Positions 1-64,000 of a stretch of 64,000 bases of DNA are shown one piece after another. The stretch is from Aegilops tauschii subsp. strangulata (lineage: Eukaryota > Streptophyta > Magnoliopsida > Poales > Poaceae). Where the stretch lies: assembly GCF_002575655.3 (NCBI RefSeq), contig NC_053040.3:150847148-150911147 (forward strand), read 5' to 3'. The notes beneath the pieces are model-generated. The model saw nothing but the letters and a program-made list of their open reading frames with translations, ran no database searches and had not been told where the DNA came from. The translations under genes and the position numbers were made by a program. Position 1 is the first letter of the stretch, and every line of letters begins with the position of its first letter.

Positions 1-496
1 TATCGTTGCCTTGTGCTTATGGAATCTGACAAATCTCTGGTCTTTGAAGGGTATCGAAAAGACGATTTGTATATGGTAGATTTCTCCGTAGGACCACAGC
101 TGGCCGTATGTCTTCTAGCAAAAGCTTTAGAGTGCTGGCTCTGGCATCGGAGGCTAGGGCATGCGGGCATGAGGAACTTGCACACTCTCACGAAGAAGAA
201 GCATGTCATTGGCATCGAGGGCGTCAAGTTTAAGAAGGATCATCTGTGTGGTGCATGTGAAGCCGGAAAGATGACTAGGGCCAAGCATCCATCGAAGACA
301 ATCATGACGACAACAAGCCCCTTCGAGCTGCTTCACATGGACTTATTTGGCCCTACTCGCTACTCTACCCTTACTACCACTGCATGCCTCTATGGCTTCG
401 TCATTGTTGACGATTACCCAAGATATACATGGGTGCACATAATTCTCTACCAGACTGAAGTGCAGGATGTCTTTAGACGATTCGCCAATCATGCCA
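1..496 (+). pseudogene. Copia pol fragment, left half: GAG-pre-integrase and start of integrase
   Basis: The frame from position 13 reads as the Copia GAG-pre-integrase zinc region (LWHRRLGHAGMRNL, then CGACEAGKMTRAKHPSK, giving the H..C..C ligands) and the start of the integrase core (LLHMDLFGPT with the first catalytic Asp, then DDYPRYTWV). The motif style resembles the SIRE/Maximus branch, a tentative placement. The frame runs into the window edge on the left and stops making Copia sense at 496, where a Gypsy LTR begins. The missing half of the integrase resumes at 23209 in register, so this is an interrupted gene and not a short one. The element would have encoded reverse transcription and integration enzymes acting in its particle and the nucleus. 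Confidence 0.9.
492..496. repeat. Target-site duplication TGCCA of the 497-23208 Gypsy element
   Basis: TGCCA precedes the LTR start at 497 and is repeated at 23209-23213 directly after the LTR end at 23208. The flanking Copia integrase reading frame joins across the two copies, which independently proves the insertion boundaries. Confidence 0.93.
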
Positions 497-2088
497 TGAT
501 GTCGCTTGAAGCTACGTCGGTATTTCCCCAAAGAGGAAGGGATGATGTAGCACAGCGGCGGTAGGTATTTCCCTCAGATATGATACCAAGGTTATCGAAC
601 CAGCGGGAGAACCAAGCAACACAACGTAGACAGCCCCTGCACACAAATAACAACACCTCGCAACCCGACGTGTTAAAGGGGTTGTCAATCCCTTTCGGGG
701 TACGGCGCCTCAAATGGTGCGTGGACGGGAAATAAATTGTAGTAGATTGAAATAATAGATCGCAAATAAAATAAAGTGCAACAAAGTATTTTTGTATTTT
801 TGGTTTAATAGATCTGAATAAAAAGAGCAAATAAAATAGATCGCAAAGCAAATATATGAGAAAGAAGACCCGGGGGCCGTAGGTTTCACTAGTGGCTTCT
901 CTCAAGAGAGATAGCACACGGTGGGTAAACAAATTACTGTTGGGTTATTGATAGAACTTCAAATAATTATGACGATATCCAGGCAATGATCATTACATAG
1001 GCATCATGTCCAAGATTAGTAGACTGACTCCTGCCTGCATCTACTACTATTGCTCCACACATCGACCGCTATCCAGCATGCATCTAGTGTATTAAGTTCA
1101 TGAAAAAACAGAGTAATGCAATAAGAACGATGACATGATGTAGAAAAGATCCGTTTATCTATGGCAGTAGATATAGATCCCGTCTTTTTATCCTTAGTAG
1201 CAATGATACATACATGTCGGTTCCCTTCCTGTCACTGGGATCAAGCACCGTAAGATCGAACCCACTACCGGGCAGCTCTTCCCATTTCAAGATAAATAGA
1301 TCAAGTGGGCCAAACAAAACCCAAATATCGGAGAAGAAATACGAGGCTATAAGAGATCATGCATATAAGAGATCAAAGAAACTGAAATAACTTTCATGGA
1401 TATAAAAAGGTATAACTGATCATAAACTCGAAGTTCATCAGATCCCAACAAACACACCGCAAAAGAGTTACATCATATGGATCTCCAAGAGACCATTGTA
1501 TTGAGAATTCAGCAAGAGAGAGAAAGCCATCTAGCTACTAACTACGGACCTGAAGGTCTACAAAGAACTACTCACGCATCATCGGAGAGGCACCAATGGA
1601 AGTGGTGAACCCCTCTGTGATGGTGTCTAGATTGGATCTGGTGGTTCTGGACTCTGCGGCGGCTGGATGAATATTTCGTCGACGCTTCTAGGGTTCTGGG
1701 ATTTTTGGGGTATTTATAGAGCAAAGAGGCGGTCTGGGGGGCACCCGAGGTGGGCACAACCCACCAAGGCGCACCTGGGCCTCCTGGCGCGCCCTGGTGG
1801 GTTGTGCCCCCCTCGGAGCACCCCCCAGGTGCAACCAGGGCCCATTGCCTTCCTTCTGGCCCATAAAAAATCATCGTGGAGTTTCGTGGCATTTGGACTC
1901 CGTTTGATATTGATTTCCTGTGATGTAAAAACATGAAAAAAAAACAGCAACTGACACTTGGCACTATGTCAATAGGTTAGTACCAAAAAATGATACAAAA
2001 TGACTATAAAATGATTATAAAACATCCAAGATTGATAATAAAACAACATGGAGCAATAAAAAAGTATAGATACGTTGGAGACGTATCA
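497..2088 (-). repeat. 3' LTR of the Sabrina-type Gypsy element
   Basis: 1,592 bp, beginning TGATGTCGCTTG and ending GACGTATCA on the plus strand (TG...CA). It is closely similar to 21752-23208 and 16772-16897, which form the 5' LTR. ORFs seen in it on both strands near 1572-1964 have no coding support and recur because the LTR recurs. Confidence 0.92.
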
Positions 2089-2103
2089 GCATCCCCAAGC
2101 TTA
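2089..2103 (-). other. Polypurine tract next to the 3' LTR
   Basis: Read on the minus strand, AAGCTTGGGGATGC lies directly before the LTR start TGATACG. The same tract stands before the LTR at 34629 on the plus strand. It primes plus-strand DNA synthesis in LTR elements and fixes the element's orientation. Confidence 0.8.
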
Positions 2104-4074
2104 ACTCCTACTCGTGCTTGAGTAGGTAAGTGATAAAAACAGAATTTTTGATGTGGAGTGTTGTTCATCAAGTCATAACATATTCTTTTCTTTATAGCAT
2201 GGACATTTGGACTTTCATGTGATTCAAAGCAATAGTCTAGTTTTGACATAATAATTTAGATACTCAAGCATATCAACAAGCAACTATGTCTTTTAAAATA
2301 TCAACGCTAAAATAAGTTATCCCTAGCCCATCATGCTCAAACATTGATCCATTCATGAAACACACTCGAATATTAACTACACCCAATACTTAAGTACGAT
2401 CATATTGCCTCCTAGTTGGTTCTTTTATAAGAGAAGATGGAGGCTCAAAAATAAAAATTGCATAAAGTAAAAGAAAGGCCCTTCGCAAAGGGAAGTAGGG
2501 ATTTTTAGAGATGCCAGAGCTCAAAGCGAAAAATTAGAGATAAAAACATTTTGGGAGGTGTATCCATCCCACCAACGAAAACGACATAGAGCTACGAACA
2601 CTTTCCATGCTAGATATGCCATAGGCGGTTCCCAAACAGAAAATAAAGTTTATTTCTTTTTCCACCATACTTTCACTTTCCATGGCTAACCGTATCCACG
2701 GGTGCCCTCCATACCAACACTTTCCAAGGAATTTATTATTTGACAACGTAAATTTATTTTTGCATTTCGAGACTGGGCTTCCCTAAAACCTTTGCCTTAC
2801 TCTCGTGTAATGACAAGTGAATAAACACTCATCGTGAGAATAACACATCCAGCATGGAAAATATTAGCCACCCGTTACCGTTCCGCGAGCGAAACAAACA
2901 CACAAAAGAGAAGTTTATTTTGAAAATTAGAGATGGCACATGCAAATTTGCTTAGAACGGCAAAAGAATACCGCATATAGGTAGATATAGTCGACTCATG
3001 TGGCAAAACTGGTTTAAAGGATTTTGGATGCACAAGTAGAGGTCATACTTAGTGCAAAATGAAGGCTAGCAAAAAGATTGAGAAGCGACCAACCAAGAAA
3101 CGAATAATCTCATAAGCAAGAATTAAGCATAATTAACACCGAATAATGCACCACAAGTAGGATATAATTTTCATCGCATGATTATTGACTTTTGTACATG
3201 CATAGGGAATCACAAACCTTAACACCAATATTCTTACTAGAGCACAATTATTCATCAACATAACTCACATATCACATCATCATATCTCAAAACTATTACT
3301 AAGAATCAAGTTTATTTTGTCCAATGATCTTCATGACATTTTTTACTTTATCCTTCTTGGATATCTATCACTTTGGGACTAATTTTCATGTGTTGCTTTT
3401 CATAAGCTCAAACAAATATAAGTGAAGATCATGAGCATAACAAATTTTCTTTCTCTCAAAATAATTTAAGTGAAGCAAGAGAGAATTTCTTCAAAATTTT
3501 ACTAACTCTCAAATAAATCTAAGTGAAGCAAGAGAGCATTTCTTCAAAAACACTAAGCACACCGTGCTCAAAAAGATATAAGTGAAGCACTAGAGCAAGT
3601 CCTAGCTCATAAAAAATTTAAGTGAAGCACAGAGAGCAATTTTAACAAGTCATGATATAATTTGGCTCTCTCAAATAGGTGTGTCCAGCAAGGATTGATG
3701 ACTTAAAACAGAAAATAAAACAAGCAAAGACACATATCATACAAGATGCTCCAAGCAAAACACATATTATGTGACGAATAAAAATATAGCCTTGAGTAAA
3801 ATACCGATAGTTGTTGGAAGAAAGCGGGGATGCCACTCGGGGGCATCCCCAAGCTTAGTTGGTTGCTCATTCTTGAATAATAGCTTGGGATGCCGGGGCA
3901 TCCCCAACCCGTTAGGCTCTTACATCCTTCCTTCATCCATCGTAAGATAACCCAAAACTTGAAAACTCAATCACACAAAACTCAACAAAACCTTCGTGAG
4001 ATCCGTTACTATAAGAAAGCAAACTACTACTATAAGTGTTGTATCAAACCAATTCATATTTTGTTTTTGTATTA
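2104..4074 (-). other. Non-coding internal region of the Sabrina-type element, 3' part
   Basis: About 2 kb of AT-rich sequence without a supportable ORF. It contains spaced repeats of an AAGTGAAGCA-type motif (about 3420-3640). GGGATGCC / GGCATCCC pieces (3826-3905) form local inverted repeats. The layout matches, in inverted orientation, the internal fragment at 33004-34628. Confidence 0.7.
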
Positions 4075-4085
4075 TAGCAAACATG

Positions 4086-4103
4086 CCCGTGTGTTGCAAC
4101 GGG
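4086..4103 (-). other. Helitron-type 3' subterminal hairpin
   Basis: CCCGT...ACGGG arms around a short loop, the kind of GC hairpin that lies just inside Helitron 3' ends. Related sequences occur at 44338-44365 and 45243-45270. Confidence 0.55.
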
Positions 4104-5096
4104 AGAAAAATAAGTTGACGTGCTTCGTTGCGAAGAAAATGCCAATTGTCCCAATTAGGTTGGCCAGGTAAAGGATATGTTTGATGATGTCAAGAATGAT
4201 AGATCAATTAACAATAGGATTCTTTGGGGCGCTAGTTCGGAACATGGGACATGAATCCTAGTTAACTAATTGGGTGAACAACTCTATCTTTAGATTACCA
4301 TACTGATAATAAAAATATCGCACACATAGTCCTTATTTTGATTTAGTGACATCAGACAATAAAAACGCGGTATATGTCTAGCCTCAAAACATGTATGCTT
4401 CTATTGTGCGTGCTAACCGTGAAGTCCTTGTCATATAGATGTTTTAAGTTGCTATTTTGTTGTGATATATATAGGATTAAGTCTTTGCCTAGTCTGTTGC
4501 GTCTCAATTCACGAGTAGATGTAATTTGGTCTGTTCTAGCTTTCTTTTGCTTTGACTGCATATTTGCATATATTTGCTTTTCTCGTGCGCATTCTTTTGC
4601 CCTCGTGAGAGTTTTCTAGCATGTGTTAATTAAGAAATAAATTGATTAGATTTTGCATCATAAACTCACAATTTTTTTCTTAATTACACTGCACATAAGC
4701 ATTAGAATTACTTCTTCCTTGTATTTAAAATTGTGAAACATTTTGGCTTGAAGTTCAATTTGATATTTATTGTTACAGAAGAGTTTAGAATTTATTTTCA
4801 TTCGACGTGTATGCTATATATAAATATTTCATTATCTTCCTATTTTCATATCCAGATATTCAGTCAGTATGTGAGGGAGACAAACACAAGTATCCAACCT
4901 GATTACGAAAATATTTAACACTAAATCGGGCAATGTGTGAATGTCGGAGAACAAATACATATGTGCACGCGTGCAGGATTGAATTGGAGATATTTATCCA
5001 TCCGTGCAGGATCCAAACTAAATCAACTGTAACTAAAAACAGCAAAACATTTATCAGTCGAGATGCGTGCACACGTTATCACCCAAACTTTTTTTC

Positions 5097-5368
5097 AGAC
5101 TACCCACAATGAGAGTAATATAGGTAGTAACATCACACATATTTAGATAATATAGATGATGTGACAAGCAATAAATGAAGAAAGAGAGGCATGTGGTAAC
5201 ATAGCTAGTTACTACTAATATGAGTAACATCACACATATCAAGACACGATGAGTCTATAACCTAATAAATAAAGTGTTGTATGTTACCACACATATGTTA
5301 CTCCCCACTATAGAGATAGTAACATGAGCATGTTACTACACTATGTTACTACCCACCGTGGCTAGTCT
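5097..5368. mobile_element. MITE with AGACTA-type terminal inverted repeats
   Basis: Starts AGACTACCCACAATG; its other end read in reverse is AGACTAGCCACGGTGGG, giving imperfect inverted repeats of about 25 bp. The interior is full of TAGTAACAT-type motifs in both orientations. It is 272 bp long with no coding capacity. It resembles a common Triticeae MITE I tentatively link to Mutator, but I see no clear target duplication. Confidence 0.7.
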
Positions 5369-5382
5369 GAGAGGCGGATTGC

Positions 5383-6700
5383 TTGAAGAACCCGCAAATA
5401 GAGATTGCTAGAAGAAACCAGTCTTGCTGTGCTAGTGGCTCCACGCGTCATACACGCCCATCCCCAGTTTATCAACTCTCCGCTGACAAAGTCCTACACG
5501 TTATCTCCCCATCACCACATCTCTGCCCCCATATCTTATCTCTCTCGGCACCACACCACATAGCACCACATCTCTGCTTTTCCCCTGCCTGTAGAGTCCG
5601 ACACATCGGCTGCCTCCCTCCATCATCACAACCCAGGAGCAAGAGCGGCGGTGCAGCGGTGCTAGAGTAGTGTTGGTAGGCTGGTAGCTGAGGAGGGAAG
5701 GCCGGGACGGTTGCTTTGGAGTCGCGCACTGCTACCACCTGTGGTGGCGTCGGTGGTGGTTCCTGGGTTGTTGGCGGCGTTGGCTGAGGGGGACGGGGAG
5801 GCGCTGGTGGCCGTCAACGCGGGCTTCGGCAACGCCGCCAACGGGCTCGCTGACTTGGACACGGCAGCCGTGACAACTATCTGCCTCCCGTTTCCTTTCC
5901 TCATGCAGGCCGGCCTGTTGCTTCCGACGGCTGCGCAAAGCGATGTCAGCCGGCCGGCGACCCGACGTTGGAGAGTTGCGATGTGAGCCGGCGCTGCGAG
6001 GTGCGTCCTCAGATGCTACGCCCCAGAGTGGATCCAACACGGGTCAAATGAAACACCACCCCCTCATCACGGCTGGATCTCATCTGCATCCACACGGACT
6101 GGCCACCATATGCTTGCCTCCGCTCCCGTGCAGTACAGCCATGTCGAGCCGCCACCGGTCACCTCCTCCGGCCTTCCGGCAAGGCCAGCATCTCCACCAG
6201 CCGCCCTGAAGTCTCCACAGCCCGCCCCTCCCCTAATCCTTCGTCCGTCGGACTGGATGGGGCGTCGATATTCCCCACACATCGCCCTCACCGGTGAGCA
6301 GCAGAGACTCCGCCGCCGCTCCCTTCCCCTTCTCTCTCCCATCTCCCTTTAAATCTCGCTCTGCCATGTTTCCTTGGAGGATCTCACCGAGAAACCATGG
6401 CGACACCCCGAACTCTGGATCCGACGCCCCCAGCCTCATTGGCCTTCCGAGCGCCTCTCTAACCCTCATACGCCTAGATCCGTCCGTTGGCAGACGCCTG
6501 TCGCCGTTTCTGGGTGGGAGGCAGCGTTTCTGGGTGGGAGGCCGGCGGCCAGCGGGGCGGCCGACGGCGCGCGGTGAGGCAGAGGTGGGGCGGAGCGCGG
6601 CGAGACAGAGGCGGGGCTGGGTTATTTTTTTTTCCTTCGTACCGGTTCGGGTTGACTTATGACGAGGAGCGTGGGTTGAATAAAAAAGCAGTGGGGACTT
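5383..6700. other. GC-rich gene-like segment, unassigned (possible captured gene fragments)
   Basis: A sharp rise in GC inside an AT-rich neighbourhood, with overlapping ORFs of 80-122 codons on both strands (for example plus 5711-5986 and 6294-6662). I recognise no protein domain, and no one frame stays open across the segment. Codon-like composition and position inside a candidate Helitron suggest captured exon and promoter pieces from host genes. That is inference only. Confidence 0.4.
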
Positions 6701-6754
6701 TTTGCAAAAAGCCCGATGACGACGACCAGAAACTCAATTTTCTTTATTTTTAGA

Positions 6755-6929
6755 TAACGATATCTACTGTATTCCAACTTTTCTATGGCATAAACTCATC
6801 AAAGAAAATCATAGAGCCATTAAAATAAGCACACAACATAAAGAAAACAGAATCTGTCTAAACAGAACAGTCTGTACTAATCTGACTTAAGCGAATACTT
6901 CTGGAACTCCAAAAATTCTATCAAATTAG
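6755..6929 (-). other. Short internal remnant of the Sabrina-type element
   Basis: AT-rich, non-coding sequence between the candidate Helitron and the Angela insertion. It ends in ATTAG, the left copy of the Angela target duplication, and the surrounding element resumes at 15362. Confidence 0.7.
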
Positions 6930-8646
6930 TGTTGGGAACACAGTAATTTCAAGAAATTTCCTATGCACACGCAGGATCATGGTGATGCAAAGCAACGAGA
7001 GGGGAGAGTGTTGTCCACGTACCCTCGTAGACCGAAGGCGGAAGCGTTAGCACAACGCGGTTGATGTAGTCGTACGTCTTCACGATCCGACCGATCAAGT
7101 ATCGAACGCACGGCACCTTCGAGTTCAGCACACGTTCAGCCCGATGACGTCCCTCGAACTCCGATCCAGCCGAGTGTTGAGGGAGAGTTTCGTCAGCACG
7201 ACGGTGTGGTGACGATGATAATGTTCTACCGACGCAGGGGTTCGCCTAAGCACCGCTATAGTATTATCGAGGTGGTAAAAGATCAAACGATCAATTGTTG
7301 TGTCTCTAGGGTGCCCCCTGCCCCCGTATATAAAGGAGCAAGGGGGGAGCTGCGGCTGGCCAGGAGGGGCGCGCCAGGTGGAGTCCTACTCCCACTCCCT
7401 CCCTTTTCCTAGTTGGATTAGGAGTGGAGGGGAAAGAGGAGGGAGAGAGGAAGGAAAGGGGGCCCCGCCCCCTTCTCCTTGTCCTATTCGGACTAGGAGG
7501 GAGGGGCGCGCGGCCCTGCCCTGGCCGCCTCTCCTCTTCTCCACAAAGGCCCACTATGGCCCATTAAGCCCCTGGGGGGTTCTGGTAACCCCTCGGTACT
7601 CCAGTAAAATCCCGATTTCACCCGGAACACTTTCGATATCCAAATATAGGCTTCCAATATATTAATCTTCATGTCTCGACCATTTCAAGACTCCTCGTCA
7701 TGTCCGTGATCACATCCGGGAGTCCGAACAACCTTCGGTACATCAAAACATATAAACTCATAATATAACTGTCATCGAAACGTTAAGCGTGCGGACCCTA
7801 CGGGTTCGAGAACTATGTAGACATGACCGAGACACGTCTCCGGTCAATAACCAATAGCGGAACCTGGATGCTCATATTGGCTCCCACATATTCTACGAAG
7901 ATCTTTATCGGTCAGACCGCATAACAACATACGTTGTTCCCTTTGTCATCGGTATACGTTGTTCCCTTTGTCATCGGTATGTTACTTGCCCGAGATTCGA
8001 TCGTCGGTATCTCAATACCTAGTTCAATCTTGTTACCGGCAAGTCTCTTTACTCGTTCCGTAATACATCATTCCACAACTAACTCATTAGTTGCAATGCT
8101 TGCAAGGCTTAAGTGATGTGCATTACCGAGAGGGCCCAGAGATACCTCTCCGATAACCGGAGTGACAAATCCTAATCTCGAAATACGCCAACCCAACAAG
8201 TACCTTCGGAGACACCTGTAGAGCACCTTTATAATCACCCAGTTACGTTGTGACGTTTGGTAGCACACAAAGTGTTCCTCTGGTAAACGGGAGTTGCATA
8301 ATCTCATAGTCATAGGAACATGTATAAGTCATGAAGAAAGCAATAGCAGAATACTAAACGATCGTGTGCTAAGCTAACGGAACGGGTCAAGTCAATCACA
8401 TCATTCTCCTAATGATGTGATCCCGTTAATCAAATGACAACTCATGTCAATGGCTAGGAAACATAACCATCTTTGATCAACGAGCTAGTCAAGTAGAGGC
8501 ATACTAGTGACACTCTGTTTGTCTATGTATTCACAGATGTATTATGTTTCCGGTTAATACAATTCTAGCATGAATAATAAACATTTATCATGATATAAGA
8601 AAATAAATAATAACTTTATTATTGCCTCTAGGGCATATTTTCTTCA
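6930..8646 (-). repeat. Angela 3' LTR
   Basis: 1,717 bp, TGTTGGGAACACAG to CATATTTTCTTCA on the plus strand. Compared with the 5' copy it lacks short stretches near 7275 and 7390. It also has a tandem duplication of a 25-bp stretch (ACGTTGTTCCCTTTGTCATC and five more bases) at about 7931-7980. The ORFs inside it, which appear again in the other LTR, are not genes. Confidence 0.93.
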
Positions 8647-8937
8647 GTCTCACACTTGCACTAGAGTCAATAATCTAGTTCACATCACCATGTGATTTAA
8701 TACCAATAGTTCACATCACCATGTGATTAACACCCACAGTTCACATCGTCATGTGACCAACACCCAAAGGGTTTACTAGAGTCAATAATCTACATCGCTA
8801 TGTGATTAACACCCAAAGAGTACTAAGGTGTGATCATGTTTTGCTTGTGAGAGAAGTTAGGTCAACGGGTCTGCCACATTTAGATCCGTATGTATTTTGT
8901 AAATTTCTATGTCAACAATGTTGTGCACAGAGCTACT
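8647..8937 (-). other. Angela 3' untranslated part with short direct repeats
   Basis: Contains four spaced repeats of TTCACATC(A/G)(C/T)CATGTGA (8680-8810), an inverted-repeat-like motif separated by AACACCCA. It lies just before the 3' LTR on the coding strand. No coding evidence; RNase H is absent here. Confidence 0.6.
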
Positions 8938-10488
8938 CTAGCTAATTGCTCCCACTTTCAATATGTATCCAGATTGAGACTTAGAGTCATCTGGATCAGT
9001 GTCAAAATTTGCATCAACGTAACCCTTTACGACGAACCTTTTTGTCACCTCCATAATCGAGAAACATATCCTTATTCCGCTAAGGATAATTTTGACCGCT
9101 GTCCAGTGATCTACTCCTAGATCACTATTGTACTCCCTTGCCAAAATCAGTGTAGGGTATATAATAGATCTGGTACACAACATGGCATACTTTATAGAAC
9201 CTATGGCCAAGGCATAGGGAATGACTTTCATTCTCTTTCTATCTTCTGCCGTGGTCGGGCTTTGAGTCTTACTCAATTTCACACCTTGTAACACAGGCAA
9301 GAACTCTTTCTTTGACTGTTCCATCTTGAACTTACTTCAAAATTTTGTCAAGCGTCTTGATCTATCTCTATGGATCTTGATGCTTAATATGTAAGTAGCT
9401 TCTCTGAGGTCTTTCTTTGAAAAACTCCTTTCAAACACTCCTTTATGCTTTGCAGAATAATTCTATATTATTTCTGATCAACAATATGTCATTCACATAT
9501 ACTTATCAGAAATGTTGTAGTGCTCCCACTCACTTTTTTATAAATACAGGCTTCACCGCAAGTCTGTATAAAACTATATCCTTTGATCAACTTATCAAAG
9601 CGTATATTCCAACTCCGAGATGCTTGCATCAGTCCATAGATGGATCGCTGGAGCTTGCATATTTTGTTAGCACCTTTAGGATTGACAAAACCTTCTGGTT
9701 GCGTCATATACAACTCTTCTTTAATAAATCCATTAAGGAATGTGGTTTTGTTTATCCATTTGCCAGATTTCATAAAATGCGGCAATTGCTAACATGATTC
9801 GGATAGACTTAAGCATAGATACGAGTGAGAAGCTCTCATCGTAGTCAACACCTTGAACTTGTCGAAAACCTTTTGCGACAATTCTAGCTTTGTAGATAGT
9901 AACACTACTATCAGCGTCCGTCTTCCTCTTGAAGATCCATTTAATCTCAATGGCTCGCCGATCATTGGGCAAGTCAATTGAAGTCCATACTTTGTTCTCA
10001 TACATGGATCTCATCTCAAATTTCATGGCCTCAAACCATTTCGCGGAATCTGGGCTCATCATCGCTTCCTCATAGTTCGTAGGTTCGTCATGGTCAAGTA
10101 ACATGACCTCCAGAACAGGATTACCGTACCACTCTGGTGCGGATCTCACTCTGGTTTACCTACGAGGTTCGGTAGTAACTTGATCTGAAGTTACATGATC
10201 ATCATCATTAGCTTCCTCACTAATTGGTGTAGTAGTCACAGGAACATATTTCTGTGATGAACTACTTTCCAATAAGGGAGCAGGTACAGTTAGCTCATCA
10301 AGTTCTACTTTCCTCCCACTCACTTCTTTCGAGAAAAACTCCTTCTCTAGAAAGGATCCATTCTCAGCAACGAATATCTTTCCTTTGGATCTGTGATAGA
10401 AGGTGTACCCAACATTTTCTTTTGGGTATCCTATGAAGACGCACTTCTCCGATTTGGGTTTGAGCTTATCAGGTTGAAACTTTTTCAC
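8938..10488 (-). pseudogene. Angela reverse transcriptase remnant
   Basis: Read downward from 10488: the integrase C-terminal region (VFIGYPKENVGY), then the RT start at 10149 (WFEAMKFEMRSMYENKVW, KARIVAKGFRQVQGVDYDE), a frameshift near 9745 right after the first catalytic Asp (QMD), then LNGFIKEELYMTQPEGF at about 9740-9489. The YVDD active site reads YVND (9488-9499), reached only after another frameshift. 8938-9324 continues into the thumb/connection region (YALAIGSIKYAM). RT would copy element RNA to DNA; this copy cannot, through frame breaks and the loss of one catalytic Asp. Confidence 0.9.
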
Positions 10489-10539
10489 ATAAGCATTGCA
10501 ACCTCAATCTTTAAGAAACGGTAGCTTAGGTTTCTTGTC

Positions 10540-11275
10540 AAACCATAGTTCATACGGTGTCGTCTCAACGGATTTAGATGGTGCCCTATTTAACGTGAAT
10601 GCAGCTGTCTCTAATGCATAACCCCAAACGATAGTGGTAGATCGGTAAGAGACATCATAGATCGCACCATATCTAATAAAGTACGGTTATGACGTTCGGA
10701 CACACCATTACACTGAGGTGTTCCAGGTGGCGTGAGTAGTGAAACTATTTCACATTGTTTTAACTGAAGGCCAAACTCGTAACTCAAATATTTCATCTCT
10801 GCGACCTTATCGTAGAAACTTTTATTTTCTTGTTACGATGATTCTCCACTTCACTATGAAATTCTTTGAACTTTTCAAATGTTTCAGACTTGTGTTTCAT
10901 CAAGTAGATATACCCATATCTGCTCAAATCATCTGTGAAGGTCAGAAAATAACGATACTTGCTGCGAGCCTTAACACTAATCGGACCGCATACATCAGTA
11001 TGTATTATTTCCAATAAGTCAGTTGCTCGCTCCATTGTTCCGGAGAACGGAGTCTTAGTCATCTTGCCCATGAGGCATGGTTCGCAAGCATCAAGTGATT
11101 CATAATCAAGTGATTCCAAAAGTCCATCAGCATGGAGTTTCTTCATGCACTTTACACCAATATGACCTAAACGGCAGTGCCACAAATAAGTTGCACTATC
11201 ATTATTAACTTTAAACAGAACAACAATTATTCTCCAATTTACATGAATAATCGTTTTGCAATAAACATGATCCAA
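10540..11275 (-). pseudogene. Angela integrase remnant
   Basis: From 11275: the GAG-pre-integrase zinc region (YLWHCRLGHIGVKCMKKLH, CEPCLMGKMTKTPFSG), then the core with the first Asp (IHTDVCGPISV). After a frame break near 10796 comes the third catalytic residue region (GTPQCNGVSERHNRTLLDMVRSMM). The segment with the second Asp falls in the broken stretch (IKVSTIRSQR at the frame end), so the DDE set is not assembled in one frame. Confidence 0.9.
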
Positions 11276-11339
11276 TCATATTCATGCTCAACGCAAACAC
11301 CAAATAACACTTATTTAGGTTCAACACTAATCCCGAAAG

Positions 11340-12338
11340 TTATATGGATTGTGCGATGATGATCACATCAATCTTGGAACTACTTCCAACACACATCGTC
11401 ACTTCATCCTTAACTAGTCTCTGTTCATTTTGCAACTCCTGTTTTAAGTTACTACTCTTAGCAACTAAACCAGTATCAAATACTGAGGGGTTGCTATAAA
11501 CACTAGTAAAGTACACATCAATAACATGTATATCAAATATACTTTTGTTCACTTTGCCATCCTTCTTATCCGCCAATTATTTGGGGTAGTTCTGCTTCCA
11601 GTGACCAGTCCTTTTGCAGTAGAAGCACTCAGTCTCAGGCTTAGGTCCAAACTTGGGCTTCTTCACTTGAGCAGCAACTTGCTTGCTGTTCTACATGAAG
11701 TTCCCTTTCTTTCCCTTTGCCCTTTTCTTGAAACTAGTGGTCTTGTTAATCATCAACACTTGATGCTCTTTCTTGATTTCTGATTTCATCATCATGAAAA
11801 GCTCGGGAATCGTCTACGTTATCCCTTGCATACTATAGTTCATCACGAAGTTCTACTAACTTGGTGATGGTGACTAGAGAATTCTGTCAATCACTATCTT
11901 ATCTGGAAGATTAACTCCCACTTGATTCAAGCGATTGTAGTACCCAGACAATCTGAGCACATGCTCACTGCTTGAGCTATTCTCCTCCATCTTTTAGCTA
12001 TAGAACTTGTTGGAGACTTCATATCTCTCAACTCGGGTATTTGCTTGAAATATTAACTTCAACTCCTGGAACATCTCATATGGTCCATGATGTTCAAAAC
12101 ATCTTTGAAGTCCCGATTCTAAGCCGTTAAGCATGGTGCACTAAACTATCAAGTAGTCATCATATTGAGCTAGCCAAACGTTCATAACGTCTGCATCTGC
12201 TCCTGCAATAGGTCTGTCACCTAGCGGTGCATCAAGGACATAATTCTTCTGTGCAGCAATGAGGATAAACCTCAGATCACGGATCCAATCCGCATCATTG
12301 CTACTAACATCTTTCAACTTAGTTTTCTCTAGGAACAT
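11340..12338 (-). pseudogene. Angela gag, zinc knuckle and protease remnant
   Basis: Starts at a Met at 12338 (MFLEKTKLKD...ADWIRDLRFILIAAQKNYVLDAPLGD), which is the Angela-type gag N-terminus. The frame then breaks repeatedly. The nucleocapsid zinc knuckle at 11586-11633 reads C-FY-C-KRTG-H-WKQN-Y: the fourth ligand Cys is Tyr, a single G-to-A change in the coding strand. The protease part (11576-11340) keeps the catalytic D-T-G (VFDTGLVA). Gag would form the particle; the protease would cut the polyprotein. Confidence 0.88.
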
Positions 12339-13608
12339 ATAAAATTAAACGGGGAGCAACATCGCGAGCTATTGATCTACAATATAGATATGCTAATACT
12401 ACCAGGACTAAGTTCATGATAAATTAAAGTTCAATTAATCATATTACTTAAGAACTCCCACTTAGATAGACATCCCTCTAATTAATCCTCTAAGTGATCA
12501 CGTGATCCATATCAACTAAACCATGTCCGATCATCACGTGAGATGGAGTAGTTTCAATGGTGAACATCATTTATGTTGATCAAATCTACTATATGATTCA
12601 CGCTTGACCTTTCGGTCTCAGTGTTCCGAGGCCATATCTGTTATATGCTAGGCTTGTCAAGTTTAACCTGAGTATTCCGCGTGTGCAACTGTTTTGCACC
12701 CGTTGTATTTGAACGTAGAGCCTATCACACCCGATCATCACGTGGTGTCTCAGCACGAAGAACTTTCGTAACGGTGCATACTCAGGGAGAACACTTATAC
12801 CTTGATAATTTAGTGAGGGATCATCTTATAAAGCTACCGTCGAACTAAGCAAAATAATATGTAGAAAAGATAAACATCACATGCAATCAAAATATGTGAC
12901 ATGATATGGCCATCATCATCTTGTGCCTTTTATCTCCATCTCCAAAGCATCGTCATGATTTCCATCGTCATCGGCATGACACTATGATCTCCATCATCTT
13001 GATCTATATCAATGTGTCCTCACATGGTCGTCTCGCCAACTATTGCTCTTGCAACTATTGCTATCGCATAGCGATAAAGTAAAGCAATTATTTGGCGCTT
13101 GCATCTTATGCAATAAAGAGACAACCATAAGGCTTCTGCCAGTTGCCGATAACTTCAACAAAACATGATCATCTTATACAACAACTTATATCTCATCACA
13201 TCTTGACCATATCACATCACAACATGCCCTGCAAAAACAAGTTAGACGTCCTCTACTTTGTTGTTGCAAATTTTACGTGGCTGCTACGGGCTGAGCAAGA
13301 ACCGTTCTTACCTACGCATCAAAACCACAACGATAGTTTGTCAAGTTGGTGCTGTTTTAACCTTTGCAAGGACCGGGCGTAGCCACACTCGGTTCAACTA
13401 AAATTGGAGAAACTGACACCCGCTAGTCACCTGTGTGCATAGCACGGCGATAAAACCGGTCTCGCGTAAGCGTACGCGTAATGTCGGTCTGGGCCGCTTC
13501 ATCCAACAATACGGCCGAACCAAAGTATGACATGCTGGTAAGCAGTATGACTTGTATCGCCCACAACTCACTTGTGTTCTACTCGTGCATATTACATCAA
13601 CGCATAAA
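12339..13608 (-). other. Angela 5' leader, no gene seen
   Basis: Untranslated leader between primer binding site and gag. I see no supportable ORF; the short plus-strand ORF at 13143-13382 has no family resemblance and no promoter context. Confidence 0.7.
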
Positions 13609-13626
13609 ACCTGGCTCTGATACCAC
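13609..13626 (-). other. Primer binding site (initiator tRNA-Met type)
   Basis: On the minus strand TGGTATCAGAGCCAGG follows the 5' LTR directly. This is the standard Copia primer site where tRNA-Met primes minus-strand synthesis. Confidence 0.93.
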
Positions 13627-15361
13627 TGTTGGGGAACACAGTAATTTCAAAAAAATTCCTACGCACACGCAGGATCATGGTGATGCAAAGCAACGAGAGG
13701 GGAGAGTGTTGTCCACGTACCCTCATAGACCGAAAGCGGAAGCGTTAGCACAACGCGGTTGATGTAGTCGTACGTCTTCACGATCCGACCGATCAAGTAC
13801 CAAACGCACGGCACCTCCGAGTTCAGCACACGTTCAGCCCGATGACGTCCCTCGAACTCCGATCCAGCCGAGTGTTGAGGGAGAGTTTCGTCAGCACGAC
13901 GGTGTGGTGACGATGATGATGTTCTACCGACGTAGGGCTTCGCCTAAGCACCGCTACAGTATTATCGAGGTGGACTATGGTGGAGAGGGGCACCACACAC
14001 GGTTAAAAGATCAAACGATCAATTGTTGTGTCTCTAGGGTGCCCCCTGCCCCTGTATATAAAGGAGCAAGGGGGGAGGTGCGGCCGGCCAGGAGGGACGC
14101 GCCAGGTGGAGTCCTACTCCCACCGGGAGTAGGACTCCCTCCCTTTTCCTAGTTGGATTAGGAGTGGAGGGGAAAGAGGAGGGAGAGAGGAAGGAAAGGG
14201 GGCGCCGCCCCCTTCTCCTTATCCTATTCGGACTAGGGGGGAGGGGCGCACGGCCCTGCCCTGGTCGCCTCTCCTCTTCTCCAGAAAGGCCCACTATGGC
14301 CCATTAAGCCCCCGGGGGGTTCCGGTAACCCCTCGGTACTCCGGTAAAATCCCGATTTCACCCGGAACACTTCCGATATCCAAATATAGGCTTCCAATAT
14401 ACCAATCTTCATGTATCGACCATTTCGAGACTCCTCGTCATGTCCGTGATCACATCCGGGACTCCGAATAACCTTCGGTACATCAAAACATATAAACTCA
14501 TAATATAACTGTCATCGAAACGTTAAGCGTGCGGACCCTACGGGTTCGAGAACTATGTAGACATGACCGAGACACGTCTCTGGTCAATAACCAATAGCGG
14601 AACCTGGATGCTCATATTGGCTCCCACATATTCTACAAAGATCTTTATCGGTCAGACCGCATAACAACATACGTTGTTCCCTTTGTCATCGGTATGTTAC
14701 TTGCCCGAGATTCGATCGTCGGTATCTCAATACCTAGTTCAATCTCGTTACCGGCAAGTCTCTTTACTCATTCCGTAATACATCATCCCACAACTAACTC
14801 ATTAGTTGCAATGCTTGCAAGGCTTAAGTGATCTGCATTACCGAGAGGGCCCAGAGATACCTCTCCGACAATCGAAGTGACAAATCCTAATCTCGAAATA
14901 TGCCAACCCAACAAGTACCTTCGGAGACACCTGTAGAGCACCTTTATAATCACCCAGTTACGTTGTGACATTTGGTAGCACACAGAGTGTTCCTCCGGTA
15001 AACGGGAGTTGCATAATCTCATAGTCATAGGAACATGTATAAGTCATGAAGAAAGCAATAGCAGAATACTAAACGATCGTGTGCTAAGCTAACGGAATGG
15101 GTCAAGTCAATCACATCATTCTCCTAATGATGTGATCCCGTTAATCAAATGACAACTCATGTCAATGGCTAGGAAACATAACCATCTTTGATCAATGAGC
15201 TAGTCAAGTAGAGGCATACTAGTGACACTCTGTTTGTCTATGTATTCACAGATGTATTATGTTTCCGGTTAATACAATTCTAGCATGAATAATAAACATT
15301 TATCATGATATAAGGAAATAAATAATAACTTTATTATTGCCTCTAGGGCATATTTCCTTCA
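13627..15361 (-). repeat. Angela 5' LTR
   Basis: 1,735 bp, nearly identical to 6930-8646. On the minus strand it begins TGAAGGAAATATGCC and contains the element's promoter. It holds a perfect inverted repeat, AGTCCTACTCCC / GGGAGTAGGACT (about 14109-14137), largely deleted from the other LTR. Confidence 0.93.
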
Positions 15362-15711
15362 ATTAGGACGACCAGGGTAATTTGTATATTGATATTCTGC
15401 ATCAAGAATCAGAGCAAAAGCTCTTTTCTGTGATTTAAGAAAATTATTTTCGTGAGCGCAAAGTTTCTTTCTTTTTCAGCAAGATCAAACAACTATCACC
15501 CAAGAAGATCCTAAAGGCTTTACTTGGCACAAACACTAATTAAAACACAAAAAACACAATCATACCAGTAGCATAATTGTGCAAACACACAAAACAGAAA
15601 GCAAAAAGCAAAAATAAATTTTATTCATTGGGTTGCCTCCCAACGAGCGCTATAGTTTTACGCCCCTAGCTAGGCAAAATATTTCAACGATGCTCACACA
15701 ACAAATAATAA

Positions 15712-16459
15712 TCAAAACACAAAGAGAGCATCATGAAACATGTGACAAACACATTTAAGTATAACATTCTTCCTATGCATAGGAATTTTATAGGAAAACA
15801 AATTATCAAGACAAGAAACATCTAGCATATGCAAAGGAGAGGAATAAAACATTAGCAATCTCAACACAACGAGAGGAAATTTAATAACATGAAAATTTCT
15901 ACAACCATATTTTCCTATCTCATAATAATTATATGTAGGATCATAATCAAATTCAATAATATAACTATCATATAAAATTTTCTCTTTATGATCCACATAC
16001 TTGCAAAGTTGACACTCTTCCAAAATAACGGTATTATCGTCAAATAAAGTCATGACCTCTCCAAACCCACTTTCATAAAAAAAATTCATAAGATTGAACA
16101 TTCTCAAAATATGTGGGATTATTTTTAGCTGAAGTTGACACTCTTCCAAACCCACTTTCAATATTATCGCAAACATATTCATCATGAGGCTTAGATATAT
16201 TTTCAAGATCAGAAGAAATATTATCACCCCAATCATGATCATTGCAATAAGTAGCGGACATGACAAAACAAGCATCCCCAAGCTTGGGGTTTTCCATATT
16301 ATTAGCACAATTGACATTAATAGAATTTATAGTAAAATCATTACAATCATGCTTTTCGTTCAAGGAGCTATCATGAATCACTTCATAAATTTCTTCATCA
16401 CAATTTTCAGATTCACGATTCTCAAGCAAAGCTTCATAAAGATAATCCAGTGCACTCAA
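15712..16459 (-). pseudogene. Uncharacterised ORF of Sabrina/WHAM-type Gypsy elements, frameshifted
   Basis: Two overlapping minus-strand frames together read as one acidic protein rich in Asp, Glu, Asn and Cys: 16459-16073 (SALDYLYEALLE..., HDSSLNEKHDCNDF, NPKLGDACF) and then 16070-15712 (ESGFGEVMTLF, EECQLCKYVDHKE, FDYDPTYNYYE, GCRNFHVIKFPL). A frame change near 16080 joins them. I recall nearly the same text from other Triticeae Gypsy copies, so the ORF is conserved within the family, but it has no gag, protease or RT motif and I assign no function. Several Cys-X2-Cys and His pairs could bind metal. Confidence 0.6.
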
Positions 16460-16740
16460 CTCACTAGCAATTGGTTCATCATGATTGGATCTTTAAAAAG
16501 ATTAGCAAGTGGATGGGGATCCATATCAATAGATTTTTAGCAAGCGAAGATGCAAGCATATAGAAGGCACATGGCAACACAAGCAAAAGATCTGACGAGA
16601 AAAAGGCGAACGAAAAAGAGGGCGAATGAAACGGCAAAATTTTGTGAAGTGGGGCAGAGGAAAATGAGAGGCAAATGGCAAATAATGTAAATTGCAAGGA
16701 GATGATATTTGCGATTAGGAACCTGGTATATGTTGAGGAT

Positions 16741-16760
16741 CCTCCCCGGCAACGGCGCCA
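16741..16760 (-). other. Primer binding site of the Sabrina-type element
   Basis: Minus strand TGGCGCCGTTGCCGGGGAGG, about 11 bases inside the 5' LTR end at 16772. This is the TGGCGCC-type primer site seen in many grass Gypsy elements. Confidence 0.85.
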
Positions 16761-16771
16761 AAAATTCCTTT

Positions 16772-16897
16772 TGATGTCGCTTGAAACTACGTCGGTATTT
16801 CCCCAAAGAGCAAGGGATGATGCAGCACAGCGGCTGTAGGTATTTCCCTCAGATATGAAACCAAGGTTATCAAACCAGTAGGAGAACCAAGCAACAC
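16772..16897 (-). repeat. 5' LTR of the Sabrina-type element, first piece
   Basis: TGATGTCGCTTGAAAC onward matches 497-622. It is cut at AACAC (16893-16897), the left target duplication of the inserted LARD-type element, and continues at 21752. Confidence 0.92.
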
Positions 16898-17653
16898 TGT
16901 CGTGGTATTCTCACGGGGGGCTTGCGAGTCGACAGATGCCACAAGGGCTTAGTGTGAGGGTAAGACTGCTGCTGATAGGCCCGGGAGCGGGTATGCGTGT
17001 AGCACGCGCTAGTTTACCCAGGTTCAGGGCTCTCCGAAGAGATAACACCCCTACTCCTGCATGTCTGGGTATATGTGGTATATCTGTAGTACAGAGTGCT
17101 CCTGGAGCTGTATCTGAGCTTAGTGCCATAGGCATCTGGCTTTGTATATGTCTTATATATGTGTATGAGCTAGCTAGCAAGTGGGCATGAGAGAGCTCCA
17201 CCGTGAGTGGGCCTGGATGCATGCGTGTGTGTCAGCCTCCAGTGGATGGATGGATGGGTGGCATATATATAGGTGAGCTAGCTTACTACCTAAGCTAGGT
17301 AGTGGCGTGGGGGGCAAGTGGGCATGGGGCACCATGCCCATGATGGTGTGGACGTGATGTGCATGCCTCCTTGTCCTTGGTGCACTTTATAAAACAGTGC
17401 CCAGGGACAGATACACTATAGATGATGTCGTCGCGGTACAGCCGTCTCGTCCGCGGTATGGACGTCACGTCGGTGTCTTGTCGGTGTCGGGTCAGGCTGC
17501 AGTCGGTAGCCAGCTGGTTGGCGCAGTCGGCAGCCGGCCGGGCAGAGCAGTCGGACGGGGAGCCGGTAGTCGGACTGAGGGGCTTTGCTAGCCCCGATGT
17601 CTTGAATTATTGTCTCGCTGTATTCGGGGTATCCGTGGCCAATTACTCCGACA
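16898..17653 (-). repeat. 3' LTR of the LARD-like element
   Basis: 756 bp. On the minus strand it begins TGTCGGAGTAATTGG after the purine-rich GGAGGCTTGGGGGCTAC (17654-17670). It ends GAATACCACGACA. Confidence 0.9.
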
Positions 17654-18344
17654 GTAGCCCCCAAGCCTCCGGACAACTTGGCAAAGTTGGGCGGAGGTTT
17701 TTTGGCGGGTGTTCATGGAAATGATCATGCAAAAAGACAAAGTTAGTCCACGCAAATATATCAAATGATTGCTTTTAGCATTGCAAGTTTTATGCGGAGG
17801 GTGCCGACTCGGTTTCGTCCGAGCCCCCTTCAATCTTTTTCGTGTTCCCTCTGCTCTTTGGCTTGTGCTCTCGCTTGCCGGACAGCCGCTCTGCGGTCTG
17901 TGGCTGAGAGTGGGCCGCGGAGTGGAGTGTACAATACTCAGACTCTGGGAGCGAATTCAACCGAGTAGATACTTGTAAAGGAAACGGCCGGGTCGCCCGA
18001 ACCGTTTTTCTTCCCGGACGTTTTTCGCGTGGGTGGCCTTCAGCGTTCACTCTTGCTAGCCGGACAGCCGCTCTGTGGTCTGTGACTAAGAGTGGGCCTT
18101 TGGTACCGTGCACGCTACAAAGCTGTCTGCAGGAACTAACGTCTCAGGCCAAGTGGTCAGTCCCCGGGCCAACTCTGGCTGGCGCCAGGGCGAGCAGTGC
18201 TGCAACTGTAATAAAATGCGGAGATAGCCCCCGAGCATCGCTCGGGGTTATCTGTGCTCTCGCGGTGAAAAAAATATGCAGGTGAGGAGCTCACATTGAT
18301 TTTCGTGTAGCCGAGGCGAAGGTCGTCGAAGACAGCCGGCGCGG
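17654..18344. other. LARD internal region with a duplicated CCGGACAGCCGCTCTG motif
   Basis: A stretch of about 44 bp (GCCGGACAGCCGCTCTG(C/T)GG, then TCTGTGRCT, then AGAGTGGGCC) occurs at 17873-17916 and again at 18054-18098. A related copy lies at about 61003-61040, between the antisense gene and pol of element C. No ORF is supportable. Confidence 0.65.
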
Positions 18345-18835
18345 CTCGGCGCTCGCGGAGCGCGTCGGCGCACCCGCTGGGTGTAGCCGTCAAGCCTCTA
18401 GGTGCTCGAGGAGGGGTCCCGGCCGGTCAGGCTCGACCGGCCAGGCGGCGAGGCGTCTTGCAGCGCCCTTTTTCTTCTTCTGACGGCTGCTGGTAGCCGG
18501 ACAAAACTCTTCTCTTGTCTGCAATCTTCCATGGGGGCGCGCCAACGCACCCACTGGGTGTAGCCCCCGAGATTCGGGCCGACTGCTGAGCAGTTGGGCC
18601 GGATCTTCCGGCAACGACTTTGTCTTCTTTCCTCGCGGGGGCGCGTCAGCGCGCCTGCTAGGTGTAGCCCCCGAGATTCGGGCCGACTGCTGAGCAGTCG
18701 GGCTGGATCTCCTGGCGACTACTTTGTCTTCTTCTTTGCGGGGGCGCGTCAGTGCACCCGCTGGGTGTAGCCCCCGAGATTCGGGCGACTGCTGAGCAGT
18801 CGGGCCGGATCTCCCGGCAACTATTTTGTCTTCTT
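18345..18835. repeat. Tandem repeat of about 105 bp shared with introns of the element C antisense gene
   Basis: Three full units and one partial unit start near 18345 (partial), 18532, 18634 and 18738. Each carries GGGGGCGCGTCAGCGCACCC, GGGTGTAGCCCCCGAGATTC, GGGCCGACTGCTGAGCAGTC and CTTTGTCTTCTT in order. The segment CTGAGCAGTCGG can pair with nearby CCGACTGCTGAG, so each unit can form a hairpin. Single units also lie at 59280-59370 and 59503-59600, inside introns. Confidence 0.8.
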
Positions 18836-19091
18836 TGTTGAAGTTCATTCTTTTTTCTTCTCTTTGTCCGGCTACAGCCGAACGGAAATTTCCTTTTCAT
18901 CCGACTGGTCAGCCGGACTCCGACTCAGCAGTCAGAATCTTTGCAGCGAGCAGGCGGCCAACACCTTCTTTACAGCAGGCGGTCGGACACACATCAGACA
19001 GTCAGACGCAATTTTCAGTCGTGCGCGGGCAGTCGAACGCACATTTGGCAGTCGGACGCCAATTCCAGCCGGATGCGTGCAGTCGAACGCA

Positions 19092-19093
19092 CA

Positions 19094-19120
<27 letters not shown>
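19092..19120. repeat. CT microsatellite
   Basis: About 14 CT units in the LARD internal region. Confidence 0.95.
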
Positions 19121-19127
<7 letters not shown>

Positions 19128-19229
19128 ATAGTCGGCTTTTTCTTTTCTCTGTTAGCCGGCTACTCCCTCCATTTTTTTTCTAGGCACTCGGCCCTTTGAC
19201 TTTTCTACCCGGCCCTGTTTCTTCTTTCT

Positions 19230-20445
19230 CTTCTTGGGCAGCCGGCCCTGCGAGGGCGCCAGTCGGCGCGAGGCGGGAGGTGGACGGGCACGCGGACGCC
19301 GGCTGGAGCGGCAAGCCGGCCGCGCGCGTGGATGTCGGTTGGAGCAGCGAGTCGGCCAAGGCGGTGCGAGGCGGGAGCCGGCCAAGGCGGCGCGTCGCGG
19401 CCGGCCGAAGTACCGCAACCCGGCAGATGGCGCGGGAGGCCGGGACAGGGCCGCAGCCGGCACGGCGTGGTCGGAGCCAGCCCGCACGGGGGCTGAGGCG
19501 AGGCGGGGCGGCTGGGGCGCGCAGCCACACGGGCAGGGCGGACGCTGGCCCGCGGACGCACTGGCGGGCGGAGTCGGCGCGGCGCGGTCGAAGCCGGCCT
19601 GGGGCGAAGCGAGGCGGCCGGGCGGAGCCGGGGGCGCACAGGGGCAGCCGGATCTGGCGCGGCACGGAAGGAGCTGGACCCGGCCCCGCGGGCGTAGGCG
19701 GCGAGCTGGCAGGTGCTGGGGGAGCCGGACCGGAACGACGGGTCGAGGGCCGGGTGCGGGAACCCGCGCGGGAGCCGGTACGCCTTGGGCGCGCGAAGGG
19801 GAGGCCGGGCGCGGCCGGATGGCGCGTAGTCGGCCGGGCGCGGCCAGACAGCGGGAGAAGATCCGGCCGGTGCGGGGCGAGGCGGAGCCGGGTGACGAAG
19901 TCGACCTGCGCGGGGCGGCCACCCGGAGACGGCGGTGGCGGAGGCGCAGCCGGCCGCGGTAAGCCGGCGCGGGGGCGTGGCCGACCGAGGCGGGACTTTG
20001 CCCGCGAGCGAGGACGCGGAGCCGCGCACAGGCGAACGCGGGTGCAGGGGAGCGGAGGGAGACGCCGCGGCGGGGGAGGAGGCAGAGCCGTGCAGAGGCC
20101 GGCGCGGGGCTGCGGCAGGACAGAGGCCGGCCCGGGGCAGTGGCGGCTGGCGCGGACTGGTCCGGGGTCGGCAGGAGCCGGCGCGGCGGGCAGAAGCCGA
20201 CGCGGAGCCAGCGAGCAGCTGGCGGGCAAAGCGCAAGGGCGGGCGGAGCCGGACCCAGCAGCGGCGGCGAGCTCGACGCGGGAGAGGCGCAGGCGGCAGA
20301 CTGCCCGGAGCCGCGCGACGCGGGCAGAAGGGGCCGGGCGCGGGGCGAGAGGAGCCGGACCCGGCGCTGGAGCGCGAGCGCGTCTGGCCAGGCGCACGCG
20401 GTGAGGTGGCCACGAGGAGGGCCTTTGTGGTCGGGGCTAGTCATG
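19230..20445. other. Extremely GC-rich stretch open in most reading frames
   Basis: About 1.2 kb of CG-dense sequence with scattered GGCGGAGCCGG-like units. ORFs of 402, 242 and 213 codons on the plus strand and 430, 405 and 402 on the minus strand overlap here. Simultaneous openness of so many frames is what lack of A and T alone produces, and the proteins are low-complexity Ala/Arg/Pro/Gly strings. I do not call a gene. In element orientation this lies just downstream of the 5' LTR, where a leader or gag would be. Confidence 0.75.
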
Positions 20446-20967
20446 GGCCGAGCAGAGTCTGGCCATTATTCGGCCATTGTCTGACAAATGTATATGCAGT
20501 GTCCGACATGTATCTGGGATGTGTATGTCTGTTGTCTGACTATCGTCTGGCTACTATACGGGGATTATCCGGCTAGTGTGTAACCATTGTATGGCTTGTG
20601 GATGGGCAATGTTTGGCTTGCTGGCTAGCTAGATTGCAAAGATGGTATGTGGAGGAGCGAACGCGCGTTTCGGCTGGAGCAAGGCGCAACGCGGAGGGAA
20701 GCAGACGCGAGCGGCGCGTGGATGGACACGGCCGACCGAAGCGAGGCCCCGCGCGCGGGGACGGACGACCGGCGTTGTGGTGGTGGTGACGAAGAAGGCG
20801 AGGCCGACGGCGAGGACGTGTCGCCCCTCGCGGCCATTCCGGGGGCATGTCGATGTCGAGCCCCCGACCGCTATCGAAGAGACGGCGCGACGCCGCGGCG
20901 GTGAAGACGAAAATGGTCCCGCCCGGACTGCGTAACCAGCAGCAGCGTGGTAGCATAGTAGTAGTAC
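20446..20967. other. LARD leader region, no gene seen
   Basis: Contains a run of TCTGGC / TCTGAC / TCCGGC-like short repeats (20450-20590) and GC-rich non-coding sequence up to the primer site. Confidence 0.6.
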
Positions 20968-20987
20968 CGCCCCACGGTGGGCGCCAA
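20968..20987 (-). other. Primer binding site of the LARD-like element
   Basis: Minus strand TTGGCGCCCACCGTGGGGCG directly after the LTR end at 20989. It fixes the 5' LTR as the high-coordinate copy. Confidence 0.88.
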
Positions 20988-20988
20988 C

Positions 20989-21751
20989 TGTCGTGGTATT
21001 CTCACGGGGGGCTTGCGAGTCGACAGATGCCACAAGGGCTTAGTGTGAGGGTAAGACTGCTGCTGATAGGCCCGGGAGCGGGTATGCGAGTAGCACGCGC
21101 TAGTTTACCCAGGTTCGGGGCTCTCCGGAGAGATAACACCCCTACTCCTGCATGTCTGAGTATATGTGGTATATCTGTAGTACAGAGTGCTCCTGGAGCT
21201 GTATCTGAGCTCAGTGCCATAGGCATCTGGCTTTGTATATGTCTCATATATGTGTATGAGCTAGCTAGCAAGTGGGCATGAGAGAGCTCCACCGTGAGTG
21301 GGCATGGATGCATGCGTGTGTGTCAGCCTCCAGTGGATGGATGGATGGGTGGCATATATATAGGTGAGCTAGCTTACTACCTAAGCTAGGTAGTGGCGTG
21401 GGGGGCAAGTGGGCATGGGGCACCATGCCCATGATGGTGTGGACGTGATGTGCATGCCTCCTTGTCCTTGGTGCACTTTATAAAACAGTGCCCAGGGACA
21501 GATACACTGTAGATGATGTCGTCGTGGTACAGCCGTCTCGTCCGCGGTATGGATGTCACGTCGGTGTCTTGTCGGTGTCGGGTCAGGCTGCAGTCGGCAG
21601 CCGGCTGGTTGGCGCAGCCGGCCGGGCAGAGCAGTCGGATGGGGAGCCGGCAGGAGCAGCCGGGCAGTCGGACTGAGGGGCTTTGCTAGCCCCGATGTCT
21701 TGAATTATTGTCTCGCCGTCTTCAGGGTATCCGTGGGCAATTACTCCGACA
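20989..21751 (-). repeat. 5' LTR of the LARD-like element
   Basis: 763 bp, same ends as 16898-17653. It differs mainly by a small rearrangement of a GCAGCCGG-rich stretch near 21590-21670. Confidence 0.9.
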
Positions 21752-23208
21752 AACACAACGTAAACAGTCCCTGCACACAAATAACAACACCTCGCAACCC
21801 GACGTGTTAAAGGGGTTGTCAATCCCTTTCGGGGTACGACGCCTCAAACGGTGCATGGACGGGAAATAAATTGTAGTAGATTGAAATAATAGATCGCAAA
21901 TAAAATAAAATGCAGCAAAGTATTTTTGTAATTTTGGTTTAATAGATCTGAATAAAAAGAGGAAATAAAATAGATCGCAAAGCAAATATATGAGAAAAAA
22001 GACCCGGGGGCCGTAGGTTTCACTAGTGGCTTCTGTCAAGAAAGATAGCAAACAGTGGGTAAACAAATTACTGTTGGGCAATTGATAGAACTTCAGATAA
22101 TTATGACGATATCCAGGCAATGATCATTACATAGGCATCACGTCCAAGATTAGTAGACCGACTCCTGCCTGCATCTACTACTATTACTCCACACATCGAC
22201 CACTATCCAGCATGCATCTAGTGTATTAAGTTCATGGAAAAACGGAGTAATGCAATAAGAACGATGACATGATGTAGACAAGATCCGTTTATCTATGGCT
22301 GTAGATATAGATCCCGTCTTTTTATCCTTAGTAGCAATTATACATACGTGTCAGTTCCCTTTCTATCACTGGGATCAAGCACCGTAAGATCGAACCCACT
22401 ACCGGGCACCTCTTCCCATTGCAAGATAAATAGATCAAGTTGGCCAAACAAAACCCAAATATCGGAGAAGAAATACGAGGCTATAAGAGATCAAAGAAAC
22501 TCAAATAACTTTCATGGATATAAAATGGTATAACTGATCATAAACTCGAAGTTCATCAGATCCCAACAAACACACTGCAAAAGAGTTACATCATATGGAT
22601 CTCCAAGAGACCATTGTATTGAGAATTCAATGAGAGAGAGAGAAAGCCATCTAGCTACTAACTACGGACCCGAAGGTCTACAAAGAACTACTCACGCATC
22701 ATCGGAGAGGCACCAATGGAAGTGGTGAACCCCTCTGTGATGGTGTCCAGATTGGATCTGGTGGTTCTGGACTCTGCGGTGGCTGGATGAATATTTTGTC
22801 GATGCTTCTAGGGTTCTGGGATTTTTGGGGTATTTATAGAGAAAAGAGGTTGTCCGGGGGGCACCTGAGGTGGGCACAACCCACCAGGGCGCGCCTAGGC
22901 CTCCTGGCGCAGCTTGGTGGGTTGTGCCCCCCTCAGGGCACCCCCCAGGTGCAACCAGGGCCCATTGCCTTCCTTCTGGCCCATAAAAAATCATCGTGGA
23001 GTTTCGTGGCATTTGGACTCGTTTTGATATTGATTTCCTGCGATGTAAAAAACATGACAAAAAACAGCAACTGGCACTTGGCACTATGTCAATAGGTTAG
23101 TACCAAAAAATGATATAAAATGACTATAAAATGATTATAAAACATCCAAGATTGATAATAAAACAGCATGGAACAATAAAAAATTATAGATACGTTGGAG
23201 ACGTATCA
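21752..23208 (-). repeat. 5' LTR of the Sabrina-type element, second piece
   Basis: Continues from 16897 and matches 623-2088, ending GACGTATCA before the TGCCA target duplication. Confidence 0.92.
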
Positions 23209-25025
23209 TGCCATGACCAACTATGGCATCAAGATCAAGCACATCAGAAGTGACAACGACACAGAATTCAAGAACACCGACCTCGACACTTATCTTGATA
23301 CATTGGGCATCACACATGAGTTCTCTGCTCCATACACACCTCAGCAAAATGGCATCATGGAGCGCAAGAATAGAACCCTTATTGAGATGGCGCGTATGAT
23401 GCTTAATGAGTACAAGACTCCAAGGAAATTCTGGCCCGAAGCCATTGATACTTCTTGTCACATCATCAACCGTGTATATCTTCACAAGTTCCTAAAGAAG
23501 ACATCATATGAGCTCCTGACTGGTAAGAAGCCAAATGTCAGCTATTTCAGAGTCTTTGGTGCTAGGTGCTGGATCAAGGACAACATCACACTTCAAAATT
23601 TGCACCGAAAGCACATGAACATTTTATGCTTGGCTATGGAAAGGATTCACACTCCTATGGAGTCTTCAACCTCTTTCACTACAAAGTGGTTGAAACTGTG
23701 GATGTGCGATTCGATGAGACTAACGCCTCGCAAAGAGAGCACCTACCAAACGTGCTAGATGAAGCTACACCAAGTGAGTCTATCAAGCTTATGGGTACTG
23801 GAGAAATCATACCTTCAGAGGAATAGGCTGAAGAGGAAATCATCATTTCTGCACCTGATCGGCATGAAGACACTGCTCAACCTGAAGCCAATGCTGATGA
23901 TGAAGACATTGATCAGCAAGGGCAAAATCTTCATCCAGTACATCCTCGTGTTGCTAATGAAGTCCAGATTGAGAAGATAATCCATAGCATGAATGCACCT
24001 GGTCCACTTAGTCGTTCAAGAGCAACACAGCTAGCAAATTTTTGTGGGCACTTTGCATTTGTCTCTATATCTGAACCCAAGAAAGTTGATGAAGCCTTCA
24101 TGGAACCTGAATGGATTCAAGCTATGCAAGAAGAGCTTCAATAGTTTGAGCTGAACAATGTATGGGACCTAGTAAAGCGTCCTGATCCTCGCAAGCACAA
24201 TATCATCGGCACCAAATGGATCTATCACAACAAACAAGATGAGCATGATCAAGTTGTCAGAAATAAGGCTCGTTTAGTTGCTCAAGGTTACACACAAGTT
24301 GAAGGGATTGACTTCGATGAAGCCTTTGCTCCTATGGCTAGGCTTGAAGCCATTCGCATACTGCTAGCCTATGCCAACCACAACAACATTCTTCTGTACC
24401 AAATGGATGTAAAAAGTGCCTTCCTCAACGGCAAAATTGAAGAAGTGTATGTTGCACAACCACCTCGCTTTGAAGACCCAAAGCGTCCTGACATGGTATA
24501 CAAGCTCAACAAGGCACTGTATGGCCTCAAACAAGCACCTCGCGCTTGGTATGACACACTCAAAGACTACCTGAAGAGCAAAGGCTCCAAACCTGGTTCT
24601 CTAGATCCCACTCTCTTCACGAAGACATATGATGGTGAACTATTTGTATGCCAAATCTATGTGGATGAAATTATCTTCGGCTCAACTGACAAGAGATACA
24701 GTGGTGAGTTTGGGCATATGATGCAAGAGCAATATCAGATGTCCATGATGGGTGAGCTGAAGTTCTTCCTTGGTCTTCAAATCCGTCAGCAGAGAAATGG
24801 CATCTTCATATCACAAGAGAAATCCTCAAAGATTGCCTGAAGAAGTTTGGAATGCAAGACTGCAAAGGGCACATGACACCAATGCCAACCAAAGGCCAAT
24901 TAGGCCCCGACGACAATGGTAAAGAGTTAGATCAAAAGTTATACCGCTCCATGATTGGTTCTTTAATCTACTTATGTGCATCTAGGCCTGATATAATGCT
25001 TAGCGTTTGCATGTGTGCCCGATTC
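23209..25025 (+). pseudogene. Copia pol fragment, right half: integrase end, RT, start of RNase H
   Basis: Continues the integrase broken at 496: second catalytic Asp (IKHIRSDND), Glu (QQNGIMERKNRTLIEM), then GARCW. A frameshift near 23585 changes frame. From 23566 the linker and RT run with two in-frame TAG stops (23824, 24142). RT motifs are [29 protein letters not shown] and the active site YVDE at 24658-24669, where YVDD is normal. A second frameshift near 24820 leads to the RNase H start (YRSMIGSLIYLCASRPDI). Element B is inserted at 25026. The part of RNase H beyond that point is not found in the window. Confidence 0.92.
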
Positions 25026-25911
25026 TGTCGGCGTTCTGGGAACGGGGGTACCCAGACTTGCCTGCCTGCGGCCCACGACGTGGCTTTGTCCATGGCCCGG
25101 TACGGCCGAGCTTCAGCAACAACAACCCAAGACCCTCACGAGGGGCCAAGCCTCGTGAGGCGGACGACACCAAGACCTCCCTGGGGGGCGGCCTCGCTAG
25201 GCTGGCTCCCGAGGAGCAGAGATATCTATGCAATGTGCACCTCGCGAGGTTCATATGACGTGAGCCATGATGACCAAGGCCAGGCGGGCGCCAGCAGGCG
25301 CAGTGTACCAGTTTCCTCTTTTGTGCTAAGGAGGCAAGCGCATGTGCAGGGTCCCGAGGAATCGACTAAAGGTTCCCATATCGGTGCAACAAGACCAAGA
25401 CCGCCAGGACGGCAGGATGGAGGTCATCGCGGAGCCCACTGCAGCGTCAGCACCAGAGCCTTTTGCAGGCGAAGACTACTTTTGCCAGGATAGCTTGTAC
25501 TAGTTGTCTCCCTTCAAATTTGGCCATTGTGGGATCCCTTCCCGCCTACATTTGGGAAGAGGACCAATGCCACTATAAATAGGACTTAGCCACCACCATA
25601 GAGGGGGACGGATCGATTCCACCCTGACCACCTCACCAGCTCATCGAGCTCAAGAACACCTCACCTCCCGAGGCTGCTCAACAACTGTACTAGTTCATCC
25701 TCAGCCCCTCGAGGCAATCCACCACAAAGCTGGAGTAGGGTATTACACCGCAAGGTGGCCCGAACCAGGATAAACTGCTGTGTCCCTTGTCCCTTGGGTT
25801 TGTCGAGCTAGGGCGTGGAATCATTGAGCATGCAGATTGAGAGGGGAGAGTTCTTCGCACGCACCCCAGAGTTTGAACCTCTCAAGGGTCTACGGAACCC
25901 CGAATCCGACA
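25026..25911 (+). repeat. 5' LTR of element B
   Basis: 886 bp from TGTCGGCGTTCTGGG to CGAATCCGACA. The first 148 bp recur at 32738-32885. It contains the perfect-ended CCTCACGAGG / CCTCGTGAGG inverted repeat near 25134-25161. Confidence 0.9.
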
Positions 25912-25913
25912 TT

Positions 25914-25931
25914 TGGTGTGCCAGGTAGGGG
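25914..25931 (+). other. Primer binding site of element B
   Basis: TGGTGTGCCAGGTAGGGG lies two bases after the LTR, where the tRNA primer anneals. Confidence 0.75.
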
Positions 25932-25981
25932 TGCGTCAAAGCTTCACTTCTCTGTCCGCTTCGCCTCTCCAACCTGCCCCC

Positions 25982-27088
25982 ATGGCGAGCACCGCCTCTC
26001 CCCCGACCGGACCGACAAGCGCCCATGGAAGTGTTGCGGGCCTCCGAGCTTTCACTCCCGCCCTGCGGAAGGTACAGTGGCCGCCCAAGTTCAGGCCGGA
26101 GATGCCGCCTCGTTACGACGGTGCAGCATATCCGGTAGGCTTCCTCCAGGCCTACGAGAAGGTCGTTTGGGCGGCCAGCGGCGATGACAAGGTCATGGCC
26201 AACTGGTTCCCCATGGCCATCACTGGCGTACCGCGCGCCTGCCTTCTCAGCCTGCCAGGGTCTTCTGTGGCCTCCTGGGAGGAGCTGGGCGGCCTCTTCA
26301 TCACGCGCTTCACGGCACCGGTGCCCCACACTGTCGCAGCCCTCCTCAGTGGTTCTCAGGCGCCGCCCTCGGATCGCCACGTCAAGGAGTTCTTTCGCCA
26401 AGTGAGTGACGCCCGCGTACAGCAGGGAGCTCCTCCAGGGTGGGCGTCGCCCAGAGCCGACCTCACCTTCGACTCCAGGGACCACCCTGCAACCACAGCA
26501 GGCGCAGGCGCGTTCCCGATGCTTTGCACCCCCACCATCTGCAATGTGGCAGTAACCAAGACCCTCATCAATGGCAGAGCTGGCCTCAACGTGCTCTCCG
26601 TAGAAGCTTTCGGCCTGCTTCACGTACTGTTCGGCCGGCTACGCACCACCAAGCCTTTCTCCGGAGTCGTCGACGGCTCCACCTGCCCCCTGGGGCAAAT
26701 CCGCCTACCCATCACCTTCGGCACCCGCGACAACTACTGCACCGAGCTCGTCGACTTTGACATCGCCCGCATCGGCCTCCCGTACAACGCCATCCTCGGG
26801 TACCCAGCCCTGGCCAAGTTCATGGCAGCGACTCACCCTGCCTACAACCTCAGGAAGATGCCGGGAAGAAGCGGCGTCCTCACCATGGCTGGAGACACCA
26901 AGGAGGCACTGGCGGCTCTCAAGCTTTCCTTTAGGGCCGCGGCCGCCACACGGCCAGAAGCGGGAGGGCCCCTGAGGTCTTGGGGGCTGCACCGGCCAAA
27001 AAGAAGCAGTTGTTCTCTCAAGATCGGGCTAAGACAAAGTGGATACCGGTTGACGAGGACGGGGCATCAGGAGCCACCTTCACCATAG
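25982..27088 (+). pseudogene. Element B gag and protease region, internally deleted
   Basis: Met at 25982 opens a retrotransposon gag domain (YDGAAYPVGFLQAYEKVVWAA, DKVMANWFPMAITG, SWEELGGLFITRF). It joins straight to the protease region (TICNVAVTKTLINGRAGLNVL, LPYNAILGYPALAKFMAA). The usual zinc-knuckle segment between them is missing, so gag has lost part of its C-terminus. The protease catalytic position, normally Asp-Gly in this family as I recall it, is Asn-Gly (26570-26572). The frame is otherwise open to 27088, which already overlaps the RT linker in another frame. Confidence 0.85.
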
Positions 27089-28545
27089 GTGCCAACCTCG
27101 CCCCGGACCAAGAGGAGGCATTGGTGAGCTTCCTGCGTGCGAACAAGGAAGTGTTCGCCTGGGAGCCCAAGCAGCTAGTTGGGGTCCCGAGGGGGATAAT
27201 CGAGCACCACCTGAGGGTGTGCCCTAACGTACGCCCGGTGAAGCAGAAGGCACGGTGGCATTCCACGGAGAAGCAGTCCTTCATCGTCCAGGAAACTCGC
27301 AAACTACAAGAAGCTTGCGTCATCCGCGAGGTGTGGTACCCGGAGTGGCTGGCGAACCCAGTTGTTGTGCTCGAGAAAGGCGGGAAGGAACACATGTGTG
27401 TCGACTTCACCAACCTCAACAAGGCCTGCCCTCAAGACCCGTTCCTGCTTGCATGCATTGATCAGATCGTCGACTCCACCGCCGAGTGCGACCTGCTGTG
27501 TTTCTTAGATGCCTTCTCGGGCTACCACTAGATCAAGATGGCGGTACAAGACGTTGAGAAGACAGCCTTCTTGACCCCATGTGGGGTGTACTGCTATATC
27601 TGCATGCCGTTCGAGCTACGTAATGTTGGGGCGACCTTCCAGCGGCTGATGCACATCGCCCTAGGCCGGCAGCTCGGGAGGAACGCTGAGGCCTATGTCA
27701 ACGACATCGTGGTGAAATCTCGGGAGGCAAGGACCCTCATCCAGGATCTAGAGGAGACATTCGCTAGCCTGCGCAAGGTGGACCTACGGCTCAACCCGGA
27801 GAAATGTGTGTGGTGTCCCCTCCGGTAAGTTGCTGGGTTTCCTTGTGTTGCACAGAGGAATCGAGGCGAACCCGGAGAAGGTCAAGGCAATAGAAGAGAT
27901 GAGCCCACTCCAGACTCTCAAGGAAATGCAAAAGCTGGTAGGCTGCGTGACTTCACTGGGGCGCTTCATCTCCAAGCGAGGGGAGCGCGCCCTCCCGTTC
28001 TTCAAGCTGATGAAAAATAAGGGCCCATTCGAGTGGACTCTGGAGGCGGACGGGGCGTTTCAAGACCTCAAGAGATACCTCACCATCCCACCAGTGATGG
28101 TGGCGCCGCGTCCCCTCGAGCCCCTGGTGCTTTACCTGGCCGCCACGCCTCACGCCGCTAGCGCAGCGCTGGTGGCCGTCCGGGAGGAGCGCCAGACCAA
28201 GTGTCTGCCACACGGCGCCGTGCGTTCGGTCGAATGATGCAGCACGAAGGCGACGCCCCTGAAGCCACGGTGGCGCATGCGGATGACCAGCCTCCACAAG
28301 ACGGCGCTCTTGAGGCTGCAGTTGCCCCAACGGGCGCCCGAGCTCCTGAGGTCCCCCAGCCTCAGGAGGTGCCCCCGCCTCAGGAGGTCTCGGACCCCAC
28401 CAACACTTCCGCCCTCGTTGAGCACCCGGTGTACTTTGTCAGCACAGTACTGCGTGATGCGCGGGCACGCTACCCCATGCCGTAGAAGCTTCTGCTCGCG
28501 CTCCCCGTTGCCTCGTGCAAGCTGCGCCACTACTTCCAAGGCCAC
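26980..28545 (+). pseudogene. Element B reverse transcriptase and first RNase H, broken
   Basis: Linker and RT: GIIEHHLRVCPNVRPVKQK, EWLANPVVVLEKGGKEHMCVD, LCFLDAFSGYH, then TAG at 27529 where Gln is expected, then the fingers and palm (EKTAFLTPCGVYCY). The active site reads YVND at 27694-27705 in place of YVDD. A frameshift near 27820 leads to LLGFLVLHRGIEANPEKVKAIEEM and the RNase H tether (RFISKRGERALPFFKLMK, LYLAATPHAASAALVAVREE). Another frameshift and TAG at 28483 follow. The enzyme would copy the RNA genome; this copy cannot. Confidence 0.9.
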
Positions 28546-29183
28546 CCCAATAAGGTCGTCTCAGCTTACCCGTTGGAGAGGGTGCTCCCGAGTCCCAATG
28601 TTGCGGGAAGGGTCGCAGAATGGAACATCGAACTGCAGGCATTCCAGCTGGAGTTTAGCACCACCAGGGTCATCAAGGGTGTCGCGCTCACCGACTTCGT
28701 GGCGGAATGGACCGATGCTCCAGGGCCTGAAGCGGGCGAGGACTGGTCCCTCTCGCCAGGGAGCGAGGCACCGGACAGCTGGGTCATGTACTTTGACGGC
28801 GCCTTCGCACGTCAGGGCGCGGGGGCTGGAGCCATGCTCATCTCGCCCACCCAAGACAAAATGTATACTATGTCGTGCAACTCTGCTTCCAATGTGGCAA
28901 GAAGGTCTCCAACAACATCGCAGAGTACGAAGGCTTGATCGCCGGCCTCAAGGCCGCGGCCGCTATGGGCGTGAAGCGCCTCACCATCAAGGGCGACTCC
29001 CAGCTCCTCGTCAACTTCTCCAACAAAGTGTACGAGCCGAAGGATGAGCACATGGAGGCATACCTGGCAGAGGTACGCAAAATGGAGAAACAATTCTTGG
29101 GCCTGGAGCTGCAGCACGTACCTCGCGGCACGAACAAGGAAGCCGATGATATCACCAAGAGGTCGTCCAAGCGCCAACCATAG
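28546..29183 (+). pseudogene. Element B second (archaeal-type) RNase H
   Basis: WVMYFDGAFARQGAGAGAMLI (first Asp), a frameshift near 28880, then NIAEYEGLIAGLKAA (Glu), KGDSQLLVNF (Asp), HVPRGTNKEADDITKRSS (last Asp region). A domain of this kind after the normal RNase H marks the Tat lineage. TAG at 29181 ends the frame where the polyprotein should continue to integrase. Confidence 0.87.
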
Positions 29184-29217
29184 GAGCTCGGCGTCTTCGA
29201 GGAGCGGCTCTTCAAGC

Positions 29218-30593
29218 CTTCGGCAAACCCTCCGGCCGCGGAGTCAACACTGCCTCAGGAGGAGCTTCCCCTGCCACCAGCCTCGGTAGCCCCCGCCTGC
29301 GGCCCGACCTCAGGAGCATGCCTGCTCCTCGCGCTCAAGACTCAGGAGGGGTGTTGGACCGAAGAATTCAAGGCGTACCTGCTACAGGGAACCCTACTGG
29401 AGAAGGAGGAAGGTGCGGAGCGCGTGGCTCGGTAGGCCACAACCTACTGCATTCAAGACAGTGAGCTATACCGAAAACGACCAAACGATGTTTCCTTGCG
29501 ATGCATCTCCAGGGAGCAAGGGTCTAAGCTGTTAACTGACATACACGGCGGATACTGCAGACATCACTCGTCATCGCGCACCTTGGTGGGCAAGGCGTTC
29601 CATAGCGGATTCTACTGGCCCACGGCACTCAACGACACAACCGAGCTGGTGAAGTCATGAGAAGCATGCCAGTTGCATGCCAAGCAAATCCACCAGCCTG
29701 CTAAGGGCCTCCAGACTATCCCGCTCTCGTGGCCGTTTGCGGTCTGGGGGCTGGACATCTTGGGTCCTTTCCCTCGAGCACCCCGGGGCTACCGCTACCT
29801 CTACGTCGCCATCGACAAGTTCACCAAGTGGGCGGAGGTGGAGCTAGTACATACCATCCCGGCCGGCTCGGCATTCAAGTTCATCAAGGGCCTCATGAGA
29901 CGATTCAGAGTCCCTAATCGCATCATCACCGCCAACGGCTCGCAGTTTACTTGCAATCTCTTCAAAACATATTGTGCTAATCTTGGAACGCAGATATGAT
30001 ACACCTCAGTGGCGCACCCCAGGAGCAACGGCCAAGCCGAGCGCGCAAACGCAGAGGTCCCGAGGGGCCTCAAAGCAAGGATTTTCAAGAAGAAGCTCAA
30101 AGCCTGCTGCAGGGGCTGGCTGTAGGAGCTCCAGTCCGTGTTGTGGTCCATCCGCTCCACCCTGACCAAGCCGACCGGCGAAACTCCATTCTTCCTCGTC
30201 TACGAAGCTGAAGCGATTCTCCCACATGAGGTCAGGCATCACTCTGCGCGGGTCTTGGCGTTTGACGAGGCATGCTAGGACGCCACGCGGGGGATGGACC
30301 TCGTGTTGGGGGAGGAACGCCACCGTCAAGCCTCACTCCGAGCGGCAAGGTACCAGCAGGTGCTGCGGCGGTATCACTGCTGCAGCGTTCGCTCCAGGAC
30401 TCTCGAGGTGGGCGATCTCGTCCTACGGCGGGTGCTCTCCAGGGAAGGGCTACATAAGCTTTCACCCATGTGGGAGGGCCCGTTTAGGGTCGCCCGCGTC
30501 TCCAGGCCTGGCGCCGCGCGCCTGGAGACGCAGGACGGGATCCCCATCCAGAACGCCTCGAACATCCAGCACCTCAGGAAGTTCTACCCATGA
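29218..30593 (+). pseudogene. Element B integrase, broken, catalytic Asp lost
   Basis: The zinc-binding N-terminus is recognisable (TDIHGGYCRHHSSSRTLVGKAFHSGFYWPTAL), with TAG at 29433 and TGA at 29659 in place of an expected Cys. The core starts WGLDILGPFPRAP (first Asp intact). The second Asp is Ala (IITANGSQF, 29931-29933). The Glu region (SNGQAERANAE, about 30030) is in another frame. The C-terminal part (30294-30593: RSRTLEVGDLVLRRV, WEGPFRVARVSRPGAARLE, HLRKFYP) is intact and gives the natural end of pol at 30593. Confidence 0.9.
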
Positions 30594-31548
30594 AGCAAGC
30601 CCCAATGCCTGTGAAGGTCTCCGCTTGTGAAACTCTCACGTAACAATGAGTGGGGCTGTACACGCCCCAGAGTCTCCGGAGAGCCGCCCTCGGGCCTCGG
30701 GGGCTCCCTCCCACGTCCTAGTGGCAGCACTTAGCTCCGTGCTGGTGAGAAGACTAGAGTAGGTGCCGGACGCGGCTGTTCATTTGCTTGCTTTCTGTAG
30801 TTGGTTTGTGATGCTTTTAATGAATTTTTGAGTTCACGCGTTTTCAGTTGTCAAGTCAGCTTTCCCCTTCGTCTTTTCTCTTGCACTTTGGTTGGGCCCA
30901 GGAGGAGCGGCAGTAGCCCGTCACTCTTCCTTGCGCGTCTCGCGCGTCTCGCGCGCGGGGGCTAGTGCAGGCGTGTGCGTGCGACGGGCTTGCCCCGCGC
31001 CGCAAACACGCTTTGCCATAGCCCTGCTCCCCCAGAGCTTTGCCTTTTTCTATCCTCGCGAGATGCCCTCGAGTAAGCTCATGATCTACGTACCCTCTTG
31101 AAGTCCATCCCCCCCGGGTACTGCGACGCGGTGCATTAAGCCACGACCAGCTCATGCCTGAGGGCTCACGCAAGGAAGAATAAGACATCCGACAAAGTTT
31201 TCTAACAACTCCGCAGCTTCATGATGCCTACTGAGGTTGATGACTTTCGAGCCGCCAGCAAGGAGGGCCTCACCAGATAATGAAGTGCGCGCTCTCGCAA
31301 GGAGGGAAACTACCGCAAGTGTATCAAGCTAAGTTATCCTACCATACCCCTTTGGAGCACGAACACCGCAGCATAACGTCGGAACGATAAACATAGCATA
31401 ACAGCATAAAAACCTCGGTTCATTACACGCCCCCGTGGGGCCCTCTACCTTTTTTTCAAATGCAGGAAGAAAGGAAAGGTTAAACAAAAGCGGCCTGCAC
31501 AACCACAGCAGCTCACGAGGCATGGCTCCAAGGGCCCCCGTACTCAGC
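30594..31548 (+). other. Element B spacer between pol and the antisense gene, no gene seen
   Basis: About 950 bp of untranslated sequence. It would hold the 3' ends of both the pol transcript and the antisense transcript. Short ORFs such as minus 30856-31188 have no family resemblance. Confidence 0.65.
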
Positions 31549-32390
31549 TCAGCCCGAGCCTTCCTCGCGCTTCACCGGAGCGTGGCGACGGGACGACCCG
31601 CCACCGTCCTCGAAGCGAGCCCGGCATCGTGGCGGCTGGTCATAGCCGCCGCTGCTGGTGCTCTCGCTGGAGGAGGAACCGCCGCCGCTGGATGAGCCGC
31701 GGCCATCGCCAAAGGAAAGCTCGCCCTCAGTGTCGTCACAGCCATTGTCAAAGCCAAGCTCGTCATCACCGCCGCTGTCTTCGGGGCAGCACCCTGCGCG
31801 ACGACCGTCTTCCCCAAACACCCTCACGTAGAGGGTCGCGATGCCGTCAAACTTGAAGTGGAGGGTGGACCTCCTGCTCAGGCCGCGCACGCGGGCGAAC
31901 GTTTGCCAGCAGCGGGCCAGGGCCATGTTGCCCGTGACGGAAACCTCCACCGCGTCCCACGAGGCCTTGCTGCAGCAGCCGTCGGCTTGCAGCCAGAGGC
32001 TGTCAAGACCCATGGCTGGCAGCTCGCCGGCAAAGGAGCACATGAGCTGGAGCCAGGCGCCGTCCAGCCTCTCCAACCACACGACGAACTCCAGGAACAC
32101 CTCCGCCAAGTGGAAGCACGGCCGGGGAGGCCGGGCAACCACGGCGCACCTCCCTTCGGCACAGGGGTGCCTCGCCCCGGGCGGCTCCCGTCGCGAGAAG
32201 AAACACCTCTGCGGCCACCAAGGACGACGCCGGTCCCTGAAGGAGTGCGCCCGCGCCCCCGAGGAGCCGCAGCAGGGGTCGCGGTGTGCTTAGGGGGGCG
32301 GCCCCGTCCTCTCTTGGGTGGCGGTGAGCCGGGTCCCTCCTGGCGAGCCTTCCCGTTCTCTGCTCCAGAGAACCTCCTAATCGGCGCCAT
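31549..32390 (-). pseudogene. Antisense gene of element B: AT-hook plus B3-like domain, acidic Ser-rich tail (frameshifted)
   Basis: Starts at Met 32390 (MAPIRRFSGAENGKARQEG), about 100 bp after a TATA box on this strand. Residues 26-35 read KRGRGRPPKH, a canonical AT-hook (R-G-R-P core, minor-groove binding), followed by RGRGRTP. A frame change at about 32140-32180 (indel or unrecognised intron) leads to a B3-like domain of about 100 residues: EVFLEFVVWLERL, SLWLQADG, WDAVEVSVTG, RCWQTFARVRGLSRRSTLHF, TLYVRVFG. The tail is Asp/Glu/Ser-rich (SSSGGGSSSSESTSSGG) and ends at 31549. B3 domains bind DNA in plant transcription factors. The pairing and function here are inference. Confidence 0.7.
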
Positions 32391-32485
32391 GGGAGTTACA
32401 ACAAGATGGAGAGACAAGGAAGAAGAAGAAGAAGAAGCGGACTGCGGGAAGACAGATATGAGCAAGGGGGCTCCGCCCCTCCCCT

Positions 32486-32496
32486 CATTTATAGCC
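32486..32496 (-). promoter_or_regulatory. TATA box of the element B antisense gene
   Basis: Minus strand GGCTATAAATG, about 100 bp before Met 32390. Spacing fits transcription start near 32460 and a leader of about 70 bases. Confidence 0.6.
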
Positions 32497-32737
32497 AAGA
32501 GGAGGCCAACCGCTGGCCTCCATGATCACACATAACGATGGTTTTTCTCTGCATGCAGCAGAGTCTTGTCAAGTCGAGCGGTTGCCGAGGCAGCGTGGGG
32601 AAGCGGAGGCGCCCACGTCCCATCAATCACCACGCGTCGACTGAGGCCGGAGGCGGTTGGGGCCCGCGGCGCTCCGCCCTTGCCCTTTAGCTTCGCCCCG
32701 AAGCCAAGTTCGAGCGCGCCTTGGGCCCATGGCTTAC

Positions 32738-32885
32738 TGTCGACGTTCTGGGAACGGGGGTACCCAGACTTGCCTGTCTGCGGCCCATGGCGTGGCTCTG
32801 TCCATGGCCCGGTACGGTCCAGCTTCAGCAACAATGACCCAAGACCCTCGCGAGGGGCCAAGCCTCGCGAGGCGGACGACACAAA
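32738..32885 (+). repeat. 3' LTR of element B, truncated
   Basis: Matches the first 148 bp of 25026-25911 (TGTCGACGTTCTGGG onward) and stops after GGCGGACGACAC. Sabrina-type LTR sequence in inverted orientation follows at once. Confidence 0.9.
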
Positions 32886-32886
32886 A

Positions 32887-32971
32887 ACTTAGTAAAGCCC
32901 ACAAATATCCAAAACAGATAATATAATAGCATGAATACTTCATAAATTATAGACACGTTGGAGACGTATCA
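32887..32971 (-). repeat. Inverted head fragment of a Sabrina-type LTR (85 bp)
   Basis: Reverse complement of about 34629-34713, with a few differences, ending exactly at the LTR terminus TGATACGTCTCC (read on minus). No purine tract adjoins it, unlike every proper 3' LTR of this family in the window. Confidence 0.8.
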
Positions 32972-33003
32972 ATCAATCAAGCAGGAAGTAGGGTATTACC
33001 TCC
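32972..33003 (+). other. Short chimeric filler at the LTR junction
   Basis: ATCAATCAAGCAGGAAGTAG and a following GGTATTACCTCC resemble text from the leader of an unrelated Gypsy family. It separates the inverted LTR head from the Sabrina-type internal region. Confidence 0.35.
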
Positions 33004-34628
33004 ATATCCTTGAGATGTCGTTTAGTTACCTTCATGTGCTTGCCAAATGATGCTTGCCAAAATGCGTGGATAGCACTCACCTATAATACCATATAAAGTA
33101 GGATAGCTTGCCAAACAGATGAGTGCTATCCTTGAAATGTCGTTTTATTTTGTTTTGCTTGCTGTTTGAATAGTATCCCAAGATCTGAAATTCTTAAATG
33201 AGAGAGAGTCCTCACATAGCTAAATAATTATTTAACTACTCCTTGATCTTCACTTATATCTTTTTGGATTAGTTTGTCATTTACTCGTGTGCTTCACTTA
33301 TATCCTATGAGTAAATGGTTGAATGATTTGAATATCATGAATCTGAAATTATATATGTTTCATATGCTTATCCCATGGGGAGTAATGACTTCACATATAA
33401 GAAGTAGAGGTGGTAAATTTATTGAAAGTTAGCAAACATTGTATTGGTCACTTGAACAATTCATGAAAGAATATTGAGGGAAGAGAGATTTCACATATAA
33501 ATATGCTATCTTGGACATCTTTTGTAATTGTGAGCACTCATTAAAATATGACATGCTAAAAGGTTGATGTTGGACAAGGAAGACAACATAATGGGTTATG
33601 TTTTCTTATATCCGAAATAAAGTATATTGTCATGGATCATTCAACATGCTGAGCTTGCCTTTCCCCCTCATGCTAGCCAAATTCTTTGCACCAAGTAGAG
33701 ATACTACTTGTGCTTCCGAATATCCCTTAAACTAGTTTTGCCATGAGAGTCCACCATACCTACCTATGGATTGAGTAACATCCTTCAAGTAAGTTGTCAT
33801 CGGTGCATGCAATAAAAATTGCTCTCTAAATATGTATGATCTATTAGTGTGGAGAAAATAAGCTTTATACGATCTTGTGACGTGGAAGCAATAAAAGCGA
33901 CGGACTGCATAATAAAGGTCCCTATCACAAGTGGCAATATAAAGTGACGTTCTTTCGCATTAAGATTTTGTGCATCCAACTATAAAAGCGCATGACATCC
34001 TCTGCTTCCCTCTGCGAAGGGCCTATCTTTTATTTTTGTCTTATACCTTATGCAAGAGTCATGGTGATCTTCACCTTTCCTTTTTACATTTTATCCTTTG
34101 GCAAGCACATTGTGTTGAAAAGATCCTGATGTATATATCCAATTGGATGTAAGGCATCGTGAACTATTATTGTTGACATTACCCTTAAGGTAAAAGGTTG
34201 GGAGGCGAATCTATAAGCCTCTATCTTTCTCTGTGTCTGATTAAAACTTTGAACCCATAAATATTGCGTGAGTGTTAGCAATTGTGAAAGACTAAATGAT
34301 AGTTGAGTATGTGAAGTTTGCTGAATCAAAGCTCTGACATAGACTCTTCCTGAAAATAAGATGAATTGTAATTGTTTGATGACTAATAACGCGGTTTGTT
34401 AGGTTTCAAGAAAGTCTATGATCTATACTTGAACATGTGAATAGTTTGTTACTTGATCATGAAATTTTTTATGAGATGAGCTACTGTTATGACATATGAT
34501 GATGCTAGAAAAGGTGATTGAAATTATCATTGATCAAACTTGTGCACCTGCTAGCATTCACACTTCATAAATTATCTCTTTTATCATTTACCTACTCGAG
34601 GACGAGCAGGAATTAAGCTTGGGGATGC
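33004..34628 (+). other. Sabrina-type internal region, 3' end, non-coding
   Basis: AT-rich, no supportable ORF. It ends with the purine-rich AATTAAGCTTGGGGATGC directly before the LTR at 34629, so the parent element was on the plus strand. It corresponds to 2089-4074 read on the other strand. Confidence 0.7.
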
Positions 34629-35223
34629 TGATACGTCTCCAACGTATCTATAATTTATGAAGTATTCATGCTATTATATTATCTGTTTTGGATGTTTATG
34701 GGCTTTACTAAACACTTTTATATCATTTTTGGGACTAACCTATTAACCGGAGGCCCAGCCCAAATTGCTGTTTTCTTGCCTATTTCAGTGTTTCGAAGAA
34801 AAGGAATATCAAACGGAGTCCAAACGGAATGAAACCTTCGGGAGAGTTATTTTTGGAACGAAAGCAATCTAGGAGACTTGGAGTAGACGTCAAGGAAGCT
34901 TCGAGGAAGCCATGAGGCAGGGAGGCGCGCCCTACCCCCTGGGCGCGCCCCCCACCCTCGTGGGTCCCTCGTGGCTCCCCTGACCAACTTCTTTCGCCTA
35001 TATATGTCCATATACCCTAAAAACATCGAGGAGCAGAATAGATCGGGAGTTCCGCCGCCGCAAGCCTCTGTAGCCACCAAAAACCAATCTAGACCCGTTC
35101 CGGCACCCTGCCGGAGGGGGGATCCCTCACCGGTGGCCATCTTCATCATCCCGGCGCTCTCCATGACGAGGAGGGAGTAGTTCACCCTCGGGGCGGAGGG
35201 TATGTACCAGTAGCTATGTGTTT

Positions 35224-35260
<37 letters not shown>

Positions 35261-36222
35261 TTCTTGATTCGGCACGATCTTGATGTATCGCGAGCTTTGC
35301 TATTATAGTTGGATCTTATGATGTTTCTCCCCCTCTACTCTCTTGTAATGGATTGAGTTTTCCCTTTGAAGTTATCTTATCGGATTGAGTCTTTAAGGAT
35401 CTGAGAACACTTGATGTATGTCTTGCATGTGCTTATCTGTGGTCACAATGGGATATTCACGTGATCTACTTGATGTATGTTTTGGTGATCAACTTGCGGG
35501 TTCCGTGACATTGTGAACTTATGCATAGGGGTTGGCACACGTTTTCGTCTTGACTCTCCAGTAGAAACTTTGGGGCACTCTTTGAAGTTCTTTGTGTTGG
35601 TTGAATAGATGAATCTGAGATTGTGTGATGCATATCGTATAATCATACCCACACATACTTGAGGTGACATTGGAGTATCTAGGTGACATTAGGGTTTTGG
35701 TTGATTTGTGTCTTAAGGTGTTATTCTAGTACGAACTCTATGATAGATCGAATGGAAAGAATAGCTTTGTGTTATTTTACTACGGACTCTTGAATAGATT
35801 GATCAGAAAGAATAACTTTGAGGTGGTTTTGTACCCTACCATAATCTCTTCATTTGTTCCCCGCTATTAGTGACTTTGGAGTGACTCTTTGTTGCATGTT
35901 GAGGAATAGTTATATGATCCAATTATGTTATTATTGTTGAGAGAACTTGCACTAGTGAAAGTATGAACCCTAGGCCTTGTTTCCTAGCATTGCAATACCG
36001 TTTACGCTCACTTTTATCATTAGTTACCTTGCTGTTTTTATATTTTCAGATTACAAAAACCTATATCTACCATCCATATTGCACTTGTGTCACCATCTCT
36101 TCGTCGAACTAGTGCACCTATACAATTTACCATTGTATTGGGTGTGTTGGGGACACAAGAGACTCTTTGTTATTTGGTTGCAGGGTTGTCTGAGAGAGAC
36201 CATCTTCAACCTACGCCTCCCA
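34629..36222 (+). repeat. Sabrina-type 3' LTR, 3' end lost
   Basis: Begins TGATACGTCTCCAACGTATC after a purine tract. It contains TATATATG (34998-35006) and a CT run. It can be followed to GAGAGAGACCATCTTCAACC and CTACGCCTCCCATG near 36222, where sequence no longer matches the family end I remember. Length about 1.6 kb. No copy of its partner 5' LTR is present. Confidence 0.8.
35227..35258. repeat. CT microsatellite inside the LTR
   Basis: About 16 CT units. Confidence 0.95.
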
Positions 36223-36407
36223 TGATTGACGTAGGGTTTCAAATGCTCCGTTGAAGAAACGCCACAACTGGCGCCCTCGGAGCCTCGACGAGGAAGATAG
36301 CGCGGAAGTCTGTCAATTGATGGGTAAGATAAAGATACTTGCCTAGTCCGGACTATCAATAATCGAGGTAATGGCGACTTCCATAGTGTGGGGGGTACAT
36401 CCACTCG
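36223..36407 (+). other. Orphan LTR-to-leader junction fragment
   Basis: ACGCCACA is followed by AC and TGGCGCCCTCGGAGCCTCG, which has the shape of an LTR end plus a TGGCGCC-type primer site. No LTR belonging to it is recognisable upstream, so it is probably a scrap of another Gypsy element. Confidence 0.4.
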
Positions 36408-37780
36408 CTACAAAAAAATACACTTCCGTGATGATACGTGTTTGTCACAGTAGGTCACGTTTTTTGTCATGCATGTACATCTATAACAAATTTATGACAG
36501 AATCAAGATAGTCATACCTGTGCTGTCGTAGAAGTGTTCCATGACATTACCAAAATTATCATCACGGAAGTGTCCACTTCCATGACGATAAATCGCGCGT
36601 CACAGAAGTGCTTTCGTCAAGGGTGGCCGACATGTGGCATCCACCGTAACGGAACGCCGTTAAGCTATCGGGTCCGGTTTTGGATCCGATAACCCGTTAA
36701 CAGCCCCGACCAATGGGGATTTTCCACGTGTAAAATCATCATTGGCTGGAGAAAACACGTGTCGACTCACCGTTGGGACAGATGTCATCCACTCATTGGA
36801 CCCAAAGCGCCTATGATACGTTGACACGTGGCACGGCCCAAAAGAGGCCCATTCCTGTGAAAGGCCGGCCTGTTTGACTTGGTCAAAAGGTGGCGGGCCG
36901 GCCCACGGCAAGCCTGTTGACGGCATGTTCGCATATAGCCCATTTACATCCCGCTAACCCAGGGCCCGTTTACGGCCTATCCGAATTAGGCCAGTAGCGT
37001 CATCTGGGCCGTCCAATATAATTCCAGCCCGTTTTAACTTCCGGCCCATGTATGGCCCATGACGTCTTTTGGCCCATCTGAGGCCCTTAGTAACCCTCGG
37101 CCCGTTAACGGCCTGTGGTAAAACTGGCCCGTGATGAACAGTGTATCACTTTATACCCATTGACGGCCCATTATACCGTTGGGCCGTTTCCAGCCCATTT
37201 TATCTTTCGGCCTTCTCAGGGCCCATTTATTCTTGGGCTCATTTCCAGCATTCGTTTACTTACGGCCCATTACAGGCCTTTTCTGCTTGTGGGCCAAATT
37301 CAGCCCGTGGATACAGTTGGCCCGTTCGGTCCCTAGGCCCCATTACTGGAAAGGCTCGGCTTCAAAACCGTACGTTTTGTGGCCCGTAAATCTGTTGGGC
37401 CATTTTCATAGCATCATCAAATATGGCCGTTTAACGGCCCGTTATGGTCAGCCCATAAAACGTACGATTTCCACTCTAGCCCATTTACGGCCCCTTACAC
37501 GGCCCGTACAAGGCCCATAGATGAGACGGCCCGTAGAAGGCCCATTGACCCGACGGCCCACAGAAGGCCCATTGACCCGACGGCCCATAGAAGGCCCATG
37601 GATCCGCTGGCCCATGGAAGGCCCATGGATCCGACAGCCGATAGAAGGCCCACGGATCCGACAGCCCATAGAAGGCCCATGAATCCGACGGCCACAGAAG
37701 GCCAGGGATCGTCCGTCCCGTAGATGTCCCATGGAACGTACGACCTGTGGAGGGCCATGGTCACTACAACGTTTGGGCGA
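36408..37780. repeat. Subterminal repeats rich in GGCCC, with a tandem array of about 30 bp
   Basis: Dozens of short motifs GGCCCGTT, GGCCCAT and TTACGGCCC lie in both orientations from about 36830. From 37510 to 37740 they form some seven tandem units of the type GGCCCATAGAAGGCCCATGG then ATCCGACA. CACTA subterminal repeats are binding sites for the element's TnpA-like protein. Peptides with a repeated GLLWAVGSM pattern on the minus strand come from this array and are not genes. Confidence 0.8.
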
Positions 37781-38089
37781 GTTGACCCCCGTTTGAACGA
37801 TATAGCATATTCAAAGAATTATCCTACTCTATACTATCACCTCTAAAAAACATACACTATACAATAAAGAGACTAAGGCATAGAAACGTAGAATAATCCT
37901 ACACTATACAATAACGAAATTACAGCCGATTATACCCACTGGCATTATGGTTCGGCACCAGTGATAATAAAGCATACACAAAGAGCAAATTACATACACT
38001 GGGCAAATACAGCTCATACATCATGGACGCGCATCAACATAACTTACCATTTGAACTATAATCTCTTCAGAAAATAGGATTGGCCAGAT

Positions 38090-38353
38090 TTAGATAGCAG
38101 AAATTTCAGTCTGCAAAATCTCCAATTCCTTCGTTGTTACCTCAGTGTCTTGTTTCATTTTTTTGACTCCTGCATCTAATACCTGCATGTCCAGTCTCAA
38201 CTTGTTGATTGTACGTTCAGAATCATGTACACGTTGTCTTGCCACCTCTAGTTGATGCTCGAGAACATCAGCACATTCCAATTCCAATCCATAATCATTC
38301 GGTAACGGCCATGCCACACTGCTCGCATATCTTTGTGTTGATGTCACTTCATC
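38090..38353 (-). CDS. Last exon of the CACTA-associated coiled-coil ORF
   Basis: Minus-strand exon after acceptor ...TTTCAG at 38354. It reads DEVTSTQRYASSVAWPLPNDYG, then a long heptad-type helix (LEHQLEVARQRVHDSERTINK, LDMQVLDAGVKKMKQDTEVTT, KELEILQTEISAI) and a stop at 38090. C-terminal coiled coils of this type are usual in the plant Ptta/En/Spm (CACTA ORF1/TnpA-like) proteins, which bind the subterminal repeats. It splices in frame to 38998-39102. The upstream DNA-binding part is not visible. Confidence 0.6.
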   Translation of the reverse strand, partial: DEVTSTQRYASSVAWPLPNDYGLELECADVLEHQLEVARQRVHDSERTINKLRLDMQVLDAGVKKMKQDTEVTTKELEILQTEISAI

Positions 38354-38997
38354 CTGAAATGTTTCTGTAAGTACACATGACTAGGGAAAAAATATAGTTA
38401 CAACAGTGAAGCGAGCAAGGCAGACTATTTTGTACATGGCAAAACAGGACTAACAATAATGTTACACGTCATGAAGCATAAGCAGGTGATATTTTAAAAA
38501 TTATAAAAAAGGTAGTCTGTGCAGCCTGCATACAGAAACCTCTCTTAGCTCACTAGAGGAGCATGATGTTGGGGCCCAATCCAAAACACAGACAAGTTAC
38601 AAATTTAGACAACACGTTGCGTAGAAGTAAGCAAGCAATTGGCCATTCTGTAGCTTAATTAAAGTCTTAGGGAGCATAATGAACAGCAGAGGATTTCATA
38701 CAAACATACTATAGCAAGCAAAACTATGCAATCATTAGCCTAGTATAAACTAGATTGTGAGCCTCATTCAATAATAGTTGGTTAATAGACTTCAAAGCTT
38801 CAGGCACACTTCGGCAGAGTAATTAAATGTTAAGGCCTTTAATTATGTCAACTAATAGTTATACAAGTACCCAACATCAGGCATCATTCTTTGGGCATCT
38901 CATTAACTGAGGACAAATAAAGCAATTGAAAAGAGCAAATTAACTATGCCTGAAACAAACAAGGAATTGAACTGTTGAGTTGGATACAGTGACTTAC

Positions 38998-39102
38998 CTT
39001 AACAGGTTGAAGAGGCTCAGCGCAGCTCCTACTTCTCTTGCAAGGCTCCTTCCTAACATCTTGTACTTGGAAATCCTCAATCTTATCTTCATTGCACCCC
39101 CT
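38998..39102 (-). CDS. Internal exon of the CACTA-associated ORF
   Basis: 105 bases between acceptor TTGCAG (39103 on) and donor AAG|GTAAGT. It reads GCNEDKIEDFQVQDVRKEPC, then KRSRSCAEPLQPVK, ending in phase with the exon starting at 38353. A basic KRSR cluster could be a nuclear localisation signal. Confidence 0.6.
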
Positions 39103-39291
39103 CTGCAAGGTGACACAAACTAGTTACTCGTCTCCTTGGAAGATAAATATGCATACTTTCCAGTCTGTGAACACAAAAGGATGAGATTATAACAAAACAA
39201 CACCACATAATGAAACATGCCGCATCTCTTGCACTTTCACACAATGAAATGAGCATTTACTATACGTGCACTATGTAAAAACTAGGCATAC

Positions 39292-39357
39292 CTTCGAACT
39301 GGACCTCCAAGTACTCTTGGAGAGCCTACTTTAGTGTACAGCCAAACCTTTATGTCA
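39292..39357 (-). CDS. Probable upstream exon of the CACTA-associated ORF
   Basis: Minus-strand frame IKVWLYTKVGSPRVLGGPVRR ends at donor AAG|GTATGC (39291 and below). The upstream splice site is uncertain and the reading phase to the next exon requires an acceptor two bases beyond the obvious one. Confidence 0.4.
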
Positions 39358-39755
39358 CCTATGAGTTAGAAAAGGCCCCACTACAGCAGCCCTTAGGGTT
39401 TAAATCATTGACAAGCTCTATTAGAGTGTTAGGTCAAGAACATCAAGTAATCAAAGCAAGCAATCCTAGTATGGCTGACTGATGCAAACAAGCGATTGAA
39501 CAGATGTGTGAGCAAATCTTACATATCAAGAAAAGAAGCAAAGAAGGAGGCTTAAAGACCATCACTTGACTGACCATATTTAAGGGGCATTTAAACATCA
39601 TGTGCAACGTATGAACTAACGTAAACATTGCATATTCCAAATTCTACAGTGGAATGCACATGTATTAGGTTATGCCATGTATGATGATGCCTAAATGTAC
39701 ACTATAGTAGGCAGGAGTGATTCATCATTGCACGCACAATTGAATTGCAGGTTAA

Positions 39756-41195
39756 GGGCCAGTTCTATTCCGCCTTTTCAGGGCTTATTGTCAAAATAAG
39801 CTATAAAAGATGTAAAGAAGTCATTTTTGAGTTATGGGCTTGGGCTTAACTAATTTCACTTTGGAGCGGGGTGTTTCCGGTAGAACCTCACTAAAAATTG
39901 AAGGGAAGGGGAATAGTGAAATGACTCTGTTGTCTGCCTATATTACACTCAAAATGCAACTGGTGACACCCGCGTCACACCTCACCCTCAAGTAAAAACA
40001 AACACGCAAGCGTTCATTGCCCTGCCCGCTTGCATATCCTCTCCCCTTTCCCTCTACCTCGATCCCCTGCCTGCAGCACTAGGGTTCCTCCAGCAAGCCG
40101 TCGCCACTGGTCCCATCTGGCCTGGTCCTCAATGATGCTCTGTCCAGCTAGGCTACATGGCCGGAGGGTAGGGGTAAATCTCCCTGGCTGCTCCTCCCTT
40201 TGGTGCCGCCCCTCATTCTCATGGTCTCCAGTAGCTGCTCCACTGTGGTTCATCCAACGCACTACTCCGTCAGGTGCTGCACAACTACGGCTGATGCCAC
40301 ACTGCGGCAGAAGGCACCTTATTCCCCCTCCCCACCTCCCAGGCCATGGCCTTGAGGTGCTGTTGAAGGATGAGCTCATCCAACAAGGTGAGGATCTCCT
40401 CTGTTTTTTTGCCAAATTTTCATTCTGATCCACTATACGATGAATTGCTATGAGCTGCTTCTGCTGCTGCTATATGATGCATTGCTATGAGCTGCTCCTA
40501 CTACTGCTATATGATGAATTGCTATGAGCTGCTACTGCTGCTATATGATGAGTTGCTATAAGCTGCTCATGCTGCTGCTGTATGATGAATTGCTATGAGC
40601 TGCTCCTGCTGATGCTATATGATGAATTGCTATGAGCTGCTCCTGCTGCTGCTGCTATATGATGAATTGCTATGAGTTGCTCCTGCTGCTGCTATATGAT
40701 GAATTGCTATGAGCTGCTCCTGCTGATGCTATATGATGAATTGCTATGAGCTGCTGCTGGTATATGATGAATTGCACACTGCTGCTGCTGTATGATGAGT
40801 TGCTATGAGCTGCTGCTGCTATATGATGCTTTCAGGTGGTGCTGCTATATGATAATAACCAGCCACTTGGACCATCGAATTTCAATAAATAATTGTTCTT
40901 CATTTAAATGTGGGTCATGCGTTTTTTGTTTAAATTAGGCAATGGGATCTCTATGGAAAACATTGACCAAAGTAGATTGTGCCAAGTAGATGGTATCTTT
41001 GTATTTGCATTTTGAGCAAATAGTGATGGTCTGTTTTCCTATCATATTAATTACTGCACTGGGTTCCATTTGTGATGTTTGCAAGTCAAATTAATTTTCA
41101 TATGGGCAGCAAAATGAAAAAATATAATGCAATCTAGACTTTTCACTTATCACACCAAAGATAAGCTGAAAACGCAATGAAAAGAACTGGTTGGC
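39756..41195. mobile_element. Candidate TIR element (hAT- or Harbinger-like), 1.4 kb, nested
   Basis: Left end GGGCCAGTTCTATTC...TTTTCAGGGCTTAT and right end, read in reverse, CCAACCAGTTCTTTTC...TTTTCAGCTTAT form imperfect inverted repeats of about 35 bp. No transposase is seen. Flanks do not show a clear duplication, so the superfamily is open. The overlapping ORFs at 40014-40433 on both strands are unsupported. Confidence 0.5.
40437..40850. repeat. Minisatellite, about 12 units of 30-41 bp
   Basis: Unit TATATGATGAATTGCTATGA followed by GCTGCT and a variable number of CTGCTG triplets. Units differ in the triplet count, as expected from replication slippage. Confidence 0.9.
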
Positions 41196-41633
41196 TTATT
41201 ACATGGAGCTTATATTCACAGGTGCTTATTTTCTTAGGATAACTCGTAATAACTATCCCTAAGAAACTTGGCCAATAGAACTGACATACAAATAACATGT
41301 CACGATGATTGCAATGGAGGAGTGATGTACCATAGCACACTGTATAGGCTCACCGCTGGCTCTCCTTTTTTTGCGATGTTCCATGAAATTGCCACATACA
41401 TCTTGTACCTTTCCATTGTGTAACCCAATCTGCAAGTTGGCATGGCTAATTTCAGACATCTCTACATGATAATACATTGCATATCCCTTGCGCATATTTA
41501 AACCACCAATTAATGATTGTGTGCGTAGCATAAACTAGCCATGACTCTGTGTGCTGGACTAGCATGCACTCTAAGGGAGCCTAATGTAGTGTACTGGAAT
41601 TCCTACATGCCACCTACGATTTTGTGTAATATA

Positions 41634-41789
41634 CTGCCTCTGTTCCTAAATATATGTCTATTTAGAGATTCCAGTATGGACCACATACAGATGTATATAG
41701 ATGCATTTTCGAGTGTAGATTCACTCATTTTGCTCCGTATGTAGCCTATATTGGAATCTCTAGAAAGACTTATATTTAGGAACGGAGGG
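41634..41789. mobile_element. Stowaway MITE (Tc1/Mariner)
   Basis: Ends CTGCCTCTGTTCCTAAATAT and its inverse ATTTAGGAACGGAGGG, flanked by TA on both sides (41632-41633, 41790-41791). The centre is a near-perfect palindrome. Classic Triticeae Stowaway. Confidence 0.92.
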
Positions 41790-42229
41790 TACGAGGTAGT
41801 ATCATGTATGGCATCTACATATCTAATTTAGCAGCCAGTAGTAGAAATCATTGTCTGCACAAAGGGATTACTGGTCAAAAATCCTAGCAAAGCACGCTGG
41901 CAGGAACAGAAGAATACAAGAGAGAGAGAGACACGCTTACAAGATCATAGCAATGCCTCGGTCCAGGATCTTGGTTGGCCAAGCTGTTAGATCCAGAAGA
42001 AACATCGTCCTTGTAGTTTTTGCCAGCTGCATAACAGGTAAAAGCGACCTGTTAGTATATTTGAAGTACATCGGGCAGGTGATGCTGGACGGGTTTAAAG
42101 GTGACAAGTACCTAGGCCATGGCGAGTGCTTGGCATCTTGCCAGACGGTGGGAATCAGGTTAGAAATGTCAAGGGTGATGACACTGCGCTGGCTGTCGGG
42201 GTCCGGTAAGGAGATCTAGAACCGTCGAG

Positions 42230-42870
42230 TAGGGTGTTTGTGGAGCGGCTCCGGTAGGGTGGACTACGGTGTGGGCGAAGCGGATCTGTGGCCGTGGACG
42301 AGGGCATAGGTGAAGCTGCTCCGGTGGTTGGGTTAAGGATGGTGTCGATGATGCGGATCCGCGGCCGTGGATGGGGCGTCAGAAGCTGCTCCGGTAGGTT
42401 GGATGAGGGTGCGAGGAAGCGGATCTGAGGCCGTGGACTTGTGAGTTGGCAAAGCGGCCCCGGTAGGGTTGAAAATGGTATAGGCGAAGCTACTCCGGTG
42501 GGGTTGACGATGTTGTCGGCGAAGCGGCTCCGGTAGGGTTGAGGAAGGTGTCGGTGAAGAGGATGAGAGGCCGTCGACGGGGGCGTCGGTGGGGCGGCTC
42601 CGGGGGGGTGTGGACGAAGTGTCTCCGGTGGGGAGTACGAATGAGCCGCTACAGATGCGCTGTGGTTGACGAATGTACCGGCGAAGCAGATCCGGCGCCG
42701 TGGACAAGGCCGGCACTGAATGGGTGGTGGTACAGTGGTGGATGAGCAGTCTACTTGTTTCTAGGGGAGGTGGGAGGGGTAGATGCGGCCGCAGAAGCAG
42801 ATCCGACGAGGTGGACGCCGCTGGCAGTGAATGGGCTCTGGTACGCCGGTGGATGAGCAGTCTAGGGTTT
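42230..42870. repeat. Degenerate tandem repeat with core GGCGAAGCGGCTCCGGTAGG
   Basis: The core and its variants (AAGCGGATCTGTGGCCGTGG alternating with CTCCGGTAGGGTTG) recur about every 40-60 bp. The 243-codon minus ORF across it (42333-43064) is a Ser/Thr/Pro string generated by the repeat. It may be the other subterminal region of the CACTA-like element. Confidence 0.6.
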
Positions 42871-43070
42871 TGAGAGGGGAGGGGAGAAAGGCCGATGAAG
42901 TACGGATGGTGTGATGTGAGATGCTCTGGTGCTGTGGAGTTAGTCGTTTTTGCGGGAGGGGGAGAGGAAATGGGGGTGCCGTGTAGTGGGGGGAACCGGA
43001 AGTTACCAAAGCAGCCCCGACCTATTATGTAGATGAGGGCGGTATTGTAACTGTTGGTCTCCATGCACCA

Positions 43071-44337
43071 AGGACAAAAGGGGAATTTCGCATGCTAAAG
43101 ACTAAGGTGGCGGAAATTTTAGAAGCAGGCGGGAGATTTTGCCGCCCGCGGGATCGTTCGTATCCAGTTTCAACTAATTTTGGACCGTGCTAGCGGGAAG
43201 TTCATGTGAGACTGTGTACATGGGGCACGCGTCAACAGTTAATAACTGGTGTGTCCACCCCAGAAAAAAAGACAATAACGCGGGATGATGCGCCGATAAC
43301 TTGGACGTTCACACGGGCGCGCCCAATCGTACGGGTGTAGTGGTGCGTTCACAAAAAAGGGATCAAACGCTCAGCCTATGTATTTCTCGTGTAAATAGAT
43401 AATTTAGTGCAATTGGTTATTTACTTTAAACATAATGCATTGACGTGTTAGTGTAGAGGTGCACAAAAAGAAGTCTGCTACTTAGAAGTGTTACCTCATA
43501 TGATTACATAGCCTCCATTTCATAAATTGCGTACCCGTTGAATTCATATATGAATATTACATATATTACTTCATAATAGAACCTTAAATCATCCAAGACT
43601 AATGATTTTGAATGCAAGAGTAACAATGGTGCATGTACATGATAGCTACATTGGTTGTTTGAAGAAACATCACTGTAACTTTGGCATGCATAACTGAAAA
43701 GGTTTATCTAAATAGAAAAAAATGTGATATGTGAGTGTCCAATCTTTATAGCGTTGAATCGATATTGTAACTTTGGCCACGATACGAAGTAGATATTGAT
43801 TTATGTTCAAGCGATGCACGTCCACGATCGCTAGATAGTGTTATGTGAATGAATTGTGCAATCTCTCTCACACGCATACATATCTCATTTCCCTGTGGTC
43901 ATCGGAATCACACACGCGCACTTCATGTATTTCTCTCCCTCCGTCAAGGTTAGAATTCGTCTTTCTACCCCGTCCTACAAGTCTCTCACACAGAAACACA
44001 CACACTCTCTGTCGAACACGCCCACCCCTTTAATTCCGCCCACCCACAGCCACTAATGTCTCAAAGCATAATAATGTCTCTCACACATATGCCTAAGGTT
44101 AACTCGAGTTCCGGAACCATATGAATACATACAATGGGATTCCAACAGAGCACCTTTTGTTTTGAGATTTCGCTCTCTCTCCCTCTCCAACACATTGTTT
44201 CTCGCTTCATTTTTTCCGGCACTTGCATGCACACAATTTTGTTTATCTTCGTGATGCTTTAAGTATGCCTCGCACAAATGCTATCTACCTATCCCTTAAT
44301 ATAGCTAGATACGTGTCACACAAACTCCTTCTCCCTA
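43071..44337. other. No gene seen; AT-rich intergenic DNA
   Basis: Only scattered low-complexity runs (ACACGCGC, CTCTCTCC around 43870-44060) and no supportable ORF. Confidence 0.6.
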
Positions 44338-44575
44338 CTAGCAAGATGCCCACGTGTTGCACCGAACATCAAGATGCATTTGTATGAGTAGTTTATCTTG
44401 TGGGAGAAAAGGATGAACGAGGGAATGCCTTATTTGGAAGTGCGGAGAGGGGTGTGGGTATCTTTTTGCAAAATTGCCATAGTTTCCTTCCTATCCGTCA
44501 GGTATGAATCGGATGGCCTATATTGCACGATGGCAGGAACACCATCATCACCCACTCTATTTTTTTATAAGAGTA
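44338..44575 (-). mobile_element. Candidate Helitron 3' end, copy 1
   Basis: On the minus strand it ends ...GCATCTTGCTAG followed by T (CTAG|T, the Helitron 3' rule), preceded by a GC-rich hairpin now imperfect. About 235 bp inward it matches 45243-45465. The 5' end is not identified. Confidence 0.45.
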
Positions 44576-44590
44576 GGGATATGTAAGTGT

Positions 44591-44595
<5 letters not shown>

Positions 44596-44623
<28 letters not shown>

Positions 44624-44630
44624 GCCCCCC
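44596..44630. repeat. Poly-C tract: 28 C, G, 6 C
   Basis: A 28-base uninterrupted C run, then GCCCCCC, directly followed by CA microsatellites. Such tracts are prone to length errors in sequencing and assembly. Confidence 0.9.
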
Positions 44631-44860
44631 GACACACACACCCACACCCACACAACCACACACACACACTTCCCAACACCGAAGGAGTAGGCTGACACCT
44701 CGATCTTGATACTAATCTATCGACTGGCTTCTCTCTCAAACACACACAAACGCACACACACTACCCGACACCGAAGGAGTAGGGCGGCACCTCGATCTTG
44801 ATAGTAATCTATCTACTCCTCTTTCAAACACACACACACATACACACACACTCGCTAGTT
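44631..44860. repeat. CA microsatellites and a tandem duplication of about 90 bp
   Basis: CACACA runs at about 44632-44665, 44740-44762 and 44827-44850. Between them ACACCGAAGGAGTAGG and CACCTCGATCTTGATA occur twice (from about 44678 and 44768). Confidence 0.8.
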
Positions 44861-45242
44861 GTGCCTTTGTGCCTACCGTGCACTCTCTCGATATGTCTTT
44901 CTCTCCCCCTCCCCCACCCCAACAATGACAGCAGAAGGGTGACAACTCAATCTGATCGTAAACTATCAATTGGTTTCTCTCTCGAACATTGTGTCTCTGT
45001 GCCTCACTCAGTAGCCCCCTCAATATGTAGACTTCTCGCGCGCATAGCTGTAGTGACGATGACGCTGAACCCAGTGTGCCTCATTTTTACCGGCCTCATG
45101 TGATAGTTTTCACCCTGTTTTCTGTTAATTAACAAGGCAACCTTTTCTTTGTTACTACTAGTGAATCCAAAATCATTCGGGGCAGACATAAAATATATCA
45201 CTTCAACCCAATTATCGCAGTAACTATTTTAAAAGAAACTGG

Positions 45243-45465
45243 CTAGATGCCCGTGCGTTGCACGGAAAATCAAGATGCATTTGTATGAGTAGTTTATCTT
45301 GTGAGAGAAAAGGATGAACGAGGGAAGGCCGTATTTGCGAACGTGGAGAGGGGTGTGGGTAAATTTTTGCAAAATTGCCATAGTTTTCTTCCTATCCGTT
45401 AGATATAAATCCGATGACCTATATTGCAGGATGGCACGCACACCATCATCACCAACTCTGTTTTC
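45243..45465 (-). mobile_element. Candidate Helitron 3' end, copy 2
   Basis: On the minus strand it ends GGGCATCTAG, with a perfect hairpin CCGTGC-GTT/AAC-GCACGG at 45251-45265. The body is a direct repeat of 44338-44575. It is interrupted at 45466 by a Stowaway MITE. Confidence 0.45.
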
Positions 45466-45467
45466 TA

Positions 45468-45629
45468 CTCCCTCAGTTCCTAAATATTTGTCTTTTTAGA
45501 GATTTCAACAAGTGACTACATATGGAGCAAAATGAGTGAATATATACTCTAAAATATGTCTACATACACATCTGTATGTAGTAGTCCATTTGAAATCTGA
45601 AAAAGACAAATATTTAGGAACGGATGGAG
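45468..45629. mobile_element. Stowaway MITE
   Basis: CTCCCTCAGTTCCTAAATAT at one end and its inverse at the other, TA on both sides (45466-45467, 45630-45631), palindromic body. Confidence 0.92.
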
Positions 45630-45671
45630 TATTAGAGTAGACATGGAGATATATCAGCAACATGGTCTACA

Positions 45672-45745
45672 ACAAAAATGGGCTGGACTGGTTAGCGCCG
45701 GATGCTCGCAACGCGATGACATGAGTTCGAATTTTGTCTTTAACT
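45672..45745 (+). other. tRNA-like segment, possible SINE head
   Basis: TGGACTGGTTAGCGCCGG resembles an RNA polymerase III A box and GAGTTCGAATT a B box, at tRNA-like spacing. The cloverleaf does not close properly, so this is not called as a tRNA gene. It could be a decayed tRNA-derived SINE. Confidence 0.3.
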
Positions 45746-46244
45746 TTAGATTTTTATATTATATATTACTTATTTAATATATACTTCTTTCTCTACTGTA
45801 CTGACAGTGGAACCCATAGAGTACTTAGAATACAAGATTAAGGATGGACTTGTTTCTTTTTAACTTTTTGTACGAAGCTGTAGCCACCCTACAAGTCACG
45901 TGTACACTGTACATGCAATTAACTTTTTATAGAGGGACAATCATACACGCAATTAACTCAAATGGATTGGATGCCACTCTATTATTTCCAGCATAAGAGC
46001 ATCTCCAACAGCAGCCGGCAAATTTCCTCCCGTTTCCTTCCGCGGAGGACGACATCAAACGCCAGCGGCATACATTTTCACAACTCTAACCAACCAGATG
46101 AAATTCGTCCAAACACGGACTGATTTCATATAAGCATGAAGGATTTCGTATAAAAAGCTGGATCTTCATATAAACATGATGGATTTCATTACATTTACAT
46201 GAACTAAGCGGTGCCAATCCGACTATCTTGGTATAATTTTAATA
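45746..46244. other. No gene seen; AT-rich DNA
   Basis: AAGAGCATCTCCAACAGCAG at about 45995 resembles one end of a common grass MITE, but no matching opposite end is found. Confidence 0.5.
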
Positions 46245-46362
46245 CTCCCTCCGTCCGGAAATACTTGTCCTAGAAATGAATGTATCTAGACTTATTTTAG
46301 TTATAGATACATACAATTTATCCATTCTTAGAACAAAAATTTCCCGCTAGCTGGAGAGGGAG
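46245..46362. mobile_element. Stowaway MITE, right half degenerate
   Basis: Starts CTCCCTCCGTCCGGAAATAC after TA and ends GAGAGGGAG before TA (46363-46364). The right inverted repeat has decayed. Confidence 0.8.
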
Positions 46363-47410
46363 TACATAATCTAAATGGCCGCCCGCGGATCCCTTTGTCT
46401 TCCTCATGTCCGACAGACACTTTGCGGGGTCGACGAAGGTCCTCGGAAGAGACGAAGAAGCAAAGAAACCACCTGAATGCGCAGTCGTTGCCTCGGCGGT
46501 GGCCTTCATGGGATCCGAGTGGCGGCGGCCTCCCGTGTTCTACTTCTCCTCGATGATGGCGGCGGACACGGAGAAGCTGGCCACCGACTCGTCGCTGTCC
46601 ACGCACCCGGCTTCTGTCTCTGCCTGCATGGCGCTGCCGCAGCACGGGAGGCGCGCCCACAGACACGGGAGGCGTGGTACGACGCGATAGCGACGACGCC
46701 CGTACCGGTGTGCTCGCCGCCGTGCCGGCATGGAGCAACTCGCCACTCCTCATCGAGCTGAACTGGAGCGGCGACTTGCTGAACCACGCGCCTACTTGGG
46801 GCGGCAACTGGCTCCGTCGGGCCAAGCGAGGTTGGTGAAGCACCGAGCGGCCTCGCCCGTATCCGGAGGGCTCGGCGGGCCACCCAGCCGTATAATATGC
46901 CGGAGAACGGCTCCTCGGAATCCATCGAAAGAGTGGATAAATTGGTGAAGGCGGAGATGGGGGAGCGGCGGAGGGGTGTGATTCTTGCCCGCTATCTGTC
47001 TGGCCTCATGTAAATAGAGGGCAGACGGTAGGAGCTTGGCCGGCGTCTGGCCTCGTTTAAACTGAGGGCGGACGGGAGGAGCTCGGCCAGTGTTGCGTTT
47101 AATTCCGGCCCGCTCATGAACGGACGTGTGGCCGGAGTAGGTTTCTCGGTTTGCATGCGGGTTTAACGGAGGGGTTTGATGGAGGCGAGGAGGCGTGTTC
47201 AGCCGGGCGTGCAGCGGGCGGTGCAGTACTACTATTCGATTTGACAGTGGGCGGCGCAGTTCCCGATACGGCTTTAATGCAGACGAGCGAGGGAGTAGTG
47301 GTTCTCGAAATGTTGAACGGCCAATGCATCCTCCTTCAATTAATGCATGAGGGAAGTAATGGGAGGAGGACCGGGTAAAGAGGCTGCACGATGTGAATGC
47401 AACGCAGTTT
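46363..47410. other. GC-rich region upstream of the host-gene candidate, unassigned
   Basis: Overlapping ORFs of 94-223 codons on both strands (for example minus 46792-47463) without recognised domains. A 47-bp unit starting GTCTGGCCTC is tandemly duplicated at 46998-47090. It could be the gene's distal promoter plus fragments of an older gene or element. Confidence 0.4.
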
Positions 47411-47417
47411 GCCCACA

Positions 47418-47423
47418 TATAAA
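47418..47423 (+). promoter_or_regulatory. TATA box of the host-gene candidate
   Basis: ACATATAAAGG, 95 bp before the start codon at 47518, leaving a leader of about 65 bases that is rich in C and A (CCAAGCACCTACACTAAG), as in many plant genes. Confidence 0.65.
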
Positions 47424-47517
47424 GGTGCCCCTCCATTCCAATGCATCTCCACATCGTACGCACCTAAGCATTTTCCCAAGCACCTACACTAAGCGCAAAA
47501 GAGCTCACTCCAGACGC

Positions 47518-48060
47518 ATGACGGCGACGCGCGTGAGCGGCCAGCGGCTGTGCCAGATGGTCCACGACGTTGGCCTGCGGCATGGCGCCGAGGATCTTCT
47601 CCAGACGGTGTTGGAGACCGGCTGGTGGATGGGCGCTGTCGACGCCAACTACGACTCTCAGTTGGACCAGATGATCGTTGCCCCCACCAACAAGTTCACC
47701 GTCCTCAAGAAGCTCGCGGAAGACATCGCCGTACTCCTCCAGCCCGCGCGCCCGGGCTCCTCATTGCCTGCCACCCTAATCGGCCTCCATGGCCGGAACC
47801 TCTTTCTAGCACTGGTGGCCCTGCGACTGCCCGCCGATGCCACGAAGAATGTCCACCTGGAGGTCGCGCTCGCCGCGAGGCGCCTCGCCCTGGTAGAATT
47901 CGTCGACCTACACATCCACGTGTACGAGCAAATCATGTACATAGGTATCTACAAGGCCAGTGAGGACGCTACGACGTTGGCCTTCCTTAACCGGCTGGAA
48001 GCCTTGGATGCCTTTGCTGAGAAGCACCTCGACCTCGCCACCAAAGCCGCCGCTCCTTAG
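47518..48060 (+). CDS. Uncharacterised intronless protein, 180 aa (host-gene candidate)
   Basis: Start MTATRVSGQRLCQMVHDVG, end DLATKAAAP. I chose this ATG because it is the first after the TATA box and leader. The earlier in-frame Met (47347) lies upstream of the TATA box. Third codon positions are strongly G/C, as in grass genes. The protein is predicted mostly helical, with Leu/Ala-rich helices and a WWMGAVDANYDSQLDQ stretch. There is no signal peptide, membrane segment or known catalytic motif, and I do not recognise the family. It sits outside any recognised element. Element A inserted 202 bp after its stop, perhaps in the 3' untranslated region. It might be a lineage-specific gene or a gene fragment. 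Confidence 0.6.
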   Translation: MTATRVSGQRLCQMVHDVGLRHGAEDLLQTVLETGWWMGAVDANYDSQLDQMIVAPTNKFTVLKKLAEDIAVLLQPARPGSSLPATLIGLHGRNLFLALVALRLPADATKNVHLEVALAARRLALVEFVDLHIHVYEQIMYIGIYKASEDATTLAFLNRLEALDAFAEKHLDLATKAAAP

Positions 48061-48262
48061 CCGCCGGGCGGTGGCCTGGCGCACTAAGTTGAGGAGGAAG
48101 AGGTCGTACGTTGATGGATGCATCTTTCTTCTTGCCTTCTGTAACCACCACTACGATCGCATCATCATCGTGGCCTTAATTCTTATTGTGGTGTTGCATT
48201 CTCGTTCCAGTCAATACCGACATATGCGATCCCTTTGCTTAATTATATGTGTTGGTGTGGAA

Positions 48263-49461
48263 TGACACCTATGGGATCACAAGAATCCCTACTACGGTTG
48301 CCGGGGCGCAGGGTTGCAAGAAGAGCAGTATCAGTAGTCAGTGCGAGGATCGTTTACCTAGGTTCGGGCCGCGAGGATGCGTAAAACCCTAGTCCTGCTT
48401 TGGTGGGTGTATTTCAGAGAGTTCTTGGGCTCTCGAACTAGTTGTGGTGAGTGTGCGGTTCGAAAGAGCCGAATCCTTTTCCAGTATGCCATGGGCCTCC
48501 TTTTATAGGTGAAAGGGGCTGCCACAGTGGCATACAGGAGGTGGAAAGGCGTACAGTATTGCGAGCTTATCGTCGTATTACAGGACAAGACGCATTTAAT
48601 GCGCCGCTGAGGTGTCCCCTAGCTTTATCGGGGACGGGGGTGAGGCCCGTCCCGTCCGTCGCCGCTCCTCCTCGCTTCGACACACGCCCTGGACAGCGAT
48701 GCGTGCGGCGCCATGTAGGCAGGCAGGCAGCCGAGGTGGCGCGGTGGTAGGGTCTTCACGAAGATCCGCATGCCGCCACGCAGGTGCCTGCTGAGTTGGC
48801 CTGGAAGCTGCATGTTGCCACGCAGGTGCGTGCCCAGCTTGTTTGGGCTGGCAGCTGCATGCGAACGGAGGTGGAGACTTGCTTGGTGCGGGCCTGGCAG
48901 TGGCCCTGTTGGCGTCTTCGGCGAGAGCCTTGCCGGGGGGCCCGCCAAGGGTCTTGCCGTGGGGCTCGGCAAGGGTCTTGCCGTGGTGCGCTGTCGTCCC
49001 CGGCAAGGACCTTGCCGGGGGTCTTGTGGTTCCCCCCGGCAAGGATCTTGCCGAGGATTGTTGTCTTCTAATCCTCATCTGATCTTGAATATTCCTTGTC
49101 TTCACAAAGATCTGCATGCCACCACAGAGGTGCCTCCCGAGCCCTGGCCCCACGTGGATGATGGTGTTGGGGACCGTGGGCTCAAGGGTGGCTCGCTCTG
49201 TTGGTGTGGGGCGAGCTGCCCCGGCAAGGGTCTTGCCGGGGCCGCTGAGGCCGCCCCCGGCAAGGGTCTTGCTGGGGGAAACTGCTCCGCCCCTCTGCTT
49301 CTTTGCGTCCTTGGTCTTGGCGTTGCTCTGGTTGTCTTGGGCTTCGGTTTTACATTGGTTCACCTCCCCTGTTCTGCTTGGTGCAACCATGGGCGCGGGT
49401 CTGACTGCCCGTGCACAAGTAAAGGGGTACAAAAGTGCGTCCCTCCTTTTGTACACCGACA
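48263..49461 (-). repeat. 3' LTR of element A, with six CCGGCAAGG palindromes
   Basis: 1,199 bp, TGACACCTATGGG to GTACACCGACA on the plus strand, followed by the purine-rich tract (minus CCCGGGGGCTCC). The palindromes lie between 48944 and 49278; the best has arms CCCCGGCAAGG and CCTTGCCGGGG around one base (about 48999-49021). Confidence 0.85.
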
Positions 49462-49968
49462 GGAGCCCCCGGGCCTGGGCCACACATAAGCGCGACACTT
49501 TGTTGGGCCAGGCCCAAAATGGTGCGCGGGCACGCGGGGGTAAAACTTTTCGCGCGCTGCGCTTCCCACGACCCGCGCGTGACGCGGCGTGGCGTGGAGG
49601 GGTGCGCGTGACATGGGCGGCATGCGTGGGGCTGTTCCCGCATGCATGCGTCACATCGTGGTAAAGAGGCGGCTCACGCCTTCCCCATAAAAAGAGGGAG
49701 GCGTGGAGGCGCGGCTCATTTACCGTGCGGGGCCGGGTCGCGGTCTTCAAGGCGTCCACACCCCATGATCACAGGGTGGGGAGAGGTCACCTCACCCGTC
49801 CCCTCGATTCTGCATGTTCGCCATGCGTCCTCCATGCGCTTGGGATGGCAAGCGGTGGAGGCGGGAAACCGGGCCGTCGCTGGTTGGGTCAGCGGGTCGG
49901 TCCCGATTCCCTGCGCCTCTGGTGGCTGGATTGGCCGAGCGGGGCGGCCGAGCCCCGACCCCACCCCT
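49462..49968 (+). other. Promoter region of the element A antisense gene
   Basis: GC-rich, with GCGCG/CGTG-rich stretches (49520-49620). No supportable ORF. Confidence 0.5.
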
Positions 49969-49975
49969 TTATAAG
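49969..49975 (+). promoter_or_regulatory. TATA box of the element A antisense gene
   Basis: CCTTTATAAGG, 85 bp before the Met at 50054. Same spacing class as in elements B and C. Confidence 0.6.
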
Positions 49976-50053
49976 GAGGGGGAAGGGGGGATGGCGTCCC
50001 GCACTCTTCTGTCATCTATCTCCTCTCGCTTCTGCTTCTTCCTTTCGCTCGCC

Positions 50054-50703
50054 ATGGAGAAAGGGAATCCTGGTCTTTCGACGGTGGCGGCGAGGGTCGC
50101 CGCTCGACAGCGTGTCCCTCCTCCTCCTGAGCCCGCGGTGGTGGAGCCTGCCGCGAGGGGAAGGGGCGAGGCCGTGGGCGAGGCCGGGGCAGAGGTCGTA
50201 GTGCTCGGGGAAGAGGAGGACGGGGCGGCGCGCCGGCTTCGCCCCCGCCAATGATGCCTTTTCCGATGGAAGGCCATGTCGGAGACCAGCCCCGCGAGTT
50301 CTTCATCAGGCTGCGCCGGCCTCCGCATCGCCGTCTTCGTCTTCCCGCCCCGTTTGCTCAGGAGATGGAGCGTGACCCGCCCCAATCCCTCAGATTGCAC
50401 ATGAGGGGCTGTGGGAATGGGGGCACGCGGGTCGATGTCGACTTCCCGGCTCCTCGGGTCATGTACCTCCGTCGCGGATGGAAGACGTTTGCTCGCATCC
50501 ACAGCCTGACGGTGGGGCTCGTCCTCTACTTCAAATTAATGGAGGACGGCCTGCTCTCCGTCAAGGTCTTCGGAGACTTCGGGACTCGCCTGAAGTGCTG
50601 CGTGGAGAGCTCCTCCGATGGAGATTCCGACGATGGAAGCTCTTCCTCGAGCGAAAGTGACGAGGAGGATAGCGGGGCAGATGATGGGGACGAGTCCGAC
50701 TAG
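50054..50703 (+). pseudogene. Antisense gene of element A: Arg-Gly-rich segment plus B3-like domain, acidic Ser tail (frameshifted)
   Basis: Met at 50054 (MEKGNPGLSTVAARVAARQRV) opens a frame that must shift at about 50130-50180 to reach the rest: an RGRGRGR-type run resembling AT-hook or RGG motifs, then from about 50250 a B3-like domain: REFFIRLRR, LRLPAPFAQEMERDPPQSLRL, RVDVDFPAPRVMYLRRGWKTF, ARIHSLTVGLVLYFKLMEDG, LLSVKVFGDFG. The tail SSSDGDSDDGSSSSSESDEE is acidic and ends at 50703. The GW-x-x-F...L-x-x-G...L-x-F order is the B3 pattern. Without the shift, the 150-codon frame from Met 50251 still encodes the full B3 part. Confidence 0.72.
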
Positions 50704-51955
50704 GCGTCGGACGCCCCGCGCCTGGGCGGGTGCGGCAGCAGCAGCATCTGCACCTGGCCGCTCCTCCGACAGAGTTTTGCCGGGGGTGGGGCCAGCTCCT
50801 TGAACTTCTCGGGGCCGTCTCCTTGGACGGGTGGCGTTGGGAGGCTGCGGAAGAGGAAGAGGGCGGGTGGCAAGGCCGTCAACTCGGAGTACGCGGGCAC
50901 CGACGCCTTCATTGCGTATTGCCGGTCCTGCCGCCTCGTCTTCCAGCTCCTTTCCCGGCACCGTCATCACCGGCCAACCCGTGGGCGGCCACCGAGGTCT
51001 TCTCTTGGTGCTTTCTGCTGCTCGTAGCTCGCCTAGGCGCCCCTTTTGCCCTTTCGCCTCCTTGACCTGCCTCCTGAGGAGAGGGACACGAAAGGGATTA
51101 TGGGCATCTTATCTCTTTTTTAATCTGTAAGCCTTCGGGCCTTGTTAAATTTAAAGCTTGTAATCCCCCTTGTTCATGTTTTTCATTCCGTATGGACTGT
51201 ACCTGTGTGGGATGCTTTTAATGAAAAAAGGGATGTTTGCCGGGTTTTTCGTTCGTCGGTAGACCCCGCGACAAGGAGCGAATCCTTGTTACAATTTAAG
51301 ATAAACGTTTTCACCCGGCAACAGGCCTTGCCGTCTCCCCACTTCGCTCGACCATTCTCGCGCCCTTGGCGGAGGCAGGGATGAAGCGGGCTTAGGCTCC
51401 TCGTTCTACTTCCTTGCCACCGCGACTACAACCAAATCCGGGCCCAGGAGATAATCCGTGGGTATAGAAAAGGGGAGCACGGTGGCCTAGAAATAAAACG
51501 AGGTTTCACATAACCCAGTTCCGTTCCGAAATGCATGATAGAGGATGAAAGACTTATCTAGATCTGCAGCCCCCAGCAACCTTGTCTTGCCGCGGTTGGA
51601 TCCTTGTGCTTGCAGCCCCCGGCAACTCTGGTTTGCCGGGGTCGGGACGCCGATCCGTTTCCTTTCTCCCAAGTAGCTCAGCGGAAGTGCTCATGTGCCC
51701 TGCAAACCAAAGGAGGACAGAAAAGAAACAGATAGACACGCACTCGACCTCTAGGCTAGGGGTTAGTCGCCGCTAAGCACTATCAACCCTAACCAAGGAA
51801 GAGACTCGACCTAGCATGCATGCTATAACTTAGGGCGCCAGCGCCTCATTTATTTATGCTCAGGGTCTGCGCCTGGCTTTGTACGAAGGGTTACATGCCT
51901 TGCCGGCAAAGCTTGTACAAAAGGTGGCTTGCCGGGAGGCCCGGCAAACCGCGCC
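50704..51955. other. Element A spacer, no gene seen
   Basis: 3' regions of the antisense gene and of pol. AATGAAAAAAGGGATG near 51220 may hold a polyadenylation signal for the antisense transcript. No other support. Confidence 0.6.
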
Positions 51956-54900
51956 TTATGGGTAAAACTTGCGAAGATGCTCGATGTTCCAGGAGTTACT
52001 CACTGGGACAACATCTTTGGTCTCCAGGCGGACTGCGCCAGGCCTGGTGACTCGTATTACCCGATAAGGGCCTTCCCACTTCGGCGTCAACATGTTGGAA
52101 TTCTTGGCCGACTAAACGCGCCAAAGAACAAGGTCGCCTTCCTCAAAGCTTCGGGCATGAACCTTGCGGCTATGGTAGCGGCGCAAGGGTTGCTGGTAGC
52201 GTGCTGCTCTCACAGCCGCCCGAAGACGATCTTCCTCAAGGAGCGTCGCGTCATCTTGGCGCAACTGCTCTTGCTCAAGCTTGTCATAAGCGAGCACTCG
52301 AGGTGACCCGTATATGAGTTCCATGGGGAGAACTGCTTCCGCCCCGTATACCAGGGCAAAAGGTGTCTGGCTGGTGGCTCGATTTGGCGTCGTCCTGATC
52401 GACCAAAGAACCGCCGGCAACTCATCAATCCAGCGCCTTCCACTCTTGTGCAGCTTGTCAAAGGTCTTTGTTCTCAGGCCTCGCAACACTTCAGCATTTG
52501 CCCTCTCCGCTTGGCCGTTGCTCCATGGGTGTGCCACGGAAGCAAAACAAACCTTGCTACCGAGGTCTTGAATGTATTGCATGAAGGTGTGGCTTGTGAA
52601 CTGCGTGCCGTTGTCGGTGATGACTCTGTTTGGCACACCAAAACGGCAGACCAGTCCCTTGAAGAACTTGACGGCCGACTGAGCAGTCACCTTTCTCACT
52701 GCTTCCACTTCCGGCCACTTTGTGAACTTGTCAATCGCAACGTACAAGTACTCAAAGCCCCCGACGGCGCGGGGGAAAGGGCCCAGTATATCGAGCCCCC
52801 AGACCGAGAATGGCCAGGAGAGAGGGATTGTTTAAAGGGCTTGAGCTGGTTGGTGAAGCTTCTTTGAATGGAACTGATACACTTCACACTTGGTTACTAG
52901 TGCCGTCGCATCCTGGAGGGCAGTGGGCCAGAAGAAACCTTGCCGGAACGCCTTTCCGACAAGGGCCCTCAACCCTATGTGGGAGCCACATATGCCTCCA
53001 TGTATCTCTGCCAACAGCTCCAGTCCTTCCTCCCGGGGGATGCACTTCAGTTTCACACCATTCGGCCTTCTCCTGTACAGGATGTCATCGACGAACTGGT
53101 ACAGGGCGGACCGACGGGCTACTTTCTCCGCTTCTTCCTGCTCCTCAGGAAGCTCCCCTATTTGGAGGAATTGGACGGTATGCTGCGCCTGAGGCTCGAC
53201 GGCAAGGACCAAAGGCATCTCTTCCGCCATGGGAGCAGCTATCTCTACGGCCAGGGCTTGATGCCCTGCCGGACCCAGTTGCTCTTGGGCAGGCCCAGCA
53301 TGCGCGGCAGCACCCTTGCCGGCAGCCCCAGGGGGCTCGGTAGGAAAGTACTTGCTGGGACCTTACTTCCTCCGCTTGTTCTGCCTCGTTGATGGCTCGA
53401 CGGATGGTTGAGTTAACCGGAGCAAAAAGGTACCTGGTTCCACATGTAGCTTGAATGCAGCACGCTTTGACAGGTAATCGGCGATGTTGTTCTCCATTCG
53501 GGGGACGTGCTCCGCTTGGATACCGTCAAAGCGTTCCTCCAGTTTCCTCACCTCATCTACGTAGGCCTCCATCAATGGGCTCTGGTAATCCTTGTTGACC
53601 TGCCTAACAACAAGCTGCGAGTCACCCCTGACGATGAGCTTCTTAACCCCGAGGTCTGTCGCGATCCTGAGACCGGCGAGCAATCCCTCGTACTCAGCAG
53701 TGTTGTTGGTGGACTTCTCCCTGGGGAAGTGCATCTGGATCACGTACTTGAGGTGCTCTCCGGTGGGCGCGACGAGCAGCACACCGGCACCGGCGCCTTG
53801 CAGCGAGAAAGCCCCATCAAAGTACATGATCCAGTCGCGGTCTGCTTCCTTGCCGGGGAGAGTGGTCTCCTGGATTTCTTCGTCAGGCGTTGAGGTCCAT
53901 TCTGCAATGAACTCCGCCAAGACTCTGCTCTGGATTGTCGAGGTACTTTCAAATTTCAAACCAAAACTGGACAACTCCAAGGCCCATTCCACAATCCTTC
54001 CGGTCGCATCTGGGTTATGCAGTATCCGTTGCAACGGGAGGTGGGTGATGACAGTGATCTCGTGGGCTTGGAAGTAATGACGCAGCTTCCTCGAGGCCAT
54101 AAGGAGGCCGAAGAGCAATTTCTGCACGCCGGAGTACCTCGATCTCGCTCCCCGCAAGAGGGAGCTGACAAAGTAAACCGGGTGCTGCATCATCTTCTTC
54201 TTCTGCACCACCTCACTCGACTGCGCGGGCACTGCCTTGGTGGCATCAGACTCTGCCGGGGGCCTCGCCTTGCCGGCACCAGGCCCTGTCGGGGGAATCT
54301 TTGGCTTGCCATCCACTTGTTCTGCCGCCGTCACTGGTTCCTCGTCGACCTCCCTCTATGCCACCAGTGCGGCGCTGACCACCTGATTCATCGCCGCCAG
54401 ATACAGCAGCAACGGCTCTTGTGGTTTAGGCGCAACCAGTATTGGCGTGGAGGAAAGGTATTTCTTCAGATCCTGCAATGCTGCCTCGGCTTCTGGGGTC
54501 CACTCCATTGGGCCTGCCTTCTTCAAGATTTTGAAGAAAGGAAGGGCGCGCTCGGCAGACTTGGAGATGAATCGGCTCATGGCGGCGACGCAGCCGGTGA
54601 GCCGACGCACATCCTTGATCCGCTTGGGCGCCTCAATCTACTCAATAGCCTTGATTTTGTCTTGTTTTGCCTCGATCCCGCGTTGCGACACAAAGAACCC
54701 GAGAAGCTTGCCGGACGGAACGCCTAAGACACACTTTTCAAGGTTCGGCTTGAGGTTGATCTTGCGCAGGTTGGCAAATGTCTCTTCCAGATCTTGCACA
54801 AGAGTCGCCTCGTCTTTGGTTTTGACCACTATGTCATCCATGTACGCCTCCATATTTCTATGGACCTGAGGTTCGAAACCAATTTGGACTGCTCTTGCAA

Positions 54901-55644
54901 ATGTCAAGCCAGCACTCTTCAACCCGAAAGGCATCCGTAAAAAGCAATACGTACCACATGGGGTGATGAATGTTGTCTTTTCTTCATCTTCTCTTGTCAT
55001 GAAGATTTGGTGGTAGCCCGAGTAGGCGTCGAGGAATGACAACAGATCACACCCGGCTGTGGAGTCGACAATCTGGTCGATGCGCGGCAATGGGAAGGGG
55101 TCCTTAGGACAAGCCTTATTGATATATGTGTAGTCAATACACAGCCTCCACTTCCCATTCGCTTTGCGCACCACTACCGGATTGGCCAACCACGTCGGGT
55201 GGAGCACTCCTCTCACCAAACCTGCCGCTTCCAACTTCCTAATCTCCTCTGTGATGAACTCCTGCCTTTCCAGAGCCTGCTTTCTGACCTTCTGCTTGAC
55301 GGGCCGCGCATGAGGACAGACAGCTAGGTGGTGCTCAATCACCTCCCTGGGAACGCCGGGGATGTCGGATGCTTGCCACGCAAACACGTCGACATTCGCC
55401 CACAGGAAGGTGACGAGCACGCCTTCCTATTTGTTGTCGAGGGTGGAGCCTATGGTGAAGGCCCCTCCCATGCCATCCTCCCTGATGGACACCTTCTTGG
55501 TCTGCAGCGGCTCAGCTCTGGATTTCTTGCTCTTGCTGGTAGAGCTCTATGGCATGTCCTCGACGGTAGTAAAACACTCCGAGGAGGTGCGCTTGCCGGA
55601 GTGGGTGCGAGAGGTCTTGCCGGGCTTCTTCTTCCCTCCCGGGC
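51956..55644 (-). pseudogene. Element A pol: RT, two RNase H domains, integrase; one frame with seven stops
   Basis: A single minus-strand frame of about 1,229 codons without any frameshift, ending HLRKFYP-stop at 51956. RT: GVPREVIEHHLAVCPHARPV, CIDYTYINKACPKDPFPLPR, active site YMDD intact at 54833-54844. RNase H tether and domain follow, then the archaeal-type RNase H with WIMYFDGAF, NTAEYEGLLAGL, VRGDSQLVV and NNIADYLSKRA, all DEDD residues kept. Integrase: zinc region with EIHGGICGSHIG, core WGLD, TDNGTQF and NGQAERANAE, complete DDE. Stops: TAG at 55547, 55427, 54638, 54356 and 52112, TAA at 53363 and 52832. Only these nonsense changes inactivate it. Confidence 0.9.
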
Positions 55645-56403
55645 TGTCGGGGGTTGGGTGCGACATATGCCAAAGGATGGCTTTATCATGGTGGGAGCAA
55701 GTAGAACGTTGCCGGTGCCTGGAAGCGGGATGAGGCGTAGACACGTACGCCGGCGAACTTTACCCAGGTTCGGGGCTCTCTGTGGAGATAACACCCCTGG
55801 TCCTGCTCTGCGGGGTCTCCGCATGATCACTAAGGCACTAGTGGTACAATGGTGCTCCTTGAGCTGTTTGCTAGAGGTGGAAGAAAGTAAGGCTAGCTCT
55901 CTCCTTTCTCTATGGGTGAGTCTAGTTCTAACAGGTTGGGAACCCTTTGCATGGGCCCTGGGGGGTTTATATAGGCCTACCCCCCAGGGGTACAATAGTA
56001 ATCCGGCCGGGTGTAGGACTCGGCTGTCAGTCTCTCTGGTGGCCGGCTTCTTCGCCAGCTGCTGGGGCCCGCCGCCTGGTGGGCCCCGCCGACTGGTCTG
56101 GTACAGAGCCGATAGGCCGCCCCCGCCGCTCGTGGGTCTTGTCTTTCTTGATGAGGGCGCAGGCTTCACGGGCGCCACGGGCCGACTGCTAGGGGCCGAC
56201 TTCTCTGGAAGCTGCCCATTAGGAGTCGGCTTGTCTTGATGCCGGCTTCTGGAACTCGGCCGTCTATGGGCAGCCGGCTATTCCTCCAGCCGGTCACCAG
56301 AAGGCGGCACCTCGTCTTGACGCCTTGAGGGGCGCAGCCAGCCCCGTTGTCTTGAAAGGTTCCGGGACTCGGGTTAGCCTACCCATGGCCCATTACTCCG
56401 ACA
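55645..56403 (-). repeat. 3' LTR of element C
   Basis: 759 bp, TGTCGGGGGTTGGGTG to CATTACTCCGACA on the plus strand. The purine-rich CTTCGGGGACTAC precedes it on the minus strand. End sequences (CTCCGACA) match the LARD-like element. Confidence 0.88.
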
Positions 56404-56863
56404 GTAGTCCCCGAAGCTGGTGAGGTGCCGCGGCTGAGCAGCCGAGGAGCCTCAGCAGTTTCCTTCTCCGAGTGCTTGAGCCGGAGCTTCGTCCGACTTC
56501 TGCCGAGTCGACTGGCGAAAGTCGGCCTCGTCCAGCCTGACTTATCCAAACTTTGAAGGCGACGGCGGGAACCAAGTGGCGTGCTTGCTAAGCCTCCAAG
56601 CCGTCGCCCGTTGTGGGCATGTCACGTGGCGTCGAGCGGCCGGGCTAGTCTGCCAGCCCACGCTCGCGATGGGACGCGCCTGCTGGCGGGGCCCGCCACT
56701 ACCAGGCCTTGGCACGCGAGCGGATCCGCTGCGGCCGAGGTGGGCGGTTGAGTTTTCCCACGGAGTTACTGCGCGCAGTAACTCACGCGATAAACGTGGG
56801 GGCGTGGGGTCGTGGGCGTAGCAAATCCCACGATCGCCCCCTCGGCTTCGTAGCCCGTAGGCC

Positions 56864-56870
56864 TATAAGT
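56864..56870 (+). promoter_or_regulatory. TATA box of the element C antisense gene
   Basis: GGCCTATAAGTAGGGG, about 125 bp before Met 56990. Confidence 0.6.
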
Positions 56871-56989
56871 AGGGGAAGGAGGGGGAGCGGCGGAGCACGC
56901 ACGCCCCTCCACCCCATTCTTTCCTCCTTCCTCTTCCTCTCATCGTAGCGCCTCCAAGCCACGCTCAGCGCTGCAGTGGTTCGTCTCCA

Positions 56990-59900
56990 ATGAGCTCATC
57001 TTCCAACCCCACGCCCCCCATGGCGTGCTCCGGAGCATGGGACGGCTCCGAAGTTCATGATGACCACATCGACTTTCTCCACCAGACGCGGCGGCTGCCC
57101 AGCAAGGACTACGTGAAGGTCCGCCTCGCGCCGGAGAGGGAGATCTCGCCAGTGCCGGAGGAGGGCGAGCGGGTCGTCTTCCGCTCGCACTGCCTGCGCG
57201 GCCTCGGCCTGCCGGCGAGTGGCTTCTTCCGGTCCTTCCTCGAGTTCTACGGTCTTCAGTCGCACCACCTTACCCCGAACACGGTGGTGCTGCTGTCTGC
57301 CTTCGTCACTCTGTGCGAAGGCTTCCTCGGCGTCCTCCCCACCATCGAGCTTTGGGGGGAGTTCTTCTACACCAACCTCGGCACCCTCGTCGCGGGCGTG
57401 CCGGCTCAATGCGGCGCTTTTATTGCGATGCGGAGGCCGGCAGCCGAAAATCTGTTTCCTCCCATCACGCTGATCAAGTCGGTGAAGATGTGGCAGCGAT
57501 CGTATTTGTACATGAAGAGCGTCTTCCCGGAGGGCGACTGGGTCAACTTGCCGGCTTACGTAGCCGGTCCGCCGGCTGGGAGGCGGCCCAACTGGTCGTA
57601 CCGGGCCAAGACACTGTCGCCTTCCAGAGCCGCCGCCATCGCGCGGCTCCGGGTGCTGACACAGTCGGAGGGCCTGATCGGGCCCGATTTGCTATCCGCC
57701 TTTGTGGCGCGCCGGGTGCTCCCGCTCCAGGGCCGCCCTCACATGATCTGTCAGATGAGCAGGCATCGGGACCCAAGCCGGCTGTGCACCAAGGAGATGC
57801 CTCACGCAGAGGTAGCTCACATGGTGAACTACCTTGCGAACTGCGAGCTCATGGAGGAGTGGCGGTTTGGCAAGGAGCCGTATTCCCGTGCCGACCCCCC
57901 GCCTATGGTAGGTTATCTTTCTTTTTTCTTCTATCTTTTTTGTTGCCGAGTTCTGCCTGCCCAACCTAACCAATCGACCTTTGAACAGAGCCCCCTCCTC
58001 CAGCCGGCCGCCGGCGCCGCGGGGCCGGAGTGTCAGTTCCTCCCCGACCGAGCAGAGAGCGACGTGGATGACCCCGACTTGGGGGAGGCGGCCTTGGAGG
58101 ACGACACCGAGGGGGGAGGCGGCAAAGCAGGCGGCTCGAGGCTCGAAGCCGGCCTCGAGGACTGGCCCGACGATGATGTGGGGGAAGTCGCCCCGCGCCA
58201 CCAGCCAGGGTCCGGCCAGCCGGGCGTGAGCTCATTTGCCGCGCCGGATGCCCAAGGTGGTGCGAAAAAACGCAGGGCCGCGCCGAGCTTGTTTGGCAGC
58301 CGGTCGAACAAGTCCAAGGGCTCGGCCGCGTCGACTAAGCGGGATGAAGCAGCTGCGAAGGCCATCCGCTTCCGCAAGGCGGTGAAGGAGCCGCAGCTGG
58401 TTTCCGCGTAAGTACTGCCTTCATCTCGTACTTTCTCCTTCCTTGCTGATCTTGTTTGAGTTTCTTTGCTTTGTTTCCCTTGATCTAGGGCTCCGCTTTC
58501 TCTTGAGAAGTCGGCCGCCGCCTCCATCATGGGGTCGGCGGAGACTTCCACCACCACTCGGCGGATCGATCCGGCCGCCGACCTCCAGGAGGCGACGGAG
58601 CGGAACGCACGGGAAGCGCGCGAGGAGCAGGAAGCCGCCCACCTGGAGAAGGCGGAAGCGGAGAAGGCGGAGGCCGCCACCCTGAAGAAACTGGCGGAGG
58701 CCAAGGCAGCTGGCGTGGCAAAGAAGCAAGACGAGGAGGCCGCCCGTCGCCAGTCGGCGGTGTTCGTTACTCCCCTGAACTCCGCGCCGCCATCACCGGA
58801 GTTCGTGGTGCAGACTGGGGAAGCCGGCGGCGAGCACCCCGTCATGGAGAGGGACAGCGGCGACGTCGCCATGCCGGACGTAATCGTGCCTCCACCGCCA
58901 CCATCCGGGAACGTGCAAGGCGAGCAGCCGGCGGACCCGCCGGTGCCACCAGCCGGAAACAAGGTGGTGACGGGCCCGACTCCTGAGGTCTGCACACCAA
59001 CGCGCCACCGGCGTGCAAAGGCGGCTTTGGCGCCAAGCCCACTGGAGACCGGCGCCGCAAGCTCCTCGATCCTGGACACCGAGGCGACCAGCGCCGCGCC
59101 CACTAGGTGGGTGCGGGGCGGCGGGACGGGCCCTCTGAACAAGGCGATCCTGGACGTTCAAGCCAAACTCCGCGCCAAGGCCGACGCTATCAAGCACTGC
59201 AACAAGGCGTTCCTGCAATCGCGAGAGGCCATCCGGGTATGCTTCTTGCTTCTTCGTTTTTAACTCTTGTATTGCTTCGGGGGGGGGGGGGCGCGTCAGC
59301 GCACCCACTAGGTGTAGTCCCCGAGCCTCGGGCCGGCTGCTGAGCAGGCGGCTCGGAACTTTAATTAGCAGGTTCTGAGTGTTGATATCCTTGCTGCAGG
59401 ATTATCATAACCTCCGTGCGGCCGCCTTCAACTCCAAAGTCCAGGAGTTGGATCAACGTGCTGTCGACTTGTTGGAGAGCCAGAGTAAGTCTTCTTCTTT
59501 CTCTGCGGGGGCGCGCTGGCGCACCCGCGGGCTGTAGTCCCCGAGATTCGGGCCGACTGCTGAGCAGTCGGGCCGGATCTCCCCGGCAACTGCTCTTCTT
59601 TTCTGCTGGTTACTGACGCCTTTCCCTTCTTCTTTTCTCTGCAGAGGCCAACGCCGCCTTGCAGCAACAGCTGGGCGAAGCCAACACTGCGCTGCGCACT
59701 AAGGAGGAGGAGTGCGGCATGCTGGCTGAAGAGCGTGACCGGCTGGTCGCGCAACTAGCGGAGCAGGCGGAGCTTCTCAACAAGGCCCAGAAGGAGGCGG
59801 AGGACAAGGAGACCAGCCTCCTTGCTGAGTTCGTGACCGAACGCTCCGCCTGGACTGACAAGGAGGCGATGCTGTCTTCCGGCTTTCACGAGATCAAAGA

Positions 59901-60794
59901 CATAGTTGATGGTGAGCTTCCCTCTTTTCCCTTCTTTGAGCTACCGGCTGTTGGTCGAGCCGGCCTGTCGTCTCTGACTTTGGCTTTTTGCTTTCTATTT
60001 GGATCAGACTTCTTCCCTAGTCATTCTGACGCCGCCAATCAGGCCATCGAAGCTGATCGCGAAGGACGGAGGGCGGAAGGTGCACAGATCGCTACCGACG
60101 CCCCCGGACCCTTGGTGAGCAGCTCCTAAGCATCGAGGCCCGTCTTCGGCCGGCTCACCGGATGTTGCGCCGTCTTCAGCGTGTCGGCGCCCAGGCGATC
60201 GCCGCCCTGTGGCCGGACATGCCGGCACCGCGCACTCCCAGTCGGACTGCCCACTGGCTGGAGGTGGCGGCCGGCCATCTTGAGGCCTGGAAGGGCTCCT
60301 CGGCCCGGGCTGGAGCGCGCCGGGCCTTGGAATTCGTCAAGGCGTGGTACCCTGGGCTAAGTCTAGCCCAGTTAGCCACGTTTCGGCTAGAGGCTCAGGA
60401 GGAGTTGGCGGTCGTGGAAGATGACCTTGTCAAGCGAGCGGCGGCAATCGCCGAGTACACCGACACCAGCGTCTTCGTCCCGGAGCGAGCCGAAAACGGC
60501 GCCGAGGCGCCACCAGAATGGTTCAGGCTGAGCCCGGAGGACGGCGAGGACTCGGCCGAGGTGATCGACTCCAGCGGCGAGGAAGAAGGCGAGGAGGAGG
60601 AGGAAGGCGAAGAGGAGGCGCCAAAGGTCGGAGCGGACGGCCAACCTCAGCTCGACCGCGCCTCCAGCAACGAGCCACGCCCAAGCGAGTCGGCTACCAC
60701 CGGAGGCGACCAAGCGGAGACTGACCAGCCGGCCGCTCCACCAACCGGCGCCACCGACTCCTCTGATCCATCGAACCCGTCTACTGCTCCCTAG
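56990..60794 (+). CDS. Antisense gene of element C, putative gypsy-type transposon (PF04195-like) protein, about six exons, with a late frameshift
   Basis: Exon 1 (56990-57906) starts MSSSSNPTPPMACSG and shows the family core: EEGERVVFRSHCLRGLGLPA, FRSFLEFYGLQSHHLTPNTV, CEGFLGVLPTIELWGEFF. A GT...AG intron (57907-57988) precedes exon 2 (to 58407, acidic and Gly-rich). Exon 3 (58489-59236) has an Ala/Glu/Lys coiled coil (EREAREEQEAAHLEKAEAEK-like). Short exons follow at 59400-59486, 59646-59910 and 60008 on, continuing the coiled coil. A one-base shift near 60100 is needed to reach GEQLLSIEARLRPAHR, LRRLQRVGAQAIAALWP and the acidic tail ending 60794. Such genes occur antisense in Tat elements; the function is unknown. 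Exon edges are by eye. Confidence 0.75.
59280..59600 (+). repeat. Two intronic copies of the GCGCGTCAGCGCACCC repeat
   Basis: Copies at 59280-59370 and 59503-59600, each inside an intron of the antisense gene, match the tandem units at 18345-18835. The first begins with a 12-G run (59280-59291). Confidence 0.8.
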
Positions 60795-61496
60795 GCCGCC
60801 GGTTTATCTTTTGCTTTACCTGCTTATCAGTCTCGATGAACTTGTTAATTTTGCACAATTCCACCCGCGGGGTGTATCTCAAACTTCCATTGAATGTCGG
60901 CCAAGGGCCTTTTGCTATGTAAATATTTTTGCCGAGTTCTATCTTTCCTTGCTTTCTGCCATTTTGGCTTTTTCCTTTGCCACCCTCCCTTAGTTGCCGT
61001 CTTGCCAGCCGAACAGCCGCTCTGCGGACTGTGGCTGGGTCAAGTACTTAGCTACTTTCGGGAAGGCAAGTACTTAGCCGATTTAGAACATTTTAGCAAG
61101 TTAAGTAGAAGCCGGCTGGCCGGCTCCTCAACAGCCGGTCGTAGAGGCGGGAATCTGGCTTGAACTATGCACATGCTTTGGGTCCTTAGCCATTTTCATG
61201 TGGGAACCCTTTCTGCCTTTCTCCTACCCACCAGACAGTGGCTCTGCGAGCTGCGCCCTCTGGCAGGAGACGGCTTAAGTGCCAACACATTACTTGTCCG
61301 GCTGCAGGAAGCATTTCATAGTACAAGGCGGCGAGTCCCCGGGCCGACTAACCGGACCCGGTGCCAAGCGACATAAAGGAAATAACACATTCATAGGCAT
61401 AATTCTTATCATATAGATAAAAGAGGGCAGTCCCCGAGCTCTTCTTGGGGGACCCGGAGTCTTCGTACTTTAATACAAAAGGTAGCGTGGTACATA
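60795..61496. other. Element C spacer between convergent antisense gene and pol, no gene seen
   Basis: Both genes end toward this 0.7-kb spacer. It contains the GCCGAACAGCCGCTCTG motif (about 61010), shared with 17873 and 18054. Confidence 0.65.
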
Positions 61497-64000
61497 CTAC
61501 ATCAACTGTAAAAATCTTCGGAGGAGATTTGCATTCCATGGCCGCTCCGTCTCCTTGCCGGAGTCATCCCTCTTGCGCGCTCGAGGCTTCTGAGCGTCGA
61601 TCAGGTAGTAGGAGTCGTTGCCCAACACCTTGCTGATGATGAAGGGGCCTTCCCAAGGCGCTGAGAGCTTGTGCTGGCCGGCTGTTCGCTGGATCAGCCG
61701 GAGCACAAGGTCTCCCTCTTGGAAGGATCTCAGCTTGATCTTCCGGTTGTAGTATCGGCGCAGGCTCTGCTGGTAGATGCTGGACCGGCTGAGTGCCAAC
61801 AGCCGGCCCTCTTCCAGCAGTTCGACACTGTCTTGACACGCTTCTTTTGCCTCCTCTTCGGTGTACATGGTGACTCGAGGAGAGTCGAATTCTATGTCCG
61901 TCGGGATGACGGCTTCGGAACCGTAGACGAGGAAGAAAGGCGTGAAGCCGGTTGACTTGTTCGGAGTTGTGTGCAGGCTCCAGAGGACGGCCGACATCTC
62001 ATCGAGCCAACAGCCGGCCGAGCGCTCCAGAGGCTCGACCAGTCGGGGCTTGATGCCGGACAAGATGAGGCCGTTTGCTTGCTCTACTTGGCCGTTTGAC
62101 TGCGGATGGGCGATGGACGCTAAGTCCAGTCGGATGCCCTGCGTCGCGCAGAAACGGGACAAGGCACCTTTGGCAAAGTTCGTGCCATTGTCGGTGATAA
62201 TGCTGTGTGGTATGCCATACCGGATGGTGATGTCGGAGATGAAAGTCACAGAGGTCGGACCATTCAGCTTCTTGATTGGTTTTGCTTATATCCACTTGGT
62301 GAACTTGTCCACTACGACAAGCAGATGAGTCATGCCACCTCGTGCTGTTTTGAATGGTCCCACCATGTCCAGGCCCCAGACAGCGAAGGGCCAGGCGATG
62401 GGGATAGTCTTGAGTGCAGACGTCGGCTGATGTGGCTTGGAGCGGAACTTCTGGCACCCTTTGCATTTCTGGACCAAGTCTTTGACGTCTTCTAAAGCAG
62501 TCGGCCAGAAAAAACCATGGCGGAAAGCTTTGGCCACGAGTGCTCTTGAAGCCGCGTGATGACCACACTCGCCTTGATGAATATCTTTGAGGATTGCTTG
62601 GCTTTGCTCCGGCTCTACGCAGCGCTGGTAGACACCAGTGACACTGCGCCTCACAAGCTCTCTGTTGACTATGGTGTATGCTGCTGCCCGGCGTTGCACT
62701 TGCCGGGCCGAGATCTCATCAGTCGGCAGCTCTTTGTTCACCAGGAAGTTGAGGATGGGCTTGGCCCATGAAGGCGCTGCAATTTCTTCGATTGCTAGGG
62801 CTGCTACTTGCACGAGGGCGGTTGGGCCGGGAGGCGGCGGTTGGAGTCAGCTGCCGCTTGCTGAGTATGAAGTTCCCGGGCCGACTGCTGCAGTCCCCGA
62901 GCCGGGTTCTGAAGTCCCCGGGCTGGGTGCGGCTGTTGCAGTCCCCGGGTCACCTGCCGAATTCCTTGTGCCAGCTGCTGGGGTCCTCAAGTCGGATCCG
63001 ACTGATTTAGGAGGAGCCAGCACAAAGATGGAATCCGACTCTGGCGATGGCTTGACAGATGGCTTGAGGAGGCGTTGTAGGGCGACGCCGGTTGGTATTG
63101 CTTGACGGGTGGAACCGATTCGTGCCAAGGCATCTGCTTGCTCATTGTCATTCCTTGGCACATGGAGAAACTCGCATCCTTCAAAGTATCCACTGAGTTG
63201 CTGTACGAGGAAGCGGTAGCTCGCCATGTTTGCATCCTTGGCATCCCAGTCACCCGACGACTGCTGGACCACCAAATCAGAGTCACCATAGCACAGGATT
63301 CGGCGAATGCCGAGTTCTTTGGCAAGCCGGAGCCCATGAATGAGTGCCTTCTATTCAGCAACATTGTTGGAGGCGGCAAAATGGATTTACAGCACATATC
63401 TGAGCTTGTCGCCTTTGGGAGAGGTGAGGATGATGCCGGCTCCCAAACCGGTGCGCATCTTGGAACCATCAAAATGCATCCACCAATGGGTGGATTCGGG
63501 CGCTAGCTGCAGGTACTGGGTCTCGGCCCAGTTGACGAGGAAGTCGGCCAGTGCTTGTGACTTGATGGCGGTGCGAGGCTGGTAGTAGATGTTGTAGGGG
63601 GCCAAATCTATGGCCCATTTGGCCACTCGGCCTGAAGCATCTCGGCTTCCAATGATCTCGACAAGTGTAGCCGTGCAGACCACAGTGATTGGGTGCTCTT
63701 GAAAATACAGCTTCAATTTCTTGGCGGCAAAGTGCACGCCGTAGCACATCTTCTGATAGTGGGGGTAGTTTTGCTTGGAGGCTGACAACACTTCACTCAG
63801 GTAATACACCGGTCTCTGGACTGGTAGTGCCTTGCCTTCTTCCTTGCGTTCTACCACTATGACCGTGCTGACCACCCGGCTGGTGGCGGCGATGTAGAGG
63901 AGCATGGCTTCCTTAGGAGTCGGAGCCGCCAGGACAGGCGGAGTGGTCAGCATCCTCTTGAGCTGGAGAAAAGCTTCGTCTGCCTTGTCGTTCCACTCGA
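61497..64000 (-). pseudogene. Element C pol fragment: RNase H, archaeal-type RNase H, integrase; one frame with four stops
   Basis: One continuous minus-strand frame from the window edge. RNase H tether: AMLLYIAATSRVVSTVIVVE, HFAAKKLKLYFQEHPITVV. Second RNase H: WWMHFDGSKMRTGLGAGIIL, then YGDSDLVVQQ and HVPRNDNEQADALARIGS. Integrase zinc region: HQGECGHHAASRALVAKAFR, KCKGCQKF. Core: WGLDMVGPF, TDNGTNF, NGQVEQANG (complete DDE), ending NLLRRFLQLM at 61497. Stops interrupt at 63387 (TAA), 63351 (TAG, in AE-stop-KAL), 62847 (TGA) and 62286 (TAA). RT lies outside the window. Confidence 0.9.

Follow-up and report, generated by a model that had tools for sequence, protein, structure and literature searches.

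The window, the whole 64,000-nucleotide stretch of Aegilops tauschii subsp. strangulata DNA that was analysed, harbors a degraded Gypsy element of the Tat type. Between the end of its pol and the start of its 3' LTR lies a broken copy of an accessory gene that reads on the opposite strand. The features of the element and of this antisense gene are as follows:

~25.0-32.9 kb, + strand: host element, a degraded Gypsy with dual RNase H, Tat-type
25028..25910, + strand: 5' LTR of the host element (3' boundary inferred; matches the LTR found upstream of the antisense gene in copies)
27532..30593, + strand: degraded pol with RT, RNase H, a second RNase H (RVT_3) and integrase
27532-27828, + strand: RVT_1 (domain search)
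27752-28237, + strand: RT_RNaseH_2 (domain search)
28797-29183, + strand: RVT_3 (domain search)
29661-29999, + strand: rve (domain search)
31549..32390, - strand: accessory gene in antisense, a broken copy that begins with the ATG at 32390, ends with the stop at 31551-31549 and carries a single frameshift in the linker
32253..32390, - strand: N-terminal piece with a MAP..RFS..KGK motif and an AT-hook (KRGRGRPPKH); inner boundary approximate
31786..32112, - strand: B3-type domain (..EFVVW...WQTFARVRGL...TLHFKF...LYVRVFGEDGRRAGCC); boundaries set by its alignment with the second family described below
31552..31785, - strand: acidic, Ser-rich tail and basic C-terminus with VKREE; inner boundary approximate
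32488..32493, - strand: TATA box (TATAAA) of the antisense gene, read from the sequence; the word is common in copies
32550..32557, - strand: RY-type word TGCATGCA upstream of the TATA box, read from the sequence; its core is common in copies
32738..32882, + strand: start of the 3' LTR of the host element, interrupted after 32882

RT_RNaseH_2, RVT_3 and rve follow one another on the + strand, giving the element the two RNase H domains that mark the Tat lineage; a second such domain between RNase H and integrase (INT) is described for the angiosperm Ogre/Retand types (PMC6317226). The RT_RNaseH_2 match reaches 27.3 bits, under its cut-off of 29.8. The 5' and 3' LTR pieces share 92.5% identity over 146 bp. 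Pol stops at 30593, leaving a pol-to-3' LTR stretch of about 2.1 kb (30594-32737), which falls outside the 2,933-6,566 bp given for this region in Retand (PMC11963269). Transposase_28 (PF04195) was found in none of 18 ORF pieces of the host element, seven of them from the pol-to-LTR stretch, and is absent among the families listed for 61 and 51 members of the antisense B3 family; an Rfam scan of the window at gathering scores returned no matches. Two further repeats lie in the window. Positions 32889-32971 and 34711-34629, directly past the interrupted 3' LTR, are inverted copies (96% over 83 bp) and perhaps the ends of an inserted element, and a 765-bp direct repeat (16896-17653 and 20987-21751, 95%) is likely the LTR pair of another short element.

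In the window copy, the AT-hook PPPKRGRGRPPKH lies in the frame of an ORF at 31878-32525 (- strand) and the B3-like part in an ORF at 31549-32289 (- strand). The AT-hook frame (32390 to ~32151) and the B3 frame (~32178 to 31552) overlap in the linker, which is the frameshift site of this copy. An earlier note on this DNA had described a gene opposite to pol, behind its own TATA box, that reads an AT-hook and, past a frame change, a B3-like domain. This description holds, with the pol domains on the + strand, the two frames and TATAAA on the - strand, and the frame change now placed in the linker; the pairing of AT-hook and B3, which that note did not know as a retrotransposon product, recurs in stop-free family members that read both parts in one frame. 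By itself, the window copy scores weakly: 14.4 bits with the Pfam AT_hook model (cut-off 17.4) and 12.1 bits with the Pfam B3 model (E 0.2, cut-off 30.1), and a PDB search with its protein as a single sequence gave no match at E≤10. The B3 assignment cannot rest on this copy by itself, and it is the family that carries the proof.

A protein search found 135 homologs of the window copy at E≤0.01, the best at 4e-86. Full-length members (P0058, P0052 and P0031) read MAP..RFS..EKGK..KRGRGRPRKH (or near), B3 domain and Ser/acidic tail in a single frame. The majority of the 120 listed relatives lie on short contigs whose sources are of metagenome type and which may represent plant DNA in environmental samples; among viral contigs scanned with P0058, 13 stretches fit a pattern and none was a relative. 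A search of the Ae. tauschii genome (4.10 Gb, 692 contigs) with P0058 gave 20,977 first-look candidates, and all 147 that were scored matched. Sixty places (every other row of the first ~119) and eight further loci made up a sample of 68 loci, 64 of them distinct. A stop-free frame runs through the AT-hook and B3 parts of 41 of these 64 copies and stops interrupt the other 23, a share that is uninformative on the whole family, the copies having been chosen by similarity to one intact protein and not at random. The stop-free frames span 246-328 codons (median 265) and keep the ATG at the start motif in 37 of 41 cases, with four having lost it. The other five frames of these copies, which were preselected as stop-free in the named frame, average 1.5-7.8 stops per copy.

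The arrangement seen in the window is that of the family. Among the 64 copies examined, the INT end of pol was found in 58 and lies on the strand opposite to the gene in every one; an LTR lies upstream of the gene in 63 of 64, its start a median of 335 bp from the ATG (60 copies). The gene, itself about 0.8 kb long, ends a median of 875 bp from the end of pol (36 stop-free copies). Distances between copies of the gene correlate with those between their LTRs (Mantel r 0.73, 37 copies, LTR-anchored rows) and between their INT pieces (r 0.49, 25 copies), with none of 999 permutations reaching r in either case; the antisense gene thus travels with the element. A Mantel comparison of the gene with a flank of fixed length had given r = 0.0003 (432/999); that flank was badly aligned and was replaced by the LTR-anchored rows.

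The copies also bear the mark of purifying selection. Once 24 loci with stops (L001 and L009 being the same place) and three duplicate loci were removed, the 820 pairs among the 41 stop-free copies gave a dN/dS of 0.224 (jackknife SE 0.007; mean dN 0.136, mean dS 0.609), so the ratio near 1 that would have spoken against the earlier note's reading was not found. As a yardstick, the INT C-terminus at the 3' end of pol in the same elements gave 0.170 (38 of 58 pieces, stop-free and >200 nt), and in the 25 copies having both, INT stood at 0.184 and the antisense gene at 0.217; the constraint on the gene is close to that on the 3' end of pol. With increasing divergence the ratio declines, from 0.56 (four pairs at dS 0.05-0.1) to 0.21 (364 pairs at dS 0.6-1), as one would expect were active lineages under constraint and inserted copies left to decay. 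Per 15-codon segment, dN/dS is 0.16-0.21 in the first 30 codons, 0.12-0.29 in the B3 part and 0.17-0.52 in the tail, and 0.37 in the segment that holds the AT-hook end and the linker following it. Fourfold sites are 65% identical between copies, and 72% outside CpG contexts; CpG decay may inflate dS.

The remaining frames give ratios of 1.40-1.58, except the mirror frame on the other strand (0.268), in which third positions face those of the gene. With a low ratio in both, dN/dS alone cannot name the strand. The mirror frame carries 4.3 stops per copy and is open in one of 41 copies, and stops and homology together identify the antisense gene as the coding one. These results bear on two explanations that need no working protein. 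The antisense RNA itself might matter, through dsRNA or interference with the sense transcript; such a role has been discussed (PMC7264820) and would agree with the conserved antisense TATA box, but it does not account for one frame having a dN/dS of 0.22 and being stop-free in 41 of 64 copies, and we consider it very improbable. Still harder to credit is a host-gene fragment carried passively and without function: LTR elements are known to pick up pieces of genes (PMC7264820) and the window copy is indeed broken, but pol-like constraint, conservation of the promoter and the presence of a homolog in a second element family all speak against it.

The identity of the central domain was assessed by profile. 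The family profile aligned with 60 B3 places of the same genome (60 of 150 scored places, from 8,624 first-look candidates) at 97.7% and E 1.4e-12 (hhalign), and at 97.0% when the four closest places (L127, L121, L114 and L117) were left out; 20 column-shuffled family profiles reached at most 28%. Two places of this comparison set, L121 and L127, turned out to belong to, or adjoin, the second element-linked family. The best PDB match by profile was 1yel (At1g16640), with E values of 2.4e-4 and 1.5e-4 in two profile searches; At1g16640 is a B3 protein of the REM family (PMC2688026). The B3 score that the earlier note had proposed to look for was found, PF02362 being listed at E≤1 for 59 of 61 members (best 3.8e-6) and 51 of 51 members (best 1.3e-5). 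Single members stay under the Pfam B3 cut-off of 30.1 bits (P0058 at 15.5; L007 at 18.1, its match spanning positions 14-99 of 101), and precomputed PF02362 assignments are attached to four of the 120 listed relatives. By profile homology, then, the domain of the antisense protein is of the B3 type.

The AT-hook core RGRP is present in 29 of the 41 stop-free copies, with KRGRGRPRK exact in 19, and the core is also present in the window copy. A GRP core with basic flanks is thus in place; the score of the window copy remains under the curated cut-off of Pfam AT_hook, and this model is listed at E≤1 in only 15 of 51 members (best E 0.011). Past the CCP motif, 40 residues of the tail average 9.7 acidic, 1.8 basic and 7.4 Ser residues (39 of 41 copies). 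Near the C-terminus a K and an E are conserved, and 35 of the 41 stop-free copies have [VILM]KxE, which resembles a SUMO site, among their last 12 residues. Together, AT-hook, B3 domain, acidic Ser-rich tail and basic C-terminus form a layout that fits a chromatin-bound regulator.

For the layout and promoter sets, four duplicate loci were removed; L051 and L056, which have no start motif, were left out of the promoter set and the window copy was added, giving 63 copies. A TATA word lies upstream of the gene in 61 of these, the window's included, mostly between -84 and -93. From -400 bp to +30 bp of the ATG, a stretch that takes in the LTR start, copies are 81% identical over retained columns, against 65% at fourfold sites, so that this stretch looks more constrained than those sites. 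This separate promoter bears on the possibility that the protein acts at integration or nuclear entry, binding DNA or chromatin and steering or importing the pre-integration complex. Co-inheritance of the gene with INT and a layout apparently suited to chromatin binding would both agree with such a role, and roles in nuclear entry and retrotransposition have been discussed for such proteins (PMC7264820); a TATA promoter of its own, however, suggests expression uncoupled from gag-pol, and we think this explanation unlikely.

An RY-type word (CATGCA/TGCATG) occurs in the antisense promoter of 59 of 63 copies, including the window's, and lies 60-64 bp from the TATA word in 53 of the 57 copies having both; its CATGCA core is kept with different flanks in two groups of copies. 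The earlier note had also suggested that the gene could encode a regulator of the element's own LTR; in the LTR the word was found in only six of 63 rows, plus once in the window's own 5' LTR. As a specially conserved site it was rejected, words such as CTTCCC and GTTGGC/TGGCCT being equally conserved. The best-conserved words of the promoter stretch at 32500-32610 include CTTCCCCA and GTTGGCCT, close to the antisense TATA box. RY sites are where host B3 proteins of the VAL type recruit silencing. Possibly, the element's protein could act as a decoy or antagonist of host B3 repressors, occupying sites that they use for silencing the element. Its B3 domain is nested among the sampled B3 places of the genome and the RY word, the site of ABI3-family B3 domains (PMC2688026), is present in most of its promoters; but the word is rare in LTR rows and is not the most conserved one, and the specificity of REM-type domains is described as unanswered, VRN1 binding without sequence preference (PMC2688026). 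We regard this decoy role as quite improbable. Since other words are as conserved, RY is rare in the LTR and REM specificity is unanswered, a self-regulating RY site is to be taken as a lead only.

A second gene of this kind lies in the window, in another Tat-type element:

50131..50703, + strand: second antisense B3 gene (Pfam B3 34 bits, above the cut-off of 30.1)
52112-55426, - strand: pol of the second element, dual-RNase-H (RT_RNaseH, RVT_3, rve)

This second gene has a stop-free frame, is 91% identical to P0168 over 112 residues and has a TATA word at 49970. Upstream and in the same frame is an Arg/Gly-rich stretch (GRGRGRGR..); the ATG nearest the TATA word (50055) lies in another frame. 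The B3 places nearest to the first family are L127 and L121, which are close to each other. L127 belongs to a many-copy family of ~149-aa B3 proteins with 219 relatives at E≤0.001; among the 120 of these that are listed, 20 are Ae. tauschii nr entries named as B3 proteins. The two B3 genes of the window share 34% over 109 residues, ungapped, and the profiles of their families align with each other at 99.1% (E 9e-19), while the RT, second RNase H and INT pieces of their elements share 56, 48 and 67%. Searched alone against the PDB, the second family's profile gave no match with a B3 chain at E≤1.

A tree was built from 82 B3 domains over 88 columns, with L077 as its root and 58 B3 places besides the two element families. 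It recovers each family as monophyletic (support 100 and 98, with L121 and L127 counted with the second) and joins them at support 100. The joined families adjoin L117, L114 and L094 (support 94, 100 and 91), which appear REM-like by the look of their B3 stretches. With the two families forming one clade inside the sampled B3 tree, the simplest reading suggests one capture of a REM-like B3 gene before the families split. The earlier note had offered capture of a host regulator as one possibility. That idea is supported by the profile match and by the tree of sampled B3 places, in which the nearest branches are putative host genes. Derivation from TRP28 found no support (blastp best E 0.068). 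Elsewhere in the window, an open frame at 56873-58411 (+ strand) carries Transposase_28 (74.6 bits), a typical Retand antisense product, and is probably part of a third Tat-type element; past it, at 58484-60129, are coiled-coil-looking frames in which no family scores above its cut-off.

Tat elements with an antisense gene between pol and the 3' LTR have been described before (PMC7264820, PMC11963269). TRP28 is found in 97% of Retand clusters, with a predicted DNA-binding product and a proposed regulatory role (Vicient 2025, PMC11963269), and gene23 of Grande has its own promoter and a nuclear product (PMC7264820). The origins of such genes are given as unknown in these accounts, and no relatives outside elements are reported there (PMC7264820, PMC11963269). 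The present gene shares with the Retand TRP28 ORFs its antisense position between pol and 3' LTR, its Tat-type Gypsy host and a predicted DNA-binding product; it differs in carrying B3 and AT-hook, B3 not having been noted among the domains named in PMC11963269, and in its shorter pol-to-LTR stretch (~2.1 kb, compared with 2.9-6.6 kb). It is likewise an antisense accessory gene between pol and 3' LTR, as are Grande gene23, RIRE2 and Retand aORF-3R, but is set apart from these, by their description in PMC7264820, in having plant B3 kinship where they have no clear relatives.

The closest precedent is a single sentence in a survey of 121 angiosperm genomes, which mentions B3 in Gypsy LTR-retrotransposon consensuses of Ae. 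tauschii (PMC9289625). These share with our elements the occurrence of B3 in Aegilops Gypsy-type LTR elements and are probably one or both of the present families; orientation, AT-hook, promoter, selection, lineage and origin are not given in that sentence. At1g16640 (1yel), as the top PDB profile match, and L117, L114 and L094, as the nearest branches outside the element families, have the B3 domain in common with the antisense protein, the latter three being compared by their B3 stretches only. Among the matches listed in open-licence literature, judged by titles and opening lines of abstracts, no description was found of the AT-hook pairing, orientation, promoter, selection or origin of such a gene. 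Antisense genes in Tat elements and B3 in Gypsy consensuses were known.

Taking these lines together, we propose, and consider reasonably probable, that the antisense gene of this family of Tat-type Gypsy elements, driven by a TATA promoter of its own on the strand opposite to pol, specifies a nuclear AT-hook protein that binds DNA and descends from a plant B3 regulator, probably of the REM type. We infer that the gene is transcribed and translated and that its product enters the nucleus and binds DNA. The AT-hook would tether the protein to AT-rich DNA or chromatin, with the B3 domain adding affinity or specificity and the acidic Ser-rich tail contacting host factors. In the manner of retroviral accessory regulators, the protein would then control how the element, and its antisense promoter too, are transcribed. 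Such transcriptional regulation appears the most likely role, ahead of integration or nuclear entry and of interference with host B3 repressors.

A bolder reading, which we put forward tentatively as possible, is that a Tat lineage domesticated a REM-type B3 factor once, added an AT-hook, placed the gene in antisense under a promoter of its own and maintained it by selection through a split into at least two abundant families. The protein would then be a trans-acting manipulator of host B3-based control, and many annotated Aegilops 'B3 genes' would be parts of mobile elements. P0110, P0134 and 19 other Ae. tauschii nr entries, named 'B3 domain-containing protein Os03g0212300-like' or similar, belong to the element-linked families.

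No function has been settled for the antisense genes of Tat elements; the relative visible here is a plant B3 domain. This kinship makes both an activity (DNA binding) and an origin (capture of a REM-like gene) accessible to testing, and many stop-free copies are at hand for tests of selection. It also calls for caution with Aegilops entries named 'B3 domain-containing protein Os03g0212300-like', which, like P0110, P0134 and the 19 similar entries, may be element genes annotated as host transcription factors.
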